A program made the translations under genes and the position numbers. The notes beneath the pieces were generated by a model that saw only the letters and a program-made list of their open reading frames with translations, made no database searches and was not told where the DNA came from. Shown here piece after piece: positions 1 through 64,000 of a DNA stretch of 64,000 nt; the first letter of the stretch is position 1, and each line of letters begins with the position of its first letter. The stretch comes from Collinsella tanakaei (lineage in GTDB: Bacteria > Actinomycetota > Coriobacteriia > Coriobacteriales > Coriobacteriaceae), in NCBI RefSeq assembly GCF_016902615.1, contig NZ_JACJMB010000005.1, positions 1-64,000 on the forward strand, written 5' to 3'.

Positions 1-68
1 TCGAGTAGGACTCGAACCTACAACAACGCGGTTAACAGCCGCGGGCTCTACCATTGAGCTATCGAGGA
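1..68 (-). tRNA. tRNA-Asn (GTT), 3' end cut by window edge
   Basis: Read on the minus strand, positions 68 to 1 give a tRNA body. The 5' acceptor strand is TCCTCGA, followed by a D-arm, then an anticodon stem CGCGG/CCGCG with loop CTGTTAA (anticodon GTT, asparagine), and a T-arm containing GGTTCGAGTCC. The last bases of the acceptor stem and the discriminator base lie outside the window. The anticodon assignment is read directly from the loop. Confidence 0.93.
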
Positions 69-97
69 ATCTCGGTTGCCTGTTCGCAACAAGGAAT

Positions 98-125
98 AGT
101 ATAGACAAAACGCTCGGAGGCGCAA
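98..125 (-). promoter_or_regulatory. Promoter of the tRNA-Asn gene
   Basis: On the minus strand there is a -35-like TTGCGC (120-125), a 16-base spacer and a good -10 TATACT (98-103). This lies about 30 bases upstream of the tRNA 5' end, as expected for a tRNA promoter. Confidence 0.55.
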
Positions 126-388
126 GAGGTTTTTTTGGAGAACTTTTCCGGCTCGGAGCCGTGCCGGTAGCCAGTGGCAAGAAATCCGTCCGGTTGCAGG
201 CGGAATGCTGCCGAACAGCGACGGGGCCGCATGAATATCCTCTAAAGCTGGTATCACATAGTACATACCGGTAACACGGTGGGCGTCGGGAATGCCTGCG
301 GGCACGCCGACGCGCTGTCTCATGTAGGGTGCCGTGTCGCGCGGATGCGTCCGCGGGCGCTCGGCGATCGTCGAAGCGAGGTTATGCG
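126..388. other. Intergenic region upstream of the KamA-like gene
   Basis: No convincing gene is seen. There is a T-run (131-137) and a CGTCGG/CCGACG inverted repeat around 266-312 that could form a leader hairpin. A purine-rich AGCGAGG just before 389 serves as a ribosome binding site. Confidence 0.4.
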
Positions 389-1480
389 ATGAAGCGTTGG
401 CAGACTCTTCTGGACGAGAGCTACCGAAGCCTGTCCGATCTGCAGGAGTCGTTGGGCATCAGCGAGGAGACCTATGCGGAGCTCGCTCCCTTCGAGGAGC
501 GCTACCCGGTCCTCATCACCCCGTACTACCTGCGCCTGATGAACCGGCTCGACCCGGAGGATCCCATCAAGCGCATGGTCGTCCCCGATCTCTCCGTTCC
601 CGCCGCCATCGACGCCGAGACGCAGGAGAACACCGAGGCAACCATCCAGGGCGGTCAGCACAAGTACCAGCAATCGGTCCTCATCATCTCCAACGATGCC
701 ACCATGAGCTATGCGCGCCATTGCTACCGGCGCGATTTCGCGCACCTCGACGAGGACGAGGCGGCCCTGCGCATCCCGAAGCTCGCCGAATACATCGGCG
801 ACCATCCCGAGATCGACAACATCTCGATCTCGGGCGGCGATGCGTTCCTCAACACCAACGAGCGCATCGGTGAGTACCTGAAGGCCTTCGCCTTCCTGCC
901 GAACGTTGACTACATCCGCTTCACCACGAGCGTCCCGGCCACCTTCCCGCAGCGCATCACCGAAGACGACGGCGACCTGCTCGCGCTGCTCTCTCGCTAC
1001 GCGAAGGCGAAGGCGATCATCGTGGTCACGCAGTTCAACCATCCGCGCGAGATCACCGACGAGGCCTACACCGCCGTGCGCCTGCTGCGCGAGGCGGGCT
1101 GCACGATCAGGAACGAGTCGGTGCTCCTGCGCGGGGTGAACGACTCGCCGGAGACCTTGAGCGAGCTCATGCGCGGCCTGGTGTCCATCGGCGTGGTGCC
1201 CTATTACCTGTACCAGTGCCGTGTGCCCGTGGGATTCGAGGACCATCTGCAGGTCCCGCTCGCCGAGGGCATGCGCATCGTGGGCGAGGCGAAGGCGAAG
1301 ATGAGCGGCATGGCGAACAGCTTCCGCTACATCATGAGCCACCGCCTGGGCAAGGTGCAGATGGTCGGCTTCGCTGACGACGGGAAGGCCGTCTTCAAGG
1401 TCCATGCGGCGCGCCGTGCCGAGGACCAAGGGCGCATCTTCACCGCCGAGCTCACCGACGACCAGGTCTGGCTCGATTAG
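389..1480 (+). CDS. KamA/EpmB-like radical SAM-fold protein lacking two cluster cysteines
   Basis: The 363-residue protein has the lysine 2,3-aminomutase fold signature: ITPYYLRL near residue 43, the GGQHKYQQ segment, SGGD at 148-151, and a C-terminal region with an RLGK motif where the family's PLP lysine lies. In KamA and EpmB the cluster-binding motif is C-x3-C-x2-C. Here the aligned positions are Thr105, Ala109 and Cys112, so two of the three iron-sulfur ligands are missing although the flanking RHCYRRDF is kept. The aspartate expected seven residues before the PLP lysine is also not conserved. ATG at 389 is chosen for its AGCGAGG ribosome binding site; an upstream in-frame extension has no family similarity. 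Loss of radical chemistry is inferred; the fold assignment is strong. The function is unknown. Confidence 0.8.
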   Translation: MKRWQTLLDESYRSLSDLQESLGISEETYAELAPFEERYPVLITPYYLRLMNRLDPEDPIKRMVVPDLSVPAAIDAETQENTEATIQGGQHKYQQSVLIISNDATMSYARHCYRRDFAHLDEDEAALRIPKLAEYIGDHPEIDNISISGGDAFLNTNERIGEYLKAFAFLPNVDYIRFTTSVPATFPQRITEDDGDLLALLSRYAKAKAIIVVTQFNHPREITDEAYTAVRLLREAGCTIRNESVLLRGVNDSPETLSELMRGLVSIGVVPYYLYQCRVPVGFEDHLQVPLAEGMRIVGEAKAKMSGMANSFRYIMSHRLGKVQMVGFADDGKAVFKVHAARRAEDQGRIFTAELTDDQVWLD

Positions 1481-1687
1481 CGAGCTCACGGCGATATGCC
1501 ATTCGTACGGGATGGCGGGGGCACCGTGCGTGCCTCCTCCGTCCCGCCGCGCTCCGCATCGCAGGCGAAATGTGTGCGAATCGTGAGGGCGTACCGGGCG
1601 AATCGGCGAATCCTACCGTTTACGGTGGATTGTATGCAGGCGCCAAAAAGATTTATGCATCAGAACGGTGCCACGGGATGCGCCCGC

Positions 1688-1799
1688 TATACTGAATACG
1701 ACCTTTAAGCGCGTACGAGATACCGCAAGGAGCTACATACAAGCTGCCCTCAGCTTCTTCCTGTGGATGTCTCGCCGCGTGCGGTCGGGCATCTTTTTT
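1688..1799 (+). promoter_or_regulatory. pyr operon promoter and attenuator leader
   Basis: A -10 box TATACT at 1688-1693 is followed by a leader of about 160 bases before pyrR. The leader holds a small hairpin AAGCTG/CAGCTT (1741-1756), then a strong intrinsic terminator at 1766-1799: a 13-pair stem starting GATG and closing with CATC, followed by six T. A terminator just before pyrR is the expected layout for PyrR-dependent transcription attenuation. I could not match the classic PyrR anti-antiterminator loop with certainty; the best candidate is the GATACCGCAAGGAGC segment near 1720. The -35 is weak. The 1490-1687 stretch before it shows nothing else. Confidence 0.7.
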
Positions 1800-1852
1800 C
1801 TTGCGTGTCCCGCGCGTGCGGGATGCGCGCGAACCTTAAGGGAAGGAGATTG

Positions 1853-2437
1853 ATGAGCACGTCTTCACCCAAGGCCGTCATTATGGACGAGGCCGCGGTC
1901 TCGCGCGCGATGACGCGTATCGCGCACGAGATCCTCGAGCGCAACGAGGGCTGCGACAACCTCGCCATCGTCGGCATCGTGACGCGCGGCGACCTTCTGG
2001 CCAAGGAGCTCGTCGAGCACATCAAGGATATCGAGGGGGTGGACGTTCCCCTCGGCAGTCTGGACATCAGCTTCTACCGCGATGACTTCCAGACCCATTT
2101 CTCGCCCGAGGTCCACGCCACCGACATCCCCTTCGACGTCGACGGCAAGCGCATCGTTTTGGTGGACGACATCCTCTACACGGGCCGTACCATCCGCTGC
2201 GCGCTCGACGCCATCATGGACCTTGGCCGTCCTTCCCGCGTGGAGCTGGCGGTGCTGGTCGATCGCGGCCATCGCGAGCTGCCCATCTGCCCCGATTTCG
2301 TGGGCAAGAACGTTCCGTCCTCCCATGAGGAGAACGTGCGCCTGTACCTCAAGGATGTCGACGGCCGCACGGCCGTGGAGATCACCGATGTCGCGGCGGG
2401 CGCCCACGTGGGCTCCGCGCCGCTGGGAGGGGAGTAG
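1853..2437 (+). CDS. pyrR: Bifunctional pyr operon regulator / uracil phosphoribosyltransferase PyrR
   Basis: This 194-residue PRTase-fold protein carries the PRPP-binding loop [19 protein letters not shown] and the family segments [20 protein letters not shown] and [10 protein letters not shown]. PyrR binds pyr leader mRNA in the presence of UMP or UTP and causes premature termination; it may also have weak uracil phosphoribosyltransferase activity. It heads a pyrR-B-C-K-D-F operon and sits directly behind a leader terminator, consistent with autogenous control. ATG at 1853 follows the ribosome binding site GGAAGGAG; longer in-frame starts lie inside the attenuator and are rejected. Confidence 0.96.
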
Positions 2438-2442
2438 CACCC

Positions 2443-3387
2443 ATGGCCTTCAACCATAAGCACCTGATCGATATCACGGAGTACTCCGATACCGATCTCA
2501 TGACCATCCTCGAGACCGCCAAGGCCTTCTCGCAGGTGAACGAGCGCGCTATCAAGAAGGTTCCGACGCTCAAGGGCAAGACGATCGTCAACATGTTCAA
2601 CGAGCCCTCCACCCGCACCCGCAGCTCCTTCGAGCTCGCCGAGAAGCGCCTGTCCGCCGACACCCTGAACTTCGGCGGCTCCTCGACCTCCACGGTCAAG
2701 GGCGAGAGCCTCATCGACACCGTCATGACGCTCAACTCCTACAAGATCGATATGATCGTCGTGCGCGACAAGCACGCCGGCGCCCCCTACATCATCACGC
2801 AGTCGAGCCCCGTGTCGGTCATCGACGCCGGTGACGGCAAGCACGGCCATCCCACCCAGGCCCTGCTCGATCTGTACTCCATCTGGGAGCGCAAGCATGA
2901 CTTCTGCGGCCTCAAGGTCGGCATCGTGGGCGACATCTCGCACTCCCGCGTCTGCGGCTCGCTCATCCCCGCGCTCAAGATCATGGGCGCCGAGGTCACG
3001 ATCGTGGCCCCCGGCACGCTCATCCCGGCGGCTCCCGAGGTGCTCGGCGCCGACCACGTGAGCTACTGCCTCGATGACGTGCTGCCCGAGCTCGATGTCG
3101 TCTACATGCTCCGCATCCAGCGTGAACGCCTCGAGGGGGCACCCTTCCCGAGCCTGCGCGAGTACCACCAGCTGTTCGGCCTCACCAAGAAGCGCGAGCA
3201 CCTGATGAAGCCCGACGCGATCATCTGCCACCCCGGCCCGATCAACCGCGGCGTGGAGTTCGATTCCTATATGGCCGACCATCCCGAGCGCTCGGTCATC
3301 CTCGACCAGGTCTATGCGGGCATCTGCGTGCGCATGGCCGCCCTGTATCTGCTGCTTGGAGGTGCCGATAATGGCCTTGCTTCTTAA
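2443..3387 (+). CDS. pyrB: Aspartate carbamoyltransferase catalytic chain
   Basis: PyrB condenses carbamoyl phosphate with aspartate, the committed step of pyrimidine synthesis. The 314-residue protein has the carbamoyl-phosphate signature FNEPSTRTRSSFE, the HPTQALLDLYS segment and the C-terminal CHPGPINRG motif, all intact. It starts five bases after pyrR with a GGAGGGGAG ribosome binding site. No pyrI regulatory subunit follows, as is usual in Gram-positive-type operons where control is through PyrR. The last 17 bases overlap pyrC. Confidence 0.97.
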   Translation: MAFNHKHLIDITEYSDTDLMTILETAKAFSQVNERAIKKVPTLKGKTIVNMFNEPSTRTRSSFELAEKRLSADTLNFGGSSTSTVKGESLIDTVMTLNSYKIDMIVVRDKHAGAPYIITQSSPVSVIDAGDGKHGHPTQALLDLYSIWERKHDFCGLKVGIVGDISHSRVCGSLIPALKIMGAEVTIVAPGTLIPAAPEVLGADHVSYCLDDVLPELDVVYMLRIQRERLEGAPFPSLREYHQLFGLTKKREHLMKPDAIICHPGPINRGVEFDSYMADHPERSVILDQVYAGICVRMAALYLLLGGADNGLAS

Positions 3388-4660
3388 GAACGCCCATATC
3401 GTCGATCCCGCTGCCGGCCTTGACGGCGTAGCCGACGTCCTCGTCGAGGGCGAGCGCATCGCGCGCGTCGGCGAGAACCTGGACGCCGCGGACGCCGAGG
3501 TCATCGACCTTGCCGGCAAGTACCTCGTGCCCGGTCTCGTGGACATGCACGTGCACCTGCGCGAGCCCGGCTACGAGCACAAGGAGGACATCGAGAGCGG
3601 CACGCGCGCCGCGGCTCACGGCGGCTTCACCGGCGTGTGCTCGATGCCCAACACCGACCCCGTGACCGACAACGGCGTGACGATCGAGTACGTGAAGTCC
3701 GTCGCCGCCGCGAAGGGCCACTGCCGCGTCTTCCCCTCGGGCGCCATGACCAAGGGCCTCAAGGGCGAGATCATCTCCGAGATGGGCGACATGGTCGCCC
3801 ACGGCTGCGTCGCGTTCACCGACGACGGCCGCGGCATCCAGGGCGCGGGCATGCTGCGCCGCGCCATGGACTACGGCAAGATGTTCGGCAAGGTCTTCAT
3901 GAGCCACTGCCAGGACGAGGACCTCGTGGGCGACGGCCAGGTGAACGAGGGCGCCGTCTCCACGCGCCTCGGCCTGCTCGGTTGGCCGGCGGCCGGCGAG
4001 GAGCTCCAGATCTCCCGCGACATCGCCATCGCCGAGCTCACGGGCGCCAAGCTCCACATCCAGCACATCTCCACCGCCCATGGCGTGGAACTCGTGCGCG
4101 AGGCCAAGGCCAAGGGCCTGCCGGTGACCTGCGAGGCCACCCCGCACCACATGTTCCTCACCGAGGACGCCATCGACGGTACCTACAACACCTCCCTCAA
4201 GGTGAACCCGCCGCTGCGCACCGCAGCCGATGCCGAGGCGGTCATCGCCGGCGTCATCGACGGCACGGTCGACGCCATCGTGACCGACCACGCGCCGCAC
4301 GCCGACTGGGAGAAGGCCCGCGAGTTCGAGCTGGCGCCGTTCGGCATGATCGGCCTGGAGACGTCGCTCGGCCTCGTCTACACGAACCTCGTGAAGACCG
4401 GCAAGATCTCGCTTGCGCGCATGGTCGAGCTCATGGCCATCGGCCCGCGCCGCATCCTCGGCGTGGAGCCGGTGAGCATCGCGGCGGGCTCGCTCGCCGA
4501 CATCACGGTGTTCGACCCCGAGGCCACCTGGACGGTCACCGCGGATGGCTTCGAGAGCCAGGCGAAGAACTCCGGCTTCATCGGGGCTTCGATCACCGGT
4601 CGCGCCACGGACGTGTTCGTGGGCGGCGTGGCGACGATGCGCGACGGCGTCGTCTGCTAA
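3371..4660 (+). CDS. pyrC: Dihydroorotase
   Basis: This cytosolic class I dihydroorotase of 429 residues cyclises carbamoyl aspartate to dihydroorotate. Visible motifs are the metal-binding DMHVHLREPG near residue 61, a central HCQDEDL segment, the HISTAHG segment and the catalytic DHAPH near residue 304. The start at 3371 lies inside the end of pyrB and is preceded by GGAGGT, so the two genes are translationally coupled. After the stop comes a 158-base gap with a strong hairpin before pyrK. Confidence 0.97.
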   Translation: MALLLKNAHIVDPAAGLDGVADVLVEGERIARVGENLDAADAEVIDLAGKYLVPGLVDMHVHLREPGYEHKEDIESGTRAAAHGGFTGVCSMPNTDPVTDNGVTIEYVKSVAAAKGHCRVFPSGAMTKGLKGEIISEMGDMVAHGCVAFTDDGRGIQGAGMLRRAMDYGKMFGKVFMSHCQDEDLVGDGQVNEGAVSTRLGLLGWPAAGEELQISRDIAIAELTGAKLHIQHISTAHGVELVREAKAKGLPVTCEATPHHMFLTEDAIDGTYNTSLKVNPPLRTAADAEAVIAGVIDGTVDAIVTDHAPHADWEKAREFELAPFGMIGLETSLGLVYTNLVKTGKISLARMVELMAIGPRRILGVEPVSIAAGSLADITVFDPEATWTVTADGFESQAKNSGFIGASITGRATDVFVGGVATMRDGVVC

Positions 4661-4734
4661 CATGGGCTTGGAGCCGCTCGACGCGGGCGCGGCAGCGCTC
4701 ACTCGTCCGGCAACACCCTCTACGGTTTTCACGT

Positions 4735-4780
4735 GGGCCGCGGCTCCCGCTTCCCCCTGACGGGGAGGGGGTCGCGGCCC
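4735..4780 (+). promoter_or_regulatory. Intra-operon hairpin between pyrC and pyrK
   Basis: GGGCCGCG at 4735-4742 pairs with CGCGGCCC at 4773-4780, and the interior CCC and CCCC blocks can pair with GGGGAGGGGG. No T-run follows, so it does not look like an intrinsic terminator. An mRNA processing or stability element is possible. Function is inferred only. Confidence 0.5.
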
Positions 4781-4818
4781 TCGTACTCACCATGCCAACC
4801 AAAGGAGAGGATTCGCGT

Positions 4819-5613
4819 ATGCCCCAACCTTCTTCCGCGCGGCTGCATGAGTTCCGGATCGTCTCGAACGACAAGATCGCCCACGGCATCTTCTCGCTCG
4901 TCATCGAGGCCCCGGAGCTCGCGTCCGCCATCAAGCCCGGCCAGTTCATGAACTTCGAGGTGCCCGGCAACGCCCAGTCGCTGCTGCGCATCCCGCTGTC
5001 CTATGCCCGCGCCAATGCAGATTCCGGTACGGTCGAGGTCTGGTACGCCGTCGTGGGCGACGGCACCGAGCGCCTGTCGGCCATGAAGCCGAACGACCGC
5101 TCGACCGTGCTCGGCCCGGGCGGCCACGGTTGGGGCGTGCCCGAGGGCTGCAGCCGCGCCCTGCTCGTGGGCGGCGGCATCGGCGTGCCCCCGCTCGTGC
5201 CGCTGGCAGAGCAGCTGCACCGCGCCGGCATCCCCTTTGACGTGTGCCTGGGCGCCCGCTCCGCGGACGCGCTCGTCGGCCTGTCCGAGCTCGACGCCCT
5301 GGGCGCCGAGCGCATCGAGATCGCCACGGACGACGGCACCGAGGGGCGCTGCGGCTTCGTGACCGAGCCCGCCGCCGAGCTCCTCGCCGCGGGCGGCTAC
5401 GACTACGTGGCGACGTGCGGCCCCGGTGTCATGATGCAGAAGGTGGCCGAGGCCGCCGCGGCCGCGGGCGCCTATTGCGAGGCGTCGCTCGAGCGCATGA
5501 TGAGCTGCGGCTTCGGTGCCTGCAGCACCTGCAATGTCGAGACGACCGAGGGCATGAAGGGCGCCTGCATGTGCGGCCCGGTGTTCGATGCGAGCAAGGT
5601 GGTGGTCTGGTGA
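4819..5613 (+). CDS. pyrK: Dihydroorotate dehydrogenase B electron-transfer subunit
   Basis: PyrK passes electrons from dihydroorotate oxidation in PyrD to NAD+ through FAD and a [2Fe-2S] cluster. The 264-residue protein shows the ferredoxin-reductase FAD region (RIPLSYARAN), the nucleotide-binding GGGIGVPPL, and a C-terminal cysteine cluster in CGFGACSTCN followed by GACMCGPVF. ATG at 4819 follows AAAGGAGAGG. An ATG at 4792 has that site inside it and is rejected. It overlaps pyrD by four bases. Confidence 0.95.
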   Translation: MPQPSSARLHEFRIVSNDKIAHGIFSLVIEAPELASAIKPGQFMNFEVPGNAQSLLRIPLSYARANADSGTVEVWYAVVGDGTERLSAMKPNDRSTVLGPGGHGWGVPEGCSRALLVGGGIGVPPLVPLAEQLHRAGIPFDVCLGARSADALVGLSELDALGAERIEIATDDGTEGRCGFVTEPAAELLAAGGYDYVATCGPGVMMQKVAEAAAAAGAYCEASLERMMSCGFGACSTCNVETTEGMKGACMCGPVFDASKVVVW

Positions 5614-6533
5614 GCCAGGTGAGCATGGCCGTCGACTTCGGCGGCGTCAAGATGAAGAACCCCATCAACACGGCGGCCGGCACGTTCGGCCAGGGGTGGC
5701 AGTTCGAGCCGTTCATCAACGTGAGCGACCTCGGCGCCATCACGACGAAGGGCTGCGCGGCAGAGCCGTGGCCCGGCAACCCCGCTCCCCGCATGTGCGA
5801 GGTTCCCGGCGGCATGATGAACTCCGTCGGTCTGCAGAACCCCGGCGTCCGCGGCTTCGCGGAGGAGTCCGGCCCCTATCTCGCGGACCTCACCGCGCGC
5901 GGCACGCAGGTCATCTGCCAGGTGGCCGGCCACTCCACCGAGGAGTACGTGCGCGCCCTCGAGCTGTTCTGCGAGCTGTGCCCGTGGGCAGCCGGCTTCG
6001 AGATCAACGTGAGCTGCCCGAACATCGCGGCGGGGGGCGCCGCCTGCGGGTCGACGCCCGACGGCGCCGCCGAGGTCATGCGCGCCTGCCGCAAGGTCAC
6101 CGACAAGCCCCTGTTCGTGAAGATGGCCCCGGTGCGCGTGGCCGAGATCGCCCGCGCGCTCGAGGCCGAGGGCGCCGACGGCCTGTCGGTCATCAACTCC
6201 ATCTCCGGTATGGCCATCGACGTCAACACCCGTCGCTCGCGTCTCTCCAAGCCCACGGGCGGCATGTCGGGCCCGCTGTGCCACCACATCGCCGTGCGCA
6301 TGGTATGGGAGGTCGCCAACGCCGTCGACATCCCCGTGAACGGCGTGGGCGGGGTCATGACCGGCGAGGATGCCGCGGAGTTCATCCTGGCCGGCGCCAC
6401 GTGCGTGTCGGTCGGCATGGCGAACTTCGTCGACCCCACCGCCTCGGTGCGCATCCTGCATGAGCTCGAGGCCTGGGCGGAGTCCCAGGGCGTGTCCGAC
6501 ATCAACGAGCTGCGGGGGGCCGTCATATGCTAG
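5610..6533 (+). CDS. pyrD: Dihydroorotate dehydrogenase B catalytic subunit
   Basis: This FMN-dependent class 1B enzyme of 307 residues oxidises dihydroorotate to orotate as a complex with PyrK. Diagnostic segments are NPINTAAGTFG at the N-terminus, the active-site INVSCPNI with the family's catalytic cysteine, KMAPVRVAEIA, and the phosphate-binding NGVGGVMTGEDA and SVGMANF. The GTG start at 5610 overlaps the pyrK stop as GTGA, the usual coupling for these two subunits; ATG at 5625 is the alternative. The 3' end overlaps pyrF by seven bases. Confidence 0.95.
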   Translation: MSQVSMAVDFGGVKMKNPINTAAGTFGQGWQFEPFINVSDLGAITTKGCAAEPWPGNPAPRMCEVPGGMMNSVGLQNPGVRGFAEESGPYLADLTARGTQVICQVAGHSTEEYVRALELFCELCPWAAGFEINVSCPNIAAGGAACGSTPDGAAEVMRACRKVTDKPLFVKMAPVRVAEIARALEAEGADGLSVINSISGMAIDVNTRRSRLSKPTGGMSGPLCHHIAVRMVWEVANAVDIPVNGVGGVMTGEDAAEFILAGATCVSVGMANFVDPTASVRILHELEAWAESQGVSDINELRGAVIC

Positions 6534-7249
6534 AGGCAGATGCGCGCGAGCGCGTGATCGTGGCTATCGACTGCGGGCGCGAGCGGGCGCTCGAGCTTGC
6601 CGATGAGCTGGCCGGCCACGCCCGATGGTTGAAGGTCGGCATGACGCTGTTCTATGCCGAGGGGCCCCAGATCGTGCGCGAGATGCGCGAGCGCGGCTTC
6701 AAGGTCTTTTTGGACCTGAAGCTCCACGACATCCCGCATCAGGTGCGCGGCGCCGCGGAGGCTGCCGCGCGCACGGGTGCGGACCTGCTCACGATCCACG
6801 GGCTCGGTGCCGGCCCCATGATGGCCGCTGCCGTCGATGGGGCCTCTGCCGCCGCCGACGGTGCCGAGCGCACGACGAAGGTGATCGCCGTCACCGTGCT
6901 CACGAGCATGGACCAGCAGGCCCTTGCCTCCATCGGCGTCACCTCCCCGGTGGCCGAGGAGGCCGACCGCCTGGCCCGCCTGGCATCCGACAACGGTGTG
7001 GACGGCGTCGTCTGCTCGCCGCAGGAGGCCGCGCGCATGCGTGAACTTTTGGGTGAGGGCGCGCTCGTCGTGACGCCCGGCGTGCGCCCGGCCGGCGCCG
7101 CTCTCGGCGACCAGAGCCGCGTGGCGACCCCGTCTGAGGCCATCGCCTCCGGTGCGAGCCATATTGTCGTCGGCAGGCCGATTACCGGCGCAGATGATCC
7201 TGTCGGCGCGTTCGAGGCCATCGTCGCCGAGCTCGTCGAGCGCGCCTAG
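6527..7249 (+). CDS. pyrF: Orotidine 5'-phosphate decarboxylase
   Basis: This group 1 OMP decarboxylase of 240 residues makes UMP. It contains the IVAIDCGR start, the KVGMTLFYAEGP segment, the catalytic FLDLKLHDIPHQV and the phosphate-binding TPGVRPAG and VVGRPITGA motifs. It is the last gene of the operon. No pyrE (orotate phosphoribosyltransferase) or carA/carB is present here, so those steps must be encoded elsewhere. Confidence 0.96.
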   Translation: MLEADARERVIVAIDCGRERALELADELAGHARWLKVGMTLFYAEGPQIVREMRERGFKVFLDLKLHDIPHQVRGAAEAAARTGADLLTIHGLGAGPMMAAAVDGASAAADGAERTTKVIAVTVLTSMDQQALASIGVTSPVAEEADRLARLASDNGVDGVVCSPQEAARMRELLGEGALVVTPGVRPAGAALGDQSRVATPSEAIASGASHIVVGRPITGADDPVGAFEAIVAELVERA

Positions 7250-7270
7250 TCGCCTGGCCCGTCCCGTGGG

Positions 7271-7300
7271 CGTCCGCGGGGTCCGTCCTCGCGGACGTTC
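7271..7300 (+). terminator. Likely pyr operon terminator
   Basis: CGTCCGCG (7271-7278) pairs with CGCGGACG (7290-7297) and is followed by TTCT. The stem is strong but the T-tract is poor, so termination is plausible rather than certain. Confidence 0.5.
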
Positions 7301-7343
7301 TATGGAGCGTGCCGCAACATGTCCTATCTTCCTGCGGTTTTGC

Positions 7344-7383
7344 TTGAAATGCGCAGGAACATCGACTATGGTATGTTCCTGCG
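7344..7383 (+). promoter_or_regulatory. mIHF promoter with overlapping perfect palindrome
   Basis: TTGAAA at 7344-7349, a 17-base spacer and TATGGT at 7367-7372 form a near-consensus promoter about 80 bases upstream of the mIHF start. An 11-base perfect inverted repeat, CGCAGGAACAT (7352-7362) and ATGTTCCTGCG (7373-7383), flanks the -10 box with a 10-base centre. This is the geometry of a repressor operator. It does not match the LexA boxes seen elsewhere in this window (GAAC-N4-GTTC). Confidence 0.75.
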
Positions 7384-7459
7384 TAGTCACGTGGACATAC
7401 CCGTTTACGTCGCTATACGCATCCATTCACCTGTTAACCCTAAACTATTTGGAGGTATC

Positions 7460-7768
7460 ATGGCGCTTCCTCAGCTTACCGATGAGCAGCGCAAGGCCGC
7501 TCTCGAGAAGGCCGCTGCCGCCCGCCACGCTCGCGCCGAGCTTCGCGAGAAGATCAAGAAGGGTGAGGTCACGCTTGAGTCCGTCCTCAACTCCGATGAT
7601 CCCATCGCGTCCCGCATGAAGGTTTCCACCCTCATCGAGTCGCTCCCCGGGTACGGCAAGGCCAAGGCTGCCAAGATCATGGATGAGCTGGGCATTTCCG
7701 CCACGCGCCGTGTTCAGGGTCTCGGTGTTCGTCAGCGCGAGCAGCTGCTCGAGCAGCTCTCCAAGTAG
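7460..7768 (+). CDS. mihF: Integration host factor, actinobacterial type (mIHF)
   Basis: The 102-residue basic protein has the actinobacterial IHF layout: a helical charged N-terminus and a helix-two-turn-helix region with SLPGYGKAKAAKIMDELGI, followed by RRVQGLGVRQREQLLE. mIHF is a nucleoid protein unrelated in sequence to enterobacterial IHF. ATG at 7460 has the ribosome binding site GGAGG; upstream in-frame codons overlap the promoter. It forms an operon with gmk, rpoZ and thiI, and the mIHF-gmk-rpoZ order is typical of actinobacteria. Confidence 0.93.
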   Translation: MALPQLTDEQRKAALEKAAAARHARAELREKIKKGEVTLESVLNSDDPIASRMKVSTLIESLPGYGKAKAAKIMDELGISATRRVQGLGVRQREQLLEQLSK

Positions 7769-8337
7769 TGAGCTGCGTAAGCCCCAAGCTCTTTGTGATT
7801 TCCGGTCCGTCAGGTGCGGGAAAGGGGACGCTGGTCGCGCGCGTGCGCGAGCGTTACCCTGAACTCGGCCTGACGGTTTCTGCTACCACGAGGGAGCCGC
7901 GAGAGGGCGAGGTTGACGGCCTGAACTATTATTTCCTGTCCGACGATGAGTTCGCCCGCCGCATCGCGGAGCACCAGTTCGTCGAATGGGCCGAGGTGCA
8001 CGGCCACCGCTACGGCACGCTGGTGAGCGAGGTCTCCTCCAAACTTGCCTCCGGCCAATCGCTCGTGCTCGAGATCGATGTCCAGGGCGCGTTCCAGGTG
8101 AAGGAGCGCTTCCCCGAGGCGGTCCTGCTGTTCATCATGCCCCCCTCGCTCGACATCCTGAAAGAGCGCCTCGTTTCGCGCGGGTCGGAGACCGCCGAGT
8201 CGCTGACCTTGCGCTTGGCGAACGCCGAGCGCGAGATGGCTCTTGCCGACCGCTACGATGACGTCGTGGTGAACGACGACCTCGAGCGTTCGACCAAGGA
8301 GCTGTTGGACGTCATCAAGAAGCATGAAAGGAACTGA
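7768..8337 (+). CDS. gmk: Guanylate kinase
   Basis: This 189-residue kinase phosphorylates GMP to GDP. It shows the P-loop ISGPSGAGKGTL near residue 11, the GMP-binding SATTREPREGEVDGLNYYFL, and EIDVQGA. The GTG start at 7768 shares its G with the mIHF TAG stop, giving tight translational coupling. The length is slightly short of the usual 200 residues but complete. Confidence 0.96.
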   Translation: MSCVSPKLFVISGPSGAGKGTLVARVRERYPELGLTVSATTREPREGEVDGLNYYFLSDDEFARRIAEHQFVEWAEVHGHRYGTLVSEVSSKLASGQSLVLEIDVQGAFQVKERFPEAVLLFIMPPSLDILKERLVSRGSETAESLTLRLANAEREMALADRYDDVVVNDDLERSTKELLDVIKKHERN

Positions 8338-8343
8338 GGCCCC

Positions 8344-8625
8344 GTGTCCGTAATCAAGCCCCGTATCGATGACCTGCTCGAGAAGACCGAGAACAACCGT
8401 TTCCTGTTGGCCTCGCTCGCCTCGAAGCGCGCCTGCGATATCAACAGCATGCTGCGCGGCCAGCACAGCCGCGTGCTCGCCGTCCAGGACGTGGACGACA
8501 TCACGATCGCGCTGTCCGGCGCCGACACCATCACCATGGCCATGGACGAGATTCTCGACGGCGACATCTCCTATGACCACGAGCGCTTCCACGAGGCGCT
8601 CCGCCACAGCACTCCCGAGGCGTAA
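8344..8625 (+). CDS. rpoZ: DNA-directed RNA polymerase omega subunit
   Basis: The 93-residue protein has the omega pattern: KPRIDDLLEKTENNRFLLASLASKRACDIN, then a C-terminal half with ITIAMDEI-like residues. It assists folding and assembly of beta'. The GTG start at 8344 follows GAAAGGA, seven bases after gmk. Its place directly after gmk supports the call. Confidence 0.9.
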   Translation: MSVIKPRIDDLLEKTENNRFLLASLASKRACDINSMLRGQHSRVLAVQDVDDITIALSGADTITMAMDEILDGDISYDHERFHEALRHSTPEA

Positions 8626-8631
8626 GCCCCT

Positions 8632-9864
8632 ATGGCGAGCCGTGTCTGCCTGGTCCACTATCACGAGATCGGGCTCAAGGGAAAGAACCGCGCTCACTTC
8701 GAGCGCATCCTCATGGATAACCTGAAGGCGGCCTTGGCCGCCTTTTCCGTGGCGACCATCGTGCGCATTTCCGGCCATATCCTCGTCACGTTCTCTGTGG
8801 CGGGCGAGGCCGAGCGCGCCTTCGAGCTGATCGCCCGCGTGCCCGGTGTCGCCCGGGTGTCGCTTGCGTTCCATACGAACCGCGAGCCGCATGAGTACTG
8901 CCGCGCCGCCGTGCGGGCGCTTGGCGAGGTGGGGGAGTTCTCCTCGTTCAAGGTGGCTGCGCGCCGTTCGAACACGGACTACGAGCTCACCTCGATCGAT
9001 CTGAACCGCCAGGTGGGCGAGGTGCTCTGCGAGGCGTATCCGGACAAGAAGGTCCTCATGCACGACCCGGACGTGCAGGTGCACGTGCTTGTGGTCCAGG
9101 GCAGCGTCTACGTCTACGCGAAGAGCATCCGCGGCGTCGGCGGCCTTCCGCAGGGGAGCGCCGGCAAGGTCATGACGCTGCTCTCGAGCGGCATCGACTC
9201 GCCGGTCGCCACCTGGATGCTCGCCCGCCGCGGCGCGGTGCCGGTGCCCGTCCATTTCTCGGGCCGCCCGCAGACCTCCGACACGAGCGAGTTCCTCGTG
9301 CAGGACATCGTGGCGGCGCTCGCTCCCGCCGTCCAGATCGGCCGCGTGTACGTCGTGCCGTTCGGCGACTGTCAGCGCGAGATCTCGCTTGCCTGCCCGA
9401 GCGACCTGCGCGTCATCATGTACCGCCGCGTCATGTACGCCGTGTGCGAGCGGCTGGCCGCCCTCGAGGGCGCGAAGGCCATCGTCACGGGCGAGTCGCT
9501 CGGTCAGGTGGCCTCGCAGACGCTCGAGAACATCATGGCGGTGAACGAGGTCGTGCACCTGCCGGTCTTCCGTCCGCTCATCGGGTCGGACAAGCAGGAG
9601 ATCATCGCCCGTGCGAAGCAGATCGGGACCTACGATATCTCCACGCAGGACGCGCCCGACTGCTGCACCCTGTTCATGCCGCGTCGTCCCGAGACGCACG
9701 CGAAGATGGACGTCGTGCACGAGGCGTGGGATATGTTCGACCACGACGCGATGATCGACCAGCTGGTCGCTGCCGCGGAGTATGTCGACTACCCGACGTC
9801 GTGCTACCGCGCGCCGCGCGCCATGCGCGAGCATCACGTGGTGCTCGCCCCGCGCGAGGGATAG
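8632..9864 (+). CDS. thiI: tRNA 4-thiouridine synthase ThiI
   Basis: The 410-residue protein has an N-terminal ferredoxin-like/THUMP region (about 1-165) and a PP-loop ATPase domain with the signature SSGIDSPVA near residue 184, the VTGESLGQVASQT segment and QDAPDCCTLF near residue 340. It adenylates U8 of tRNA for thiolation and may also supply sulfur for thiamine. There is no C-terminal rhodanese domain, as is normal outside enterobacteria. It is the last gene of the mIHF operon and is followed by a clear terminator. Confidence 0.95.
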   Translation: MASRVCLVHYHEIGLKGKNRAHFERILMDNLKAALAAFSVATIVRISGHILVTFSVAGEAERAFELIARVPGVARVSLAFHTNREPHEYCRAAVRALGEVGEFSSFKVAARRSNTDYELTSIDLNRQVGEVLCEAYPDKKVLMHDPDVQVHVLVVQGSVYVYAKSIRGVGGLPQGSAGKVMTLLSSGIDSPVATWMLARRGAVPVPVHFSGRPQTSDTSEFLVQDIVAALAPAVQIGRVYVVPFGDCQREISLACPSDLRVIMYRRVMYAVCERLAALEGAKAIVTGESLGQVASQTLENIMAVNEVVHLPVFRPLIGSDKQEIIARAKQIGTYDISTQDAPDCCTLFMPRRPETHAKMDVVHEAWDMFDHDAMIDQLVAAAEYVDYPTSCYRAPRAMREHHVVLAPREG

Positions 9865-9888
9865 CCACACACCTGGAAGAGCTGATGA

Positions 9889-9926
9889 GCCGCCCGGGGC
9901 GATCGCGCTCCGGGCGGCTTTTCTCT
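9889..9926 (+). terminator. Intrinsic terminator after thiI
   Basis: GCCGCCCGG at 9889-9897 pairs with CCGGGCGGC at 9910-9918, followed by TTTTCTCTTG. This closes the mIHF-gmk-rpoZ-thiI unit. Confidence 0.85.
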
Positions 9927-9962
9927 TGTTGGGTATGTCAGCCTGACGCGCTTCCGTGCGAA

Positions 9963-9994
9963 ACCTTGCCCGGGCGGTCAGGTCCCGGCAAGGT
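9963..9994 (+). repeat. Inverted repeat upstream of comEA
   Basis: ACCTTGCC (9963-9970) and GGCAAGGT (9987-9994) are perfect inverted arms around a 16-base centre that can extend the pairing. It lies about 90 bases before comEA and has no T-tract. It could be an operator or leader hairpin for the competence genes. Confidence 0.4.
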
Positions 9995-10082
9995 ATCGGT
10001 CGGGTCGCGCCGGAAAAACTTGGCGCTCGCATCGCCTTTCGAGCAGTCCTTGCGGACAATGGCCGCATAGGGGGTGATGCGC

Positions 10083-10877
10083 ATGGCGCAGGTGGATAAG
10101 AAGCAACAGGAGACGGTCCGGCGCATCGTGAGGATCATGCGCGGCAACCCGGTCTACGTCATCGTCGCCGCCATCGCCGCGGTGGTGTTCATCGGGGCGT
10201 GCGCGCTCGGGGTGCTGCAAGCCGACGGCGTGGTGATCGAGCGCGACGACGAGGCGGCCGCCGAGGTGATCGACGGGGCGCTCGATGCCGTGGGCGATGC
10301 GCTCGAGGAGAAGACGGAGGGTCACAACGAGTCGGAGCCTTCGGAGGATGCGGAGGAGGCGCCGAAGGATTCTTCCCCTGCCGAGACGGCGCCGACCGAT
10401 GAGGCCCAGACGGTGACGCCGTCCTACATCGTGGTGGACGTCACCGGGGCGGTGCTGAACCCCTCCGTGGTCACGCTGCCTGCCGGTTCGCGTGTGAACG
10501 ACGCCATCCAGGCGGCGGGCGGCCTCATGAACGATGCGGACACGACGGCGATCAACCGCGCGAGGACCCTGTCGGACGGCGAGCAGGTTTTTGTGCCCAC
10601 GCAGGGCGAGGCAGCGCCCGCGCCTGCAGAGACGGGCACCCCTGCGGCATCGTCGTCCGAAGCGACCTCCTCCTCCGGCGAGCCCGCCATCGTGAATATC
10701 AACACCGCCAGCGTCGATGAGCTCGATACCCTGCCGGGTGTGGGGCCCTCCACCGCCCAGGCGATCGTGGACGACCGCACGCAGAACGGCCCGTTCGCCT
10801 CGACGGAGGACCTCATGCGCGTCTCCGGTATCGGGGAGAAGAAGTTCGAGAAGCTCTCGTCGCTCATCTGCATCTAG
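10083..10877 (+). CDS. comEA: ComEA-like DNA-binding competence protein
   Basis: The 264-residue membrane-anchored protein is built in the ComEA order: a cytoplasmic basic N-terminus, one transmembrane helix (about residues 20-42), an acidic Ser/Pro/Glu linker, an SLBB domain starting VDVTGAVLNPSVV near residue 118, and a C-terminal double helix-hairpin-helix with NINTASVDELDTLPGVG and MRVSGIGEKKFEKL. It binds incoming DNA outside the membrane and hands it to ComEC, encoded immediately downstream. ATG at 10083 is chosen because AGGGGG lies eight bases upstream; GTG 10074 and ATG 10077 are alternatives. Confidence 0.92.
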   Translation: MAQVDKKQQETVRRIVRIMRGNPVYVIVAAIAAVVFIGACALGVLQADGVVIERDDEAAAEVIDGALDAVGDALEEKTEGHNESEPSEDAEEAPKDSSPAETAPTDEAQTVTPSYIVVDVTGAVLNPSVVTLPAGSRVNDAIQAAGGLMNDADTTAINRARTLSDGEQVFVPTQGEAAPAPAETGTPAASSSEATSSSGEPAIVNINTASVDELDTLPGVGPSTAQAIVDDRTQNGPFASTEDLMRVSGIGEKKFEKLSSLICI

Positions 10878-10880
10878 CCG

Positions 10881-13181
10881 ATGGACGAGCTACCGGTCAA
10901 ACCCTATATCCCTCCCGCAGCAGGAGCCGCCGGCGCCATGTGCGCCGTGGCGGCCCTGCTGCTTCACGCGTGCTGGCAGGGGCGCACCGCCGGCTCGGAG
11001 GTGTGGCTCGATCCCCTATGGGTTCTCGTTGCGATCGGGGGCGGCGCGCTGCTTTTCTCCATCGGTGCCCTCATGCGCGCGTCATCTCGGCGCAGGATAC
11101 CCTTGTGGCTCATGTGGATGGGCGCGGGGGTTATCGTCGCCGCGTGCACGTCGATGGCGTTTGCGACGACGCTGCAGGCGGAGACAGGACGGCTCGGGGG
11201 CCCTGCGAGCTCGTACACCTTCGTGGTGACCTCCGAGCCGAGCGAGGGGACCTACGGCATCTCGTGCACAGCCGATGCGTATGCGCGCGACACGGGCACG
11301 CGTCGGGCGACGGTGCGCCTGACGGCCCAGGAGGCGTTCTCGATCGGCGCGCGGCTGCACCTCGTCGGGCGCATCGAGCCGCTTGACGACAGCGACTGGG
11401 CGCGGTCGCGCCTCATGCGCGGCGAGGTCGCGAGCGTCGACGTCGTGCATGTGAACGAGATGGCGCAGCCCGATGGATTCGATCCCATACGCGACCGGCG
11501 CGCGGCGGCGCTTGCGGCGATCGACCCGGCGGCGAGCGCGGCGCGCGCCCTCGTGGCCGGAACGGTCTGCGGCAGCACCGCCGAGCTTGCCGGAACGGAT
11601 GCCCAGGAGGTCTTTGCGCGCACGGGCCTGTCGCATCTCGTCGCGGTCTCGGGCAGCCATCTCGCGCTCATCGCGTCGTTCGTGGAGCGGGCGCTGGGCC
11701 GCACCCGCGTGCGCCGCACGAACCGTTTCGCCATCATCGGGGGCCTGTCGATCGCCTACGTGGTCTTCACCGGGGGCGCTCCTTCCGCCGTTCGCTCCGC
11801 CGCCATGGTCTGCGCGTCGTTTGCGGCGCAGGTGGGGCGCCGGCGCGGGCACGGCATCTCGGCGCTCGCCCTGTCCGCCTGCGGCTTTGTGGCTCTGCGG
11901 CCCGGCGTCGTCTACGACCTGGGCTTTCAGCTCTCGGCGACAAGCGTGCTCTTCATCCAGCTGTTCGGCCGCTACCTCGCTCACCTCATCGCGCGCATGG
12001 GCGCGCCGGCGGCGCTCGCCGAGGCGCTTTCCCTCACGCTGGCGGCGCAATGGGCCACCCTGCCGCTCACGCTGCCGATCTTCGGCGAGCTCTCGCTCGT
12101 GGCGCCGCTTGCGAACCTCGTCGTCGGGCCGTTGATGAGCGCGCTTCTGCTCGTCGGTCTCATCGCGACGGGGGCGGCCGTCATCGCGGCGCCCCTCGCG
12201 CCGCTGCTCGAGATCCCCTGCGCGCTCGCGCGGCTCTCCATCTTCGTCGCCGAGCTGGTCGGCGCCATACCGCTCGCCTCGGTTCCCGTCGCTGTGGAGG
12301 ACGGGCGGTATCTCATCTTGTATGCGGTGGCGGCCTCGGTGTATCTCGCCTGGCCGGACCCGGGGCGCATCCCGCTGCTAGTTGGCACGGGCGCTGCGGC
12401 GGCGTGCGGCGCCGTCTGGCTTGTGCGCTGGCTTCTGTTCGCGCCGGCGTCCATCACGGTGCTCGACGTCGGCCAGGCCGATGCCATCCTCGTGCGCGAC
12501 GGCTCCTCCTGCATCCTCATGGATGCGGGTGTGGACGAGGTGGTGGTGGAGGCGCTCGCCCGAAACCGCGTGTTCGAGCTCGACGCCGTCGTGATCTCGC
12601 ATTGGGACCGCGATCATTGGGGCGGGTTGCCGGCGGTGCTCGAGACCATCCCGGTGGACCGGGTGCTCGTGGCGGCGGGCGCGGCGGATGCGATGCCGGA
12701 GGAGCTCGCCGGCGCGGGCTCGTTCGAGCTCGCCGAGCTGCGCGCGGGCGACGTGCTGTCCGTGGGCGGCTTCACCTGCGAGGTCGTGTGGCCGCGTACG
12801 GCAGTCGAGGGTTCGGAGAACGCCGACTCGCTCGTCCTCGACGTCCAGTACGACGCGGACGGTCGCGAGCTTTCGGCGCTCCTTACCGGGGATACGGAGC
12901 GCGACCAGGAGCATGCCTATGTGTCTGAGGTGGGGGATATCGATGTCTTGAAGCTCGGGCACCACGGGTCCGCCGAATCGGTCGATGCCGCGGTGCTCGA
13001 CGCACTCACCCCCGAGATCGCCATCGCGAGCGCGGGCGCGCATAACGCCTACGGGCACCCCACCGAGGAGTGCATCGGCGCCGTGCGCGACAGCGGAGCG
13101 GCCATGCTCTGCACGAAGGATGTGGGCGACGTCACCGTCGAGCCGGCAGAAGGCGGCGTCCGCGTGATCACCGAGCGCTAA
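10881..13181 (+). CDS. comEC: ComEC/Rec2 DNA uptake channel
   Basis: The 766-residue polytopic membrane protein forms the channel for single-stranded DNA entry. The N-terminal soluble domain (DUF4131-like, about 100-200) precedes the competence membrane domain with VAGTVCGSTAELAG and GLSHLVAVSGSHLALI near residues 225-265. A C-terminal metallo-beta-lactamase-like domain begins ITVLDVGQADAILV near residue 525 and has the SHWDRDHWGG metal motif near residue 573, then LLTGD and LGHHGSA. It starts three bases after comEA. All domains of the full-length form are present. Confidence 0.95.
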   Translation: MDELPVKPYIPPAAGAAGAMCAVAALLLHACWQGRTAGSEVWLDPLWVLVAIGGGALLFSIGALMRASSRRRIPLWLMWMGAGVIVAACTSMAFATTLQAETGRLGGPASSYTFVVTSEPSEGTYGISCTADAYARDTGTRRATVRLTAQEAFSIGARLHLVGRIEPLDDSDWARSRLMRGEVASVDVVHVNEMAQPDGFDPIRDRRAAALAAIDPAASAARALVAGTVCGSTAELAGTDAQEVFARTGLSHLVAVSGSHLALIASFVERALGRTRVRRTNRFAIIGGLSIAYVVFTGGAPSAVRSAAMVCASFAAQVGRRRGHGISALALSACGFVALRPGVVYDLGFQLSATSVLFIQLFGRYLAHLIARMGAPAALAEALSLTLAAQWATLPLTLPIFGELSLVAPLANLVVGPLMSALLLVGLIATGAAVIAAPLAPLLEIPCALARLSIFVAELVGAIPLASVPVAVEDGRYLILYAVAASVYLAWPDPGRIPLLVGTGAAAACGAVWLVRWLLFAPASITVLDVGQADAILVRDGSSCILMDAGVDEVVVEALARNRVFELDAVVISHWDRDHWGGLPAVLETIPVDRVLVAAGAADAMPEELAGAGSFELAELRAGDVLSVGGFTCEVVWPRTAVEGSENADSLVLDVQYDADGRELSALLTGDTERDQEHAYVSEVGDIDVLKLGHHGSAESVDAAVLDALTPEIAIASAGAHNAYGHPTEECIGAVRDSGAAMLCTKDVGDVTVEPAEGGVRVITER

Positions 13182-13201
13182 GGGGGACGCTGGATAGATC
13201 G

Positions 13202-13321
13202 CTTCGCGTCCGGCGTCCCGTGCCCGCAGGAGCGTCCGCCAGCCGCGCCCTCGCAGCGCCCCAGTGCCGTTTTCGCCTTCGGCCGCACCCGCCTCTCCTG
13301 CGCGGATCGGGACGCGAAAGT
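13202..13321 (+). repeat. Split inverted repeats between comEC and holA
   Basis: CTTCGCGTCC near 13204 and GCAGGAG near 13227 are matched in reverse order by CTCCTGC near 13295 and GGACGCGAAAG near 13311. They could fold into one long imperfect hairpin of about 115 bases, followed by a T-rich stretch. It may be a terminator for comEC or a structured leader for holA. A -10-like TAGAAT lies about 35 bases before holA. Confidence 0.4.
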
Positions 13322-13383
13322 CTGTACCCTCTGTTTTTCGCCGGGCGGGTAGAATAGGGTGACGACTGAAGGGGGACCCATCT

Positions 13384-14346
13384 ATGGCCGAAACCGCGCT
13401 GCTGCCCGCCTACCTCATCGTGGGCGCCGACGAGTACAAGCGCTCGCATGCCGTCGAGCGCATGAAGGCGCGGCTCGAGAAGAGCGGCATGGCCGAGTTC
13501 AACCTCGATGAGCGGGACATGACGCGCGACCCGGCCATCGATGACATCATCGCGTCGCTGAACACGTTCCCCATGGGGGCGGACTTCCGGCTCGTGATCC
13601 TTTCCGGGTGCGACCGTCTGCCCAAGGCGGTGAGCGAGCCGCTCGTGGAGTACTTCGCCAACCCATCGCCCACCACCGTGTGCCTGGTGGTGGCGAACAC
13701 GCTCGCCAAGAACACGCGGCTCTACAAGGCCATCGCCAAGATCGACAAGAAGGCCGTGGTCGACTGCACGCCCAAGAAGGCATGGGAGATGCCCAAGCAG
13801 GTCGTCTCGATGGCGCGCGCCCACGGCAAGACCATCGGGATCGCCGCGGCCGAGGAGCTCGTGAGCCGTGCGGGCGAGCAGTCCCGCATGCTCGACAACG
13901 AGCTCAAGCGCCTCGCCCAGATGGTGGAGGGGTCCGAGATCACGCTCGCCGACGTGGAACGGCTCGTCATGCGCACCGCCGAGGTGAAGCCGTGGGACTT
14001 CCTGAATGCCGTGTCGGCGCGCGACCTGCCGCGTGCCCTCGAGCTGTTCCGCCTGCAGCCGGACCACAGCGAGGTGCGCCTGTACTCGCTGCTCGTCACC
14101 CGCCTGCGCGAGCTCATCTACGCGAAGGCGCTCGATGCGCGCGGAACGGGCCGCGAGCTCGCCTCTGTGCTCGGCGTCCAGAGCTGGCAGGTGAAAAACC
14201 ACCTCACGTGGGCGCGGCGCTTCAAGATGAGTGAGCTTATCGATGCGCTGTCGGACGCCGTCGAGGTCGAATCCGCCCTGAAGGGCTCTGCCGACTCGGC
14301 GCTCGCCCTGCAGCTGTGGGTCACCAAGATCTGCACGAGGGGATAG
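13384..14346 (+). CDS. holA: DNA polymerase III subunit delta
   Basis: The 320-residue clamp-loader subunit opens the sliding clamp during replication. Recognisable parts are the N-terminal YLIVGADEYKRSHAVERM, a degenerate P-loop region, VCLVVANTLAKNTRLYK, the conserved WEMPKQV and the C-terminal domain with KPWDFLNAVSARDLPRALELF. A GGGGGA ribosome binding site precedes ATG 13384. The comEA-comEC-holA-rpsT order is common in Gram-positive-type genomes. Confidence 0.92.
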   Translation: MAETALLPAYLIVGADEYKRSHAVERMKARLEKSGMAEFNLDERDMTRDPAIDDIIASLNTFPMGADFRLVILSGCDRLPKAVSEPLVEYFANPSPTTVCLVVANTLAKNTRLYKAIAKIDKKAVVDCTPKKAWEMPKQVVSMARAHGKTIGIAAAEELVSRAGEQSRMLDNELKRLAQMVEGSEITLADVERLVMRTAEVKPWDFLNAVSARDLPRALELFRLQPDHSEVRLYSLLVTRLRELIYAKALDARGTGRELASVLGVQSWQVKNHLTWARRFKMSELIDALSDAVEVESALKGSADSALALQLWVTKICTRG

Positions 14347-15005
14347 GGGAGATAGGCGCTGGGGTGGCTGCGCATCGCATGCGGCCTGCCATGCCGCACT
14401 CCTTCCGGCGGGCGCTCGGCCCAGGGCTGCCGCCGCGCGCTTTCGTCTTTGGGTTCGCCGCAGGGTGACGTTGCCGACGAGCGCCCCGTCTCGCCATGAA
14501 AACTGGCTTTTCGGCGATTTTGGCGGGCGGCGCACGTCGATGCCAGCCGGAGAAGTCGAGCCTGCCCGGTCGGGGGAATATCATCGTGGTGAAGCACCCG
14601 ATGTTTCTGAAGCCCTCGAGGCACGTCTGGGTGACTGGATAGCCGTGTTCACTGGTTGAGTACGTCTTCCTCTCCCCGCGAATCGTCCGCGCCGCCTCCT
14701 TTTACCGCCATCATTTTACCGCCATTGGCGGTAAAAGCTTGCCTGCGACATCGATCCTCGGACCACGATCTCCTCGGCGTTGTGCCGAGGCTGGGCGGAC
14801 TGCCGGTGACGGGGCCCGCGAGCTGCAGCCGACCCGCGCCTGCACGCGTGTCGAGATGGCCGCACTCATGATGAACCTCTCCGCCCGCTCCGCGGAGTAG
14901 GCTTCTTGCTGCAACGTGTGACGCGGCGCCGACGGGATCATTGCCCGCCGGCGCCGATCTGTCCTCAGATTCGTCGATGTGGTGCGATCAACCCCGTCTC
15001 GTCAT
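14347..15005. other. Gene-free block with direct repeats and a palindrome
   Basis: No supported gene lies here on either strand. It contains TTTTACCGCCAT at 14700-14711, a second copy at 14714-14725, and the inverted copy TGGCGGTAAAA at 14726-14736, so two direct units and one inverted unit abut. CGGCGCC (14924-14930) and GGCGCCG (14950-14956) form another hairpin. A 19-base motif, CCCCGTCTCGCCATGAAAA (14484-14502), recurs with one change at 14992-15010, bracketing about 500 bases. It may be the scar of an inserted element. Confidence 0.5.
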
Positions 15006-15006
15006 G

Positions 15007-15039
15007 AAAAAAGACCCCGTCGGCGAAAACGGGGTCTTC
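15007..15039 (-). terminator. Intrinsic terminator of rpsT
   Basis: Read on the minus strand, GAAGACCCCG pairs with CGGGGTCTT across a 10-base loop and is followed by TTTTTT. It lies 30 bases beyond the rpsT stop. Confidence 0.92.
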
Positions 15040-15068
15040 AAGCAATCAACGTTGTACGGACGGAGGTG

Positions 15069-15332
15069 CTACTCCATGCCGTTGACCAGGTGCTGCACGC
15101 CGGACTTGCGGTTGGCAGCCTGGTTCTTGTGGATGACGCCCTTGGCGACAGCCTTGTCGAGCGCGCGGTTGGCACGGGTCGCCGCGGCGGCGGCAGCAGC
15201 CTTGTCACCGGACTCAACGGCGGCATGCACGTGCTTGATCAGCGTCTTGAGCTCGGAGCGAACCGCCTTGTTGCGGACGCGGGCGATCTCGGCGGTGCGG
15301 ATGCGCTTCTTCTGAGACTTGATGTTTGCCAC
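15069..15332 (-). CDS. rpsT: 30S ribosomal protein S20 (bS20)
   Basis: The 87-residue, very basic protein begins ANIKSQKKRIRTAE after its start and continues with the S20 pattern, ending GVQHLVNGME. It binds 16S rRNA early in 30S assembly. The GTG start at 15332 is chosen because GAAAGGA lies just upstream on the minus strand and because family members begin MANIKS; an ATG 33 bases upstream is too far out. It is a single-gene unit divergent from lepA. Confidence 0.95.
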   Translation of the reverse strand: MANIKSQKKRIRTAEIARVRNKAVRSELKTLIKHVHAAVESGDKAAAAAAATRANRALDKAVAKGVIHKNQAANRKSGVQHLVNGME

Positions 15333-15408
15333 TTGCAGGTTCCTTTCAGATACTTCTAAAGCCAAAATGTATCCGGCCTCTGAGACACGGTGAGGTCACA
15401 ACTCGGTG

Positions 15409-15414
15409 AGTATA
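15409..15414 (-). promoter_or_regulatory. -10 box of the rpsT promoter
   Basis: TATACT on the minus strand, about 77 bases upstream of the rpsT start. The -35 hexamer 17 bases further upstream is weak (TTCTCT). Confidence 0.45.
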
Positions 15415-15527
15415 GCACGCATACGCTGGGAAGAGAAGGTGTTCGCGTGTGGATTAGCCGTGATGCTCACGATATATGCACGACCGGCTGTCCCCACGTG
15501 TGCGCGCCCTCGGGTATGATAGGCCCC

Positions 15528-17336
<1,809 letters not shown>

Positions 17337-17346
17337 CGTATGCCAG

Positions 17347-17418
17347 ACGGGTTCTCGTGCGCATGACCCCGGCGGGTGCTGTGGCGCCCGTCGGGGGATG
17401 GCGCGAGGACCCGTTTTG
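17347..17418 (+). terminator. Long imperfect hairpin after lepA
   Basis: ACGGGT at 17347 pairs with ACCCGT at 17409-17414, and most of the intervening 56 bases pair as well (CTCG/CGAG, CCCCG/CGGGG, CGGG/CCCG), giving a stem of about 30 pairs with mismatches. It is followed by TTTTG. It probably terminates lepA transcription and sits 20 bases before the dus start. Confidence 0.55.
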
Positions 17419-17434
17419 CCATAAAGGGGGACAG

Positions 17435-18475
17435 GTGGGTATTTCGAACGGGGCCGAGCGGCTGCGCGCGGCCTATGCGGCTCAGCCGTTTCTGCTCGCG
17501 CCCATGGCGGGCGTGACCGATGCGGCATACCGCATCATGTGCCGCCGGCGCGGGGCCGAGATGGCCTATTCGGAGATGGTGAGCGTCGCCGGCCTCGCCT
17601 ACGCGAGCAACAAGACCTGGCGCCTCGTTCTGCCCGAGGACGAGGAGCCGCAGATCTGCGTGCAGCTGTTCGGCTCCAAGCCCGAGCAGTTCGCGAGCGC
17701 GGTCGACGCCGTGCAGGAGCGCGTGGGCGACAAGCTCTCGCTCATTGACATCAACATGGCGTGCCCGGCGCGCAAGGTCATCACGAAGGGCGAGGGGTCC
17801 GCCCTCATGGAGACCCCTGATCTCGCGGCGCAGATCGTCCGCGCCGCCGTCGAGCGCGCGCAGGTACCCGTGACGGTGAAGATGCGCATCGCCTTCCGCA
17901 CCGGCGAGCGCACCGCGCCCGCGCTCGCGCGCATGCTGGAGGACGCGGGCGCCGACGCCGTGGCGGTGCACGGGCGCACGGCCAAGCAGCTCTACACCGG
18001 CACGGCCGACTGGTCTATCATCGACGAGGTCGCCGATGCCGTGACGATTCCCGTCGTGGGCTCGGGCGATGTCTTTTCGGCCGAGGACGCGGTGCGCATG
18101 CTCACGACCACGAAGGCCGAGGCGGTGTTCGTGGCGCGCGGCACCTACGGCAACCCCTGGGTGTTCGACGACGCTCGCGCGCTTGCGAGCGCGGCCACGC
18201 CCGTGCCGGTGCGCTCGGCGCATGAGCGGCTGGAGGCGCTGCGCGAGCATCTGGAGCTCGTGCATCGGTATCTGCCCCTCATGGCGCGCGCCCGGACGTT
18301 CGCCACGTGGTACCTGAAGGGCATGCCGCATGCCGCCGCCTGGCGCGGACAGGTGGTGAGGTGCACGAGCTTCGAGGACTTCATGTCGCTCGTCGACGAG
18401 ATCGAGGCGGATGTCGCCGCCTGCGAGGACATTCTCGCCCAGGGCGGCACGCTGCCGCCGCTGCCGGCTGTGTAG
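17435..18475 (+). CDS. dus: tRNA-dihydrouridine synthase
   Basis: The 346-residue FMN enzyme reduces uridines in the tRNA D-loop. The TIM-barrel start FLLAPMAGVTDAAYRIMCRR, the active-site region DINMACPARKV with the family's catalytic cysteine, VTVKMRIAF, AVHGRTAKQLYTGTADW and the FMN-phosphate segment VVGSGDVFS are all visible. The GTG start at 17435 follows AAAGGGGG. It is a DusB-like member; which D-loop positions it modifies cannot be told from sequence. Confidence 0.94.
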   Translation: MGISNGAERLRAAYAAQPFLLAPMAGVTDAAYRIMCRRRGAEMAYSEMVSVAGLAYASNKTWRLVLPEDEEPQICVQLFGSKPEQFASAVDAVQERVGDKLSLIDINMACPARKVITKGEGSALMETPDLAAQIVRAAVERAQVPVTVKMRIAFRTGERTAPALARMLEDAGADAVAVHGRTAKQLYTGTADWSIIDEVADAVTIPVVGSGDVFSAEDAVRMLTTTKAEAVFVARGTYGNPWVFDDARALASAATPVPVRSAHERLEALREHLELVHRYLPLMARARTFATWYLKGMPHAAAWRGQVVRCTSFEDFMSLVDEIEADVAACEDILAQGGTLPPLPAV

Positions 18476-18513
18476 CGCCTGCTGCGCCGCATCTGCATGC
18501 ACCTGAACGATGA

Positions 18514-18572
18514 CGAACTTGTCAAACGTCTCGCTAAGGGGATGCCTTAGCGAGACGTTTGACAAGCTCGTT
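18514..18572. repeat. Long-armed palindromic repeat, copy A
   Basis: A nearly perfect hairpin: arms of 27 bases (core CTTGTCAAACGTCTCGCTAA and its complement) around a five-base loop, with one mismatch near the base. A related copy is at 21382-21444 in the same orientation. There is no T-tract. It may be a mobile palindromic unit; function unknown. Confidence 0.8.
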
Positions 18573-18671
18573 GCTATTGCGGGCTGGTGAGCGTGTGCTC
18601 GGCTCGCCCGCGCTGGCAGCTTACCGCTTCGGGGCCCTGCGCGCAGAGGTGGTATGCGGCATGTAGGCCTG

Positions 18672-18875
18672 CTACTCGCTTTGCTCCCGGTATCGATTGA
18701 GCGCCTTGCGCAGGTCGGAGATGTGCCGGCGGCTGGCATCGATGGTGCCACCGTCTGCCAGAAGCACGCCTTCGGACGAGATGTGCCGTATGAGCGCGAG
18801 GTTCACGACGATTGAGCGATGGCAGCAGGCGAAGCGCTCGTGCGGCAGGCGCTCGTCAACGCGCGCTGCCAGCAT
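18672..18875 (-). pseudogene. 3' remnant of a LytTR-type response regulator
   Basis: The minus-strand frame encodes RFACCHRSIVVNLALIR, then a DGGTIDASRRHISDLRKAL segment. That is the C-terminal half of a LytTR DNA-binding domain (consensus F-x-R-CHRS-x-x-VN and the SRR motif). The first part of the LytTR domain and any receiver domain are missing; upstream residues in the frame show no similarity. It is most likely a truncated leftover. Confidence 0.7.
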
Positions 18876-19008
18876 ACAGCCCCTCTCGGGCGCTGTATGT
18901 GTCCCGCTCGTCCGCGTGCGATCCTTTGACGCGGTCTGAGGGCATCCTGATCGCAATATCGTCATGCTGGAAAATCCACAATATAACTCTCGTAAAAACC
19001 TCAACGGC

Positions 19009-19014
19009 TATACT
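19009..19014 (+). promoter_or_regulatory. -10 box upstream of the ATPase gene
   Basis: TATACT in an unusually AT-rich stretch (18950-19050), about 100 bases before the ATPase start. No clear -35. Confidence 0.35.
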
Positions 19015-19117
19015 GTAAAATCATCAATGAGCCAAGCGGGAAACCCTTAATACCGAGTGGAGACCATATTCGGAGCCAGCGACATGCTACCGCGCACGGC
19101 CTGAGGCGGGAGGCACC

Positions 19118-20428
19118 ATGGTAGTAGCAAGCGACGTCAAGCCAGAGGGCTACATCCCTCGCATCGCGGACGCAAAAGTTGAAAAGTTCCTGCGCGTTTT
19201 CGGTGCTGTTGAGATCGCGGGGACCAAGTGGTGCGGCAAGACCTGGACCGCGCTCGAGCACGCGCGCAGCGTGAGCTTCGTGGACACCTCGCTCGGCCTT
19301 GCCCGGGATGACCCCCATGCAATGCTCATCGGAGAGCAGCCCCACGTCATCGACGAATGGCAGCGCGCCCCCGCAATCTGGGATGTCGTGCGGCACGAAA
19401 TCGACCGCGTGCGCGGCCTCAGGGGAGCCTGGATACTTACGGGCTCCTCAACCCCTCTCCCGAAGGACGTTAACAGCCCAGATGATCTGCCGAGCCACAG
19501 CGGCGCGGGACGAATCGGCCAGGTGAGGATGCGCCCGATGACGCTCTCGGAATCCGGCGAGTCCGCGCGTTCCGTATCGCTCTCCGGCCTCTTCCGGGGT
19601 GAGTTCCAGTCCTCTCAGGTGCAGACCGGTGCCGTGGAGCTCGTGGAAGCGGCATGCAGGGGAGGCTGGCCGGAGGCCGTCGACCTCACCGCCGCCGACG
19701 CCCAGCTCATCGCCCGGGAATACCTGAGGCTCCTGCGCCGTGAGAGCATCCCTGCGCAAGGCAAGAGTGGCGATGTCGTCGAACGGCTGCTGTTCTCGCT
19801 CGCGCGCAATCTCGGGCAGGCGGCGACATATAAGACCCTCATCGCCGACATGAGCGACGCCTCTGCGGCGGCTGCCGTATCCGTGAACACGCTCGTCTCC
19901 TATCTCTCGCTCCTCAAGAGCATGTACCTGCTCGAAGAGATACCCGGCTGGTCCCCACCGGCACGCGCGGCAAACCGCGTGCGCACCAAGCCGAAGCGCT
20001 ACCTGGCGGATCCCTCCCTCGCCGTTGCGGCACTCGGCATGTCGCCCCAGGCGCTGCTCGATGACTGGCAGACATTCGGGATGGTGTTCGAGGCCATGTG
20101 CATGCGCGATCTGCTGGTCTATGCGGACGCGCTCGATGAGGCGGCAGACGTGCCCGTGCGCTACTATCGCGACGACACCGGGCTCGAGGCGGATGCCGTC
20201 GTCGAGCTCGCCGACGGGCGGTGGGCAGCCTTCGAGTTCAAGACGAGCGAGGCGCGCGCCGAGCAGGGCGTTGCGAGCCTCAGGCGCTTGCGCGAGCGCG
20301 TCTGCGCCAACCCTTCCGCCCGGACGAAACCGCCTGTGTTTATGGCTGTCATCACCGGGGTATCCCAGTATGCTCGGCGCGTCGAGGACGAGATCTACAT
20401 CGTCCCCCTGACGGCGCTCACCGCATAG
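19118..20428 (+). CDS. AAA+ ATPase with DUF4143 (AAA_14 family)
   Basis: The 436-residue protein has the two-part layout of the AAA_14/DUF4143 family. An N-terminal ATPase carries P-loop GTKWCGKT near residue 35, HVIDEWQRAP as Walker B near residue 76 and an ILTGSS sensor segment. A C-terminal DUF4143 region contains YLSLLKSMYLLEEIPGW and a nuclease-like EADAVVELADGRWAAFEFK stretch resembling a PD-(D/E)xK core. The family is common in gut anaerobes and its cellular role is not established. The start has GGGAGG upstream. It lies in an accessory block between gene remnants and hairpin repeats, so recent gain is plausible. Confidence 0.85.
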   Translation: MVVASDVKPEGYIPRIADAKVEKFLRVFGAVEIAGTKWCGKTWTALEHARSVSFVDTSLGLARDDPHAMLIGEQPHVIDEWQRAPAIWDVVRHEIDRVRGLRGAWILTGSSTPLPKDVNSPDDLPSHSGAGRIGQVRMRPMTLSESGESARSVSLSGLFRGEFQSSQVQTGAVELVEAACRGGWPEAVDLTAADAQLIAREYLRLLRRESIPAQGKSGDVVERLLFSLARNLGQAATYKTLIADMSDASAAAAVSVNTLVSYLSLLKSMYLLEEIPGWSPPARAANRVRTKPKRYLADPSLAVAALGMSPQALLDDWQTFGMVFEAMCMRDLLVYADALDEAADVPVRYYRDDTGLEADAVVELADGRWAAFEFKTSEARAEQGVASLRRLRERVCANPSARTKPPVFMAVITGVSQYARRVEDEIYIVPLTALTA

Positions 20429-20521
20429 GGGATTGCGCGCCCTGCGACCGGCTTGGGGTGGAGCGACTTCGTCCCACAGGGGCATCCGACCCGGGCGCCC
20501 GGTACGCCGGCGCCGTCTTAG

Positions 20522-20860
20522 GGGCAGCGTCCCGGGGCCTCATTCGGCCCAGGCGACCCGCTCACCCGCGAGCAGCTCGCCGCGGTGCTCTGGCGCGCGG
20601 CGGGGGAGCCCGCAGCGGACGCCGACCTCTTGGCGCTTCCCGACGGCGCCGAGGTCTCCCCCTGGGCGGCAGATCCGGTCGAGTGGGCGGTCCCGACGGG
20701 ACTGCTACGCGGCTACAACCACACCGGTGAGCTTGCCCCCGGTGACCCCATCACCCGCGCCCAGCTCGCCATGGTCCTCTACCGCCAGGCCCTTGCTGCG
20801 GTCGAGCAGCCGGCTCTCCATCGTTTCCAGTTTGTCCACCTGAGCTTTTTGTTCTCATGA
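20522..20860 (+). pseudogene. Fragment of an SLH-domain surface protein
   Basis: The frame opens after a stop at 20519-20521 and reads FGPGDPLTREQLAAVLWR, then SPWAADPVEWAVPTGLLRG and LAPGDPITRAQLAMVLYR. These are about one and a half S-layer-homology repeats. There is no signal peptide, start codon or upstream body, and after the SLH part the frame runs into unrelated sequence and stops. It is a leftover of a cell-wall-anchored protein. Confidence 0.75.
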
Positions 20861-21381
20861 GTTCGCGGCCCCGTATGTCGTCCTAGCGCTTGCTATCATC
20901 AACGGACGGCATATGGGGTCGCGGTTTTCCGATGCTGCGCCGGATCGGAGCGCGCACCGGCGCTGCATCTTATCCTTCTCGGTTCATCGCCCGCCTTTGC
21001 TTCCCACCTACCGAGCCGTATCTCGTATCTCGTGATGCTCGGGTGGTACCCGTGCGGGTGCTCTCGCTACTGGATAGGGGACGGTGCTCCTCGTTATGCC
21101 AGCCTGATGGCTGCCGCGTGAGCGTGATGGTGGGGATTTTCCGATAGAGGCATTGAAGGTTTTACAGCAGTTGTATTGAGGATTTCTCAGCTTGGCGATG
21201 CTGCGGGCGGACGGCTCTCATATCATGACGCAGATTCGTACGTTGCTGTATGGGGCGCATTGCGCCGCGGGAGCGATTGCTCACCGGCGGCTCACGTCGA
21301 TGCGTCGTTTGGACGCCGCGCTGCCGCTCGCTATCGGTTCGATGGAGGCTCTGGTACCGGTTCCCCGCATGCCTTGCTTGA
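20861..21381. other. Intergenic stretch before repeat copy B
   Basis: No supported gene. Open frames here lack ribosome binding sites and family features. One on the plus strand runs into the hairpin repeat and ends in it. The sequence around 21130-21190 is AT-rich. Confidence 0.4.
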
Positions 21382-21444
21382 CAACGAACTTGCCAAGAGT
21401 CTCGCCAAGGGGGTCCCTTAGCGAGACTCTTGGCAAGTTCGTTG
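21382..21444. repeat. Long-armed palindromic repeat, copy B
   Basis: Arms of about 30 bases (core AACTTGCCAAGAGTCTCGCC and its complement) with one C/T difference around a three- to five-base loop. It shares the pattern AACTTG-CAA-GTCTCGC-AAGG with copy A at 18514-18572. The two copies bracket the LytTR/ATPase/SLH block. Confidence 0.8.
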
Positions 21445-21612
21445 CCGCGGCGAGCTGGCAGAGCTCCCATGATTCGTCGCTATGATGGCAGCGTGTATGC
21501 TATAGCTGCCGAAACAGGGGTGCTGTCAACAGGGCTGCCAGGTGCCCTTGCACCATGCGGTGGCGTCCGATTGTGTGGGCCTGCCGTCGAGCTTTCTTGA
21601 GGAGATACGCGT

Positions 21613-22812
21613 ATGGTCGATGCTCTCTACATCCATGTGCCGTTTTGCCATGCCCGGTGCCTGTACTGCGATTTCGATTCGAGGGCTTGCCGGGATGGTG
21701 CCGCCTACGATGCCTTTGCGCGCGCGATGGCGGCCTGCATCGAGCGGCTCGGGACGGCAGGTGCGCTCGCATGGTGCCGGACGGCCTATATCGGCGGCGG
21801 TACGCCGAGCGTGCTGGGGGAGGGCCTGGTCGAGATCGTGCGGGCGGTGCGTGCCGCGGCGCCGGAGCTCGTCGAGTTCTCGTGCGAGGCGAACCCGGAG
21901 TCGTTTTCAGCGGAGTTGGCGGCACGGCTTGCCGAAGTGGGTGCGACCCGCGTCTCGCTCGGCGTCCAGAGCTTCGATGACAGGGAGCTGCGCGCGCTGG
22001 GGCGCCTGCATAGCGCGGACACCGCCCGGCAGGCGATCGCGGCCGCGCGCGCTGCAGGGCTCGCCGTGTCGTGCGACCTCATGTGCGGCATCCCGCTTCA
22101 GACCGAGACGAGCTGGGGCGCCTCGCTGGAGGCCGCAGTCGCGACGGAGGTCTCTCACGTGTCGGTCTATCCGCTGACCATCGAGGAGGGTACCCCGTTT
22201 GCCTCGAAGGTCTCGCGCGGGGCGCTGGTAGAGCCCGATGAGGACTTCCAGGCCTGGTGCATGGAGGAGGCGAGGCGCCGGCTGATGGGGGCGGGCATGC
22301 ACCCCTACGAGGTGGCGAGCTACGCGCGGCCGGGTGCGGAATGCGCGCACAACATCGCGTATTGGACGGGCAAGAGCTATCTGGGCCTCGGCCGGTCTGC
22401 GGCGAGCATGCTCGACCGCGCGACCTACGGAAGCCTGCGCGAGGTGCTCGGCCTGCCGGCCGCCTGCGATACCGCGGCGCGCATCCGCTTCGTCCAGACA
22501 ACCGACGCGCTGCCCGGCGTCGGCGCGGATGCGCCTGCCTACGATGTCGAGGAGATGACTGCTCGCGAGGCTGCCGCGGAGGATCTCATGCTCGGCATGC
22601 GGATGGCGCGCGGGGTGGACGAGGGGCTGCTCGCGCGCGCCCGTGAGGTCATCGGCGCCGGCGCGCTCGACGCTGCGGTCGATGAGGCCCTGCACCGCGG
22701 CCTTGCCGTCTGGGCAGATGCGGATGGCTCCCATCGCCTCGCGCCGACGCATGACGGGTGGCTGCTGGGCAACGAGCTCTATGGGCTGTTGTGGAATCTG
22801 GCCTCCTGCTGA
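21613..22812 (+). CDS. hemW: HemW-type radical SAM protein (heme chaperone)
   Basis: The 399-residue protein has the radical SAM motif in FCHARCLYCDF (C-x3-C-x2-C) near residue 12, GGGTPS near residue 58, the SLGVQSFDDRELRALGR signature and the HemW C-terminal region with NIAYWTGKSYLGLG. It lacks the extra cysteine between the second and third cluster ligands that marks coproporphyrinogen dehydrogenase HemN, so the HemW (heme-binding/trafficking) call is preferred. TGAGGAG precedes the start. It is the first gene of a chaperone and RNA-processing cluster. Confidence 0.9.
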   Translation: MVDALYIHVPFCHARCLYCDFDSRACRDGAAYDAFARAMAACIERLGTAGALAWCRTAYIGGGTPSVLGEGLVEIVRAVRAAAPELVEFSCEANPESFSAELAARLAEVGATRVSLGVQSFDDRELRALGRLHSADTARQAIAAARAAGLAVSCDLMCGIPLQTETSWGASLEAAVATEVSHVSVYPLTIEEGTPFASKVSRGALVEPDEDFQAWCMEEARRRLMGAGMHPYEVASYARPGAECAHNIAYWTGKSYLGLGRSAASMLDRATYGSLREVLGLPAACDTAARIRFVQTTDALPGVGADAPAYDVEEMTAREAAAEDLMLGMRMARGVDEGLLARAREVIGAGALDAAVDEALHRGLAVWADADGSHRLAPTHDGWLLGNELYGLLWNLASC

Positions 22813-22950
22813 TCGCTCAGTCTGGATCACGCCGGGCGCCCGGATATCCGAGGTTGTCTGCAAGTATCGTGGGGTGTGAATAGATAAACGCACGGTTCGG
22901 TACAATAGAGCAGTTTCTTTAGAACCTTCCAGGAGGAATCTTTCAGCCAC

Positions 22951-24051
22951 ATGGCCACGATGAACGAAAAAGACTACTACGCGATTCTCGGCGTGCCCAA
23001 GGACGCCAGCGCGCGCGATATCCAGAAGGCCTTCCAGCAGAAGGCCCGCAAACTCCATCCGGATGTCAACAAGGCGCCCGATGCGGAGGAGAAGTTCAAG
23101 GAGGTCTCCGAGGCTTACGCCGTGCTCTCCGATGAGCAGAAGCGTGCACGCTACGATGCCATGCGCTCGGGCAACCCCTTCGCGGGCGCCCCGAGCTCCA
23201 CGCCCTACGGCGGCGGCTACGCCGGTGCGGGCGGCTATACGGGCTCACCCTTCGACGGCTTTCCGTTCGGCGGGGCCGCAGGCCAGCGTCGCCGCGCGGC
23301 CTCCGCGTATAATCCCGAGACGGGCGCCGACGTCGTCGTCGATGTGGAGCTTACCGTCGAGCAGGCCAAGCACGGGGCGCGCCGCGCGGTCAAGTACCGT
23401 CGCTACGAGCCGTGCGACCGCTGCCACGGTTCGGGGTCGGTCTCGAGCGCCCAGGCGCACACCTGCCCGTCGTGCGGGGGCACCGGCACCGTCGAGGTCG
23501 ACCTGTCGTTCCTCTTCGGCGCGGGCACGTTCCAGACGGTCTGCCCCGAGTGCGGCGGCTCGGGCCGCGTGATCTCCGACCCGTGTCCCGATTGCGGGGG
23601 CTCTGGCCGCACGCCGGTGGTGACCGAGGCGGTCGTGGAGTTCCCGGCGGGCACGCACGACGGCGACACCGTCCGCGTGAAGGCGATGGGGCACGCCGGC
23701 ACGAACGGGGCGGCGGGCGGCGACCTTGTGGGCCGCGCGCACGTGGCTGCCGAGCGCCTGGAGGGGCCGGCGCGCCAGGGGTTCTACCTCATCGGGTTCA
23801 TCCTGCCGTTCTTGGTGCTCTCGGCGGTCTCGGGCGTGCTCACGCTGTTTGCCGTCATCTGCATCGTCCCGCTCATACTGGGTATCTCCATGATCGTGCG
23901 CGGCGGCATCCGCGGGCGCAACATGCTGTGGTGGAAGCGCGGCTTCTCCCAGATGGTGGGCGGCTGTGCGAACGGCCTTTTGCTCGCGTTCATCTCCGTG
24001 AGCTTCGCGTCGTGCTCGCGCGGCATGTTCATGCCCTACCGGATGATGTAG
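22951..24051 (+). CDS. DnaJ-like protein with zinc fingers and a membrane tail
   Basis: The 366-residue protein starts as a type I DnaJ: J-domain 8-70 with HPD at 36-38, a Gly/Phe-rich stretch 74-112, and four cysteine pairs at 155/158, 172/175, 198/201 and 212/215. The second C-terminal substrate domain is absent. After a short remnant of domain I (to about 260), residues 278-316 form two adjacent hydrophobic helices and 338-356 a third. Hsp70 recruitment is therefore predicted at the membrane. AGGAGG lies 14 bases before ATG 22951; ATG 22960 is an alternative. A -10-like TACAAT is at 22901. It lies where many Gram-positive genomes carry hrcA. The specific role is unknown. Confidence 0.85.
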
Positions 24052-24156
24052 CGAGCGCTCTGGACGCGCGGCGGGTGATGCGCGCGCGATACGTTGGGTA
24101 TATCTGATGCGGCCCATGCGGCCACGGTTGCAATGTGATGGGGGAGGAATTCCGTC

Positions 24157-25302
24157 GTGGCGGAGAAAAGGGATTACTACGAGGTGCTGGGCGTCGAGCG
24201 CGATGCCGACCAGCGCACGATCAAGCGCGCGTTTCTGAAGAAGGCGCGCGAGGTCCATCCGGACGTGTCCGACGACCCGGATGCCGAGGCCAAGTTCAAA
24301 GAGGTCAACGAGGCCTACTCGGTGCTCTCCGATGAGCAGAAGCGCGCGAACTACGACCGCTTCGGCTCCGCTGACGGTCCCGGCATGGGCTCGGGCTACG
24401 TCGACTTCTCCGACATCTTCGGCGGCATGGGGATGGACGACATCTTCTCGTCCTTCTTCGGCGGCGGCTCGTCGCGCGGCGGCGGCACCGCGCGCCGCAC
24501 CCACGGCCGCGACATGGCCATCACGCTCACCGTCACGCTCGAGGAGGCGGCGCGCGGCTGCACGAAGACCGTCAGCTACGACCGCCTCTCCACCTGCGAG
24601 GACTGCCACGGCACGGGCGGCGCGGACGGGGCGAAGGAGAAGCAGTGCCCGCGCTGCCACGGCACGGGTTTCGTGACGACGGTCCAGCGCTCCATCTTCG
24701 GCCAGGTCCAGTCGAGCTCGCCGTGCCCGGAGTGCCACGGCGACGGCACCGTCATCGACCGCCCCTGCGACATGTGCGGCGGCCAGGGCCGTATGCCAAC
24801 CCACGAGAAGATCGACATCGAGGTGCCGGCGGGCATCGCCTCCGGCCGCCAGCTGCGCGTGCGCGGCTACGGCGAGGCGGGCTTCCGCGGCGCGCCGTCG
24901 GGCGACCTGATCGTCTCCGTCCAGGTGGCCGAGCACGACCGGTTCCAGCGCAGCGGCGACGACCTGTTCTGCACCGTCGACGTGCCCATGGCGAGCGCCG
25001 CGCTCGGCTGCACGGTCGAGGTCGCGGGCATCCTCGACGACGAGCGCGTGAAGGTCGAGATCCCGGCCGGTACGCAGTTCGGCGACGCCATCACCGTGGA
25101 CGGCTACGGCATGCCGTGCTCCGGCGCCCCCGGAACGCGCGGGCGCCTGATCGTGCGCGCCGCCGTGCGCGTGCCCGAAAAGCTCACCGGTCCCCAGCGC
25201 GAGGCGCTCGAGCGCTTTGCCGAGGCCATGGGCGAGACGACCGCGCCGCGCAAGACCGTGGGCGACCGCATCCGCGACGCCATCGACGACATCCTCGAGT
25301 AG
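24157..25302 (+). CDS. dnaJ: Molecular chaperone DnaJ
   Basis: The 381-residue protein is a complete type I DnaJ: J-domain with HPD near residue 35, Gly/Phe region, four CxxCxGxG-type zinc repeats (CEDCHGTG, CPRCHGTG, CPECHGDG, CDMCGGQG) and both C-terminal substrate-binding domains. It stimulates DnaK ATPase and delivers clients. The GTG start at 24157 follows GGGGAGGA. It follows the membrane-tailed DnaJ variant by 105 bases; grpE, dnaK and hrcA are not in this window. Confidence 0.95.
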   Translation: MAEKRDYYEVLGVERDADQRTIKRAFLKKAREVHPDVSDDPDAEAKFKEVNEAYSVLSDEQKRANYDRFGSADGPGMGSGYVDFSDIFGGMGMDDIFSSFFGGGSSRGGGTARRTHGRDMAITLTVTLEEAARGCTKTVSYDRLSTCEDCHGTGGADGAKEKQCPRCHGTGFVTTVQRSIFGQVQSSSPCPECHGDGTVIDRPCDMCGGQGRMPTHEKIDIEVPAGIASGRQLRVRGYGEAGFRGAPSGDLIVSVQVAEHDRFQRSGDDLFCTVDVPMASAALGCTVEVAGILDDERVKVEIPAGTQFGDAITVDGYGMPCSGAPGTRGRLIVRAAVRVPEKLTGPQREALERFAEAMGETTAPRKTVGDRIRDAIDDILE

Positions 25303-25308
25303 GTCGCC

Positions 25309-26598
25309 GTGGAGGATATAAGCGCACCGACCGTCGCCGTCGTGAATCTCGGTTGCCGGGTGAACCGCGTCGAGAGCGACCGCATGTCCGCCGACCTCGC
25401 GCGGTGGGGTTTCACGCTTGCCGACGAGGACGCGGCGGACCTCGTCATCATCAACACCTGCGCCGTCACGGGCGAGGCCGAGGCGAAGACCCGCAAGGCC
25501 GTCCGCCACGCGCTGGGCCTGCCAGCCCGCCCCTACGTGGTGGCGACCGGCTGCGCGGTGAACCTGCATCCCGAAGCGCTCGCGGCGCTCGGCGATCGCG
25601 TGATCGTGGAGCCGCTGAAGACGAAGGTGGCGCACGTCGCCGCGGACGCCCTCGGCTGGTATGGGGCACCGGTTGCGGACGATGCGGGAACGACCGACCT
25701 TGCCGCCATCACCGGCGGCCGCTGCCGTCTGGGCATCAAGGTGCAGGACGGCTGCAACAACCGCTGCACGTACTGCATCGTGTGGAAGGCGCGTGGCCCC
25801 GAGCGCTCGCGCGCCGTCGAGGACGTGCTCGAAGAGGTGCGCGCGGCGGTTGCGGCTGGCATCCCCGAGCTCGTGCTCACGGGTGTGAACCTGGGCGCCT
25901 ACCGCGACCTCGATGCCGCCGGCGCGCCCGTCGACATCGCGGGGCTCGTCGACGCGGTGCTCGAGCGCACCGACATCCCCCACGTGCGCCTGTCGTCGGT
26001 TGAGCCCATGGACGTCTCGGATGCCCTCATCGAGCGGATGGCGGCAAACCCGCGGCGCGTGGCGCCGTTCATCCACCTTCCCATCCAGTCGGGCTGCACC
26101 GCGACACTGTCGCGCATGGGCAGACCCTACACCGCAGACGACCTCGTGGAGCTCGTCTGCCGCATGCGCGAGACGCTGCCGGCGCTCGCGCTTTCCGGCG
26201 ACCTCATCGTCGGCTTTCCCGGTGAGACCGACGAGGAGTTCGAGGCCACCCGCGAGCTCGTCTCCCGGCTCGGCTTCGCGCGTCTGCACGTGTTCCGCTA
26301 CAGCGCGCGCCCCGGCACCCCCGCCGCGACGATGGAGGGTCAGGTGGCTCCCTCGGTCATGGCGGAGCGCTCGGCGACGATCCGTGCCGACGTTGCCGAA
26401 AGCTCGCGGGCCGATGCCGCGCGCCGGATCGGGACGGTCGAGCGCGCGGTCGTGGAGTACCCCGGGCGCGGCACGCTCGGGTCGTTCCATCGCGTGATCA
26501 TCGACGAGCCTGCCGACCTCGCGGTCGGCACGATCGCCGACGTTGCTATCATGTATGCTGACGAGGAGGGCATCCTGCACGGACGCGTCCGCGCCTAG
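25309..26598 (+). CDS. mtaB: tRNA N6-threonylcarbamoyladenosine (t6A37) methylthiotransferase MtaB
   Basis: The 429-residue radical SAM methylthiotransferase converts t6A to ms2t6A at tRNA position 37. The N-terminal UPF0004 domain has NLGCRVNRVES and INTCAVTGEAE; the radical SAM motif is CNNRCTYCIVW near residue 147; and the conserved LTGVNLGAY, LSSVEPMDV and VGFPGETDEEF follow, then a TRAM-like C-terminus. CRVNRVES instead of CQMN places it in the MtaB group. Its place after dnaJ is the usual one. A perfect 11-base palindrome overlaps the stop codon. Confidence 0.93.
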   Translation: MEDISAPTVAVVNLGCRVNRVESDRMSADLARWGFTLADEDAADLVIINTCAVTGEAEAKTRKAVRHALGLPARPYVVATGCAVNLHPEALAALGDRVIVEPLKTKVAHVAADALGWYGAPVADDAGTTDLAAITGGRCRLGIKVQDGCNNRCTYCIVWKARGPERSRAVEDVLEEVRAAVAAGIPELVLTGVNLGAYRDLDAAGAPVDIAGLVDAVLERTDIPHVRLSSVEPMDVSDALIERMAANPRRVAPFIHLPIQSGCTATLSRMGRPYTADDLVELVCRMRETLPALALSGDLIVGFPGETDEEFEATRELVSRLGFARLHVFRYSARPGTPAATMEGQVAPSVMAERSATIRADVAESSRADAARRIGTVERAVVEYPGRGTLGSFHRVIIDEPADLAVGTIADVAIMYADEEGILHGRVRA

Positions 26599-26608
26599 GC
26601 GCGGACGC
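26585..26608 (+). repeat. Perfect palindrome over the mtaB stop codon
   Basis: GCGTCCGCGCC and GGCGCGGACGC, separated by TA, include the TAG stop. There is no T-run, and translation of phoH begins 20 bases downstream. It may affect coupling or mRNA stability. Confidence 0.5.
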
Positions 26609-26628
26609 GCGCGATACGAAGGGGGACC

Positions 26629-27633
26629 ATGGATTCTGCCAAGGTGCGACTGTCCATTCCGGAGGGGCTCGACCCCGCGGCGATCACGGGCGCGGGCGAT
26701 GCTGTGCTGCGCGCCGTCGAGGAGCGCACGAGCGCGTGCGTGACGCTGCGCGGCGACGCCATCTCGCTCGCGGGCGCCCCCGACGAGGTGGAGCTTGTCA
26801 CGCGGCTCTTCACGAACCTCATGCGCGACGCCTCGCACGGCGTGCCCGTCACGCCCGACGACGCGGTGCGTGCGCTCGATGCGCTGCGCATGTCGCGCTC
26901 GGACCTCTCGGCCCTTTCCGACGACATCCTGCTGACGTACCGCGGTCACGCCATCCGGCCCAAGACGATCGGCCAGAAGCGCTATATCGACGCCATCCGG
27001 AACAACACGCTGACGTTTTGCATGGGCCCTGCCGGTACGGGAAAGACCTATCTCGCCATGGCTATCGCCGTGGCGGCGCTCAAGCGCCACGAGGTCGGTC
27101 GCATCGTGCTCACGCGTCCGGTCGTGGAGGCCGGCGAGAACCTGGGCTTTCTGCCCGGCACGCTGCAGGAGAAGATCGACCCGTATGTGCGCCCGCTTTT
27201 CGACGCGCTGTTCGACATGACGGATATGGAGCGCGGCTACGCCCTTGTGGAGCAGGGCGTCATCGAGATCGCCCCGCTCGCCTACATGCGCGGTCGCACG
27301 CTGAACGACGCCATCGTGGTGCTCGACGAGGCGCAGAACACCACGCCCGAGCAGATGAAGATGTTCCTGACGCGCCTGGGGTTCAACTCCAAGTTCATCA
27401 TCACGGGCGACACCACCCAGCGCGACTTGCCCGGCCGCCGCGGGGGCCTCACCGATATCGAGGAGATCCTCGCCGGGGTGGACGATGTCGCCTTCATCCA
27501 TCTCAACCGGTCCGACGTCGTGCGCCACGCGCTCGTGGGGCGCATCGTCGAGGCCTATGACGCCTACGAGGAGGCGCATGCCGATGCCGGCCGCGCCTGG
27601 GAGGGAGGACGCCATGGGCGTGCTCATCAGTAA
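26629..27633 (+). CDS. phoH: PhoH-family ATPase
   Basis: The 334-residue protein has a KH-like N-terminus and the PhoH core: GPAGTGKTYLAMA near residue 128, LTRPVVEAGENLGFLPG, VVLDEAQNTTPEQMKMFLTR as Walker B, and ITGDTTQRDLP. PhoH proteins are RNA-associated ATPases thought to act with YbeY in RNA maturation. Its 3' end overlaps ybeY by 20 bases. GGGGGA precedes the start. Confidence 0.94.
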   Translation: MDSAKVRLSIPEGLDPAAITGAGDAVLRAVEERTSACVTLRGDAISLAGAPDEVELVTRLFTNLMRDASHGVPVTPDDAVRALDALRMSRSDLSALSDDILLTYRGHAIRPKTIGQKRYIDAIRNNTLTFCMGPAGTGKTYLAMAIAVAALKRHEVGRIVLTRPVVEAGENLGFLPGTLQEKIDPYVRPLFDALFDMTDMERGYALVEQGVIEIAPLAYMRGRTLNDAIVVLDEAQNTTPEQMKMFLTRLGFNSKFIITGDTTQRDLPGRRGGLTDIEEILAGVDDVAFIHLNRSDVVRHALVGRIVEAYDAYEEAHADAGRAWEGGRHGRAHQ

Positions 27634-28126
27634 CGACGCTGAGCTCGATACGCTCATCTCCGATCGCGACATCGAGGCCGCCGTCGCCGCGACGCTGGCG
27701 CACGAGGGCGTCGAGCGCCCGGTGGAGGTCTCCGTCTCGTTCGTGGACGACGAGGAGATGCGCGGCCTCAACAGCACCTGGCGCCAGATCGACGCGCCGA
27801 CCGACGTGCTGTCCTTCGAGTGCGATTCGCCGTTCGACGAGGATATCCCGCAGGGTGAGTCGGTGGAGCTGGGCGACGTGATCTTGGCTCCCGGCGTCAT
27901 CGCGCACCAGGCGCCCGAGTTCGACGCGACGCCTGCCGAGGAATGCCGCCTCATGCTCGTGCACGGCCTGCTGCACCTGCTCGGCTACGACCATCTCGAC
28001 GATGAGGAGGCCGCCGCGATGGAGGCGCGCGAGGAGGAGATCCTGCGTGCGCTCGCCTCCGAGCGCGGTGAGGACCCCGACACCGTGCGTATCGGCCCCA
28101 CGACTCGCCATCACGGCGAACGGTAG
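27614..28126 (+). CDS. ybeY: rRNA maturation endoribonuclease YbeY
   Basis: The 170-residue metalloenzyme has the zinc-binding HGLLHLLGYDH (H-x3-H-x5-H) near residue 116 and DVLSFECDSPF before it. It takes part in 16S rRNA 3' end maturation and ribosome quality control. ATG 27614 has GGAGGGAGG upstream; a longer in-frame start lies deep inside phoH and is rejected. It has a C-terminal acidic extension of about 25 residues. Confidence 0.94.
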   Translation: MGVLISNDAELDTLISDRDIEAAVAATLAHEGVERPVEVSVSFVDDEEMRGLNSTWRQIDAPTDVLSFECDSPFDEDIPQGESVELGDVILAPGVIAHQAPEFDATPAEECRLMLVHGLLHLLGYDHLDDEEAAAMEAREEEILRALASERGEDPDTVRIGPTTRHHGER

Positions 28127-28135
28127 GGCAGCGCC

Positions 28136-28516
28136 ATGATTCCCGGCTCCGACAAGGACCATCCGTCCTTCATCCGCTCGTTCGGCTATGCCATCGAGGG
28201 CTTCGTCACCGCGGTGCGCACCGAGCGCAACATCAAGGTCATGATCGTCATCGGGCTTGGCGCCATCATCGCCGGCATCGTGCTCAAGATCGACCTTCTG
28301 AGCTGGTGTCTCGTTGCGCTCTGCATCGGGATGGTGCTGTTCGCCGAGCTCATCAACACCGCCGTGGAGGCCGTGGTCGACCTGGCCACCAGCGAGCTCC
28401 ACCCGCTCGCGAAGCGCGCGAAGGACATCGCCGCCGCGAGCGTCTACACCCTGTCCATCACCGCAGCGGTCGTCGGGCTCATCGTGTTCGCCCGCGCGCT
28501 GGGGTTTATCGCCTAA
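28136..28516 (+). CDS. dgkA: Diacylglycerol / undecaprenol kinase
   Basis: The 126-residue integral membrane kinase has three hydrophobic helices. Family residues include FGYAIEGFVTAVRTERN at the N-terminus, the ELINTAVEAVVDL active-site motif and HPLAKRAKDIAAASV. In Gram-positive-type bacteria this enzyme usually phosphorylates undecaprenol, recycling the cell-wall carrier lipid. It sits between ybeY and era, the common order. Confidence 0.92.
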   Translation: MIPGSDKDHPSFIRSFGYAIEGFVTAVRTERNIKVMIVIGLGAIIAGIVLKIDLLSWCLVALCIGMVLFAELINTAVEAVVDLATSELHPLAKRAKDIAAASVYTLSITAAVVGLIVFARALGFIA

Positions 28517-28531
28517 CCGAGAAGAGGAGCC

Positions 28532-29671
28532 ATGGCCGATCTGCACGAGGATATCGAAACCCGCACCGAGGACACCCTGCCTGAGGTAGCAGAGGACGCC
28601 GCCGCCGATGGGGCGGCAGCGCCCGCGGAGGCCTTCGCCGACGATGCCGCGCCCGAGGAGGATGACATCGAGGAGGTGGAGGACCTCGACCCCTTCGCCG
28701 ACCTTTCCGACGAGGAGCTCGACGCGCTGGCAGACGAGGAGGCGGGTGCCGCCTTCGGCCTTGTGGCGGGAGATGCCCCGGCGGGTTTCCGCAGCGGTTT
28801 CGTGGCGCTCGTCGGGCGCCCGAACGCGGGCAAGTCGACGCTGCTCAACGCGTGCTTCGGCTCGAAGGTCGCCATCACGTCGCCCGTCGCCCAGACGACG
28901 CGCCGCCGCATGCGCGCGGTCGTGAACCGCGAGGGCTTCCAGCTCGTCTTCGTCGACACGCCCGGCATCCACAAGCCCAAAGACGGCCTGGGCTCCGAGC
29001 TCAACCGCAGCGCGCTGGCGGAGCTCGGCGACGTGGACGTCGTGGCGTTCACCATCGACGCGTCGGCGCCCATCGGCCGCGGCGACGAGTGGGTCGCCGA
29101 GCGCGTGCGCACCTCGCCTGCCGTGAAGATCCTCGTGCTCACCAAGGCTGACAAGGTCGACCAGAAGCAGATGCTCGAGCAGCTCGCGCGCGCCCACGAA
29201 CTCGTCGACTTCGATGACGAGATCGTCGTGTCCGCGGCCGAGGGCTTCAACGTGGAGCCGTTCATCGAGACCGTGGCGCGCTACCTGCCCGAGGGTCCGC
29301 GCTGGTATCCCGAGGGCATGGACACCGATACCGACGACGCCACGCAGGTGGCGGAGTTCGTGCGCGAGAAGGTCCTGCTGCGCACGCGCGAGGAGGTGCC
29401 GCATTCGGTCGGTGTGGTGTGCGACCACTTCGAGCGCACCAAGAAGCTCGCCCGCATCCATGCGACGATCTATGTGGAGCGCGAGGGCCAAAAAGGCATC
29501 CTGATCGGCCGCCGCGGCGAGATGGTCAAGCACATCGGCACCGATGCGCGCCATGACCTGGAGCGCTTGTTCGGCTGCAAGGTGCATCTCGAGCTCGACG
29601 TGAAGGTCCGCGCGGGCTGGCGCGACGACATGCGCGCCATCCGCTCGATGGGCTACGCCTTCGAGGAGTAG
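28532..29671 (+). CDS. era: GTPase Era with acidic N-terminal extension
   Basis: The 379-residue ribosome-assembly GTPase has G1 GRPNAGKST at about residue 95, the TTRRRMRAV switch, DTPGIHKPKDGLG, TKADKVD and a C-terminal KH domain with GRRGEMVKHIGTDAR. Normal Era proteins are about 300 residues, with G1 near residue 15. Here residues 1-80 are an added tail, very rich in Asp, Glu and Ala and probably disordered. ATG 28532 follows AAGAGGAG, so the extension is translated. Confidence 0.94.
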   Translation: MADLHEDIETRTEDTLPEVAEDAAADGAAAPAEAFADDAAPEEDDIEEVEDLDPFADLSDEELDALADEEAGAAFGLVAGDAPAGFRSGFVALVGRPNAGKSTLLNACFGSKVAITSPVAQTTRRRMRAVVNREGFQLVFVDTPGIHKPKDGLGSELNRSALAELGDVDVVAFTIDASAPIGRGDEWVAERVRTSPAVKILVLTKADKVDQKQMLEQLARAHELVDFDDEIVVSAAEGFNVEPFIETVARYLPEGPRWYPEGMDTDTDDATQVAEFVREKVLLRTREEVPHSVGVVCDHFERTKKLARIHATIYVEREGQKGILIGRRGEMVKHIGTDARHDLERLFGCKVHLELDVKVRAGWRDDMRAIRSMGYAFEE

Positions 29672-29710
29672 CCGCACGGCGCGGCGGGTCGCACACCCGG
29701 CCGCGCCGCG

Positions 29711-30472
29711 GTGTCTGCCATGGCGGGATCGAAGACATATCGGACGCGGGCCATCGTGCTCGACAAGGTGAAGCTCAAGGACTACGACCTGATCTTGACG
29801 CTGCTCGCGGAGAGCGGCCGCCAGGTTCGGGCGGTGGCGAAGGGCGCCCGCAAGCCGGGGGCGCGCCTTGCCGCCCGCTGCGAGCTGTTCTGCACGGCCG
29901 ACCTCCTGCTCGCGCGCGGACGCACCCTCGACGTCGTCTCGCAGGCCGAGCTTTTGCGCGCCCCGCTCGGTGCCGGTCCCACCTACGAGCGGATGTGCGC
30001 CGCGAGCGCCATCGCCGAGGTCGCGAAGCTCTGCAGCTACGAGGACGCCGAGGATCCGTTCTGCTTCGCCATCGCCGCCCGGGCGCTCGAGGTGGCAGGC
30101 GACGGCGCGACCGATGCGGTGCACCTCGACGTGGTCGTGGCGGCCTATATCTTCAAGCTGCTGTCGCACATCGGGTACCGACCCGACCTGTCCGGCTGCG
30201 TGCTGTGCGGCGACGAGCGCCTGAGCTATTTTTCCGCCACGGCGGGCGGCCTTCTGTGCGCATCGTGCGCAGCGAGCGTCGCGGGCGCCGAGGAGGTCTC
30301 CGCTGCGACCGTCGACTGGCTGCGCGCGCTGCTTGCGCTGCGCCTGGACGAGCTCGCGGCGGCGCCGATCGACATGATGCAGGCGACGTTTCTGCTCGCG
30401 CTGTCGCACCTGTGGGCGGCCACGCATCTCGATGCGCGCCTGCGCGCCCTGGAGTTCATGCTCGGGCGCTGA
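29711..30472 (+). CDS. recO: DNA repair protein RecO
   Basis: The 253-residue protein has the N-terminal OB fold (RTRAIVLDKVKLKDYDLIL, GARKPGARLA) and a C-terminal helical domain with a zinc site (CVLCGDE and CASC). RecO loads RecA onto SSB-coated DNA together with RecR. It starts at GTG 29711 or ATG 29720; no strong ribosome binding site decides between them. The era-recO order is widely conserved. Confidence 0.92.
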   Translation: MSAMAGSKTYRTRAIVLDKVKLKDYDLILTLLAESGRQVRAVAKGARKPGARLAARCELFCTADLLLARGRTLDVVSQAELLRAPLGAGPTYERMCAASAIAEVAKLCSYEDAEDPFCFAIAARALEVAGDGATDAVHLDVVVAAYIFKLLSHIGYRPDLSGCVLCGDERLSYFSATAGGLLCASCAASVAGAEEVSAATVDWLRALLALRLDELAAAPIDMMQATFLLALSHLWAATHLDARLRALEFMLGR

Positions 30473-30784
30473 GGGGGGCGCCTGCCAGGCGGGCCTTACG
30501 ACGGCTCGACGCGCTGCGGGCGCCACTTCTCATGCCATCGCTCGATAACCTGGATGCCGCCGTGCTTCGAGCGCCTGTGCAATAAAAAGTTATCGAGTTT
30601 AGTCGTATGGTTCAGGTGCCGATCGGGCATGTTCTGCAGCACAGCTTCTCATCCATCAGGTATGCGCAATTAAAATCCTCAGGTATACGTTCACACGGCT
30701 TTTTCGTCCGTCTAGGGAAAGTCCGCGTGCGCACGTGCCCCTCTGTAATAAAAACTTATTGAAACTATCAGAGGGGAGATATCT
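30473..30784. promoter_or_regulatory. AT-rich leader upstream of the hydrogenase operon
   Basis: No gene. Two similar AT-rich segments, AATAAAAAGTTATCGAGTTT near 30582 and AATAAAAACTTATTGAAACT near 30747, lie here. CCCCTCTG at 30738-30745 can pair with CAGAGGGG at 30769-30776, and that second arm contains the ribosome binding site of the next gene. The leader may therefore control translation. Confidence 0.5.
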
Positions 30785-32614
30785 ATGGCACGACTTCATG
30801 TCATGGAGCGCAGCCACGCCCAGGCCGTCATGGACGACCTGCACGATGCGCTCGGCCGCCGGCTCGCCGCGCGCTCGCTCGCGCCCTGCCCGGTCGAGTT
30901 CACCGCTGCGCTCGTGAACCTGTGCGCCACGCAGAGCTGCGGCAAGTGCACGCCTTGCCGTGTGGGCCTCAAGGCCCTGGCCGACCTGCTCGAGGACGTG
31001 CTCGCGAACCGCGCCACGCCCGAGACGATCGATCTGATCGAGAAGACCGCCAACACCATCTACCTGTCCGCCGACTGCGCCATCGGCTACGAGGCGGGCT
31101 CCATGGCCCTCATGGCCGTGCGCGGCTTTCGGGATGACTTCGAGCACCATGTGCGCGAGCACGCCTGCGGGTTCGACGAGAACGAGCGCGTGCCCTGCGT
31201 GGCGGGCTGCCCGGCAAACGTCGACATCCCGGGTTACATCTCGCTCGTGGAGGCTGGCCGCTACACCGATGCGGTGAAACTCATCCGCAAGGACAACCCG
31301 CTGCCCATCGTCTGCGGCAGGGTGTGCGAGCACCCCTGCGAGATGCACTGCCGCCGCGGGATCGTGGACGACCCGCTGAACATCCTCGCGCTCAAGCGCT
31401 TCGCGACCGATCATATGGAATGTGACTACCGCCCCTGGATCGCGAAGGCGACCGGCAAGCGCATCGCCGTCGTCGGCGGCGGCCCTGCGGGCATCAGCTG
31501 CGCCTACTACCTCGCCATCATGGGGCATAAGGTCACCATCTTCGAGCAGCGCCGCCATCTGGGCGGCATGCTGCGCTACGGCATCCCGAGCTACCGCCTG
31601 CCGCGCGAGGACCTCGACGCCGAGATCCAGTGGATCCTCGACTGCGGCATCGACGTCGAGCTCGAGCACGCCGTGGACGGGCAGGAGCTCGCCCGCCTGC
31701 GCGACGAGTTCGATGCGGTCTATCTCGCCATCGGTGCCCATAGCGACAAGAAGCTGGGGCTTGCCGGCGAGGATGCCGAGGGCGTCGTGTCGGCGGTTCA
31801 GATGCTGCGCGCCATCGGCGACGGCGAGATGCCGGACTTTTCCGGCGAGCGCGTCGTCGTCGTCGGCGGCGGCAACGTGGCCATGGACGTCGCGCGCTCG
31901 AGCGTGCGCCTTGGCGCCGAGAAGATCATCATCGCCTATCGCCGCCGCATCTGCGACATGACCGCACAGGATGCCGAGATCGCCGGCGCGGAGGCGGAGG
32001 GCTGTCAGATCATGGAGCTGAACGCCCCGGTGCGCATCGAGGTCGGGGCCGACGGGCGCGTGGCGGGCGTCGTCGTCCAGCCGCAGATTATCGGTGAGCC
32101 GCGCTGGGGACGTCCCGCGCCGCGTGCCGCCGACGCGCCCGAGCGGCTCATCGCCTGCGACCGCGTGATCGTGGCCATCGGCCAGGACATCGACTCGGCC
32201 CCCTTCGAGGCCATGGGCATCCCCTGTTCGCGCGGCCGCATCGTCACCGACACCGAGGGCGCCGTGCACGGGTTCGCCGGCCTCTACTCGGGTGGCGACT
32301 GCCAGACCGGTCCCGCAACGGTCATCCGCGCCATCAACGCCGGCAAGGTCGCCGCGGCCAACATCGACCATTACCTCGGCTTCGACCACAAGGTTCTGCT
32401 CGAGGTCGAGCTGCCGCCCGTCCAGTTCAAGGGCAAGCGCCTGTGCGGGCGCTGCGAGCTCAAGGAGCGCGACGCCGCCGAGCGCGTGGGTGACTTCGAG
32501 ATGGCCGAGATCGGCCTCACCGAGCAGGAGGCGCACCAGGAGGCCTCGCGCTGCCTGCGCTGCGACCACTTCGGCTTCGGTGCGTTCCGTGGGGGGAGGA
32601 ACTTCCAGTGGTAA
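30785..32614 (+). CDS. NAD(P)H-oxidising flavoprotein: NuoF 4Fe-4S domain fused to GltD-like reductase
   Basis: The 609-residue protein is a fusion. Residues 35-125 match the C-terminal [4Fe-4S] domain of NuoF/HydB (SCGKCTPCRVG with Cys52, 55, 58 and a distal Cys98) without the FMN domain. From about 130 it is a GltD-like subunit: N-terminal cysteines (CVAGCPANVDIPGY, CGRVCEHPCE), FAD loop VVGGGPAGISCAYY near 226, and a NAD(P)H loop VVVGGGNVAMD near 357. The C-terminus has more cysteine pairs (CGRCELK, CLRCDHF). It overlaps the [FeFe]-hydrogenase gene by seven bases, so it most likely exchanges electrons between NAD(P)H and that enzyme. The nucleotide preference is not certain. Confidence 0.85.
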   Translation: MARLHVMERSHAQAVMDDLHDALGRRLAARSLAPCPVEFTAALVNLCATQSCGKCTPCRVGLKALADLLEDVLANRATPETIDLIEKTANTIYLSADCAIGYEAGSMALMAVRGFRDDFEHHVREHACGFDENERVPCVAGCPANVDIPGYISLVEAGRYTDAVKLIRKDNPLPIVCGRVCEHPCEMHCRRGIVDDPLNILALKRFATDHMECDYRPWIAKATGKRIAVVGGGPAGISCAYYLAIMGHKVTIFEQRRHLGGMLRYGIPSYRLPREDLDAEIQWILDCGIDVELEHAVDGQELARLRDEFDAVYLAIGAHSDKKLGLAGEDAEGVVSAVQMLRAIGDGEMPDFSGERVVVVGGGNVAMDVARSSVRLGAEKIIIAYRRRICDMTAQDAEIAGAEAEGCQIMELNAPVRIEVGADGRVAGVVVQPQIIGEPRWGRPAPRAADAPERLIACDRVIVAIGQDIDSAPFEAMGIPCSRGRIVTDTEGAVHGFAGLYSGGDCQTGPATVIRAINAGKVAAANIDHYLGFDHKVLLEVELPPVQFKGKRLCGRCELKERDAAERVGDFEMAEIGLTEQEAHQEASRCLRCDHFGFGAFRGGRNFQW

Positions 32615-34350
32615 AGCTCATCATCGACGACCGCGAGGTCGAGGTACCCGAGCACACGACGATTCTCGATGCCGCCGCGAGCGCGGGCATCAAGATCCCG
32701 ACGCTGTGCTACCTGCGCGACGTGAACGAGGTCGGCGCGTGCCGCGTGTGCGTGGTGGAGGTCGAGGGCATCGACCAGCTCGTGGCCGCGTGCAACAACT
32801 ACGTGCTCGACGGCATGATCGTCCACACGAACAGCCGGCGCGCCCGCATCGCGCGCAAGACGAACGTGGAGTTTCTGCTCTCTCAGCACAGCTCCGAGTG
32901 CACGAGTTGCGTGCGCTCGGGCAACTGCTCCCTGCAGTCGCTCGCCAACGACCTAGGCATCACCCATCTGCCCTACGCCAAGCACCTCGAGGGCTTCCAC
33001 TCCGACACCGCCTTCCCGCTCATCCGCGACAACGACAAGTGCATCAAGTGCCTGCGGTGCATCCAGGTTTGCGAGAACGTCCAGGCGACGGGCGTGTGGG
33101 CCTTGACGAGCCGTGCGAGCCACGCCTCGGTGAACGTCGCGGGCGGCCGCGCGCTGGCCGAGACGGACTGTGCCCTGTGCGGCCAGTGCATCACGCACTG
33201 CCCGACCGGCGCGTTGCGCGAGCGCGACGACACGGACCGCGTCTTCGACGCCATCGAGGATCCCGAGAAGATCTGCCTCGTGCAGATCGCGCCGGCCGTG
33301 CGCACCGCGTGGGGCGAGTCGCTCGGCCTTGCACGCGAGGACGCCACGGTCAAGCGCCTGGCGAGCGCGCTGCGCCAGATGGGGTTCGACTACGTGTTCG
33401 ACACGAACTTCTCCGCCGACCTCACCATCATGGAGGAGGGCTCCGAGCTGCTCGAGCGCGTGCGCCGCGCCGGCGAGCCGGGCGGGGAGCCCATCCGCTT
33501 CCCCATGTTCACCTCCTGCTGCCCGGGGTGGATCCGCTACGCCAAGTCGCATTACCCCGACATGCTCGACCAGATCTCGACCTCCAAGTCGCCGCAGCAG
33601 ATGTTCGGCGCCGTGGCGAAGACCTACTACGCCGAGGCCCTCGGCGTGGACCCCTCGATGATCTTCAGCGTGTCGGTCATGCCCTGCTTGGCGAAGAAGG
33701 CCGAGGCGGCGCTGCCGACCATGGTCGGCGAGACGGGCGAGCCCGATGTGGACGTGGTGCTCACCGTGCGCGAGATCGACCGCATGATCCGCGCGGCGCA
33801 TATCGACCCGTGCACGCTGGAGGAAAGCGAGCTCGACCAGCCGCTCGGCGCGGGCACGGGCGCCGCGGTGATCTTCGGTGCGACCGGCGGTGTCATGGAC
33901 GCGGCACTGCGCTCCGCCTATTTCCTGGCGACCGGCGAGAACCCCGACCCGGATGCGTTTTCCGGTGTGCGCGGGCTTGACGGCTGGAAGGAGAAGACCT
34001 TCGATCTGGCCGGGGTGCCCCTGCGCGTGGCCGTGGCGCATGGTCTGGGCAACGCGCACAAGCTCATCGAGGCCCTGCGCGCCGGCGAGGTCTCCTACGA
34101 CTTCGTCGAGATCATGGCGTGCCCGGGCGGCTGCGTGGGCGGCGGCGGGCAGCCCATCCACGACGGATGCGAGCTTGCCGGCGAGCGCGGCGACGTCTTG
34201 TGGGGACTTGACGCCGCGGCGCCGCTGCGCTTCAGCCACGAGAACCCGAGCGTGCAGACGCTCTACGCCGACTACCTGGGTGAGCCGCTCTCCGAGCGCG
34301 CCGAGGAGCTGCTGCACACCGACCATGCGGCATGGGAGATGGGGAAGTAG
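32608..34350 (+). CDS. hydA: [FeFe]-hydrogenase, NADH-dependent-type (group A)
   Basis: The 580-residue protein has an N-terminal [2Fe-2S] domain (Cys34, 45, 48, 62), a His-x3-Cys-x2-Cys-x5-Cys cluster (94-107), two [4Fe-4S] ferredoxin motifs (145-155 and 188-198) and a complete H-cluster domain: TSCCPGW near 302, MPCLAKKAE near 358 and EIMACPGGCVGGGGQP near 508. It evolves or consumes H2, here probably H2 production during fermentation. It starts with GTG inside the end of the flavoprotein gene after GGGGGGAGGA. No maturation genes (hydE, hydF, hydG) are in the window. Confidence 0.93.
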   Translation: MVKLIIDDREVEVPEHTTILDAAASAGIKIPTLCYLRDVNEVGACRVCVVEVEGIDQLVAACNNYVLDGMIVHTNSRRARIARKTNVEFLLSQHSSECTSCVRSGNCSLQSLANDLGITHLPYAKHLEGFHSDTAFPLIRDNDKCIKCLRCIQVCENVQATGVWALTSRASHASVNVAGGRALAETDCALCGQCITHCPTGALRERDDTDRVFDAIEDPEKICLVQIAPAVRTAWGESLGLAREDATVKRLASALRQMGFDYVFDTNFSADLTIMEEGSELLERVRRAGEPGGEPIRFPMFTSCCPGWIRYAKSHYPDMLDQISTSKSPQQMFGAVAKTYYAEALGVDPSMIFSVSVMPCLAKKAEAALPTMVGETGEPDVDVVLTVREIDRMIRAAHIDPCTLEESELDQPLGAGTGAAVIFGATGGVMDAALRSAYFLATGENPDPDAFSGVRGLDGWKEKTFDLAGVPLRVAVAHGLGNAHKLIEALRAGEVSYDFVEIMACPGGCVGGGGQPIHDGCELAGERGDVLWGLDAAAPLRFSHENPSVQTLYADYLGEPLSERAEELLHTDHAAWEMGK

Positions 34351-34371
34351 CCCCACTGCTTTGCCTGTTGA

Positions 34372-34416
34372 GGCCGCGGCCGCGGCCAAAGGAGCGTCTC
34401 CGGCCGCGGCCTTCTC
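34372..34416 (+). terminator. Terminator after the hydrogenase operon
   Basis: GGCCGCGGCC at 34372-34381 pairs with GGCCGCGGCC at 34402-34411, followed by TTCTC. Very strong stem, short T-tract. Confidence 0.65.
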
Positions 34417-34448
34417 ATGTTCGGGCGGCGGTTTCCTGCACCACCAAA

Positions 34449-34511
34449 CATTGTCTTCGTGCAAAAGGCACACGAAGCCGGCTTTCGTGTGCCTTTTGCA
34501 CGAAGACAATG
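34449..34511. repeat. Perfect 28-base inverted repeat
   Basis: Arms 34449-34476 and 34484-34511 are fully complementary over 28 bases (starting CATTGTCTTCGTGCAAAAGG) around a seven-base loop. The sequence differs from the hairpin repeats at 18514 and 21382 but has the same size and shape. It is followed by AATGGGCG with no T-run, so it is not an ordinary terminator. The rest of 34512-34737 is a probable rpsO promoter region without a clear consensus. Confidence 0.85.
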
Positions 34512-34737
34512 GGCGCGGCTGCTCGGGGGCGCCACTGGGGTACCGTCTCTGCTGGCGCAGGCCGACGCTGCCGCCGCAGGGGCACCAGACGCAGGGGCAC
34601 CTGCGCGCAAGGCGTGCAGTTCTCGTGAACGGGTGCGGCTGTGGTACCATACCGAACTGTTGGTTACCCGCACTTAGACGTTCGCTGCACCGGCGGCGTC
34701 CCAGTGCCGGGCGTACGTTAAGAGAAAGGTGTACACC

Positions 34738-35016
34738 ATGACCGTCTCCAAGGAGCGCAAGGCTGAGCTCACCGCCCAGTTCGGCAACAGCCCCGTCGAC
34801 ACCGGCAACCCCAAGGTTCAGGTCGCCATCCTGACCGAGCGCATTCGCGAGCTCACCGAGCACATGAAGTCCCATCAGAAGGACTTCCACACCCGCCGCG
34901 GCCTGCTGATGCTCGTCGGTCGCCGTCGTCGTCTGCTTTCCTACATCAAGAGGAACGACATCTTCGAGTACCGCGAGCTCATCAAGCAGCTCGGCATCCG
35001 CGACAACATTCAGTAA
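34738..35016 (+). CDS. rpsO: 30S ribosomal protein S15 (uS15)
   Basis: The 92-residue protein shows the S15 pattern: VSKERKAELTAQFG, NTGSP-like DTGNPKVQVAILTERI, HMKSHQKDFHTRRGLLMLVG and RRRRLLSYIKRNDI. It binds the central domain of 16S rRNA. ATG 34738 follows AGAAAGG; a GTG nine bases upstream is less likely. The rpsO-pnp pairing is conserved across bacteria. Confidence 0.96.
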   Translation: MTVSKERKAELTAQFGNSPVDTGNPKVQVAILTERIRELTEHMKSHQKDFHTRRGLLMLVGRRRRLLSYIKRNDIFEYRELIKQLGIRDNIQ

Positions 35017-35029
35017 CGGTTGTGCATGC

Positions 35030-35056
35030 AGGAGCCCCCGCGCGGGGCTCCTTTTC
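35030..35056 (+). terminator. Intrinsic terminator between rpsO and pnp
   Basis: AGGAGCCCC and GGGGCTCCT around a short CG-rich loop, followed by TTTTC. Partial termination may set the rpsO to pnp ratio. Confidence 0.85.
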
Positions 35057-35156
35057 ATGTAAGGGGTCGCAATCGCGGCTCTTGACACCGCTCGCGGACC
35101 CCCGCGAGCCATATGAGGCCCGCACGCAACGGGGCGTGCGGAGATGAAGGAGAAAA

Positions 35157-37421
35157 ATGTCACTCGTATCAAAGACCTTTGAGCTGTACGGCAAGACCTA
35201 TACGCTTGAGAGCGGCGAGCTCGCCAAGCAGGCCACCGGCGCTACGCTGGTCAAGCAGGGCGACACCACCGCGCTCGTGACGGTGGTCGTCTCGAAGGAG
35301 CGCAAGAACTACGACTTCTTCCCGCTGACCGTCGACTTCAACGAGAAGATGTACGCCGCTGGCCGCATCCCCGGCGGCTATCTCAAGCGCGAGGGCCGTC
35401 CCAGCGAGAAGGCCACGCTCACCGCGCGCATGATCGACCGTCCCATCCGCCCGAGCTTCCCGGACGGCTTCCGCAACGAGGTGCAGATCGTCGCCACCTC
35501 GCTCGTCGCCGACCAGGTGAATCCCATCGACGTCATCTGCACCATGGGCGCGAGCCTGTCGCTTACGCTCGGCGGCGTGCCCTTCGAGGGCCCGCTCGCG
35601 TGCGTGCGCATCGGCCGCGACATCGAGACCGGTGAGTTCATCGTCAACCCGACCTATGAGGAGCGTGAGAACTCCGACCTGGACCTCGAGCTCGCGGGTA
35701 CCCGCGACTTCATCTCCATGGTCGAGGCGGGCGCCAAGGAGGTCACCGAGGAGGACATGCTGGCCGCCATGCAGTTCGGCCAGGAGGCCATCGGGGCGTT
35801 CTGCGACGCCCAGCTCGAGTTCGTGGAGGAGTGGGAGCGCGTCAACGGCCCCATCGTCCCGAAGGAGTACATCCTCGATGAGCCGGTGCCCGAGGTGGAG
35901 GAGCGCATCTTCGCTCACTATGACGAGATGTACGCGGCGCTGTCCGATGCCGACAAGCTCTCCCGCATCGCGCACGTCGAGGAGCTGAAAGAGCGCATCC
36001 GCGCCGAGTTCACCGAGGAGGAGCAGCTCGAGTGGGAGCGCGAGATCCCGGTGAACCTGAAGAAGCTCGAGAAGAAGGCCATGCGCACCATGGTCGTCGA
36101 GACGGGCGAGCGCGTCGACGGCCGCGCGGCCGACGAGATCCGCCCCATCATGGTGAAGGACAACTACCTGCCGCTCGTGCACGGTTCCGGTCTGTTCCAG
36201 CGCGGCCAGACCCAGGTGCTCTCCGTGCTGTCGCTCGGTATGCTGAATGAGGGCCAGCGCCTCGACACCATCGAGCCGGTCGAGGGCAAGCGCTACATGC
36301 ACCAGTACAACTTCCCGCCGTTCTGCACCGGCGAGACCGGTCGCATGGGCTCGCCCAAGCGCCGCGAGATCGGCCACGGCAACCTGGCGGAGCGCGCGCT
36401 GCTGCCGGTGCTGCCCGATGAGAACGAGTTCCCCTACGCCATCCGCGTCGTCTCCGAGGTCATGGAGTCCAACGGCTCCTCCTCGATGGCGTCCACCTGC
36501 GCGAGCTGTCTTGCGCTCATGGACGGCGGCGTGCCGCTGAAGCGTCCCGTGTCCGGCATCGCCATGGGCCTCATCCAGGAGGAGGGCAAGACCGTCGTCC
36601 TGTCCGACATCCAGGGCATCGAGGACTTCCTGGGCGACATGGACTTCAAGGTGACCGGCACCGAGCGCGGCATCACCGCTCTGCAGATGGACAACAAGGC
36701 CACCGGCCTCACCTTCGACATCCTGCGCGAGGCGCTCGAACAGGCCAAGGCCGGCCGCGCCTTCATCTTGGGCAAGATGCTCGACGTCATCCCCGGCCCG
36801 CGCGCCCAGACCCGCGACACCGCGCCGCGCATCACCTCGATCACCATTCCGGTCGAGAACATCCGCGACGTCATCGGCAAGGGCGGCGAGACCATCCGCG
36901 GCATCCAGGACGAGACGGGCGCCTCGATCGACATCCACGAGGACGGCACCGTGTTCGTGGGCGGCGTGGGCGACTCCGTCGATGCGGCCGTCGAGCGCAT
37001 CCAGCTTATCGTCAAGGTTCCCGAGGTGGGGGAGGAGTACACCGGTCGCGTCGTCTCCATTCAGCCGTTCGGTGCCTTCGTGAACCTGCTGCCCGGCAAG
37101 GACGGCTTGCTGCACATCTCCCGTGTGGCCCAGGGCCGTGTCGACAAGGTCGAGGACGTGCTGAACGTCGGCGACGAGGTCAAGGTCAAGGTCATCGAGG
37201 TCGACGAGCGCGGCAAGATCTCGCTCGACCGCCTCGATAAGCCCGAGGCCCCGGCCGGCTCCGGTCGCGACTCCGAGGAGGGCGGCTTCGGCGGTCGCGG
37301 TCGCCGCGAGCGCTCCGACCGTCCCGGCCGTCCGCGCCGCGAGCACGGTGAGCGCACCGATCGCCCGCGTCGCCCCGGCGACAACGGCGGGCGTACGCCC
37401 CGCCGCCATCACGAGGGCTAG
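35157..37421 (+). CDS. pnp: Polyribonucleotide nucleotidyltransferase (PNPase)
   Basis: The 754-residue 3'-5' phosphorolytic exoribonuclease has two RNase PH domains (FFPLTVDFNEKMYAAGRIPGG and, near residue 390, GTGRMGSPKRREIGHGNLAERAL-type phosphate-binding residues), a KH domain with VIGKGGETIRGIQDETG near 577 and an S1 domain with GRVVSIQPFGAFVNLLPG near 627. The last 55 or so residues form an Arg/Gly/Asp-rich low-complexity tail that probably contacts RNA. ATG 35157 follows AAGGAG. Confidence 0.97.
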   Translation: MSLVSKTFELYGKTYTLESGELAKQATGATLVKQGDTTALVTVVVSKERKNYDFFPLTVDFNEKMYAAGRIPGGYLKREGRPSEKATLTARMIDRPIRPSFPDGFRNEVQIVATSLVADQVNPIDVICTMGASLSLTLGGVPFEGPLACVRIGRDIETGEFIVNPTYEERENSDLDLELAGTRDFISMVEAGAKEVTEEDMLAAMQFGQEAIGAFCDAQLEFVEEWERVNGPIVPKEYILDEPVPEVEERIFAHYDEMYAALSDADKLSRIAHVEELKERIRAEFTEEEQLEWEREIPVNLKKLEKKAMRTMVVETGERVDGRAADEIRPIMVKDNYLPLVHGSGLFQRGQTQVLSVLSLGMLNEGQRLDTIEPVEGKRYMHQYNFPPFCTGETGRMGSPKRREIGHGNLAERALLPVLPDENEFPYAIRVVSEVMESNGSSSMASTCASCLALMDGGVPLKRPVSGIAMGLIQEEGKTVVLSDIQGIEDFLGDMDFKVTGTERGITALQMDNKATGLTFDILREALEQAKAGRAFILGKMLDVIPGPRAQTRDTAPRITSITIPVENIRDVIGKGGETIRGIQDETGASIDIHEDGTVFVGGVGDSVDAAVERIQLIVKVPEVGEEYTGRVVSIQPFGAFVNLLPGKDGLLHISRVAQGRVDKVEDVLNVGDEVKVKVIEVDERGKISLDRLDKPEAPAGSGRDSEEGGFGGRGRRERSDRPGRPRREHGERTDRPRRPGDNGGRTPRRHHEG

Positions 37422-37460
37422 GCGCTGCGAGCGCGGCTGACAGCCTGCAATGAGGTATAT

Positions 37461-37491
37461 GCGGGTCTCGCCTTCTGGCGGGACCCGTTAT
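37461..37491 (+). terminator. Terminator after pnp
   Basis: GCGGGTC-CGCC pairs with GGCG-GACCCGT around TTCT, followed by TTATTC. Confidence 0.7.
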
Positions 37492-37562
37492 TCATGTCGC
37501 GAGGGCGTCCGGACGGGCGCATGCGCTTGCTGCGGGGGCGTGCAGGCGGTGCATCACGGCTG

Positions 37563-37718
37563 AGTTGCATCTGTACGCCGCTATTAGGCGTCGCTCTTTT
37601 GGACTGCCCGAGAACGTCCCTCATCTGCGAGTATTTCCGCAGATGAGGCCGGTACGGCAAGGGTGCGTTTCCGCCCCCTCGGCGTCCGGGCGCCTAATAC
37701 CGTCGGATATGAGCAACT
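37563..37718. repeat. Nested inverted repeats upstream of rnj
   Basis: AGTTGC (37563) and TATTAGGCG (37582-37590) are mirrored by CGCCTAATA (37691-37699) and GCAACT (37713-37718), so the ends of a 156-base segment are inverted copies. In its centre CTCATCTGCG (37620-37629) and CGCAGATGAG (37638-37647) form a perfect 10-pair hairpin. It could be a small non-autonomous element or a structured RNA. No open frame inside is credible. Confidence 0.55.
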
Positions 37719-37815
37719 GGATCGCGAAAAGGCACCTTTGTGGACGGCGCCGCACCGGCGGGTCTTCCGAGTTGTCCAAATCCACGCTTTGTGTAGGGAT
37801 AGGGTTGGCGGGCGG

Positions 37816-37842
37816 TTGGGAAAGGGTCCCTGTTGGTACAAT
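37816..37842 (+). promoter_or_regulatory. Possible rnj promoter
   Basis: TTGGGA at 37816-37821 and TACAAT at 37837-37842 with a 15-base spacer, about 110 bases before rnj. The spacer is short, so the call is tentative. Confidence 0.35.
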
Positions 37843-37953
37843 GCAATATCACTATGTCTCGGCCGCGGATCTCACGGGCGGCGCGATCTGAACGTCACGA
37901 CGGGACACCGTCGTTTGGATATACGATGCAGGAGAAAGGAACTATCTCACCCT

Positions 37954-39630
37954 ATGGCAACAACCAAAAAGAAATCTCCCGCGCTCAAGATCATCCCCTT
38001 GGGCGGCCTTGATGGCATCGGCAAGAACATGACGGTCTTCGAGTGCGGCGACGACATGGTGCTCGTCGACGCCGGCCTCATGTTCCCCGACGACTCGCAG
38101 CCCGGTATCGACCTCGTGCTGCCCGACTACACCTACGTGCTCGAGAACGAGGACAAGCTCCGCGGCATCGTCGTGACCCACGGTCACGAGGACCACACCG
38201 GATCGCTTCCGTATCTTCTGCAGGACCTCAACAACAAGGTCCCGATCTTCTCGAGCAAGCTCACCCTCGGGTTCATCGAGGGCAAGCTCTCCGAGTTCCG
38301 CATCCGCGCGCCGAAGTTCCGCGAGGTCCGCGGCGGCAGCCATGTGAACCTGGGGTGCCTGCAGATCGACTTCTTCTCGATGACGCACTCCATCCCCGGT
38401 GCGCTCGGCGTCTTCATCCGCACGCCGCAGGGAACGGTGCTGCACACCGGCGACTTCAAGCTCGACCAGACGCCCATCGACGGCATCACGCCCGACTACG
38501 CCTCCATCAACAAGTTCGCCAAGCAGGGCATCGACCTGCTCATGAGCGACTCCACGAACGCCACCCGTCCCGGCTTCACGAAGTCCGAGGCCGAGGTCGG
38601 CCCGTCGCTCTACGCTGCGATCAAGAACGCCCCCGGCCGCGTGTTCGTGGCGAGCTTCTCGAGCCACATCCACCGTCTTCAGCAGATCTGCGACGCGGCG
38701 CGCCGCTGCGGTCGCAAGATCGTCGTGACCGGCCGCTCCATGCTCACGAACACCCGCGTGGCGCGTGAGCTCGGCTACCTCGACATCCCCGAGGAAGACA
38801 TCATCGACGCCTACGAGATCAACAACATCCCCGAGGACCAGATCGTGGTCATGTGCACCGGCTCCCAAGGCGAGCCGCTCTCGGCGCTGTCGCGCATGGC
38901 GAACGGCGAGCACAAGACGCTCTCCATGCACGAGGGCGACACGGTGATCATCTCCGCTACGCCCATTCCCGGCAACGAGAAGGGCGTGCAGCAGGTCATC
39001 AACAGCCTGGCGAAGATCGGCTGCGACATCTACGACAAGAACCGCACGCTCGTGCACGTCTCGGGCCATGGCAGCCAGGAGGAGCTGAAGCTCATGCTCG
39101 CCATGACGAAGCCCGCCTACTTTATGCCGGTCCACGGCGAGGCGGTGCACCTGCGCGCCCACGCGGACCTTGCCCGCAAGATGGGCATGCCCGACGACCA
39201 CATCTTCATTCTGGACAACGGCGACTCGCTGGAGATGCGCGCGGGCGTCGTGCGCCGCGGGGCCTCGGTGGAGTCCGGCGTGGTCTACGTCGACGGCCTG
39301 CGCATCGGCGACACCGACCCCATCGTGCTGCGCGACCGCCAGAAGCTCGCGAACGACGGCATGGTCACCGCGGTGGCCATCGTGTCGCTGAAGCGCAAGC
39401 GCGTCGACGCCATCGAGTTCTCCGGCCGCGGCGTGTCGTTCACCATCGATGACGAGTTCTCGGCCGACGCCTCCTCCGCCATCATGAAGATGATCGAGAA
39501 GGGCAAGTTCAACTACACGAGCAGCGGCACCGACGCGCTGCGCAAGGCCGTGCGCGACTCGCTGTCCAATTTCATCTGGAACCGCACGCGCACGCGCCCG
39601 ATGATCATCCCGGTCGTCATGGAGGTCTAG
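37954..39630 (+). CDS. rnj: Ribonuclease J
   Basis: The 558-residue metallo-beta-lactamase/beta-CASP nuclease has IPLGGLDGIGKNMTVFE at the N-terminus, the metal motif THGHEDHTG near residue 76, DSTNATRPGFT, the VMCTGSQGEPLSAL beta-CASP segment, SGHGSQEELKLML and PVHGE. It has 5'-3' exo- and endonuclease activity in mRNA decay and rRNA maturation. ATG 37954 follows GGAGAAAGGA; an upstream in-frame extension crosses the promoter and repeats and is rejected. It is translationally close to ftsK. Confidence 0.95.
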   Translation: MATTKKKSPALKIIPLGGLDGIGKNMTVFECGDDMVLVDAGLMFPDDSQPGIDLVLPDYTYVLENEDKLRGIVVTHGHEDHTGSLPYLLQDLNNKVPIFSSKLTLGFIEGKLSEFRIRAPKFREVRGGSHVNLGCLQIDFFSMTHSIPGALGVFIRTPQGTVLHTGDFKLDQTPIDGITPDYASINKFAKQGIDLLMSDSTNATRPGFTKSEAEVGPSLYAAIKNAPGRVFVASFSSHIHRLQQICDAARRCGRKIVVTGRSMLTNTRVARELGYLDIPEEDIIDAYEINNIPEDQIVVMCTGSQGEPLSALSRMANGEHKTLSMHEGDTVIISATPIPGNEKGVQQVINSLAKIGCDIYDKNRTLVHVSGHGSQEELKLMLAMTKPAYFMPVHGEAVHLRAHADLARKMGMPDDHIFILDNGDSLEMRAGVVRRGASVESGVVYVDGLRIGDTDPIVLRDRQKLANDGMVTAVAIVSLKRKRVDAIEFSGRGVSFTIDDEFSADASSAIMKMIEKGKFNYTSSGTDALRKAVRDSLSNFIWNRTRTRPMIIPVVMEV

Positions 39631-39631
39631 C

Positions 39632-40975
39632 GTGGCGGCAGCGGGAAACAAGCAGGCGGCGGCGAAGGGACGCAAGCAGAGCAACGCTGCGCGCAAGGGC
39701 GCCTCGCCCCGCGCGGCGGGCGGCCTGCGCGCGAATGCCGGACGCGCCGACGACGCGAAGGCGGCGCCCTTGCTCGACCAGGGGTCGGGCCGCGACATCG
39801 CGGGCGTGCTGCTCGGCATCTTCGCCGTGGCGTCGTTCATAGCGGTCATCTCGCCGAGCACGGCGCCCGTGACGAGCGCCGTGGCCGGCTTCTACCACCT
39901 GGGCTTCGGCCTGGGCGGCTACCTGCTGCCGCTGATCCTGCTCGGAGCCGCCGCCCTGCTGTTTCTGCGCGGGAGCGCGCGGGTGCCGGCGCGCACGTGC
40001 GCGGGCGTGGCGATCATCTTCTGCGCGGTGCTCGCCATGCTCTCGCTGTCGCGTGCTGGCGGCCTCGCCGGCACCGCCCCGATGTTCGAGGACGCGAACC
40101 TCTCCGCCACCGGCGGCTATCTGGGCGCCTTCATCGCGAGTGCGCTCTATAGCGCCGTGGGGAAGGCCATCGCCTACGTGATCCTTGTCGGCCTTGTGGT
40201 GCTCGGCCTCGTGATCATCGGGTTTTCCGTGAGCGAGGTCGCAACGGGCATCGCGGCGCGTGCCGAGCAGCTTGCGCGCCGTGCGCATGTCGACGTGAAC
40301 GAGAACCCCTGGGGCGCGGCGCAGGCGCCCGCGCACGCGCCGCGCCGCGCGCCCCAGCGCCAGACGAGCCTTTTCGACGATGAGGAGGGGAGTGCCGAGA
40401 CGACCTATCTGGGGCGTCGCGCCACCACGGTGGCGGGTCGCATCGACGACGAGCCCGATGCGCCTGAGGGCGATGACAACCCGTTCGTGGACGTCTCCTC
40501 CGACGTTGCCGCCGATGAGGCGATAACGACGCTTCTGCCGGGTCGCAAGAAGAAGGCGCCCGCAAAGGCTGCACCCAAGCAGGCGGGACGCGCGAGCGCT
40601 GCGCAGGCCGCGGCGGCCCCTGCGTCCACGCAGGCTGCGAAGACCACGCTCATTCCCGTGAAGGAGCGGTTCGCCGAGCACCTGACCGAGGTCGACCCCA
40701 TGCCGGCCGCGGCGGCTGCCCCCGCGGTCGCCGGCGGCGCGCTCGGTGCCATCGCCGCCTCGCGCGCCGAGCTTGATGAGATGGCGGCTGCCACGGCTGC
40801 CCCCGCCCGCCATGCGGACGATGCCGACGCCGAGCCCGGCCCCCCGTGGGCCCCCAGGCGGACGCGCCCTTGGAGCCGAACGTGCCGGCGTTCCTGTCCG
40901 CTGCCGCTGCGGGTGCGAAGAGGCCCGCCGCAGCTGGAAAGAAGAAGGCCGCGCCCGCCTCCGAGCCGGTCGTGA
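39632..40975 (+). CDS. ftsK: FtsK N-terminal membrane part (frame broken near 40845)
   Basis: GTG 39632 follows GGAGGT and opens a frame encoding a basic N-terminus and four transmembrane helices (about residues 53-190, e.g. GVLLGIFAVASFIAVI and AIAYVILVGLVVLGLVII). An Ala/Pro-rich linker follows. The frame should continue into the FtsK motor but does not. At C40840 CCC CCG the linker has to move to the -1 frame; after that point this frame is out-of-register arginine/proline-rich sequence until a stop at 40975. Real coding in this frame ends about 40845. Either one C is missing in a six-C run or ribosomes slip here. Confidence 0.8.
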   Translation: MAAAGNKQAAAKGRKQSNAARKGASPRAAGGLRANAGRADDAKAAPLLDQGSGRDIAGVLLGIFAVASFIAVISPSTAPVTSAVAGFYHLGFGLGGYLLPLILLGAAALLFLRGSARVPARTCAGVAIIFCAVLAMLSLSRAGGLAGTAPMFEDANLSATGGYLGAFIASALYSAVGKAIAYVILVGLVVLGLVIIGFSVSEVATGIAARAEQLARRAHVDVNENPWGAAQAPAHAPRRAPQRQTSLFDDEEGSAETTYLGRRATTVAGRIDDEPDAPEGDDNPFVDVSSDVAADEAITTLLPGRKKKAPAKAAPKQAGRASAAQAAAAPASTQAAKTTLIPVKERFAEHLTEVDPMPAAAAAPAVAGGALGAIAASRAELDEMAAATAAPARHADDADAEPGPPWAPRRTRPWSRTCRRSCPLPLRVRRGPPQLERRRPRPPPSRS

Positions 40976-42564
40976 ACCAGGATGCCCCGGCGGCCCGGGG
41001 CAAGGCGTCCTCTACCGCAGGCGCGGGTTCGGGCACCGTGCATCCCGCCTCGCGCGCCGATGAGGGCGACGAGCGCCAGCTGCCACCGGTCTCCATGCTT
41101 CGCCATAACCCCGCGTCGAGCGCGTCTGCCAGCACCAAGAAGGAGCTCGAGCAGACCGCTCAGGCGCTACAGGACACGCTGCAGGAGTTCGGCCTGCACT
41201 CCCGCGTGGTGGGCTGGATCTCCGGCCCCACCGTCACCACCTTCAAGGTCCAGCCGGGCGAGGGCGAGCGCGTGAGCCGCATCTCGAACCTCGAGGACGA
41301 TATCGCCCTGTCGCTCGCGACCGATTCCGTCCGCATCTTCGCGCCGATTCCCGGCACCTCGCTTGTCGGCATCGAGATCCCCAACCGCACGCGTCAGACG
41401 GTCGCCTTCGGCGACATCCTGCCCTATGTGAAGGGCGGTCCGCTCGAGTTCGCGCTCGGCCGCGACGCCGAGGGCCAGCCCATGGTCGCCGACCTCGCGA
41501 AGATGCCCCACCTGCTCATCGCGGGCACGACGGGTTCGGGCAAGTCGGTCGTCATCAGCTCCATCCTCATGAGCCTGCTCATGCGCACGTTTCCCGAGGA
41601 CGTCCGTCTCATCATGATCGACCCGAAGCGCGTCGAGTTCGCGCCCTACGACGGGCTGCCCCACCTCTACGTGCCGGTCGTGACCGAGCCCAAGCAGGCG
41701 GCGAGCGCCCTGCAGTGGGCGGTGTCGGAGATGGAGCGCCGCCTGAAGGTGTTCGAGCGCATCGGCGTTCGCAAGATCTCGACGTTCAACGAGAAGCAGG
41801 CGGCGGGCGAGTTCGAGAAGTACGACAACCCGCCGGCCAAGATGCCCTATCTGGTCATCGTCATCGACGAGCTCTCCGACCTGATGATGGTCGCCGGCAA
41901 AGATGTCGAGGCCTCCATCGTGCGCATCGCGCAGCTCGGCCGCGCCGCGGGCATCCACATGATCGTGGCGACGCAGCGTCCGAGCTCGAACGTCGTGACG
42001 GGCCTCATCAAGGCCAACATCACGAACCGCATCGGCCTCACGGTGGCCACAGGTATCGACTCGCGCGTCATCTTGGACCAGACGGGCGCCGAGAAGCTCA
42101 TCGGCCAGGGCGACATGCTGTTCTCCCGCGTGGACTGGGGCAAGCCCAAGCGCATCCAGGGCTGCTATGTGTCCGACGAGGAGATCTTCTCGGTCGTGGA
42201 GTTCGTGAAGGAGCAGAGCCCGGCCGACTACCACGAGGAGATCCTCTCGGCGGTCGCGCCCGCGGCCATGGGGGCGGCAGGCGCCGGCAGCGCGCGCGAG
42301 TCGTCCGACGACGACCCGCTGCTGTGGGATGCCGCGCACATCGTCGTCGAGTCCCAGCTCGGTTCCACCTCCGGTTTGCAGCGTCGCCTGAAGGTCGGCT
42401 ACGCGCGTGCAGGCCGTATCATGGATATGCTTGAAGAGAAGGGCGTCGTCGGCCCGCCCGACGGCTCCAAGCCCCGCGAGGTCCTGCTGGACGAAGAGGG
42501 GCTGGCAGCCCTTGAGGCCGTCGAGGCCGAGATGGCCGCGGAAGATGGATTTGGAGGGTTCTGA
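40846..42564 (+). CDS. ftsK: FtsK motor and gamma domain (in -1 frame relative to the N-terminal part)
   Basis: This frame, open from a GTG at 40846 with no ribosome binding site, continues the linker and encodes the FtsK motor: alpha/beta core with VTTFKVQPGEGERVSRI, Walker A GTTGSGKS near 41527, Walker B LVIVIDELSDLMM near 41851 and MIVATQRPSSNVVTG, ending in a gamma winged-helix domain (SQLGSTSGLQRRLKVGYARA). It pumps DNA at the division septum and activates XerCD recombination. It almost certainly forms one polypeptide with the upstream membrane part. It overlaps rodZ as TGATG. Confidence 0.88.
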   Translation: MGPQADAPLEPNVPAFLSAAAAGAKRPAAAGKKKAAPASEPVVNQDAPAARGKASSTAGAGSGTVHPASRADEGDERQLPPVSMLRHNPASSASASTKKELEQTAQALQDTLQEFGLHSRVVGWISGPTVTTFKVQPGEGERVSRISNLEDDIALSLATDSVRIFAPIPGTSLVGIEIPNRTRQTVAFGDILPYVKGGPLEFALGRDAEGQPMVADLAKMPHLLIAGTTGSGKSVVISSILMSLLMRTFPEDVRLIMIDPKRVEFAPYDGLPHLYVPVVTEPKQAASALQWAVSEMERRLKVFERIGVRKISTFNEKQAAGEFEKYDNPPAKMPYLVIVIDELSDLMMVAGKDVEASIVRIAQLGRAAGIHMIVATQRPSSNVVTGLIKANITNRIGLTVATGIDSRVILDQTGAEKLIGQGDMLFSRVDWGKPKRIQGCYVSDEEIFSVVEFVKEQSPADYHEEILSAVAPAAMGAAGAGSARESSDDDPLLWDAAHIVVESQLGSTSGLQRRLKVGYARAGRIMDMLEEKGVVGPPDGSKPREVLLDEEGLAALEAVEAEMAAEDGFGGF

Positions 42565-43940
42565 TGTCCAGTCGCTTCGGCGAGATGCTGCTCGACAGGC
42601 GCCGTGAGTTGGGCATGTCGATCCAGCAGGTTGCCAACGTAATCAAGATTCGCCCTCAGATCATCGAGTTCTTCGAGACGGGCAACTTCGCCTCCATGCC
42701 GCCGCGCGGCTACGCGCAGGGCATGATCGCGAGCTATGCCCGGTATCTGGGTCTGAACCCGCGCGAGGTCGTGAACGCCTATTTCGATGAGCTCTACGTG
42801 TACGAACGGGGCGGAAGCGCCTCGGGGTCGCAGTTCACCGAGGGCGCGACGAACCCCGTGCCGCGCAGCGTTTCGACGAGCGGACGCTATCTGCTCGTGG
42901 ATCCGCCCCCGTCGAGCTCTCGGTTCGCGCAGCGCCCCCCGCAGGCGGGCTATGTGTCCGACTCCTCGAGCGGGCATACCCCGATGCGCGTGGCCGACAA
43001 CGAGCGCCGCACGGCGCGCCTGACCGGACAGGACGTCCCGCGCCGCACGGTGACCCCCGCGTCGGGCTCCCGCGGCAGCTACGGCGACCCGTACGGCACC
43101 CGCTCGCCCGGCGAGACGCAGCAGATGCGACGACCGCTCGGGGTCAACGAACGCCGCGATCCGGGCTCCCGCTCCGAGCTCAATCGGGGCGGCCGTCCCC
43201 CGCGCGGCGGCTCGCGCGGTCCCGCGCGCCGTCCTCCCCAGGGCGGCTACGGGCGCGGGCGGGGCCCGCAGCGCGGTCGGGGCCCCGCGAGCGCCCTCGA
43301 CCAGCGCCTGCTTCTGGGCGGCATCGCCGTGATCGCCATTCTGCTCATCATCATCGTCTTCCTGCTCGTGCGCAGCTGCTCGGCGCCCGCCGGACAGCAG
43401 GCGACGCCCTCCGGCTCCTCCGCCATCACGCAGACCGATGCCGATACGTCCGCGAATGACGATACCGATACCGACGAGGACGCCGACGCCACCGATGCCG
43501 CCACCGACGGCGACGCGGCGACGGACCAGACCGCGACGGACGGTACGGCCACGGACGGGAACGCGACCCAGCAGCAGGTCCCGACTGAGACGAAGATCCA
43601 GGTCACGATCGATGACGGCAAGACGTCGTGGATCGAGGTCAAGGTGGACGGCGAGTACGCCTACGATGGCCAGACCGCCGGTCCCAACACCCTCGAGTTC
43701 ATCCCCACCCAAACCATCGAGATCACGGTCGACCATCCGGCGGACGTCCAGGTGACGAACAACGGCGAGAAGGTCGATTGGGACACGCGGACCTCCGGTG
43801 TGGGCCGGGTGACCATCAACGTCCCGCAGCCGGTCGTGCCCGAAGGCTCCACCGACGGCACCGACGGTGGGGCCGTCGACGCCGCTTCCGCCGAGGGTAC
43901 CGACGGCGAGGTCACGTCGACCGAAGAGACTACCGAATGA
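42564..43940 (+). CDS. rodZ: RodZ-like helix-turn-helix membrane protein
   Basis: The 458-residue protein has an N-terminal HTH (RFGEMLLDRRRELGMSIQQV, MPPRGYAQGMIASYARYLG), a long basic Gly/Arg/Pro-rich linker (about 85-250), one transmembrane helix near 253-273, then a Thr/Asp-rich extracellular spacer and a DUF4115-type beta domain (IQVTIDDGKTSWIEVKVDGE). RodZ links MreB or the elongation machinery to the membrane. The start codon overlaps the ftsK stop. ftsK-rodZ-rimO-pgsA-cinA-recA is a widespread order. Confidence 0.88.
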   Translation: MSSRFGEMLLDRRRELGMSIQQVANVIKIRPQIIEFFETGNFASMPPRGYAQGMIASYARYLGLNPREVVNAYFDELYVYERGGSASGSQFTEGATNPVPRSVSTSGRYLLVDPPPSSSRFAQRPPQAGYVSDSSSGHTPMRVADNERRTARLTGQDVPRRTVTPASGSRGSYGDPYGTRSPGETQQMRRPLGVNERRDPGSRSELNRGGRPPRGGSRGPARRPPQGGYGRGRGPQRGRGPASALDQRLLLGGIAVIAILLIIIVFLLVRSCSAPAGQQATPSGSSAITQTDADTSANDDTDTDEDADATDAATDGDAATDQTATDGTATDGNATQQQVPTETKIQVTIDDGKTSWIEVKVDGEYAYDGQTAGPNTLEFIPTQTIEITVDHPADVQVTNNGEKVDWDTRTSGVGRVTINVPQPVVPEGSTDGTDGGAVDAASAEGTDGEVTSTEETTE

Positions 43941-44002
43941 GCGCTGCTCTTCGGAGCAGCACTACGTATTGAGGGCAGTGTATACCGAAAGGAGCGCCAG
44001 CC

Positions 44003-44500
44003 ATGGCCAAGGATTCCAGCTTCGACGTCGTTTCCCAGGTCGACATGCAGGAGGTCGACAACGCCTACCAGCAGAGCGTGCGCGAGATCTCGCAGCGCTA
44101 CGACCTGAAGGATTCCGGCGCCTCGATCGAGCTTTCCAAACCGGATAAACTCGTGACCATCAATGCGCCCGCCGACTTCGTTTCGCGCCAGATCATCGAC
44201 CTGTTCGGCTCGAAGCTCATCAAGCGCGGCATCGATCTGGCCGCCGTCACCTGGGACGCCCCGCAGGCCGCCTCGGGCGGCACGGTGCGCGTGCTCGGCC
44301 ACATCGTCGAGGGTATCGACCAGCCGACGGCCAAAAAGATCAACAAGGACATCAAGGACGCCAAGCTCAAGGTGAAGGTGACGATCGAGGCCGACAAGCT
44401 TCGCGTGACCTCGCCGTCGAAGGACGCCCTGCAGCAGGTCATCGCACTGCTTCGCGGCAAAGATTACGGCCAGCCGCTCCAGTTCACCAACTACCGGTAA
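44003..44500 (+). CDS. YajQ-family nucleotide-binding protein
   Basis: The 165-residue protein has the full YajQ pattern: SSFDVVSQVDMQEVDNAYQQ, REISQRYDLKDSGASIEL, and the C-terminal KDIKDAKLKVKVTIEADKLRVTSPSKDALQQ. Members bind nucleotides or cyclic-di-GMP and have been linked to tmRNA and phage biology, but no general role is settled. AAAGGAG precedes ATG 44003. Confidence 0.92.
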   Translation: MAKDSSFDVVSQVDMQEVDNAYQQSVREISQRYDLKDSGASIELSKPDKLVTINAPADFVSRQIIDLFGSKLIKRGIDLAAVTWDAPQAASGGTVRVLGHIVEGIDQPTAKKINKDIKDAKLKVKVTIEADKLRVTSPSKDALQQVIALLRGKDYGQPLQFTNYR

Positions 44501-44679
44501 GGGCAGCGCCGGCCGATGCGCGCAGCCCCTCGGGCGCGTTGCCCGCACGAGCGCTGCGCGTGATGTCCGCGACCGTCTTGCCGCGGTGATCTGCCGGTGA
44601 AAGCTCCAGATCAGCGTTTTTCGAGCGTGCGCTTCGCTCGCGCGCTCACGACCATGCAGAAAGGGGATCGCGTCCAGCC

Positions 44680-46020
44680 ATGGATCAGCCCGCCCGTTCC
44701 ATTCTCTACATCACGCTCGGCTGCGCCAAAAACGAGGTCGATACCGACCGCATGCGCTCGCTTCTCACGGCTGCCGGCTATGCCGAGGCGGAAGGCACCG
44801 ATGATGCCGACCTCGTGATCATCAACACCTGCTCGTTCCTCGCGTCGGCGACCTCCGAGAGCATCGAGACGACGCTCGAGCTCGCCGACGAGGTCCACGA
44901 GGGGGTGCGCAGCGTCCCCATCGTCATGTGCGGCTGCGTGCCGTCGCGCTACGGCGCCGACCTGCCGGCGGAGCTTCCCGAGGTCGCCGCGTTCGTGCGC
45001 ACCGACGAGGAGGACGGCATCGTCTCGGTGGTGGACGGGCTTGTGGGTATCGACCGCGGCCTGCCCGCGCACGTGCCCGAGGTGAAGCGCATCGTCGAGG
45101 GGGCGGTCGCCTACCTCAAGATCTCGGATGGCTGCGATAGGTTCTGCAGCTTCTGCGCCATTCCCTATATCCGCGGCCGCTATCATTCGCGTTCCGCCGC
45201 CTCGATTCTCGCCGAGGCGCGCGAGCTCGTCGCCGGAGGCGTGCGCGAGCTCGTGCTCATCGGCCAGGATACCGGCATCTGGGGGCAGGACCTGCCCGAG
45301 GACGCGCAGGGTCCGCGCAACCTCGCCCAGCTGCTTATCGCGGTCGCTGAGGCCGTGCGCCCCGAGCGCGTGTGGATCCGCGTGCTCTACTTGCAGCCCG
45401 AGGGCATGACCGACGAGCTCATCGGCGCCATCCGCGATACGCCCGAGGTGCTGCCCTACATCGACATCCCCGTCCAGCACTGCTGCGAGCGCGTGCTCGC
45501 CGAGATGAACCGCTCCGGTTCCGAGGCGGAGCTGGAGGAGCTGTTCGGCCGTCTGCGCCGTGAGATCCCCGGTATGGTCATCCGCACGACCTACCTCGTG
45601 GCCTTCCCGGGCGAGACGGATGAGGAGCACGACCGCATGCTTCGCTTCATGGATCGCATCGGGTTCGATTACACGAGCGTGTTCGCCTTTTCGCCCGAGG
45701 ACGGCACGCGTGCCGCGCGCATGGCCTGCCAGATCGACGAGGAGGAGAAGCTCGCGCGCACGCAGGAGGCTATGGATTTGGCCGAGCAGCTCGGGTTCGC
45801 CGCGACGGCGGCACATGTGGGCGAGCGGGCCGAGGTCATCGTCGACGGCATCGAGGAGACCGACGAGGGTCCCGAGCTCATCGGCCACGCCTGGTTCCAG
45901 GCACCCGACTGCGACGGCGCCGTCCATCTCGATGCGCGCGAGGCCGCTGTGGGCGATATCCTGACCGTTGAGTTCACCGACAGCTTCTGCTACGAGCTTG
46001 TCGGCCATGTAATCGAGTAG
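44680..46020 (+). CDS. rimO: Ribosomal protein uS12 methylthiotransferase RimO
   Basis: The 446-residue radical SAM enzyme adds a methylthio group to an Asp of ribosomal protein S12. It shows ITLGCAKNEVDTDRM (the CAKN form typical of RimO), INTCSFL, the radical SAM motif CDRFCSFCAIPYIRG near 149, LIGQDTGIWG and a C-terminal TRAM domain. All six cluster cysteines are in place. It is the second of three methylthiotransferases in this window (with MtaB and MiaB). Confidence 0.94.
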   Translation: MDQPARSILYITLGCAKNEVDTDRMRSLLTAAGYAEAEGTDDADLVIINTCSFLASATSESIETTLELADEVHEGVRSVPIVMCGCVPSRYGADLPAELPEVAAFVRTDEEDGIVSVVDGLVGIDRGLPAHVPEVKRIVEGAVAYLKISDGCDRFCSFCAIPYIRGRYHSRSAASILAEARELVAGGVRELVLIGQDTGIWGQDLPEDAQGPRNLAQLLIAVAEAVRPERVWIRVLYLQPEGMTDELIGAIRDTPEVLPYIDIPVQHCCERVLAEMNRSGSEAELEELFGRLRREIPGMVIRTTYLVAFPGETDEEHDRMLRFMDRIGFDYTSVFAFSPEDGTRAARMACQIDEEEKLARTQEAMDLAEQLGFAATAAHVGERAEVIVDGIEETDEGPELIGHAWFQAPDCDGAVHLDAREAAVGDILTVEFTDSFCYELVGHVIE

Positions 46021-46029
46021 GAGGCTTCC

Positions 46030-46668
46030 ATGGGCTCGTCGAGTCGCTCCCATGGCGGGGCAAAGACGGGTGTGTGGACGCCCGCCAACATCGTCACCTG
46101 CGTTCGCATTCTGTTCATCCCGGTCTTCATGGTGCTTGCGGACCTGTCGTACCGCAGCGAGACCGGGGTGGTCGATCCCGCCCTCGCATTCGCCGCGTTC
46201 GCGATCTACGTCGTGCTGAGCCTGACCGACAAGGTCGACGGCTACCTCGCGCGCTCGCGCAACGAGATCACCGACTTCGGCAAGTTCCTCGATCCCATCG
46301 CGGACAAGCTGCTCGTCGTGTCGGCGCTGCTCATCCTGATGGATCTGGGCTATGTGAACCTGTGGTTCGTGTTCATCATCCTGGTCCGTGAGTTTCTGGT
46401 GAGCGGCCTGCGCATGGTGGCGAGTGCCGCGGGCGTGGTCGTTGCGGCCGATAAGCTCGGCAAGTGGAAGACGGCGACCACGATGGTCTCGATCTGCACC
46501 TACCTGCTGACGTTCGCGTTGACGACGCTCAGCGCCGCGCCGGCGGTGAGCGCGGTCTGCGTGGGGCTGCTGTTCGTCTCCGATGTCCTCATGGGCATCG
46601 CCGTGGCCCTCACGGTCATTTCCGGTATCCAGTACTTCTGGAATTGCCGTGAGATCATCTTCGGGTAG
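46030..46668 (+). CDS. pgsA: CDP-diacylglycerol--glycerol-3-phosphate 3-phosphatidyltransferase
   Basis: The 212-residue membrane enzyme makes phosphatidylglycerol phosphate. It has the N-terminal PANIVTCVRILFIPVFM and the CDP-alcohol phosphatase signature DGYLARSRNEITDFGKFLD followed by PIADK, with the catalytic aspartates intact, plus several hydrophobic helices. It sits between rimO and cinA, the common order. Confidence 0.94.
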   Translation: MGSSSRSHGGAKTGVWTPANIVTCVRILFIPVFMVLADLSYRSETGVVDPALAFAAFAIYVVLSLTDKVDGYLARSRNEITDFGKFLDPIADKLLVVSALLILMDLGYVNLWFVFIILVREFLVSGLRMVASAAGVVVAADKLGKWKTATTMVSICTYLLTFALTTLSAAPAVSAVCVGLLFVSDVLMGIAVALTVISGIQYFWNCREIIFG

Positions 46669-46679
46669 GGGGCATCGCG

Positions 46680-47234
46680 ATGGATTTCGATGAAGAGCTT
46701 GCGCAGCGCATCGAGGATACGGCATGCGAGGTCGTGGAGTGCGCCTCGCGCCTTGGGCTGACGGTCTCCACGGCGGAGTCGCTCACCGCCGGCATGGTCG
46801 CCGCCGCGATCGCGGATATTCCCGGGGCCTCCCTGGTGCTGCGCGGCGGCGCCGTGACGTATGTGAACGAGGTCAAGGAGGCCGTCCTCGGGGTGTCCGC
46901 CGCCGACATCGACCGTTATACCGAGGTATCACATCCGGTGGCGAGACAGATGGCGGCGGGTTCGCGTCGCCTGTTCGCGACGGATGTCGCCGTCAGCCTG
47001 ACCGGCTATGCGGGCCCGGGCGGCGGCACCGCCGATGATCCGGTCGGCACCGTCTACCTCGGCATCTCGTATGAGGGGCATATCGATTCTGTTCGCGCGG
47101 TCTTCTCGGGCGACCGCGCCGCCGTGCGCCGCCAGGCGACCCTGCGCGCCCTCGAGCTCCTCCTGTCCTCACTGTCCTCATCGGGGACGGGGTTGTCTGG
47201 TGCCACTTCTGCTGCATCGGACGTAGCATCCTGA
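46680..47234 (+). CDS. cinA: CinA C-terminal domain / nicotinamide-nucleotide amidase
   Basis: The 184-residue protein is the stand-alone C-terminal domain of CinA (PncC): STAESLTAGMVAAAIADIPGASLVLRG-type residues near 30, VTYVNEVKEAVLGV, SHPVARQMA and SLTGYAGPGGGT. It deamidates NMN in pyridine nucleotide recycling. The N-terminal CinA domain is absent. The last 20 or so residues, Ser/Gly-rich, are encoded by one arm of an inverted repeat at 47173-47350, suggesting the gene's original end was overwritten. Confidence 0.9.
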   Translation: MDFDEELAQRIEDTACEVVECASRLGLTVSTAESLTAGMVAAAIADIPGASLVLRGGAVTYVNEVKEAVLGVSAADIDRYTEVSHPVARQMAAGSRRLFATDVAVSLTGYAGPGGGTADDPVGTVYLGISYEGHIDSVRAVFSGDRAAVRRQATLRALELLLSSLSSSGTGLSGATSAASDVAS

Positions 47235-47350
47235 CGAAGGGCGCACTTCGGGTGCGATGCGCGCGGTAGCATTACGGCCGCGCGTGCTCGGGACCGGTAT
47301 CCCGCGCAGAGAAAGACTGTCCTCAAAATACCCCGTCCCCAATGAGGACA
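47173..47350. repeat. REPIN/MITE-like element with 21-base inverted ends
   Basis: The left end at 47173-47193 and the inverted right end at 47330-47350 share 20 of 21 bases (core GGGGACGGGGT, flanked by TGTCCTCAT). The element is 178 bases long, carries no gene and starts inside cinA. GGGGACGGGG-type ends are typical of REP sequences moved by RAYT transposases; that link is inferred. Confidence 0.65.
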
Positions 47351-47450
47351 TGTCGGGGTGGGGGCGGGGCGCTGTTGCAGAGCTGTTTGATACCTGTCGT
47401 GAGACGGGGGATTTCCCTCAGACGCTGAGTCGTAGCGTGAGGTGTGCGGC

Positions 47451-47479
47451 TTGACGCCGAACAACTGTTCGACTATAGT
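47451..47479 (+). promoter_or_regulatory. recA promoter with LexA (SOS) box
   Basis: TTGACG at 47451-47456, a 17-base spacer and TATAGT at 47474-47479. The spacer contains CGAACAACTGTTCG (47458-47471), a perfect palindromic SOS box of the Gram-positive/actinobacterial type. The same box occurs upstream of lexA in this window. Confidence 0.93.
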
Positions 47480-47511
47480 CTGAGACGATCATCAGTATGA
47501 AGGAGGACCAC

Positions 47512-48615
47512 ATGGCGAAAAGTTCCGGCCCGGCGCGCCAGATTCACGAGCGCACCTACGGCGAGGAGCGCGACAGGATGATTGAGATCACGACCGCCGA
47601 GATCGAGAAGAAATTCGGCACCGGATCCATCATGCGCTATGGCGACGGCGGCCCGGAGCTCGAGATCGAGGCGATTCCGACGGGGGCTCTCTCGCTCGAC
47701 GCCGCGCTCGGCATCGGCGGCGTGCCCCGAGGGCGCATCATCGAGATCTACGGTCCTGAGTCATCGGGCAAGACGACCCTCGCCCTCGAGATCCTGGCCG
47801 AGGCCCAGGGGCTTGGCGGCGTTGTCGCGTTCATCGACGCCGAGCACGCCCTCGACCCGGGATATGCTGCCCGCATCGGCGTCGATATCGACGAGGTGCT
47901 CATCTCGCAGCCCGATACCGGCGAGCAGGCGCTCGAGATCTGCGATATGCTCGTGCGCTCCGGCGCCATCGATGTCGTCGTTATCGACTCGGTCGCCGCG
48001 CTCGTCCCGCGTGCCGAGATCGAGGGCGAGATCGGCGACTCCTCGGTCGGCCTGCAGGCCCGTCTCATGAGCCAGGCGCTGCGCAAGCTCGCCGGCTCCC
48101 TCGCCAAGTCCCGTACCACCTGCATCTTCATCAACCAGCTGCGCGAGAAGATCGGCGTCATGTTCGGCAATCCCGAGACGACGACGGGTGGCCGCGCGCT
48201 GAAGTTCTTCTCGTCGGTCCGCATCGACATCCGTCGTATCGACAGTATCAAGAACGGCTCGGAGGTCGTGGGCAGCCGCGTTCGCTGCAAGGTCGTGAAG
48301 AATAAGGTCGCGGCCCCGTTCCGCACCGCGGAGTTCGACATCATGTACGGTACCGGCATCTCGAAAGAGGGGTCGGTCCTCGACATGGGTGTGGACAGCG
48401 GCATCGTGAAGAAGTCCGGCGCCTGGTATACCTATGAGACCGAGCGTCTCGGCCAGGGCCGCGAGGCCGCCAAGGAGTTTTTGCGCAAGAACCCCGAGCT
48501 GCGCGATGAGGTGGAGCATAAGGTGCGCGTGGCCTACGGGCTCGACTTCGATGACGAGTCGACCGGCGAGGCGGTTGAACCCGATGCCGCCGCAACGACG
48601 GGTGCGGACGCGTGA
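47512..48615 (+). CDS. recA: Recombinase RecA
   Basis: The 367-residue protein has the Walker [10 protein letters not shown] near residue 83, the [18 protein letters not shown] segment, loop L1/L2 residues with MSQALRKL and [20 protein letters not shown], and a C-terminal acidic Ala/Asp-rich tail. It catalyses strand exchange and stimulates LexA self-cleavage. ATG 47512 follows GAAGGAGGA; an ATG 15 bases upstream lies in the ribosome binding site region and is rejected. Confidence 0.98.
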
Positions 48616-49295
48616 TCGGCGCTATAACGGTCTGCGCGCTTGATATCGAGACTCCGGACGCCGCCGCGCGGAAACGTGCGGCGGCGTCCGGCAAAAAGGC
48701 GCAGGCACATATTGTACTCATAGATACCGACGAGGGACGCGAGCCGATCGCGGTCGCCCCGCGTGTCGCGCGCGCTTTGCGCGACGAGATGCCCGCGTTG
48801 CCGTCTTCGCGCGAATCGGTGCTCGATGCCATTGCCGCCATCGAGGCGCGCGTGTGCTTCGCCGTGGCAGTCGATGCGCTGTCTCGCAGGGACCATGCGG
48901 AAGGTGAGCTCGCCCGTAAGCTCCGCCATGCAGGCTATCGTTCCGAGGCGGTGGACGCCGCGATCGCGCGTGCTCGCGAGATGCGGTTCGTTGATGACGT
49001 CCGCTTCGCCTCGTACTATATCGAGGAGCGCAAGCGTGCCGGCTGGGGCCGCCGGCGTATCGAGGCCGAGCTTTCACGCCGCGGGATCGACACCTCAGGG
49101 ATTCCCGGCTACCCGGAGGAGTTCTTCAGCGAAGACGAGGACGTCGAGCGCGCCTATGCCCTTATCGCGCGCAAGCCGGTGAGCGATATACACGGACGCG
49201 AGAAGCTTATTCGCCATCTTGTGTCAAAGGGCTTCTCCTATGGCGTCGCCACGCATGCCGTCCGCCGAAGGATGGAAGGTTCCCCCGACCTCTGA
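48612..49295 (+). CDS. recX: Regulatory protein RecX
   Basis: The 227-residue protein has the RecX tandem three-helix repeats: [21 protein letters not shown], the [25 protein letters not shown]-type middle repeat and [27 protein letters not shown]. RecX inhibits RecA filament growth. The GTG start overlaps the recA stop as GTGA. An N-terminal extension of about 80 residues precedes the repeats. It is cotranscribed with recA under LexA control. Confidence 0.9.
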
Positions 49296-49369
49296 TTGAG
49301 GGACATACACAGCCGTCTACCTTTGGGTTTATCCCTGTGTGCATCCTGTTCCCATGGACTTGGGTGTGT

Positions 49370-49527
49370 TTGACAGACTGCGATGGTAAACGTAGGATTA
49401 ACAACGTCATTTGTTATGTGATATGCGCTCATCAGCGATGAGATAGATAGATTGTATTCGTTCTTTTTCATATGGGGTGACCATTCCCTAGCAAATGTCC
49501 GCAACCGCCCGCATCGCGTGGGCGGTT
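49370..49527 (+). promoter_or_regulatory. rny promoter and 5' leader hairpin
   Basis: TTGACA at 49370-49375, a 17-base spacer and TAGGAT at 49393-49398 make a near-consensus promoter. The leader then contains AACCGCCC (49503-49510) and GGGCGGTT (49520-49527), a clean hairpin about 40 bases before the rny start with no T-run. Confidence 0.7.
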
Positions 49528-49567
49528 CGTTACCTGTTGCACCTGAATTGACCAAAGGAGTCTGAGC

Positions 49568-51118
49568 ATGGAGTTCGTAATCGGCATCGTGTGCCTCGCC
49601 ATCGGGGCCGCCGTTGCCGCTTTCGCCATGCGCAGCGCCAAGAACGGCAGCCTCCGCGAGGCGGATTCGAAGATCGAGTCCGCGCACGCAGAGGCTGAGC
49701 GTCTCATCGGCGATGCGAAGCGAGCGGCTGAAACGATGAAGAAGGAGGCCCTCCTCGAGGCGAAGGAGGAGATCATCCAGAACAAGCAGGCGGCTGAGGC
49801 GGAGGAGAAGCAGCGCAAGCGCGAGCTGCGCACGCTCGAGAACCGCGTCATGCAGCGCGAGGAGTCCCTCGACCGGCGCAACGACGCGCTCGACAAGCGC
49901 GAGCACCAGCTGTCCAGCCAGGCCGGCCAGATCGAGAAGCGCTCCCGCGAGCTCGACGAGCTGGTTGCTAAGCAGACCTCCGAGCTCGAGCGCATCTCCG
50001 AGCTCACGCGCGATGACGCTCACCGCGAGCTGCTCGACAAGGTTCGCGGCGAGGTGACCCATGAGGCGGCCTCCATCATTCGCGAGTCCGAGCAGCGCGT
50101 GCGCGCGGAATGCCATAAGACGGCGCAGGAGATCATCTCTCTTGCCATCCAGCGCTGCGCGGCAGACCACACCGCTGAGGTGACGGTCACGACCGTCCAT
50201 ATCCCCTCTGACGACCTCAAGGGTCGCATCATCGGCCGCGAGGGCCGCAACATCCGCACCTTCGAGCAGGTGTCCGGCGTGAATCTCGTCATCGACGACA
50301 CGCCCGAGACAGTCGTGCTCTCGAGCTTCGACCCGGTGCGCCGCGAGACCGCTCGCGTCGCCCTCGAGAACCTGATCGCCGACGGCCGCATCCACCCGGC
50401 CCGCATCGAGGAGATGTACCGCAAGGCGTCCGATCTCGTCCAGCAGCGCGTGCGCGAGGCGGGCGAGCAGGCGGCGTTCGACATCGGCATCCACGATCTG
50501 CACCCCGAGCTCGTCAAGACGCTCGGTGCGCTGCGCTACCGCACCTCGTTCGGCCAGAACGTGCTCCAGCACTCCATCGAGGTCTCCGAGCTCTGCGGCA
50601 TCATGGCCTCCGAGCTCGGTGTCGACGTGCGCGCCGCGAAGCGCGCCGGCCTGCTGCACGACCTGGGCAAGGCTATCGACCACGAGGTCGAGGGCCCGCA
50701 TGCCGTCATCGGTGCCGACCTTGCGCGCCGCTACGGCGAGAAGCCCGCGATCGTGCACGCCATCGAGGCGCACCACGGCGACGTCGATCCCAACTCCGTC
50801 CTTGCCGTCCTCGTGCAGGCGGGCGACGCCATCTCCGCGTCCCGTCCGGGCGCCCGTCGCGAGTCCGCCGAGAGCTACATCAAGCGCCTCGAGAAGCTTG
50901 AGGAGATCGCCAACTCCCATGAGGGCGTCGAGCGCACCTACGCCATGCAGGCCGGCCGCGAGGTCCATGTCATGGTCCAGCCCGACAAGATCTCCGATGC
51001 GCAGGCGACGGTGCTCGCGCACGATATCGCCCATCAGATCGAGGACGAGATGGAATATCCCGGTCAGGTGCGCGTCGTCGTGATCCGTGAGAGCCGCGCC
51101 GTGGATATCGCCAAGTAG
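49568..51118 (+). CDS. rny: Ribonuclease Y
   Basis: The 516-residue membrane-anchored endoribonuclease begins mRNA decay. It has an N-terminal transmembrane helix (about 3-21), a long charged coiled coil (about 28-175), a KH domain with [21 protein letters not shown], and an HD domain with [15 protein letters not shown] near 361 and AIEAHHGD. The length is normal. The window thus encodes four RNA-decay enzymes (PNPase, RNase J, RNase Y, YbeY). Confidence 0.97.
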
Positions 51119-51127
51119 GATCACGCC

Positions 51128-52216
51128 ATGGGAGACGCTCACGACCTCATCTCGTTTGTCGCCGCCATGTCCGGCGAGGGCAGCCTGCGCGTCGAGGAGA
51201 ACCTCGGCGAGGGGTTCGTGAGGCTGCGCGTCTCCGAGGCGGAGCGCCGCCAGGCAAAGCACGATATCCAACATGTTGAGGACATCGTCATCGAGATGCT
51301 GCGCAACGCCCGCGACGCCGGCGCCACGAAAATCTATGTCGCCACCGCGAAGGAGGAGGGTGTCCGCACCCTCCTTTTTCTCGATAACGGGTCGGGCATC
51401 CCGCGCGACATGCACGAGCGCATCTTCGATGCCCGCGTGACCTCGAAGCTCGAGTCGATGAAGATGGACCGCTGGGGCGTTCACGGTCGCGGCATGGCGC
51501 TGTTCTCCATCCGCCAGAACACCGAGTCGGCCGCGGTCGTCACGAGCGCGCCGGGTCTGGGAAGCTCCATCAAAGTCGTTGCGGATACCGCGACGTTGAA
51601 CGAGCGGGCCGATCAGAGTACGTGGCCGACAGCGGAGAAGGACGAGACGGGGACGTTCCATATCTCGCGCGGCCCGCATAACATCGTGCGCGCGGCGGCT
51701 GAGTTCGCCCTGAGTGAGCTGCATGCCTGCGACGTCTATCTCGGCAGCCCCACCGAGATCGCGGCGACCCTGTTCGCTCATGCGTCCTCCACGGTCGATG
51801 CGAGCAAGCTGCTGTTCATCGACGATGCGTCCGATCTGCCGGTCGTTGATCGTTTGGGCTCGAGCGCAGATGCGGCCGATTTCATGCGCATCGCCTCGGG
51901 CATCGGCATCGAGGTGTCCGAGCGCACCGCGCACCGTATCCTCGCGGGCACGATCAAGCCGCAGCGCAGCGTCTCGGCGCGCCTGCTTCGGGAGCGCAGC
52001 CATACGCCGCAAGCGACGGCGAAGCCGGTTGACCTCGAGCGCGATCGGCGCGGTCTCAAGATCTCGCGCGACGACCTCCAGCGGTTCTCGCGCGGTGTCG
52101 AGAAGAGCTTTTCCGAGCTCGCTGCGCAGTACTACCTGAATCTGGTGGGCGATCCGAAGGTTCGCGTATCGCGTGACCGCATCGTCGTCACGTTCGACAT
52201 CACGAAGGACGAATAG
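51128..52216 (+). CDS. Stand-alone GHKL-type ATPase of unknown function
   Basis: The 362-residue protein has a GHKL/HATPase domain: the N box with E56-x3-N60-x2-D63 in EMLRNARDAGA, G1 in LDNGSGIP (86-91), and G2 in WGVHGRGMALFSI (116-128). There is no histidine-phosphorylation domain, sensor or membrane segment, so it is not an ordinary sensor kinase. The glutamate at the N box suggests ATP hydrolysis, as in MutL or Hsp90. The C-terminal 230 residues are not recognised. It lies nine bases after rny and before spoVS, so a role with RNase Y or SpoVS is possible but unproven. Confidence 0.75.
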   Translation: MGDAHDLISFVAAMSGEGSLRVEENLGEGFVRLRVSEAERRQAKHDIQHVEDIVIEMLRNARDAGATKIYVATAKEEGVRTLLFLDNGSGIPRDMHERIFDARVTSKLESMKMDRWGVHGRGMALFSIRQNTESAAVVTSAPGLGSSIKVVADTATLNERADQSTWPTAEKDETGTFHISRGPHNIVRAAAEFALSELHACDVYLGSPTEIAATLFAHASSTVDASKLLFIDDASDLPVVDRLGSSADAADFMRIASGIGIEVSERTAHRILAGTIKPQRSVSARLLRERSHTPQATAKPVDLERDRRGLKISRDDLQRFSRGVEKSFSELAAQYYLNLVGDPKVRVSRDRIVVTFDITKDE

Positions 52217-52295
52217 CCGCTTGCCCCGGTTTGACCCATAGGGTACAGTTATCAAAATATGATTAAATGCACTCACATGCAGGAGAAATGTAGCC

Positions 52296-52616
52296 ATGGA
52301 ATTCCTGAAGGTATCGAGTAAGTCGTCACCGGCTTCGGTTGCCGGGGCCATCGCCGGCATGGTGAAAGACGGCGTCCCCGTCAACATGCAGTGCGTCGGC
52401 GCCGGTGCGGTGAACCAGGCCATCAAGGCCATCGCCATCGCCCGCGGGTTCCTGATCCCGACGGGGTTCGATATCTCGTGCGCGCCGGTTTTCTCCGATA
52501 TCCTCATCAACGGGGAGTCGCGTACGGCTATCAGGCTTTCCGTTTACGTTCACCGCCTCTCCTCGCATGCGGGCGATACATTCGATGTCTCTGACGACAC
52601 TCTTCGAGTCGGGTAG
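52296..52616 (+). CDS. spoVS: Stage V sporulation protein S-like (SpoVS/Alba-fold)
   Basis: The 106-residue protein is a clear SpoVS: MEFLKVSSKSSPASVAGAIA, AVNQAIKAIAIARGFLIP and RTAIRLSVYVH. In Bacillus it affects sporulation and septation; many non-sporulating bacteria have it, and its fold suggests nucleic-acid binding. The C-terminal 20 residues extend past the usual end of about 86 residues. A TTGACC at 52231 may be a -35, but the -10 is unclear. miaB follows after three bases. Confidence 0.93.
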   Translation: MEFLKVSSKSSPASVAGAIAGMVKDGVPVNMQCVGAGAVNQAIKAIAIARGFLIPTGFDISCAPVFSDILINGESRTAIRLSVYVHRLSSHAGDTFDVSDDTLRVG

Positions 52617-52619
52617 GGT

Positions 52620-53978
52620 ATGCAGAACTCAACACTTTTCGGTAAGACGTATTTCATCCGCACGTTCGGATGCCAGATGAACATGCACGATTCGGAGCGC
52701 GTGAGCGGACTGCTCGACAGCTGCGGCTGCCTGGAGGTGGCAGACCCCGCGAACGCCGACATCGTCGTGTTCATGACCTGCTGCGTGCGCGAGGCGGCCG
52801 ATACGCGCCTGTACGGGCAGTGCTCCTCGTGCAAGAGCCTGCCGGTACCCCCGGGCGGGCGCCGCGTGATCGCCGTGGGCGGCTGCATCGCCCAGCGCGA
52901 CGGCGCAGGGCTCCTCACGAACCTCGACAACGTCGACGTCATCTTCGGCACGGCGTCAATCGCCCATGTGGCGGAGCTGCTCGAACAGGCCTTTGCCGAC
53001 GGCGAGGCGCACGTTCGCTGCGAGGAGCGCGACGACACGCCCGCGACCGCCATGCCGTGGCATCGCGCCGAGCGCTATCGCGCGTGGGTGCCCATCATGA
53101 CGGGATGCAACAACTTCTGCAGCTACTGCATCGTGCCCTATGTTCGCGGCCGTGAGAAGAGCCGCGACATGGACGAGATCGTGGACGAGGTCACCGGTCT
53201 TGCTCGCGTCGGCGTGCGCGAGATCACGCTGCTCGGCCAAAACGTCAACTCCTATGGACGCGACCTGTTCGGTGCGCCGCGGTTCGCCGAGCTGCTGCGC
53301 CGCCTGGGCGATTGCGGCATCGAGCGGATCTTCTTCACCTCCTCGCACCCGAAGGACCTGCTGCCCGAGACTATCGACGCCATGGCGGAGGTCCCCGCCG
53401 TCATGCCGCAGCTCCATCTCGCCGTGCAGTCCGGCTCGTCTCGCATCCTGAAGCTCATGAACCGCAAGTACACGCGCGAGCAGTATCTCGACCTGATCGA
53501 CCGCGTGCGCGACCGCATTCCCGATATCGCCCTGTCGACCGATATCATCGTCGGCTTCCCCGGCGAGACCGAGGAGGATTTCCTCGAGACCCTCTCGCTT
53601 GCGGAGCGCGTGGGATATGCCCAGGCGTTCACGTTCATCTACTCGCGCCGTGAGGGCACTCCTGCTGCCCGTATCGCCGATGATACGCCGCGCGAGGTCA
53701 TCCTCGATCGCTTCAACCGGCTCGTGCATGTCATCGAGGACAGCGCCTACGCTTTTAATCAGCATGATCTCGGTCATGTGGTGCCGGTGCTCGTCGAAGG
53801 CACCTCGAAGAAGGATGAGGCGAAGCTTCTCGGCAAGAGCCCGAAAAACCAGACGGTACACGCCCCGCTTCCCGTCGGGGTGCGCATCGAGGACCTCATC
53901 GGCCGCATCGTCGATGTCAAGGTCGACGACGCCCGCACCTGGTACCTCTCCGGCACCGTCGTGGGGTCGCCCCGATGA
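52620..53978 (+). CDS. miaB: tRNA-2-methylthio-N6-dimethylallyladenosine synthase MiaB
   Basis: The 452-residue radical SAM methylthiotransferase has FGCQMNMHDSERVSGLL and MTCCVREAA in the UPF0004 domain, the cluster motif CNNFCSYCIVPYVRG near residue 162, LLGQNVNSYG and a TRAM domain. It adds the methylthio group to i6A37 made by MiaA, whose gene follows with a four-base ATGA overlap. The CQMN form separates it from RimO and MtaB. Confidence 0.95.
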   Translation: MQNSTLFGKTYFIRTFGCQMNMHDSERVSGLLDSCGCLEVADPANADIVVFMTCCVREAADTRLYGQCSSCKSLPVPPGGRRVIAVGGCIAQRDGAGLLTNLDNVDVIFGTASIAHVAELLEQAFADGEAHVRCEERDDTPATAMPWHRAERYRAWVPIMTGCNNFCSYCIVPYVRGREKSRDMDEIVDEVTGLARVGVREITLLGQNVNSYGRDLFGAPRFAELLRRLGDCGIERIFFTSSHPKDLLPETIDAMAEVPAVMPQLHLAVQSGSSRILKLMNRKYTREQYLDLIDRVRDRIPDIALSTDIIVGFPGETEEDFLETLSLAERVGYAQAFTFIYSRREGTPAARIADDTPREVILDRFNRLVHVIEDSAYAFNQHDLGHVVPVLVEGTSKKDEAKLLGKSPKNQTVHAPLPVGVRIEDLIGRIVDVKVDDARTWYLSGTVVGSPR

Positions 53979-54934
53979 CCGATGAGGTCGAATCCCCCGT
54001 ATGCGACGGCAACCCCGTCATCGCGATCGTGGGACCGACGGCATCCGGCAAGAGCGCCATCGCCGATCTGGTAGCGCGTGAGCTGGATGCGCCTGTGATC
54101 TCGGCCGACGCGATGCAGGTGTATCGCGGGATGGATATCGGTACGGCGAAAACGCCCGTGGCCGAGCGCCTCGTGCCGCTGCTTCTGGTGGATATCGTTG
54201 ACGCCGACGAGGAGTATTCGGCTGCCCTGTTCCAGCGCGACGCGCGCGCCGAGATCGATCGTGTGCGCGCGTCCGGCACGGCGGCCGTGCTCTGCGGCGG
54301 GACGGGTCTCTATGTCCGCGCGGCCCTGGATGATATGCGCTTTCCCGCCGGTCAGCTCGAAAGCGAAGCCCGCGTCCGCTATCAGCGGATGGCTGAGGAG
54401 CTGGGAGATGAAGGCATCCATGCGCACTTGGCGTCGCTCGATCCCGCGAGTGCCGCCCTCATCCATCCCCACAACGTTCGCCGTACCATCCGTGCGCTCG
54501 AGATGCTTGATGAGGGAACGTCCTATGCCGTCCAGCAGAGTGGCTTTGCGACACCGCGCCCGTACTATCCGAGCCTTCAGTTCGGTCTCACGATGGGGCG
54601 GGAGCGTCTGTATCGCCGCATCAATGACCGCGTGGATGCGATGATCGCAGCGGGGCTCGTCGAGGAGGTACGCGGGCTTATGGAGTCCGGCATGGCCGAC
54701 GCGCTGACGTCGCGCCAGGCGATCGGCTACAAGGAGATCATCGAGGCGCTTCAGGGCACGGTCGCGCTCGAGGAGGCTATCGAGACGGTCAAGATGCGGT
54801 CACGTCGGTATGCGAAGCGGCAGCTCTCGTGGTTTCGTCGCGACAAGCGCGTCGAGTGGCTCGATATGGATGAGATGGATGCGCAGCAGGCCGCTGCACG
54901 AATCGTTGGGCGGTATCGGAAGGTGACGGAGTGA
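53975..54934 (+). CDS. miaA: tRNA dimethylallyltransferase MiaA
   Basis: The 319-residue enzyme transfers the dimethylallyl group to A37 of tRNAs reading UNN codons. It has the P-loop IVGPTASGKSAIA near 18, SADAMQVYRGMDIGTAK, VLCGGTGLYVRA, and RQAIGYKEI with a C-terminal RRYAKRQLSWFRRD. It overlaps miaB and hflX by four bases each, forming a tightly coupled trio. Confidence 0.95.
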   Translation: MTDEVESPVCDGNPVIAIVGPTASGKSAIADLVARELDAPVISADAMQVYRGMDIGTAKTPVAERLVPLLLVDIVDADEEYSAALFQRDARAEIDRVRASGTAAVLCGGTGLYVRAALDDMRFPAGQLESEARVRYQRMAEELGDEGIHAHLASLDPASAALIHPHNVRRTIRALEMLDEGTSYAVQQSGFATPRPYYPSLQFGLTMGRERLYRRINDRVDAMIAAGLVEEVRGLMESGMADALTSRQAIGYKEIIEALQGTVALEEAIETVKMRSRRYAKRQLSWFRRDKRVEWLDMDEMDAQQAAARIVGRYRKVTE

Positions 54935-56220
54935 GTAGGTTTTCGTTTCTGTCTACCGCTGTCGAACCCGAGCGGGCGATCCTCGTCGGTGTGGAATGGC
55001 GCGATGCGGCATGGCCGGTCGAGCGCTCGCTCGACGAGCTCGAGCGCCTGGCCGATACGGCCGGCGCCGTCGTGGTCGGACGCATCTCGCAACGGCTTGA
55101 CCGCCCGGTTCCGAAGTCGATCATCGGATCGGGCAAGGTTGAGGAGCTGAAGTCGCTCGTCCATCGGCTCGATGCCGACGTGGTGATCTTCGATGAGGAT
55201 CTCACCCCCGCTCAGCAATCGCACCTCGAGCGCACCATCGGCGAACCCACGAAGATCATCGACCGGACGGCGCTGATCCTCGATATCTTCGGTCTGCATG
55301 CGACGACGCGTGAGGGCAGGCTGCAGGTTCAGCTCGCGCAGCTGCAGTACCTGCTGCCTCGGTTGCGCGGCATGTGGTCGCACCTGGCAAAAGAGCAGAC
55401 GCGCGGCGGTATCGGCAGCCGTTTCGGCCAGGGCGAAAGCCAGCTCGAGGTCGACCGGCGCCTGATCCGCAACCGCATCGCCGCGCTGCGGCGCGAGCTG
55501 CGCGAGCTTGAGAAGCGCCGGGGGGTGCAGGCGAAGAGCCGTATCGCCTCCGACTCGTTCCGCATCGCGTTGGCCGGATATACGAACGCCGGCAAATCCA
55601 CCTTTCTGAACGCCCTCACGGGGGCTCAGGTCCTCGCTGAAGACAAGCTGTTCGCCACCCTTGACCCCACGACGCGCGCGTATGCGCTGCCCGGTGGGCG
55701 GTCGGTGACGATTACGGATACGGTCGGTTTCATCCAGAAGCTCCCGCACGGTCTGGTCGAGGCGTTCAAGTCGACGCTTTCCGAGGTCCTCGGGGCCGAT
55801 CTTATCCTGAAGGTCATCGATATCTCCGATGAGGACCACGAGCGCCAGGCCGAGGCGGTCGACCGCGTGCTCGATGAGATCGGTGCCGGCGAGCGCCCGT
55901 CCGTTACGGTGTACAACAAGATCGATCTGGTGGATTCTGACGAACTGTGCGCCCTGCGGCGCCGTCATCCCCAGGCGATCTTCTTCTCCGCGCTCACCAA
56001 AGAGGGGCTCGATGAGCTGTTGAGCCGCCTGTCTGCCGAGGCTGCGGCGACCGACCGTCTCATCAGCGCTGACATCCCGTATCGCGAGGGGACTCTGCTC
56101 AAGGTGGTGCGCGAGCAGGGGAGCGTCATCAGCGAGGAGTTCCACGGCGAGGGCGTTCACATCGTGGCGAAGGTACCCGAGCGCATCGCCGGTGCGCTCG
56201 CGCGGTATGCGGTCGAGTAG
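54931..56220 (+). CDS. hflX: Ribosome-splitting GTPase HflX
   Basis: The 429-residue protein has the HflX N-terminal domain (SIIGSGKVEELKSLV, FDEDLTPAQQSHLE, RTALILDIFGLHATTREG), a coiled linker with GIGSRFGQGESQLE, and the GTPase domain with AGYTNAGKSTFLNAL near 218, FATLDPTTR, DTVGFIQKLPHGLVEAFKST-type G3 region and NKIDLVD. It rescues stalled ribosomes. The start is GTG 54931 in a GTGA overlap with miaA. Confidence 0.95.
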   Translation: MSRFSFLSTAVEPERAILVGVEWRDAAWPVERSLDELERLADTAGAVVVGRISQRLDRPVPKSIIGSGKVEELKSLVHRLDADVVIFDEDLTPAQQSHLERTIGEPTKIIDRTALILDIFGLHATTREGRLQVQLAQLQYLLPRLRGMWSHLAKEQTRGGIGSRFGQGESQLEVDRRLIRNRIAALRRELRELEKRRGVQAKSRIASDSFRIALAGYTNAGKSTFLNALTGAQVLAEDKLFATLDPTTRAYALPGGRSVTITDTVGFIQKLPHGLVEAFKSTLSEVLGADLILKVIDISDEDHERQAEAVDRVLDEIGAGERPSVTVYNKIDLVDSDELCALRRRHPQAIFFSALTKEGLDELLSRLSAEAAATDRLISADIPYREGTLLKVVREQGSVISEEFHGEGVHIVAKVPERIAGALARYAVE

Positions 56221-56250
56221 ATCCTGCTTTGCTTGGGGCATCGCGTCTGG

Positions 56251-56991
56251 CTAGGTGATGAGCGCCAGGGCCTCGAAGACCACGACGAGAAGCACCTGGT
56301 GTACGAGGTAGACCGCCAGGCTGTGGCGTCCGATGAAGGCAAGCGGCTTCACGTCGATGCGCTGCATCCAGGTGGGATACCCTCTAGGGTGCGTCTTGGC
56401 GAACAGCGTCGTCGCATACGTGCCCGCGAGATACATGAACGTGAAGGGGATCATCGGGTAGTAATCGCCTGAGGTGAAGGTCGGCCCGGGGAATCCGAGC
56501 CAGGCAAGTCCCTCGAAGGTCACGCGGGTATCGGGAACCGTATAGGTTGCGGCAAACAACGCAAGGCAGATGAGCAGACCGGCAGTCGGCGGTATGCGCG
56601 TGAGAGCCGGCGCCGCGAACGCATACAGCAGCGTGCTTGCCGCCATGCAGAACAGGATGCCGAACGAGATGGGGGTATCCACGGCGGCGATGGTCGTGGC
56701 GACCCATACGAGCAGGGCAGCTGCTGCGTATCGAGCACCGCGTCGGGCGTTGTTGCGGCTGAAGGTGCACATCCAGCCGGCGAGCGCCAGAAAGACCCAG
56801 CTGATCGACGCGCGCCAGACGTTTTGGATGACGGGGTTCAAAAACCAATCGAGACCGTATCCGTAGATGTAGGCAGCATCATAGGCTGCATGGAAGCAGA
56901 CCATCGAGATGACGGTGAAACCGCGCAGCGTGTCGAAAAACGGAATGCGGCCGCCGTGCGGCCGCGTTTGCTCCTGATGCGTAGCTGCCAT
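56251..56991 (-). CDS. DUF1624 / heparan-alpha-glucosaminide acetyltransferase-like membrane protein
   Basis: The 246-residue protein has about seven hydrophobic helices and begins with RIPFFDTLRGFTVISMVCFHA, the usual start of the DUF1624 membrane acyltransferase-like family, then ends with FIGRHSLAVYLVHQVLL, the family's last helix. The substrate is unknown. Its ATG is two bases after the lexA stop, so it is cotranscribed with lexA and probably damage-inducible. Cell-envelope modification is a guess from the family. Confidence 0.82.
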   Translation of the reverse strand: MAATHQEQTRPHGGRIPFFDTLRGFTVISMVCFHAAYDAAYIYGYGLDWFLNPVIQNVWRASISWVFLALAGWMCTFSRNNARRGARYAAAALLVWVATTIAAVDTPISFGILFCMAASTLLYAFAAPALTRIPPTAGLLICLALFAATYTVPDTRVTFEGLAWLGFPGPTFTSGDYYPMIPFTFMYLAGTYATTLFAKTHPRGYPTWMQRIDVKPLAFIGRHSLAVYLVHQVLLVVVFEALALIT

Positions 56992-56993
56992 GG

Positions 56994-57632
56994 CTACATG
57001 CGGCGCATCAGGCCGACGACCTTGCCCAGGATCGCGGGATTGGTGGCGAAGATGGGCTCCATCGCATCATTTTCAGGCTGCAGGCGCACGCGACCCTGCT
57101 CCTTGTAGAAGGTCTTGACCGTCGCCTCGCCGTCGATCATCGCGACGACGATCTCTCCGTTCATCGCGCTGTGCTGTTCCCGGACGATGATGTAGTCGCC
57201 GTTGAAGATACCGGCGTTGATCATCGAGTTGCCGTGAACCTCGAGGATAAACGAGCTCGAATCTGTGGCGATCTCGGTCGGCAGCGTGAAGGTGTCCTCG
57301 ATGTTCTGCTCGGCGAGAATGGGGATACCCGCGGCCACGCGCCCAACGAGGGGCAGCGACACGGTGCCGCGGCTTGCCGCCTGTGTGACCTCGGGAGTCT
57401 TCTCAGATTCCGCATCCCGCTCGAACACCTCGAGCGCGCGGGGTTTCGTCTTGTCGCGCTTGATGAGGCCGTGATCCTCAAGGGCGGCGAGGTGCGCGTG
57501 GACGGTGGAGGGGGAGGAGAGCCCGACGGCCGCGGCCATCTCGCGCACGCTGGGCGGATAGCCCTTTTCATGCTGGTAGGCGCGTATGAAGTCGTAGATC
57601 TGCTGCTGGCGCTTCGTGATGCTGCGGGCCAT
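56994..57632 (-). CDS. lexA: SOS repressor LexA
   Basis: The 212-residue repressor has an N-terminal winged helix ([34 protein letters not shown]) and a C-terminal S24 protease domain. The cleavage bond Ala101-Gly102, catalytic Ser136 in VHGNSMI and Lys173 in TVKTFY are all present. ATG 57632 follows GAAAGGAG on the minus strand. Three LexA boxes lie between it and the divergent LysM gene, consistent with autorepression. Confidence 0.97.
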
Positions 57633-57647
57633 GTGCGCTCCTTTCAA

Positions 57648-57719
57648 CCAAACAGATGTTCGATTTCTCATTGACGGGGAACAACTGTTCGACCATAATC
57701 ATATACGAACACGCGTTCT
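57648..57719. promoter_or_regulatory. Divergent SOS control region with three LexA boxes
   Basis: Boxes: GAACAACTGTTC at 57679-57690, GAACACGCGTTC at 57707-57718, and a weaker AAACAGATGTTC at 57650-57661. On the plus strand TTGACG (57671-57676), a 17-base spacer and CATAAT (57694-57699) form a promoter for the LysM gene, with the first box in the spacer exactly as in the recA promoter. A minus-strand lexA promoter is expected here, but its hexamers are not clear. Confidence 0.9.
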
Positions 57720-57786
57720 CACGCCAGAAAAATGTCCGCGCGAGGCGATATACCTACCATCGTCAACAAGACGAGAGGAGATATAC

Positions 57787-58209
57787 ATGAACGGCACCAC
57801 CTACACCTCCGGCAACCTTGCTCTCGCATACGAGCCCGCTCATACCGCGTTTACCGTTGTCAACGGTACGAAGGGCCTTGTTTCTGCGAGCACGACCGCT
57901 GCCGCCCTCGTTCGTCCGCTTGCCCGGCGCGTGGCGTCCTACCTGTGTGCCGTCGCCATCGTCATCGGTGCCGTCTTCGCGGGTCTGTCCTTTCTGTCTT
58001 TGGACCAGACCGCCTACGATCAGGCCCTAGCCTCTTCGGATCGCCTCGAGATCGTCGTCCAGCCGAGCGACACGCTCTGGTCCATCGCGGATGCCCATCC
58101 CGCCGATGGCGTCGGCACGCGTGAGACCGTGAGCATCGTCCGCGCCTGGAACGATCTTTCCGACGGCATGCTGCGCGCCGGACAGAGGCTGGTCGTTCCT
58201 GCGCGCTAA
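57787..58209 (+). CDS. LysM membrane protein, likely SOS division inhibitor (YneA-like)
   Basis: The 140-residue protein has a cytoplasmic N-terminus, one transmembrane helix (about 50-70) and an extracellular LysM domain beginning LEIVVQPSDTLWSIADAHP and ending GQRLVVPAR. Divergent arrangement with lexA and a LexA box in its promoter match the lexA-yneA locus of Bacillus, where YneA blocks septation after DNA damage. Sequence similarity to YneA outside the LysM and membrane layout is low, so the role is inferred from context. ATG 57787 follows GAGAGGAG. Confidence 0.82.
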   Translation: MNGTTYTSGNLALAYEPAHTAFTVVNGTKGLVSASTTAAALVRPLARRVASYLCAVAIVIGAVFAGLSFLSLDQTAYDQALASSDRLEIVVQPSDTLWSIADAHPADGVGTRETVSIVRAWNDLSDGMLRAGQRLVVPAR

Positions 58210-58333
58210 CGCTTGACACACCGGCGTTTCCATCGGCTTTCGGTTAGTTAAAAGACGGGCTCGTGCCGATTCCCACCGTGATGCGTGGTATCCTGAACAA
58301 CGTTCCTCGGCAGACGAACAGGAAAGGGGTTCC

Positions 58334-58777
58334 ATGCGCTGTCCCAAATGCGGCAAGGACGATACCCGTGTCGTCGATTCCCGTATGCAAGACGCCACCA
58401 ATGCCATCAAGCGTCGCCGCGAGTGCCGTTCATGCGGATACCGCTTCACGACGTTTGAGCGCTGCGAGGATCCCATTGAGGTTATCAAGCGCGACGGGAC
58501 GACGCAGCCCTTCGACCGCAACAAGCTGCTCGTGGGCCTGATGCGCGCCACCTCCAAGCGCGATATCGACCTTTCCGCTCTCAACGGGCTGATCGACGAT
58601 ATCGAGCATGAGCTCCGCGGTCGCACGCTCACGGCCGTCGAATCCGACGAGATCGGCGAGATGGTCCTGAAGCGTCTCCAGAAGCTCGATAAGGTCGCCT
58701 ATATTCGCTTTGCTTCTGTTTACCGGGATTTTCAGGATGTCGATGAGTTCATCGATGAACTCAACAGGTTGAGGTGA
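58334..58777 (+). CDS. nrdR: Transcriptional repressor NrdR
   Basis: The 147-residue protein has the N-terminal zinc ribbon MRCPKCGKDDTRVVDSR with CRSCGYRFTTFER, and an ATP-cone domain (VIKRDGTTQPFDRNKLLVG). It senses ATP/dATP and represses ribonucleotide reductase genes. AAAGGGG precedes its start. It is paired with dut, so two dNTP-pool genes lie together. Confidence 0.96.
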   Translation: MRCPKCGKDDTRVVDSRMQDATNAIKRRRECRSCGYRFTTFERCEDPIEVIKRDGTTQPFDRNKLLVGLMRATSKRDIDLSALNGLIDDIEHELRGRTLTAVESDEIGEMVLKRLQKLDKVAYIRFASVYRDFQDVDEFIDELNRLR

Positions 58778-58781
58778 TGTG

Positions 58782-59225
58782 ATGCAGGAATTGAACGTCT
58801 CGATCAAGCGGCTCGACCCATCGGTTCAGCTGCCTTCTTACGCGTATGAAGGGGATGCCGGACTTGATTTGCGTGCAAACGAGACGGTGACGATCGCTCC
58901 GTTCGAGCGCGTCTTGATTCCTACGGGTCTCGCCATCGGCCTGCCCGACGGGTACGCCGGCTTCGTGCAGCCCCGCAGCGGCCTTGCGCTGAAGGTCGGC
59001 CTTTCCATCGCGAACACGCCCGGTCTCATCGATGCGCACTATCGCGGCGAGCTCAAGGTCATCGCCGTCAATCTCGACGCGCATGAACCTATCGTTATCG
59101 AGCGCGGTGAGCGCATCGCGCAGCTCGTGATCCAGCAGGTCCCCGTTGTGCATCTGGTTGAGGTCGATGAACTCGATGCGACCGATCGCGGGACGGGTGG
59201 ATTCGGTTCCAGCGGTACCGTCTAA
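58782..59225 (+). CDS. dut: Deoxyuridine 5'-triphosphate nucleotidohydrolase
   Basis: The 147-residue trimeric dUTPase has all five motifs: AGLDLRA near 28, PRSGLALK near 66, GLIDAHYRGELKV, RIAQLVIQQV and the C-terminal RGTGGFGSSGT. It hydrolyses dUTP to dUMP. ATG 58782 is favoured because GAGGTGATG lies just upstream; GTG 58779 is possible. Confidence 0.95.
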   Translation: MQELNVSIKRLDPSVQLPSYAYEGDAGLDLRANETVTIAPFERVLIPTGLAIGLPDGYAGFVQPRSGLALKVGLSIANTPGLIDAHYRGELKVIAVNLDAHEPIVIERGERIAQLVIQQVPVVHLVEVDELDATDRGTGGFGSSGTV

Positions 59226-59241
59226 GGCGGTGCCGAAGAAT

Positions 59242-59268
59242 AAGCGCCCCACAGGGGGCGCTTTTGTC
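59242..59268 (+). terminator. Terminator after dut
   Basis: AAGCGCCCC and GGGGCGCTT around a short loop, followed by TTG. It ends the nrdR-dut unit and lies 20 bases before the permease ribosome binding site. Confidence 0.85.
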
Positions 59269-59290
59269 GTTTCTGAGGGGGAAAGGGAAC

Positions 59291-60604
59291 ATGGAACAGT
59301 TCTTCAAATTGGGTGAGCGCGGCTCATCGGTGTCGACCGAGCTGAGGGCGGGTCTTACGACCTTCTTGGCTATGGCCTACATCATCGTTGTCAACCCGCT
59401 GATTCTTGAGGCGGGCGGCGTACCCATGACGGCTGCGGTGACGGCCACCTGCGTGGGCGCCGGCGTCATGACGATCGCGATGGGTCTTTTCGCCAACCGT
59501 CCTCTTGCCTGCGCGTCGGGCATGGGCATCAACTCCATCGTCGCCTACACGCTGTGCGGCGCGATGGGCCTCGGTTGGCAGACGGCCATGGCGGTCGTGT
59601 TCATCGAGGGTATCGCCATTCTTCTGCTCGTGCTCTGTGGTCTGCGCGAGGCCATCATGGACGCGATTCCGGTCTCGCTGCGCCACGGCATCTCCATCGG
59701 CCTGGGTCTCTTCATCGCGATGATCGGCCTGAAGGACGGCGGCATCATCCTCGCGAATGAGGACACGCTCGTCGCGCTCGGCAACGTGACCGATCCGACG
59801 TTCCTCGTCGGCTTCATCTCCATCGTCGCCACGGTCATCCTGTATTCCATGAGCATCAAGGGCTCGCTGCTGTGGGGCATCCTCATCGCCGCTATCTGCG
59901 GTATTCCGCTGGGTGTCACCCAGGCCCCGACCGGTGTCGTCGCCCCGCTCGATTTCTCGACGTTCGGCGCGCCCTTCATGGCCGATGCCGACGGCGTGAT
60001 GGGTATCGTGAAGGCCATCACGACCCCGACGATCCTGCTGTTCGCGTTCTCGCTCATGATGAGCGACTTCTTCGACACCATGGGTACCGCCATGGCCGTC
60101 GCGAAGCAGGGCGAGTTTTTGACCGATGACGGCAAGGTCGAGGACATCAAGCCGATCCTTATCGTCGACTCCGCGGCCGCTGCTGTGGGCGGTCTCATGG
60201 GCGCATCGTCCATCACCACGTTCGTCGAGTCCGCCTCGGGCGCCGCTGACGGCGGTCGCTCCGGCCTGACCTCGGTGCTCGCGGGCATCCTGTTTTTGCT
60301 CGCGGCGTTCTTCTCGCCGCTCATCTCCTGCATCAGCTCCGCTGCCACCTGCGGCGCCCTGGTGTTCGTCGGCTTCCTCATGATGAGCGAAGTCACCGAG
60401 ATCGATTGGTTCGACGTGCTCGACGGCTTCCCGACGTTCATGATCATCGCCGGCATCCCGTTCACCTATTCCATCTCGAACGGCATCGGCCTCGGCTTCA
60501 TCACCTACGTCGTCGTCGCCATCGTTACCGGCCGCGTGAAGCAGATTCGCCCGCTCATGTGGGTGGCTGCCGCAGCGTTCTTGGCGTACTTCCTGCTGCT
60601 CTAG
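59291..60604 (+). CDS. NCS2/AzgA-family guanine/hypoxanthine permease
   Basis: The 437-residue membrane transporter has FFKLGERGSSVSTELRAGLTTF at the N-terminus, NPLILEAGG, the MGINSIVAYTLCGAMGLGWQ segment and the family signature MMSDFFDTMGTAMAVAKQG, with about 12 to 14 hydrophobic helices. AzgA-type proteins import hypoxanthine, guanine or adenine with protons; the exact purine is not predictable. ATG 59291 follows GAAAGGG. No purine riboswitch is seen; the leader is only 25 bases from the dut terminator. Confidence 0.92.
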   Translation: MEQFFKLGERGSSVSTELRAGLTTFLAMAYIIVVNPLILEAGGVPMTAAVTATCVGAGVMTIAMGLFANRPLACASGMGINSIVAYTLCGAMGLGWQTAMAVVFIEGIAILLLVLCGLREAIMDAIPVSLRHGISIGLGLFIAMIGLKDGGIILANEDTLVALGNVTDPTFLVGFISIVATVILYSMSIKGSLLWGILIAAICGIPLGVTQAPTGVVAPLDFSTFGAPFMADADGVMGIVKAITTPTILLFAFSLMMSDFFDTMGTAMAVAKQGEFLTDDGKVEDIKPILIVDSAAAAVGGLMGASSITTFVESASGAADGGRSGLTSVLAGILFLLAAFFSPLISCISSAATCGALVFVGFLMMSEVTEIDWFDVLDGFPTFMIIAGIPFTYSISNGIGLGFITYVVVAIVTGRVKQIRPLMWVAAAAFLAYFLLL

Positions 60605-60636
60605 ATTCGCTGCGCGCATCCCTAGAACTATGAAAT

Positions 60637-60666
60637 GAATGGGGTCCTCATCGAGGACCCCATTCT
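60637..60666. terminator. Bidirectional terminator
   Basis: GAATGGGGTCCTC and GAGGACCCCATTC around ATC, with TTGT on the plus side and an A/T-rich ATTTCAT on the minus side. It separates the permease from the convergent glycosyltransferase gene. Confidence 0.88.
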
Positions 60667-60684
60667 TGTATCGCTTGGGCACAG

Positions 60685-61995
60685 CTAACGGATGTGGGCG
60701 GGCTTATCGCCCCAATAGAATTCGGCGAAGTGCCGCTCGCGCGTACGGCGCGGTCCGTTCACGAGCCGCATGGTATCGCGCACGATATCCTCTGCGGCGT
60801 GCGGCTTGCGCAGCGGCTCGGCGTTGATCAGGAGCGCCTGCAGGGCCATCGGGTTGTCGTGCAGGTGGCGAAGCGTCAAGATGAGTTCGCGCGACGTCGT
60901 TGCATGCATGCTGGCGCCGAACCCAGTAAGCATCGCCGTGTTGGATTTCTCCTGGCCATATGACTTGCCCAACAGAATCATCGGGAGCCTGGCGCATAGG
61001 CACTCGGTGACGGCCAGACCGCCGGATTTGAGGATCGCGAGGTCGGAGGAGCGCATGAGCGATGCCATGTCCTCGACGTAGTCCAGAACGCTGACGTTCT
61101 CGAGTTTCATGCCCGTGAAGATCCGATTGAGCTTCTGAGCGTAGTCCTTATCGCGCCCCGGCAGGAACACGAAGTGCATCTGCTCGAAGCTGCGCAGGTA
61201 GGGAAGCGTCTCCTCGATGGCTGCTCGAAACCGCACATAGGGCTGCGGCAGGCTCGCACCGGCCATTACGAGTACGATGCGCTTGTCTTTCGGCAAGCCG
61301 AAGCGCTCGCGGCACGCATCGATATCCAATTCATCGTCAAATCCGCCACGGATGGGGATGCCGGTGATGGCGATGCGGGAATCCTCGACATGGCGCGGGC
61401 GGAGCGTCTCGGCCATGAACTCGGTGGCGACGCAGAACAGATCGGTTTCCTTGTGCGGCCACCAGCCTTCCGTCTCGTAGTCGGTCGGGATGCAGACGAG
61501 CGGGTAGTCGATGCCGGTGATCATGCGTGCGCCCACAGCGACGTTCGCGGCGGTGATATGCGTGGCGATCACCGCGATGGGACGTTTGTTCTCGATATAG
61601 GCGTTGAATGCGGGGAACATCACGCGGGACCATCCCGTTCCGCCTCCCCACAGCAGTCGGCCTGTCAGCGTGTAGCGCCAGCAGATATCGTAGATTGGCC
61701 TGGTGGCTCCCGTGAAGGCAGCGGCGGTCTTGTTGCCGTCGAACTTGATGCGGCCGAAGTCCAAGACGTCGATCACCTCAACGCGGACGTTTTCTGGAAT
61801 GCCCTCGGCGCCGCGCATGCGCTCGATCGCCTGCGCGACTGCGTTTGCCGCCGCTCGGTGGCCCGAGCCCACCGAAGCGTGCATGATGGTGATGAGCGGC
61901 GCTCGGGTATCCGTTTCCGCCTGCGCTCCGGTCTCATCCTGAGGCTGATCGGAGGGCACGCCAAGGCGTTCTGGTTGCGAATCCTGCTGGGCCAT
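60685..61995 (-). CDS. MGDG synthase-like / diacylglycerol glycosyltransferase (GT28)
   Basis: The 436-residue protein has the N-terminal MGDG_synth signature IMHASVGSGHRAAANAVAQA near 45, the IATHITAANVA acceptor region and a GT-B C-terminal domain with VLVMAGASL, FLPGRDKDY and ILKSGGLAVTECLCARLP-type nucleotide-sugar site. Homologues (UgtP, MgdA) transfer glucose or galactose to diacylglycerol, giving glycolipids and lipoteichoic-acid anchors. ATG 61995 follows GAGGGAGA on the minus strand. The sugar used is unknown. Confidence 0.88.
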   Translation of the reverse strand: MAQQDSQPERLGVPSDQPQDETGAQAETDTRAPLITIMHASVGSGHRAAANAVAQAIERMRGAEGIPENVRVEVIDVLDFGRIKFDGNKTAAAFTGATRPIYDICWRYTLTGRLLWGGGTGWSRVMFPAFNAYIENKRPIAVIATHITAANVAVGARMITGIDYPLVCIPTDYETEGWWPHKETDLFCVATEFMAETLRPRHVEDSRIAITGIPIRGGFDDELDIDACRERFGLPKDKRIVLVMAGASLPQPYVRFRAAIEETLPYLRSFEQMHFVFLPGRDKDYAQKLNRIFTGMKLENVSVLDYVEDMASLMRSSDLAILKSGGLAVTECLCARLPMILLGKSYGQEKSNTAMLTGFGASMHATTSRELILTLRHLHDNPMALQALLINAEPLRKPHAAEDIVRDTMRLVNGPRRTRERHFAEFYWGDKPAHIR

Positions 61996-62039
61996 CACAT
62001 CTCCCTCGAATACGGTCAGACACCTTATTATTGTACGTG

Positions 62040-62069
62040 TTGCGCTTTTCGATTGAATGAACATAGGAT
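62040..62069 (+). promoter_or_regulatory. Possible trxB promoter
   Basis: TTGCGC at 62040-62045, an 18-base spacer and TAGGAT at 62064-62069, about 80 bases before trxB, in the gap between divergent genes. Confidence 0.45.
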
Positions 62070-62150
62070 ATAGCTGACGTGTGCGCCCTGTGAATGCGAA
62101 TGAACTCAAGTGGGTACGAGAAGGCAAACTTCGTGATGGGAGGATCATCC

Positions 62151-63092
62151 ATGGAAGATGAGAAGATCTACGACGTCGCCATCATCGGCGCCGGCCCTGC
62201 GGGCGCCAGCGCTGCCCTGTATGCGGCTCGGTCCAGCATGTCGACCGCCATCATCGAGCAGGGTATGCCGGGTGGCCAGATCGCCACGACCGATGTGATC
62301 GATAACTATCCCGGACTTCCGGACGTATCGGGTCCCGAGCTCGGCCAGAGGATGCTCGACCATGCGGAAGCGGCGGGTGCCGAGATTGTCTACGCTATGG
62401 TGACGGGCCTTGAGCGGGCCGAGAACGGTACGTTTGTCATCCAAACCGACGGGGACGCCATCTTCGCTTTGAGCGTGATCGTGGCAACCGGTGCCGCGCC
62501 TCGGACCGTCGGCTTTGTGGGCGAGGACACCTTCCGCGGGCGCGGCGTCTCGTATTGCGCGACGTGCGACGGCATGTTCTATCGCGGAAAGAACGTCTTC
62601 GTCGTCGGTGGCGGAAACGCCGCCTGCGAGGAAGGACTCTATCTTTCCCATATTGCCAAGTCGGTCACCATGGTCGTTCGTCGTGACGAGTTCCGAGCTC
62701 CGAAGGGTCGCGTCGACAGCCTGCTTGCGCGCGATAACGTGTCCGTGCGCTATTCGACCTCAATTGCTGAGGTGTCGGGCGAGCAGCTGATCTCTGCGAT
62801 CACGTTTACCGACAACAAGACGGGTTGTTCGGTCACCGAGACGTTCCCGCAGGGGTCGGTCGGCGTGTTCGTGTTTGCGGGAACCGATCCGATTGTCGAG
62901 CTTGTCGCCCCTCTGGTCGACAGGGCGCCCGACGGGGGAGTGCTCACCGACGACGGCATGGCGACCCGGACGCCTGGCCTGTACTGCGCGGGCGATATGC
63001 GTTCCAAGCGCCTGCGCCAGGTCGTGACCGCCGTGAGCGATGGCGCCATCGCAGCGACGTCGGCATATTCTTATGTCGAGGGGCTTCGATAA
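62151..63092 (+). CDS. trxB: Thioredoxin reductase
   Basis: The 313-residue flavoenzyme has FAD motif IIGAGPAGASAALYAAR near 10, GGQIATTDVIDNYPG, the redox pair in SYCATCDGMFYRGK near 141 (C-x2-C), the NADPH motif VVGGGNAACEEGLYL, and the C-terminal GLYCAGDMRSKRLRQVVTAVSDGAIAA-type FAD segment. It reduces thioredoxin with NADPH. ATG 62151 follows GGGAGG; an upstream in-frame start lacks a site. No thioredoxin gene is adjacent. Confidence 0.93.
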   Translation: MEDEKIYDVAIIGAGPAGASAALYAARSSMSTAIIEQGMPGGQIATTDVIDNYPGLPDVSGPELGQRMLDHAEAAGAEIVYAMVTGLERAENGTFVIQTDGDAIFALSVIVATGAAPRTVGFVGEDTFRGRGVSYCATCDGMFYRGKNVFVVGGGNAACEEGLYLSHIAKSVTMVVRRDEFRAPKGRVDSLLARDNVSVRYSTSIAEVSGEQLISAITFTDNKTGCSVTETFPQGSVGVFVFAGTDPIVELVAPLVDRAPDGGVLTDDGMATRTPGLYCAGDMRSKRLRQVVTAVSDGAIAATSAYSYVEGLR

Positions 63093-63159
63093 CGCGGTCG
63101 TCTGCACGTGCTTTCTGAGTGGTGTATACACTTCGGTACCTAACTATATAGGTGATAGG

Positions 63160-63205
63160 GGACACCGCGTGCGCTCGTTTCGAAGAGCGTGCGCGGTGTC
63201 CTTCG
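63160..63205 (+). terminator. Terminator after trxB
   Basis: GGACACCGCG-GCGCTC and GAGCG-CGCGGTGTCC form a stem of about 17 pairs with two mismatches around GTTTCGAA, followed by TTCG. Confidence 0.65.
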
Positions 63206-63670
63206 CTATGCGATAGTCGGGCAATCGATCGCATACCGGCATCAAATGGAATTGACTGGTTGCATGTTGGCCGCATTCGGATGCCGGCATGTACGGCTTT
63301 GTGGGCTTAGTTGGAGCTTATGCGCGTACCGAAAAACATGGACATGCCGGCTCGGAGCCTTCGGTTGGTCGACAAGTCATTTTGGGCCAATCGATACAAT
63401 GGTGCCATATTTGATTCGTCATATGCGTGCTGTGAGCGAGGCGCACCGGTGTGTATTCCTGAGACGTCGCCGCGTGCTTCGCGATGGCGCCTGCGAATGC
63501 GAGACGAATCCGTCTTTTGTGAGTCGCGTTATGATGGCGAAAGCCGGTTCGTCTCTATGTATGGTTTTCGACGGTATCTTGATGCCCGTGCTAAGACTAT
63601 CTTGGAAAAGCATGTATGAATTCACGATAATATATGTTATGTAAAGTAAGCTTGGAACGAGTTACATTCC
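63206..63670. other. Lower-GC region without a confident gene
   Basis: This stretch is clearly lower in GC than the rest. The longest plus-strand frames (about 63320-63619 and 63246-63644) have weak or badly spaced ribosome binding sites and no motif I recognise. The start of one, YGFVGLVGAYART, vaguely resembles a class II amidotransferase N-terminus but lacks the catalytic cysteine and stops soon. It may be a decayed gene or foreign DNA. Confidence 0.35.
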
Positions 63671-63678
63671 AAGGAAAG

Positions 63679-63715
63679 CGGCCCTTCCCACGCTGTCGCA
63701 GGAAGGGCCGTTGGT
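63679..63715. terminator. Terminator downstream of degV-like gene
   Basis: CGGCCCTTCC (63679-63688) and GGAAGGGCCG (63701-63710) form a perfect 10-pair stem. On the minus strand it is followed by CTTTCC, which suits the gene ending at 63743; on the plus strand by TTGGTTT. Confidence 0.75.
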
Positions 63716-63742
63716 TTCATCTAGAACATGCTGTTCAAACGG

Positions 63743-64000
63743 TTATGCCCACTCGAATCCGATGATGAGACCGGATTCCTCAGCGTAGTACGAGCACAGG
63801 CCTCCGCACGGCAGCAGACGCACCGTGGCGGTCGGCCACGCGGCCTCGATCTCCGCCTTGAGGTCGCTTGCGGCGCGCTCGTTATCGACGTGGTCGATAT
63901 AGGCGAGACCGCCGTTGTAGCCGTCTGCCTTCATGCACTCGATAACCTTGCGGAGCATCTTCTTCTCGCCACGCGTGGGCCCGATGATCTTAATCGTTCC
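63743..64000 (-). CDS. DegV-family protein, C-terminal part (5' end outside window)
   Basis: The minus-strand frame runs through the window edge without a start. It reads TIKIIGPTRGEKKMLRKV, then YIDHVDNERAASDLKAEIE and LLPCGGLCSYYAEESGLIIGFEWA before the stop. That is the C-terminal half of DegV/FakB-type proteins, which bind fatty acids and present them to FakA kinase. The last 85 residues are present. The call rests on this half only. Confidence 0.7.
   Translation of the reverse strand, partial: GTIKIIGPTRGEKKMLRKVIECMKADGYNGGLAYIDHVDNERAASDLKAEIEAAWPTATVRLLPCGGLCSYYAEESGLIIGFEWA

Follow-up and report, generated by a model that had tools for sequence, protein, structure and literature searches.

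The window, by which we mean the whole stretch of 64,000 nucleotides of Collinsella tanakaei DNA analysed here, begins with a truncated tRNA gene and, 388 bases from the contig end, a gene encoding a homologue of the KamA family in which the cysteine triad of the radical-SAM cluster is broken (Table 1). We refer to this gene, its orthologues and their products as Cys-less, with regard to the triad. The reading frame is intact over 363 codons, as the first-pass annotation of this DNA had read it, and a longer form starting with GTG at position 329 is probably not genuine, judging from the conservation in relatives of the MKRW start at 389.

Table 1. Features at the locus of the Cys-less gene (window positions)
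Feature	Position	Strand	Basis or remark
tRNA gene truncated by the contig end (Asn in orthologous loci)	1..68	-	Fixed upstream neighbour
Conserved palindromic, operator-like site CTGGTATCACATAGTACATACCGG	248..271		Upstream of the gene in 8/8 Cys-less species
Ribosome-binding site GAAGCGAGG	373..381	+	Conserved in the Cys-less clade
Cys-less KamA homologue gene, 363 aa, ATG start, TAG stop	389..1480	+	Intact ORF; MKRW start conserved in relatives
Degenerate cluster motif, Thr105 (701-703), Ala109 (713-715), Cys112 (722-724), replacing Cys-x3-Cys-x2-Cys	701..724	+	Codons and alignment
Asp116, in place of an arginine invariant in 76 cysteine-bearing relatives	734..736	+	Asp in 8/8 Cys-less proteins
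GGD motif (residues 149-151)	833..841	+	Retained in all relatives
Lys322, probable counterpart of the PLP lysine of lysine 2,3-aminomutase	1352..1354	+	8/8 Cys-less proteins and 62 aligned relatives
pyrR, first gene of the pyrimidine operon	1853..2437	+	Usual downstream neighbour; own conserved leader

Where the contig reaches far enough upstream, the gene order is infB, rbfA, truB, dnaG, rpoD and tRNA-Asn, followed by the KamA-type gene or genes; where it continues downstream, pyrR and the pyrimidine operon come next, with the exception of genome G013. A functional tie to the pyr operon is unlikely given that pyrR has a separate conserved leader, and is further weakened by G013, where the next gene after the Cys-less one is a different ORF and pyrR is found on a separate contig. 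The leader itself (window positions 1690-1850) is highly conserved in all compared species and is probably a transcription attenuator. In one further species, G008, a Nif11-type leader-peptide gene, possibly the precursor of a peptide natural product, lies between tRNA-Asn and the Cys-less gene (L095:9489-9809), and a possible HicA/HicB-like toxin-antitoxin pair, the second ORF of which gave HTH hits, lies between the Cys-less gene and pyrR (L095:11160-11997). Each was seen in this species only, and a tie between the Nif11-type gene and the Cys-less gene was rejected on that ground.

The first-pass annotation had proposed looking in other Coriobacteriia for orthologues with the same substitutions, and Cys-less orthologues were found in eight of 45 Collinsella species. 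The Cys-less proteins group in one clade (support 100/100; stem of 0.73, a long branch) in which C. ihumii diverges first, and their neighbours in the tree are cysteine-bearing Collinsella paralogues and Spirochaetaceae proteins; the closest cysteine-bearing relatives belong to a KamA subfamily without a characterised member. In other genera of the class, 22 KamA-type loci were read, and each of them retains the full triad. A cysteine-bearing paralogue lies directly upstream of the Cys-less gene in three species, and a single Collinsella clade, the expectation under tandem duplication, was not rejected (p-AU 0.216). The Cys-less gene probably originated by such a duplication in the lineage of C. 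tanakaei and C. ihumii. By protein and family-model search, a second KamA homologue was present neither in the window genome (99.96 % complete) nor in four others; as these five species have no other KamA homologue, the Cys-less protein would appear to work without a cysteine-bearing partner of the KamA family. A plasmid search returned distant relatives only. Around the genes of the cysteine-bearing relatives, no partner gene recurred other than through common descent, and hence there was no clue to a pathway.

Codons and an alignment to the Clostridium lysine 2,3-aminomutase (PDB 2a5h), the sole sequence match of the window protein among solved structures, set Thr105, Ala109 and Cys112 against Cys125, Cys129 and Cys132, respectively, which bears out the original placement of these residues at the C-x3-C-x2-C positions. 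All 76 aligned cysteine-bearing relatives have the full triad; of the eight Cys-less proteins, seven carry replacements at two triad positions and that of C. ihumii at one. At the motif the window protein has TMSYARHC; the sequence is ALGYARHC in two species, TLTYSRNC, TLSYSRNC or TLAYSRNC in four species together and CLTYARRC in C. ihumii (L016:8001-9080), where the middle cysteine is gone and the first and third are retained. The CxxxCxxC signature of functional radical SAM enzymes is broken across the whole clade, and the window protein scores 19.8 bits with Pfam PF04055, below the cut-off of 29.5. As C. ihumii lost the middle cysteine alone and branches early, the triad appears to have been lost stepwise.

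The window protein has three cysteines in total (112, 238 and 277), of which Cys112 and Cys277 are retained in all eight Cys-less proteins, and Cys238 opens strand beta-5, at the barrel end far from the active site in the predicted model. Cluster cysteines elsewhere in the protein, which would have overturned the initial reading according to its own terms, were sought and ruled out, given the small number of cysteines and their unsuitable placement. It is close to certain that the window protein carries no radical-SAM cluster; loss of cluster binding is less certain in C. ihumii, which retains two triad cysteines. Elsewhere in the window, a HemW-like radical-SAM gene (21613-22812) has an intact-looking CHARCLYC motif, as read by eye, such that the genome appears to retain other radical-SAM proteins.

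Pairwise dN/dS among the eight Cys-less genes ranges from 0.06 to 0.42 (NG86), with no stop or frameshift in any of the eight species and 63-86 % amino acid identity between the other Cys-less proteins and that of the window. Ninety-two columns are invariant or nearly so in the cysteine-bearing relatives, and 58 of these are kept in all eight Cys-less proteins, including K322, G149-G150-D151, R114, K92 and Y93. At eight more family-invariant columns, the Cys-less proteins all share a new residue (T96S, F113Y, R116D, L146S, G179T, V184A, Q243E and F275Y), whilst some others vary within the clade. By comparison, a control set of eight cysteine-bearing Spirochaetaceae proteins kept 89 of 94 invariant columns, so that the Cys-less protein is evidently constrained, but differently. 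Changes in the cluster/SAM region comprise R116D, L146S, G179T, V184A, Q243E and, outside the 92 columns, R181S, the last again in all eight proteins. The remark in the first-pass annotation that the residues surrounding the motif are conserved holds for Y108, R110 and R114 but not for R116, V118 and G119, which are invariant in the relatives and changed here. Its two broader claims, that a cluster cannot be bound in the normal way and that the gene is not a decaying pseudogene, are both supported by the eight orthologues, purifying selection and stepwise loss.

An AlphaFold2 model built on 62 relatives (mean pLDDT 87, pTM 0.89), which replaced one from the eight sequences alone that had reached pLDDT 72, has the radical-SAM barrel fold, with the former cluster loop (residues 101-120) at pLDDT 51-65. 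Its best structural match by far is lysine 2,3-aminomutase 2a5h_B (VIA-align Z 33.4, 327 residues, 2.8 A); against other radical-SAM folds Z was 11-14. Of the SAM motifs, GGD is kept, but G179T, R181S and Q243E are clade-wide at positions that presumably contact SAM. Lys322 probably falls at the position of the PLP lysine of lysine 2,3-aminomutase (Lys337), an equivalence drawn from its Phe+10 spacing to a conserved Phe, as the HMMER alignment stops at residue 308. The idea that the protein might bind PLP or SAM can be divided: PLP binding via Lys322 is likely, in view of the lysine retained there by each of the eight proteins, and SAM binding is disfavoured by the new residues that became fixed at several family-invariant positions of the cluster/SAM region.

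With TIGR00238 (KamA family), the window protein scores 193.1 bits against a curated cut-off of 199.2; all eight Cys-less proteins fall under this value and the three tandem paralogues over it. On comparison with EpmB and AblA, as the first-pass annotation had suggested, the protein is neither, scoring far below the curated cut-offs of both (164.5 bits versus 369.3 for EpmB, TIGR03821; 189 versus 525.4 for AblA, TIGR03820). Additionally, the Asp pair for the lysine side chain is absent, Asp293 and Asp330 being replaced by Arg278 and Ile315, respectively, the second placed by spacing. Judging by sequence and model, the window protein is a KamA family homologue by descent and fold and is not a functional radical-SAM enzyme.

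The palindrome CTGGTAT-N10-ATACC upstream of the Cys-less gene is, besides the ribosome-binding site, the only long invariant block in that region in all eight species. In the tandem species it sits between both KamA-type genes, and it is absent upstream of the cysteine-bearing paralogues. Of 45 Collinsella genomes, 39 contain the pattern TGGTAT-N10-ATACCR, usually at one to three sites, and the reversed control pattern is found almost nowhere; some of the single-strand matches may be chance or coding. Seven of the eight carrier genomes have their other strong site before glmS, which in most of them is divergent from a gene for a LacI-type regulator. In other Collinsella the palindrome is found before glmS, glutamine synthetase III/metF and secreted N-acetylglucosaminidases/hexosaminidases (GH84 and GH20), and in isolated instances before genes for GH31, GH95 and pyruvate phosphate dikinase (loci with the palindrome: L170-L176 and L207-L221). 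From this distribution, we suggest recruitment of the Cys-less gene into an amino-sugar/glutamine regulon of Collinsella, a link to glmS that consists of a shared short palindrome; co-regulation is no proof of a common pathway, and the function of glmS need not be related. The LacI-type regulator is insecure as the binder of the palindrome, since the site at glmS also occurs in genomes where that LacI gene is not called at the locus. At one glmS locus, a larE-like gene (L171:4911-5771) adjoins the LacI-type regulator and corA, with other lar genes not seen in that locus.

Lysine 2,3-aminomutase is oligomeric, and with a cysteine-bearing paralogue as the adjacent upstream gene in three species, the Cys-less protein could be conceived of as a pseudoenzyme, a non-catalytic partner subunit that joins a cysteine-bearing KamA protein in a mixed oligomer and modulates it. 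Such a role is unlikely as a general function because five of the eight species, including that of the near-complete window genome, have no such paralogue; moreover, the operator-like site between the two genes is the Cys-less gene's own and the paralogue has none. We consider this explanation improbable overall. A good deal less probable is the persistence of radical-SAM chemistry, with Cys112 ligating the cluster together with Cys277, Thr, Asp116 or a ligand from outside the protein. Whilst the retention of GGD, Cys112 and Cys277 in all eight proteins and the two triad cysteines of C. ihumii would fit, the three conserved cysteines offer no third ligand, with Cys238 so distant, and R116, G179, R181 and Q243 are replaced clade-wide. 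To our knowledge, no radical-SAM enzyme has a ligation of this type.

Equally hard to credit is a recently inactivated gene drifting without function, to which the long stem branch and the variable family-invariant positions might point: reading frames free of stops and frameshifts across eight species of the identities given above, dN/dS well below 1, newly fixed residues and a conserved ribosome-binding site and operator-like site all argue against it. Finally, removal of the cysteines by sequencing or assembly error, conceivable for a gene so near a contig end, has a negligible probability and is refuted by the orthologues, as seven more species, from isolates and metagenome bins, show the loss with different residues.

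The best explanation, and one we hold to be reasonably probable, is a neofunctionalised, cluster-free pseudo-radical-SAM protein derived from a KamA-type enzyme, probably with PLP bound. A paralogue of an uncharacterised KamA-type radical-SAM enzyme would have arisen by the tandem duplication proposed above and lost its [4Fe-4S] ligands stepwise, the middle cysteine before the first, after which the Cys-less gene would have been held by purifying selection. Its product most likely has the lysine 2,3-aminomutase fold but no radical-SAM cluster, and forms no 5'-deoxyadenosyl radical, SAM binding presumably having been lost; PLP would probably be bound through Lys322, with an amino acid held as a Schiff base. 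It may then act without radicals, either as a ligand sensor or regulatory protein or as a simple PLP enzyme, and its own promoter, with a regulator putatively shared with glmS, would tie it to amino-sugar/glutamine supply. More tentatively, and with doubt outweighing confidence, the lysine 2,3-aminomutase scaffold may have lost its cluster and become a PLP-only enzyme, or an amino-acid/PLP sensor, in the service of amino-sugar/glutamine metabolism. If true, a single fold would have passed in nature from radical to polar chemistry, with C. ihumii as a living intermediate.

Radical-SAM enzymes are defined by their cluster, and here a stable, selected lineage has dropped it whilst retaining the fold and the apparent PLP lysine. 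Three species with an adjacent canonical paralogue, and a fourth with a half-way form, would permit a direct test of whether the scaffold works without radicals. As a caution, Cys-less proteins may receive an aminomutase annotation though very probably incapable of that activity.

Amongst known systems, the candidate regulon resembles, in outline, that of NagR (ROK family) in Bifidobacterium, likewise a gut actinobacterium, where palindromic operators precede amino-sugar and host-glycan genes (PMC9599254). Our literature search returned no paper on KamA proteins with a degenerate radical-SAM motif and no established function or biochemistry for the nearest KamA subfamily. The members of this subfamily (TIGR00238, about 365 aa; Lachnospiraceae, Spirochaetaceae, Coriobacteriia and archaea), which include the tandem Collinsella paralogue and are the closest tree neighbours of the Cys-less clade, are homologous to the Cys-less protein over its full length at about 37-52 % identity and share the GK lysine, GGD, QCR and FRY..SH..GK motifs; unlike the Cys-less proteins, they retain CxxxCxxC, R116, G179 and Q243. 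KamA/AblA (2a5h) has the same fold and PLP lysine position at 29-30 % identity over about 327 residues, but possesses the cluster cysteines and Asp293, which binds the lysine side chain, whereas the whole subfamily, like the Cys-less protein, has Arg278 at that position. EpmB, which serves EF-P beta-lysylation, belongs to the same superfamily and is similar in length to the Cys-less protein, with the triad absent only in the latter.
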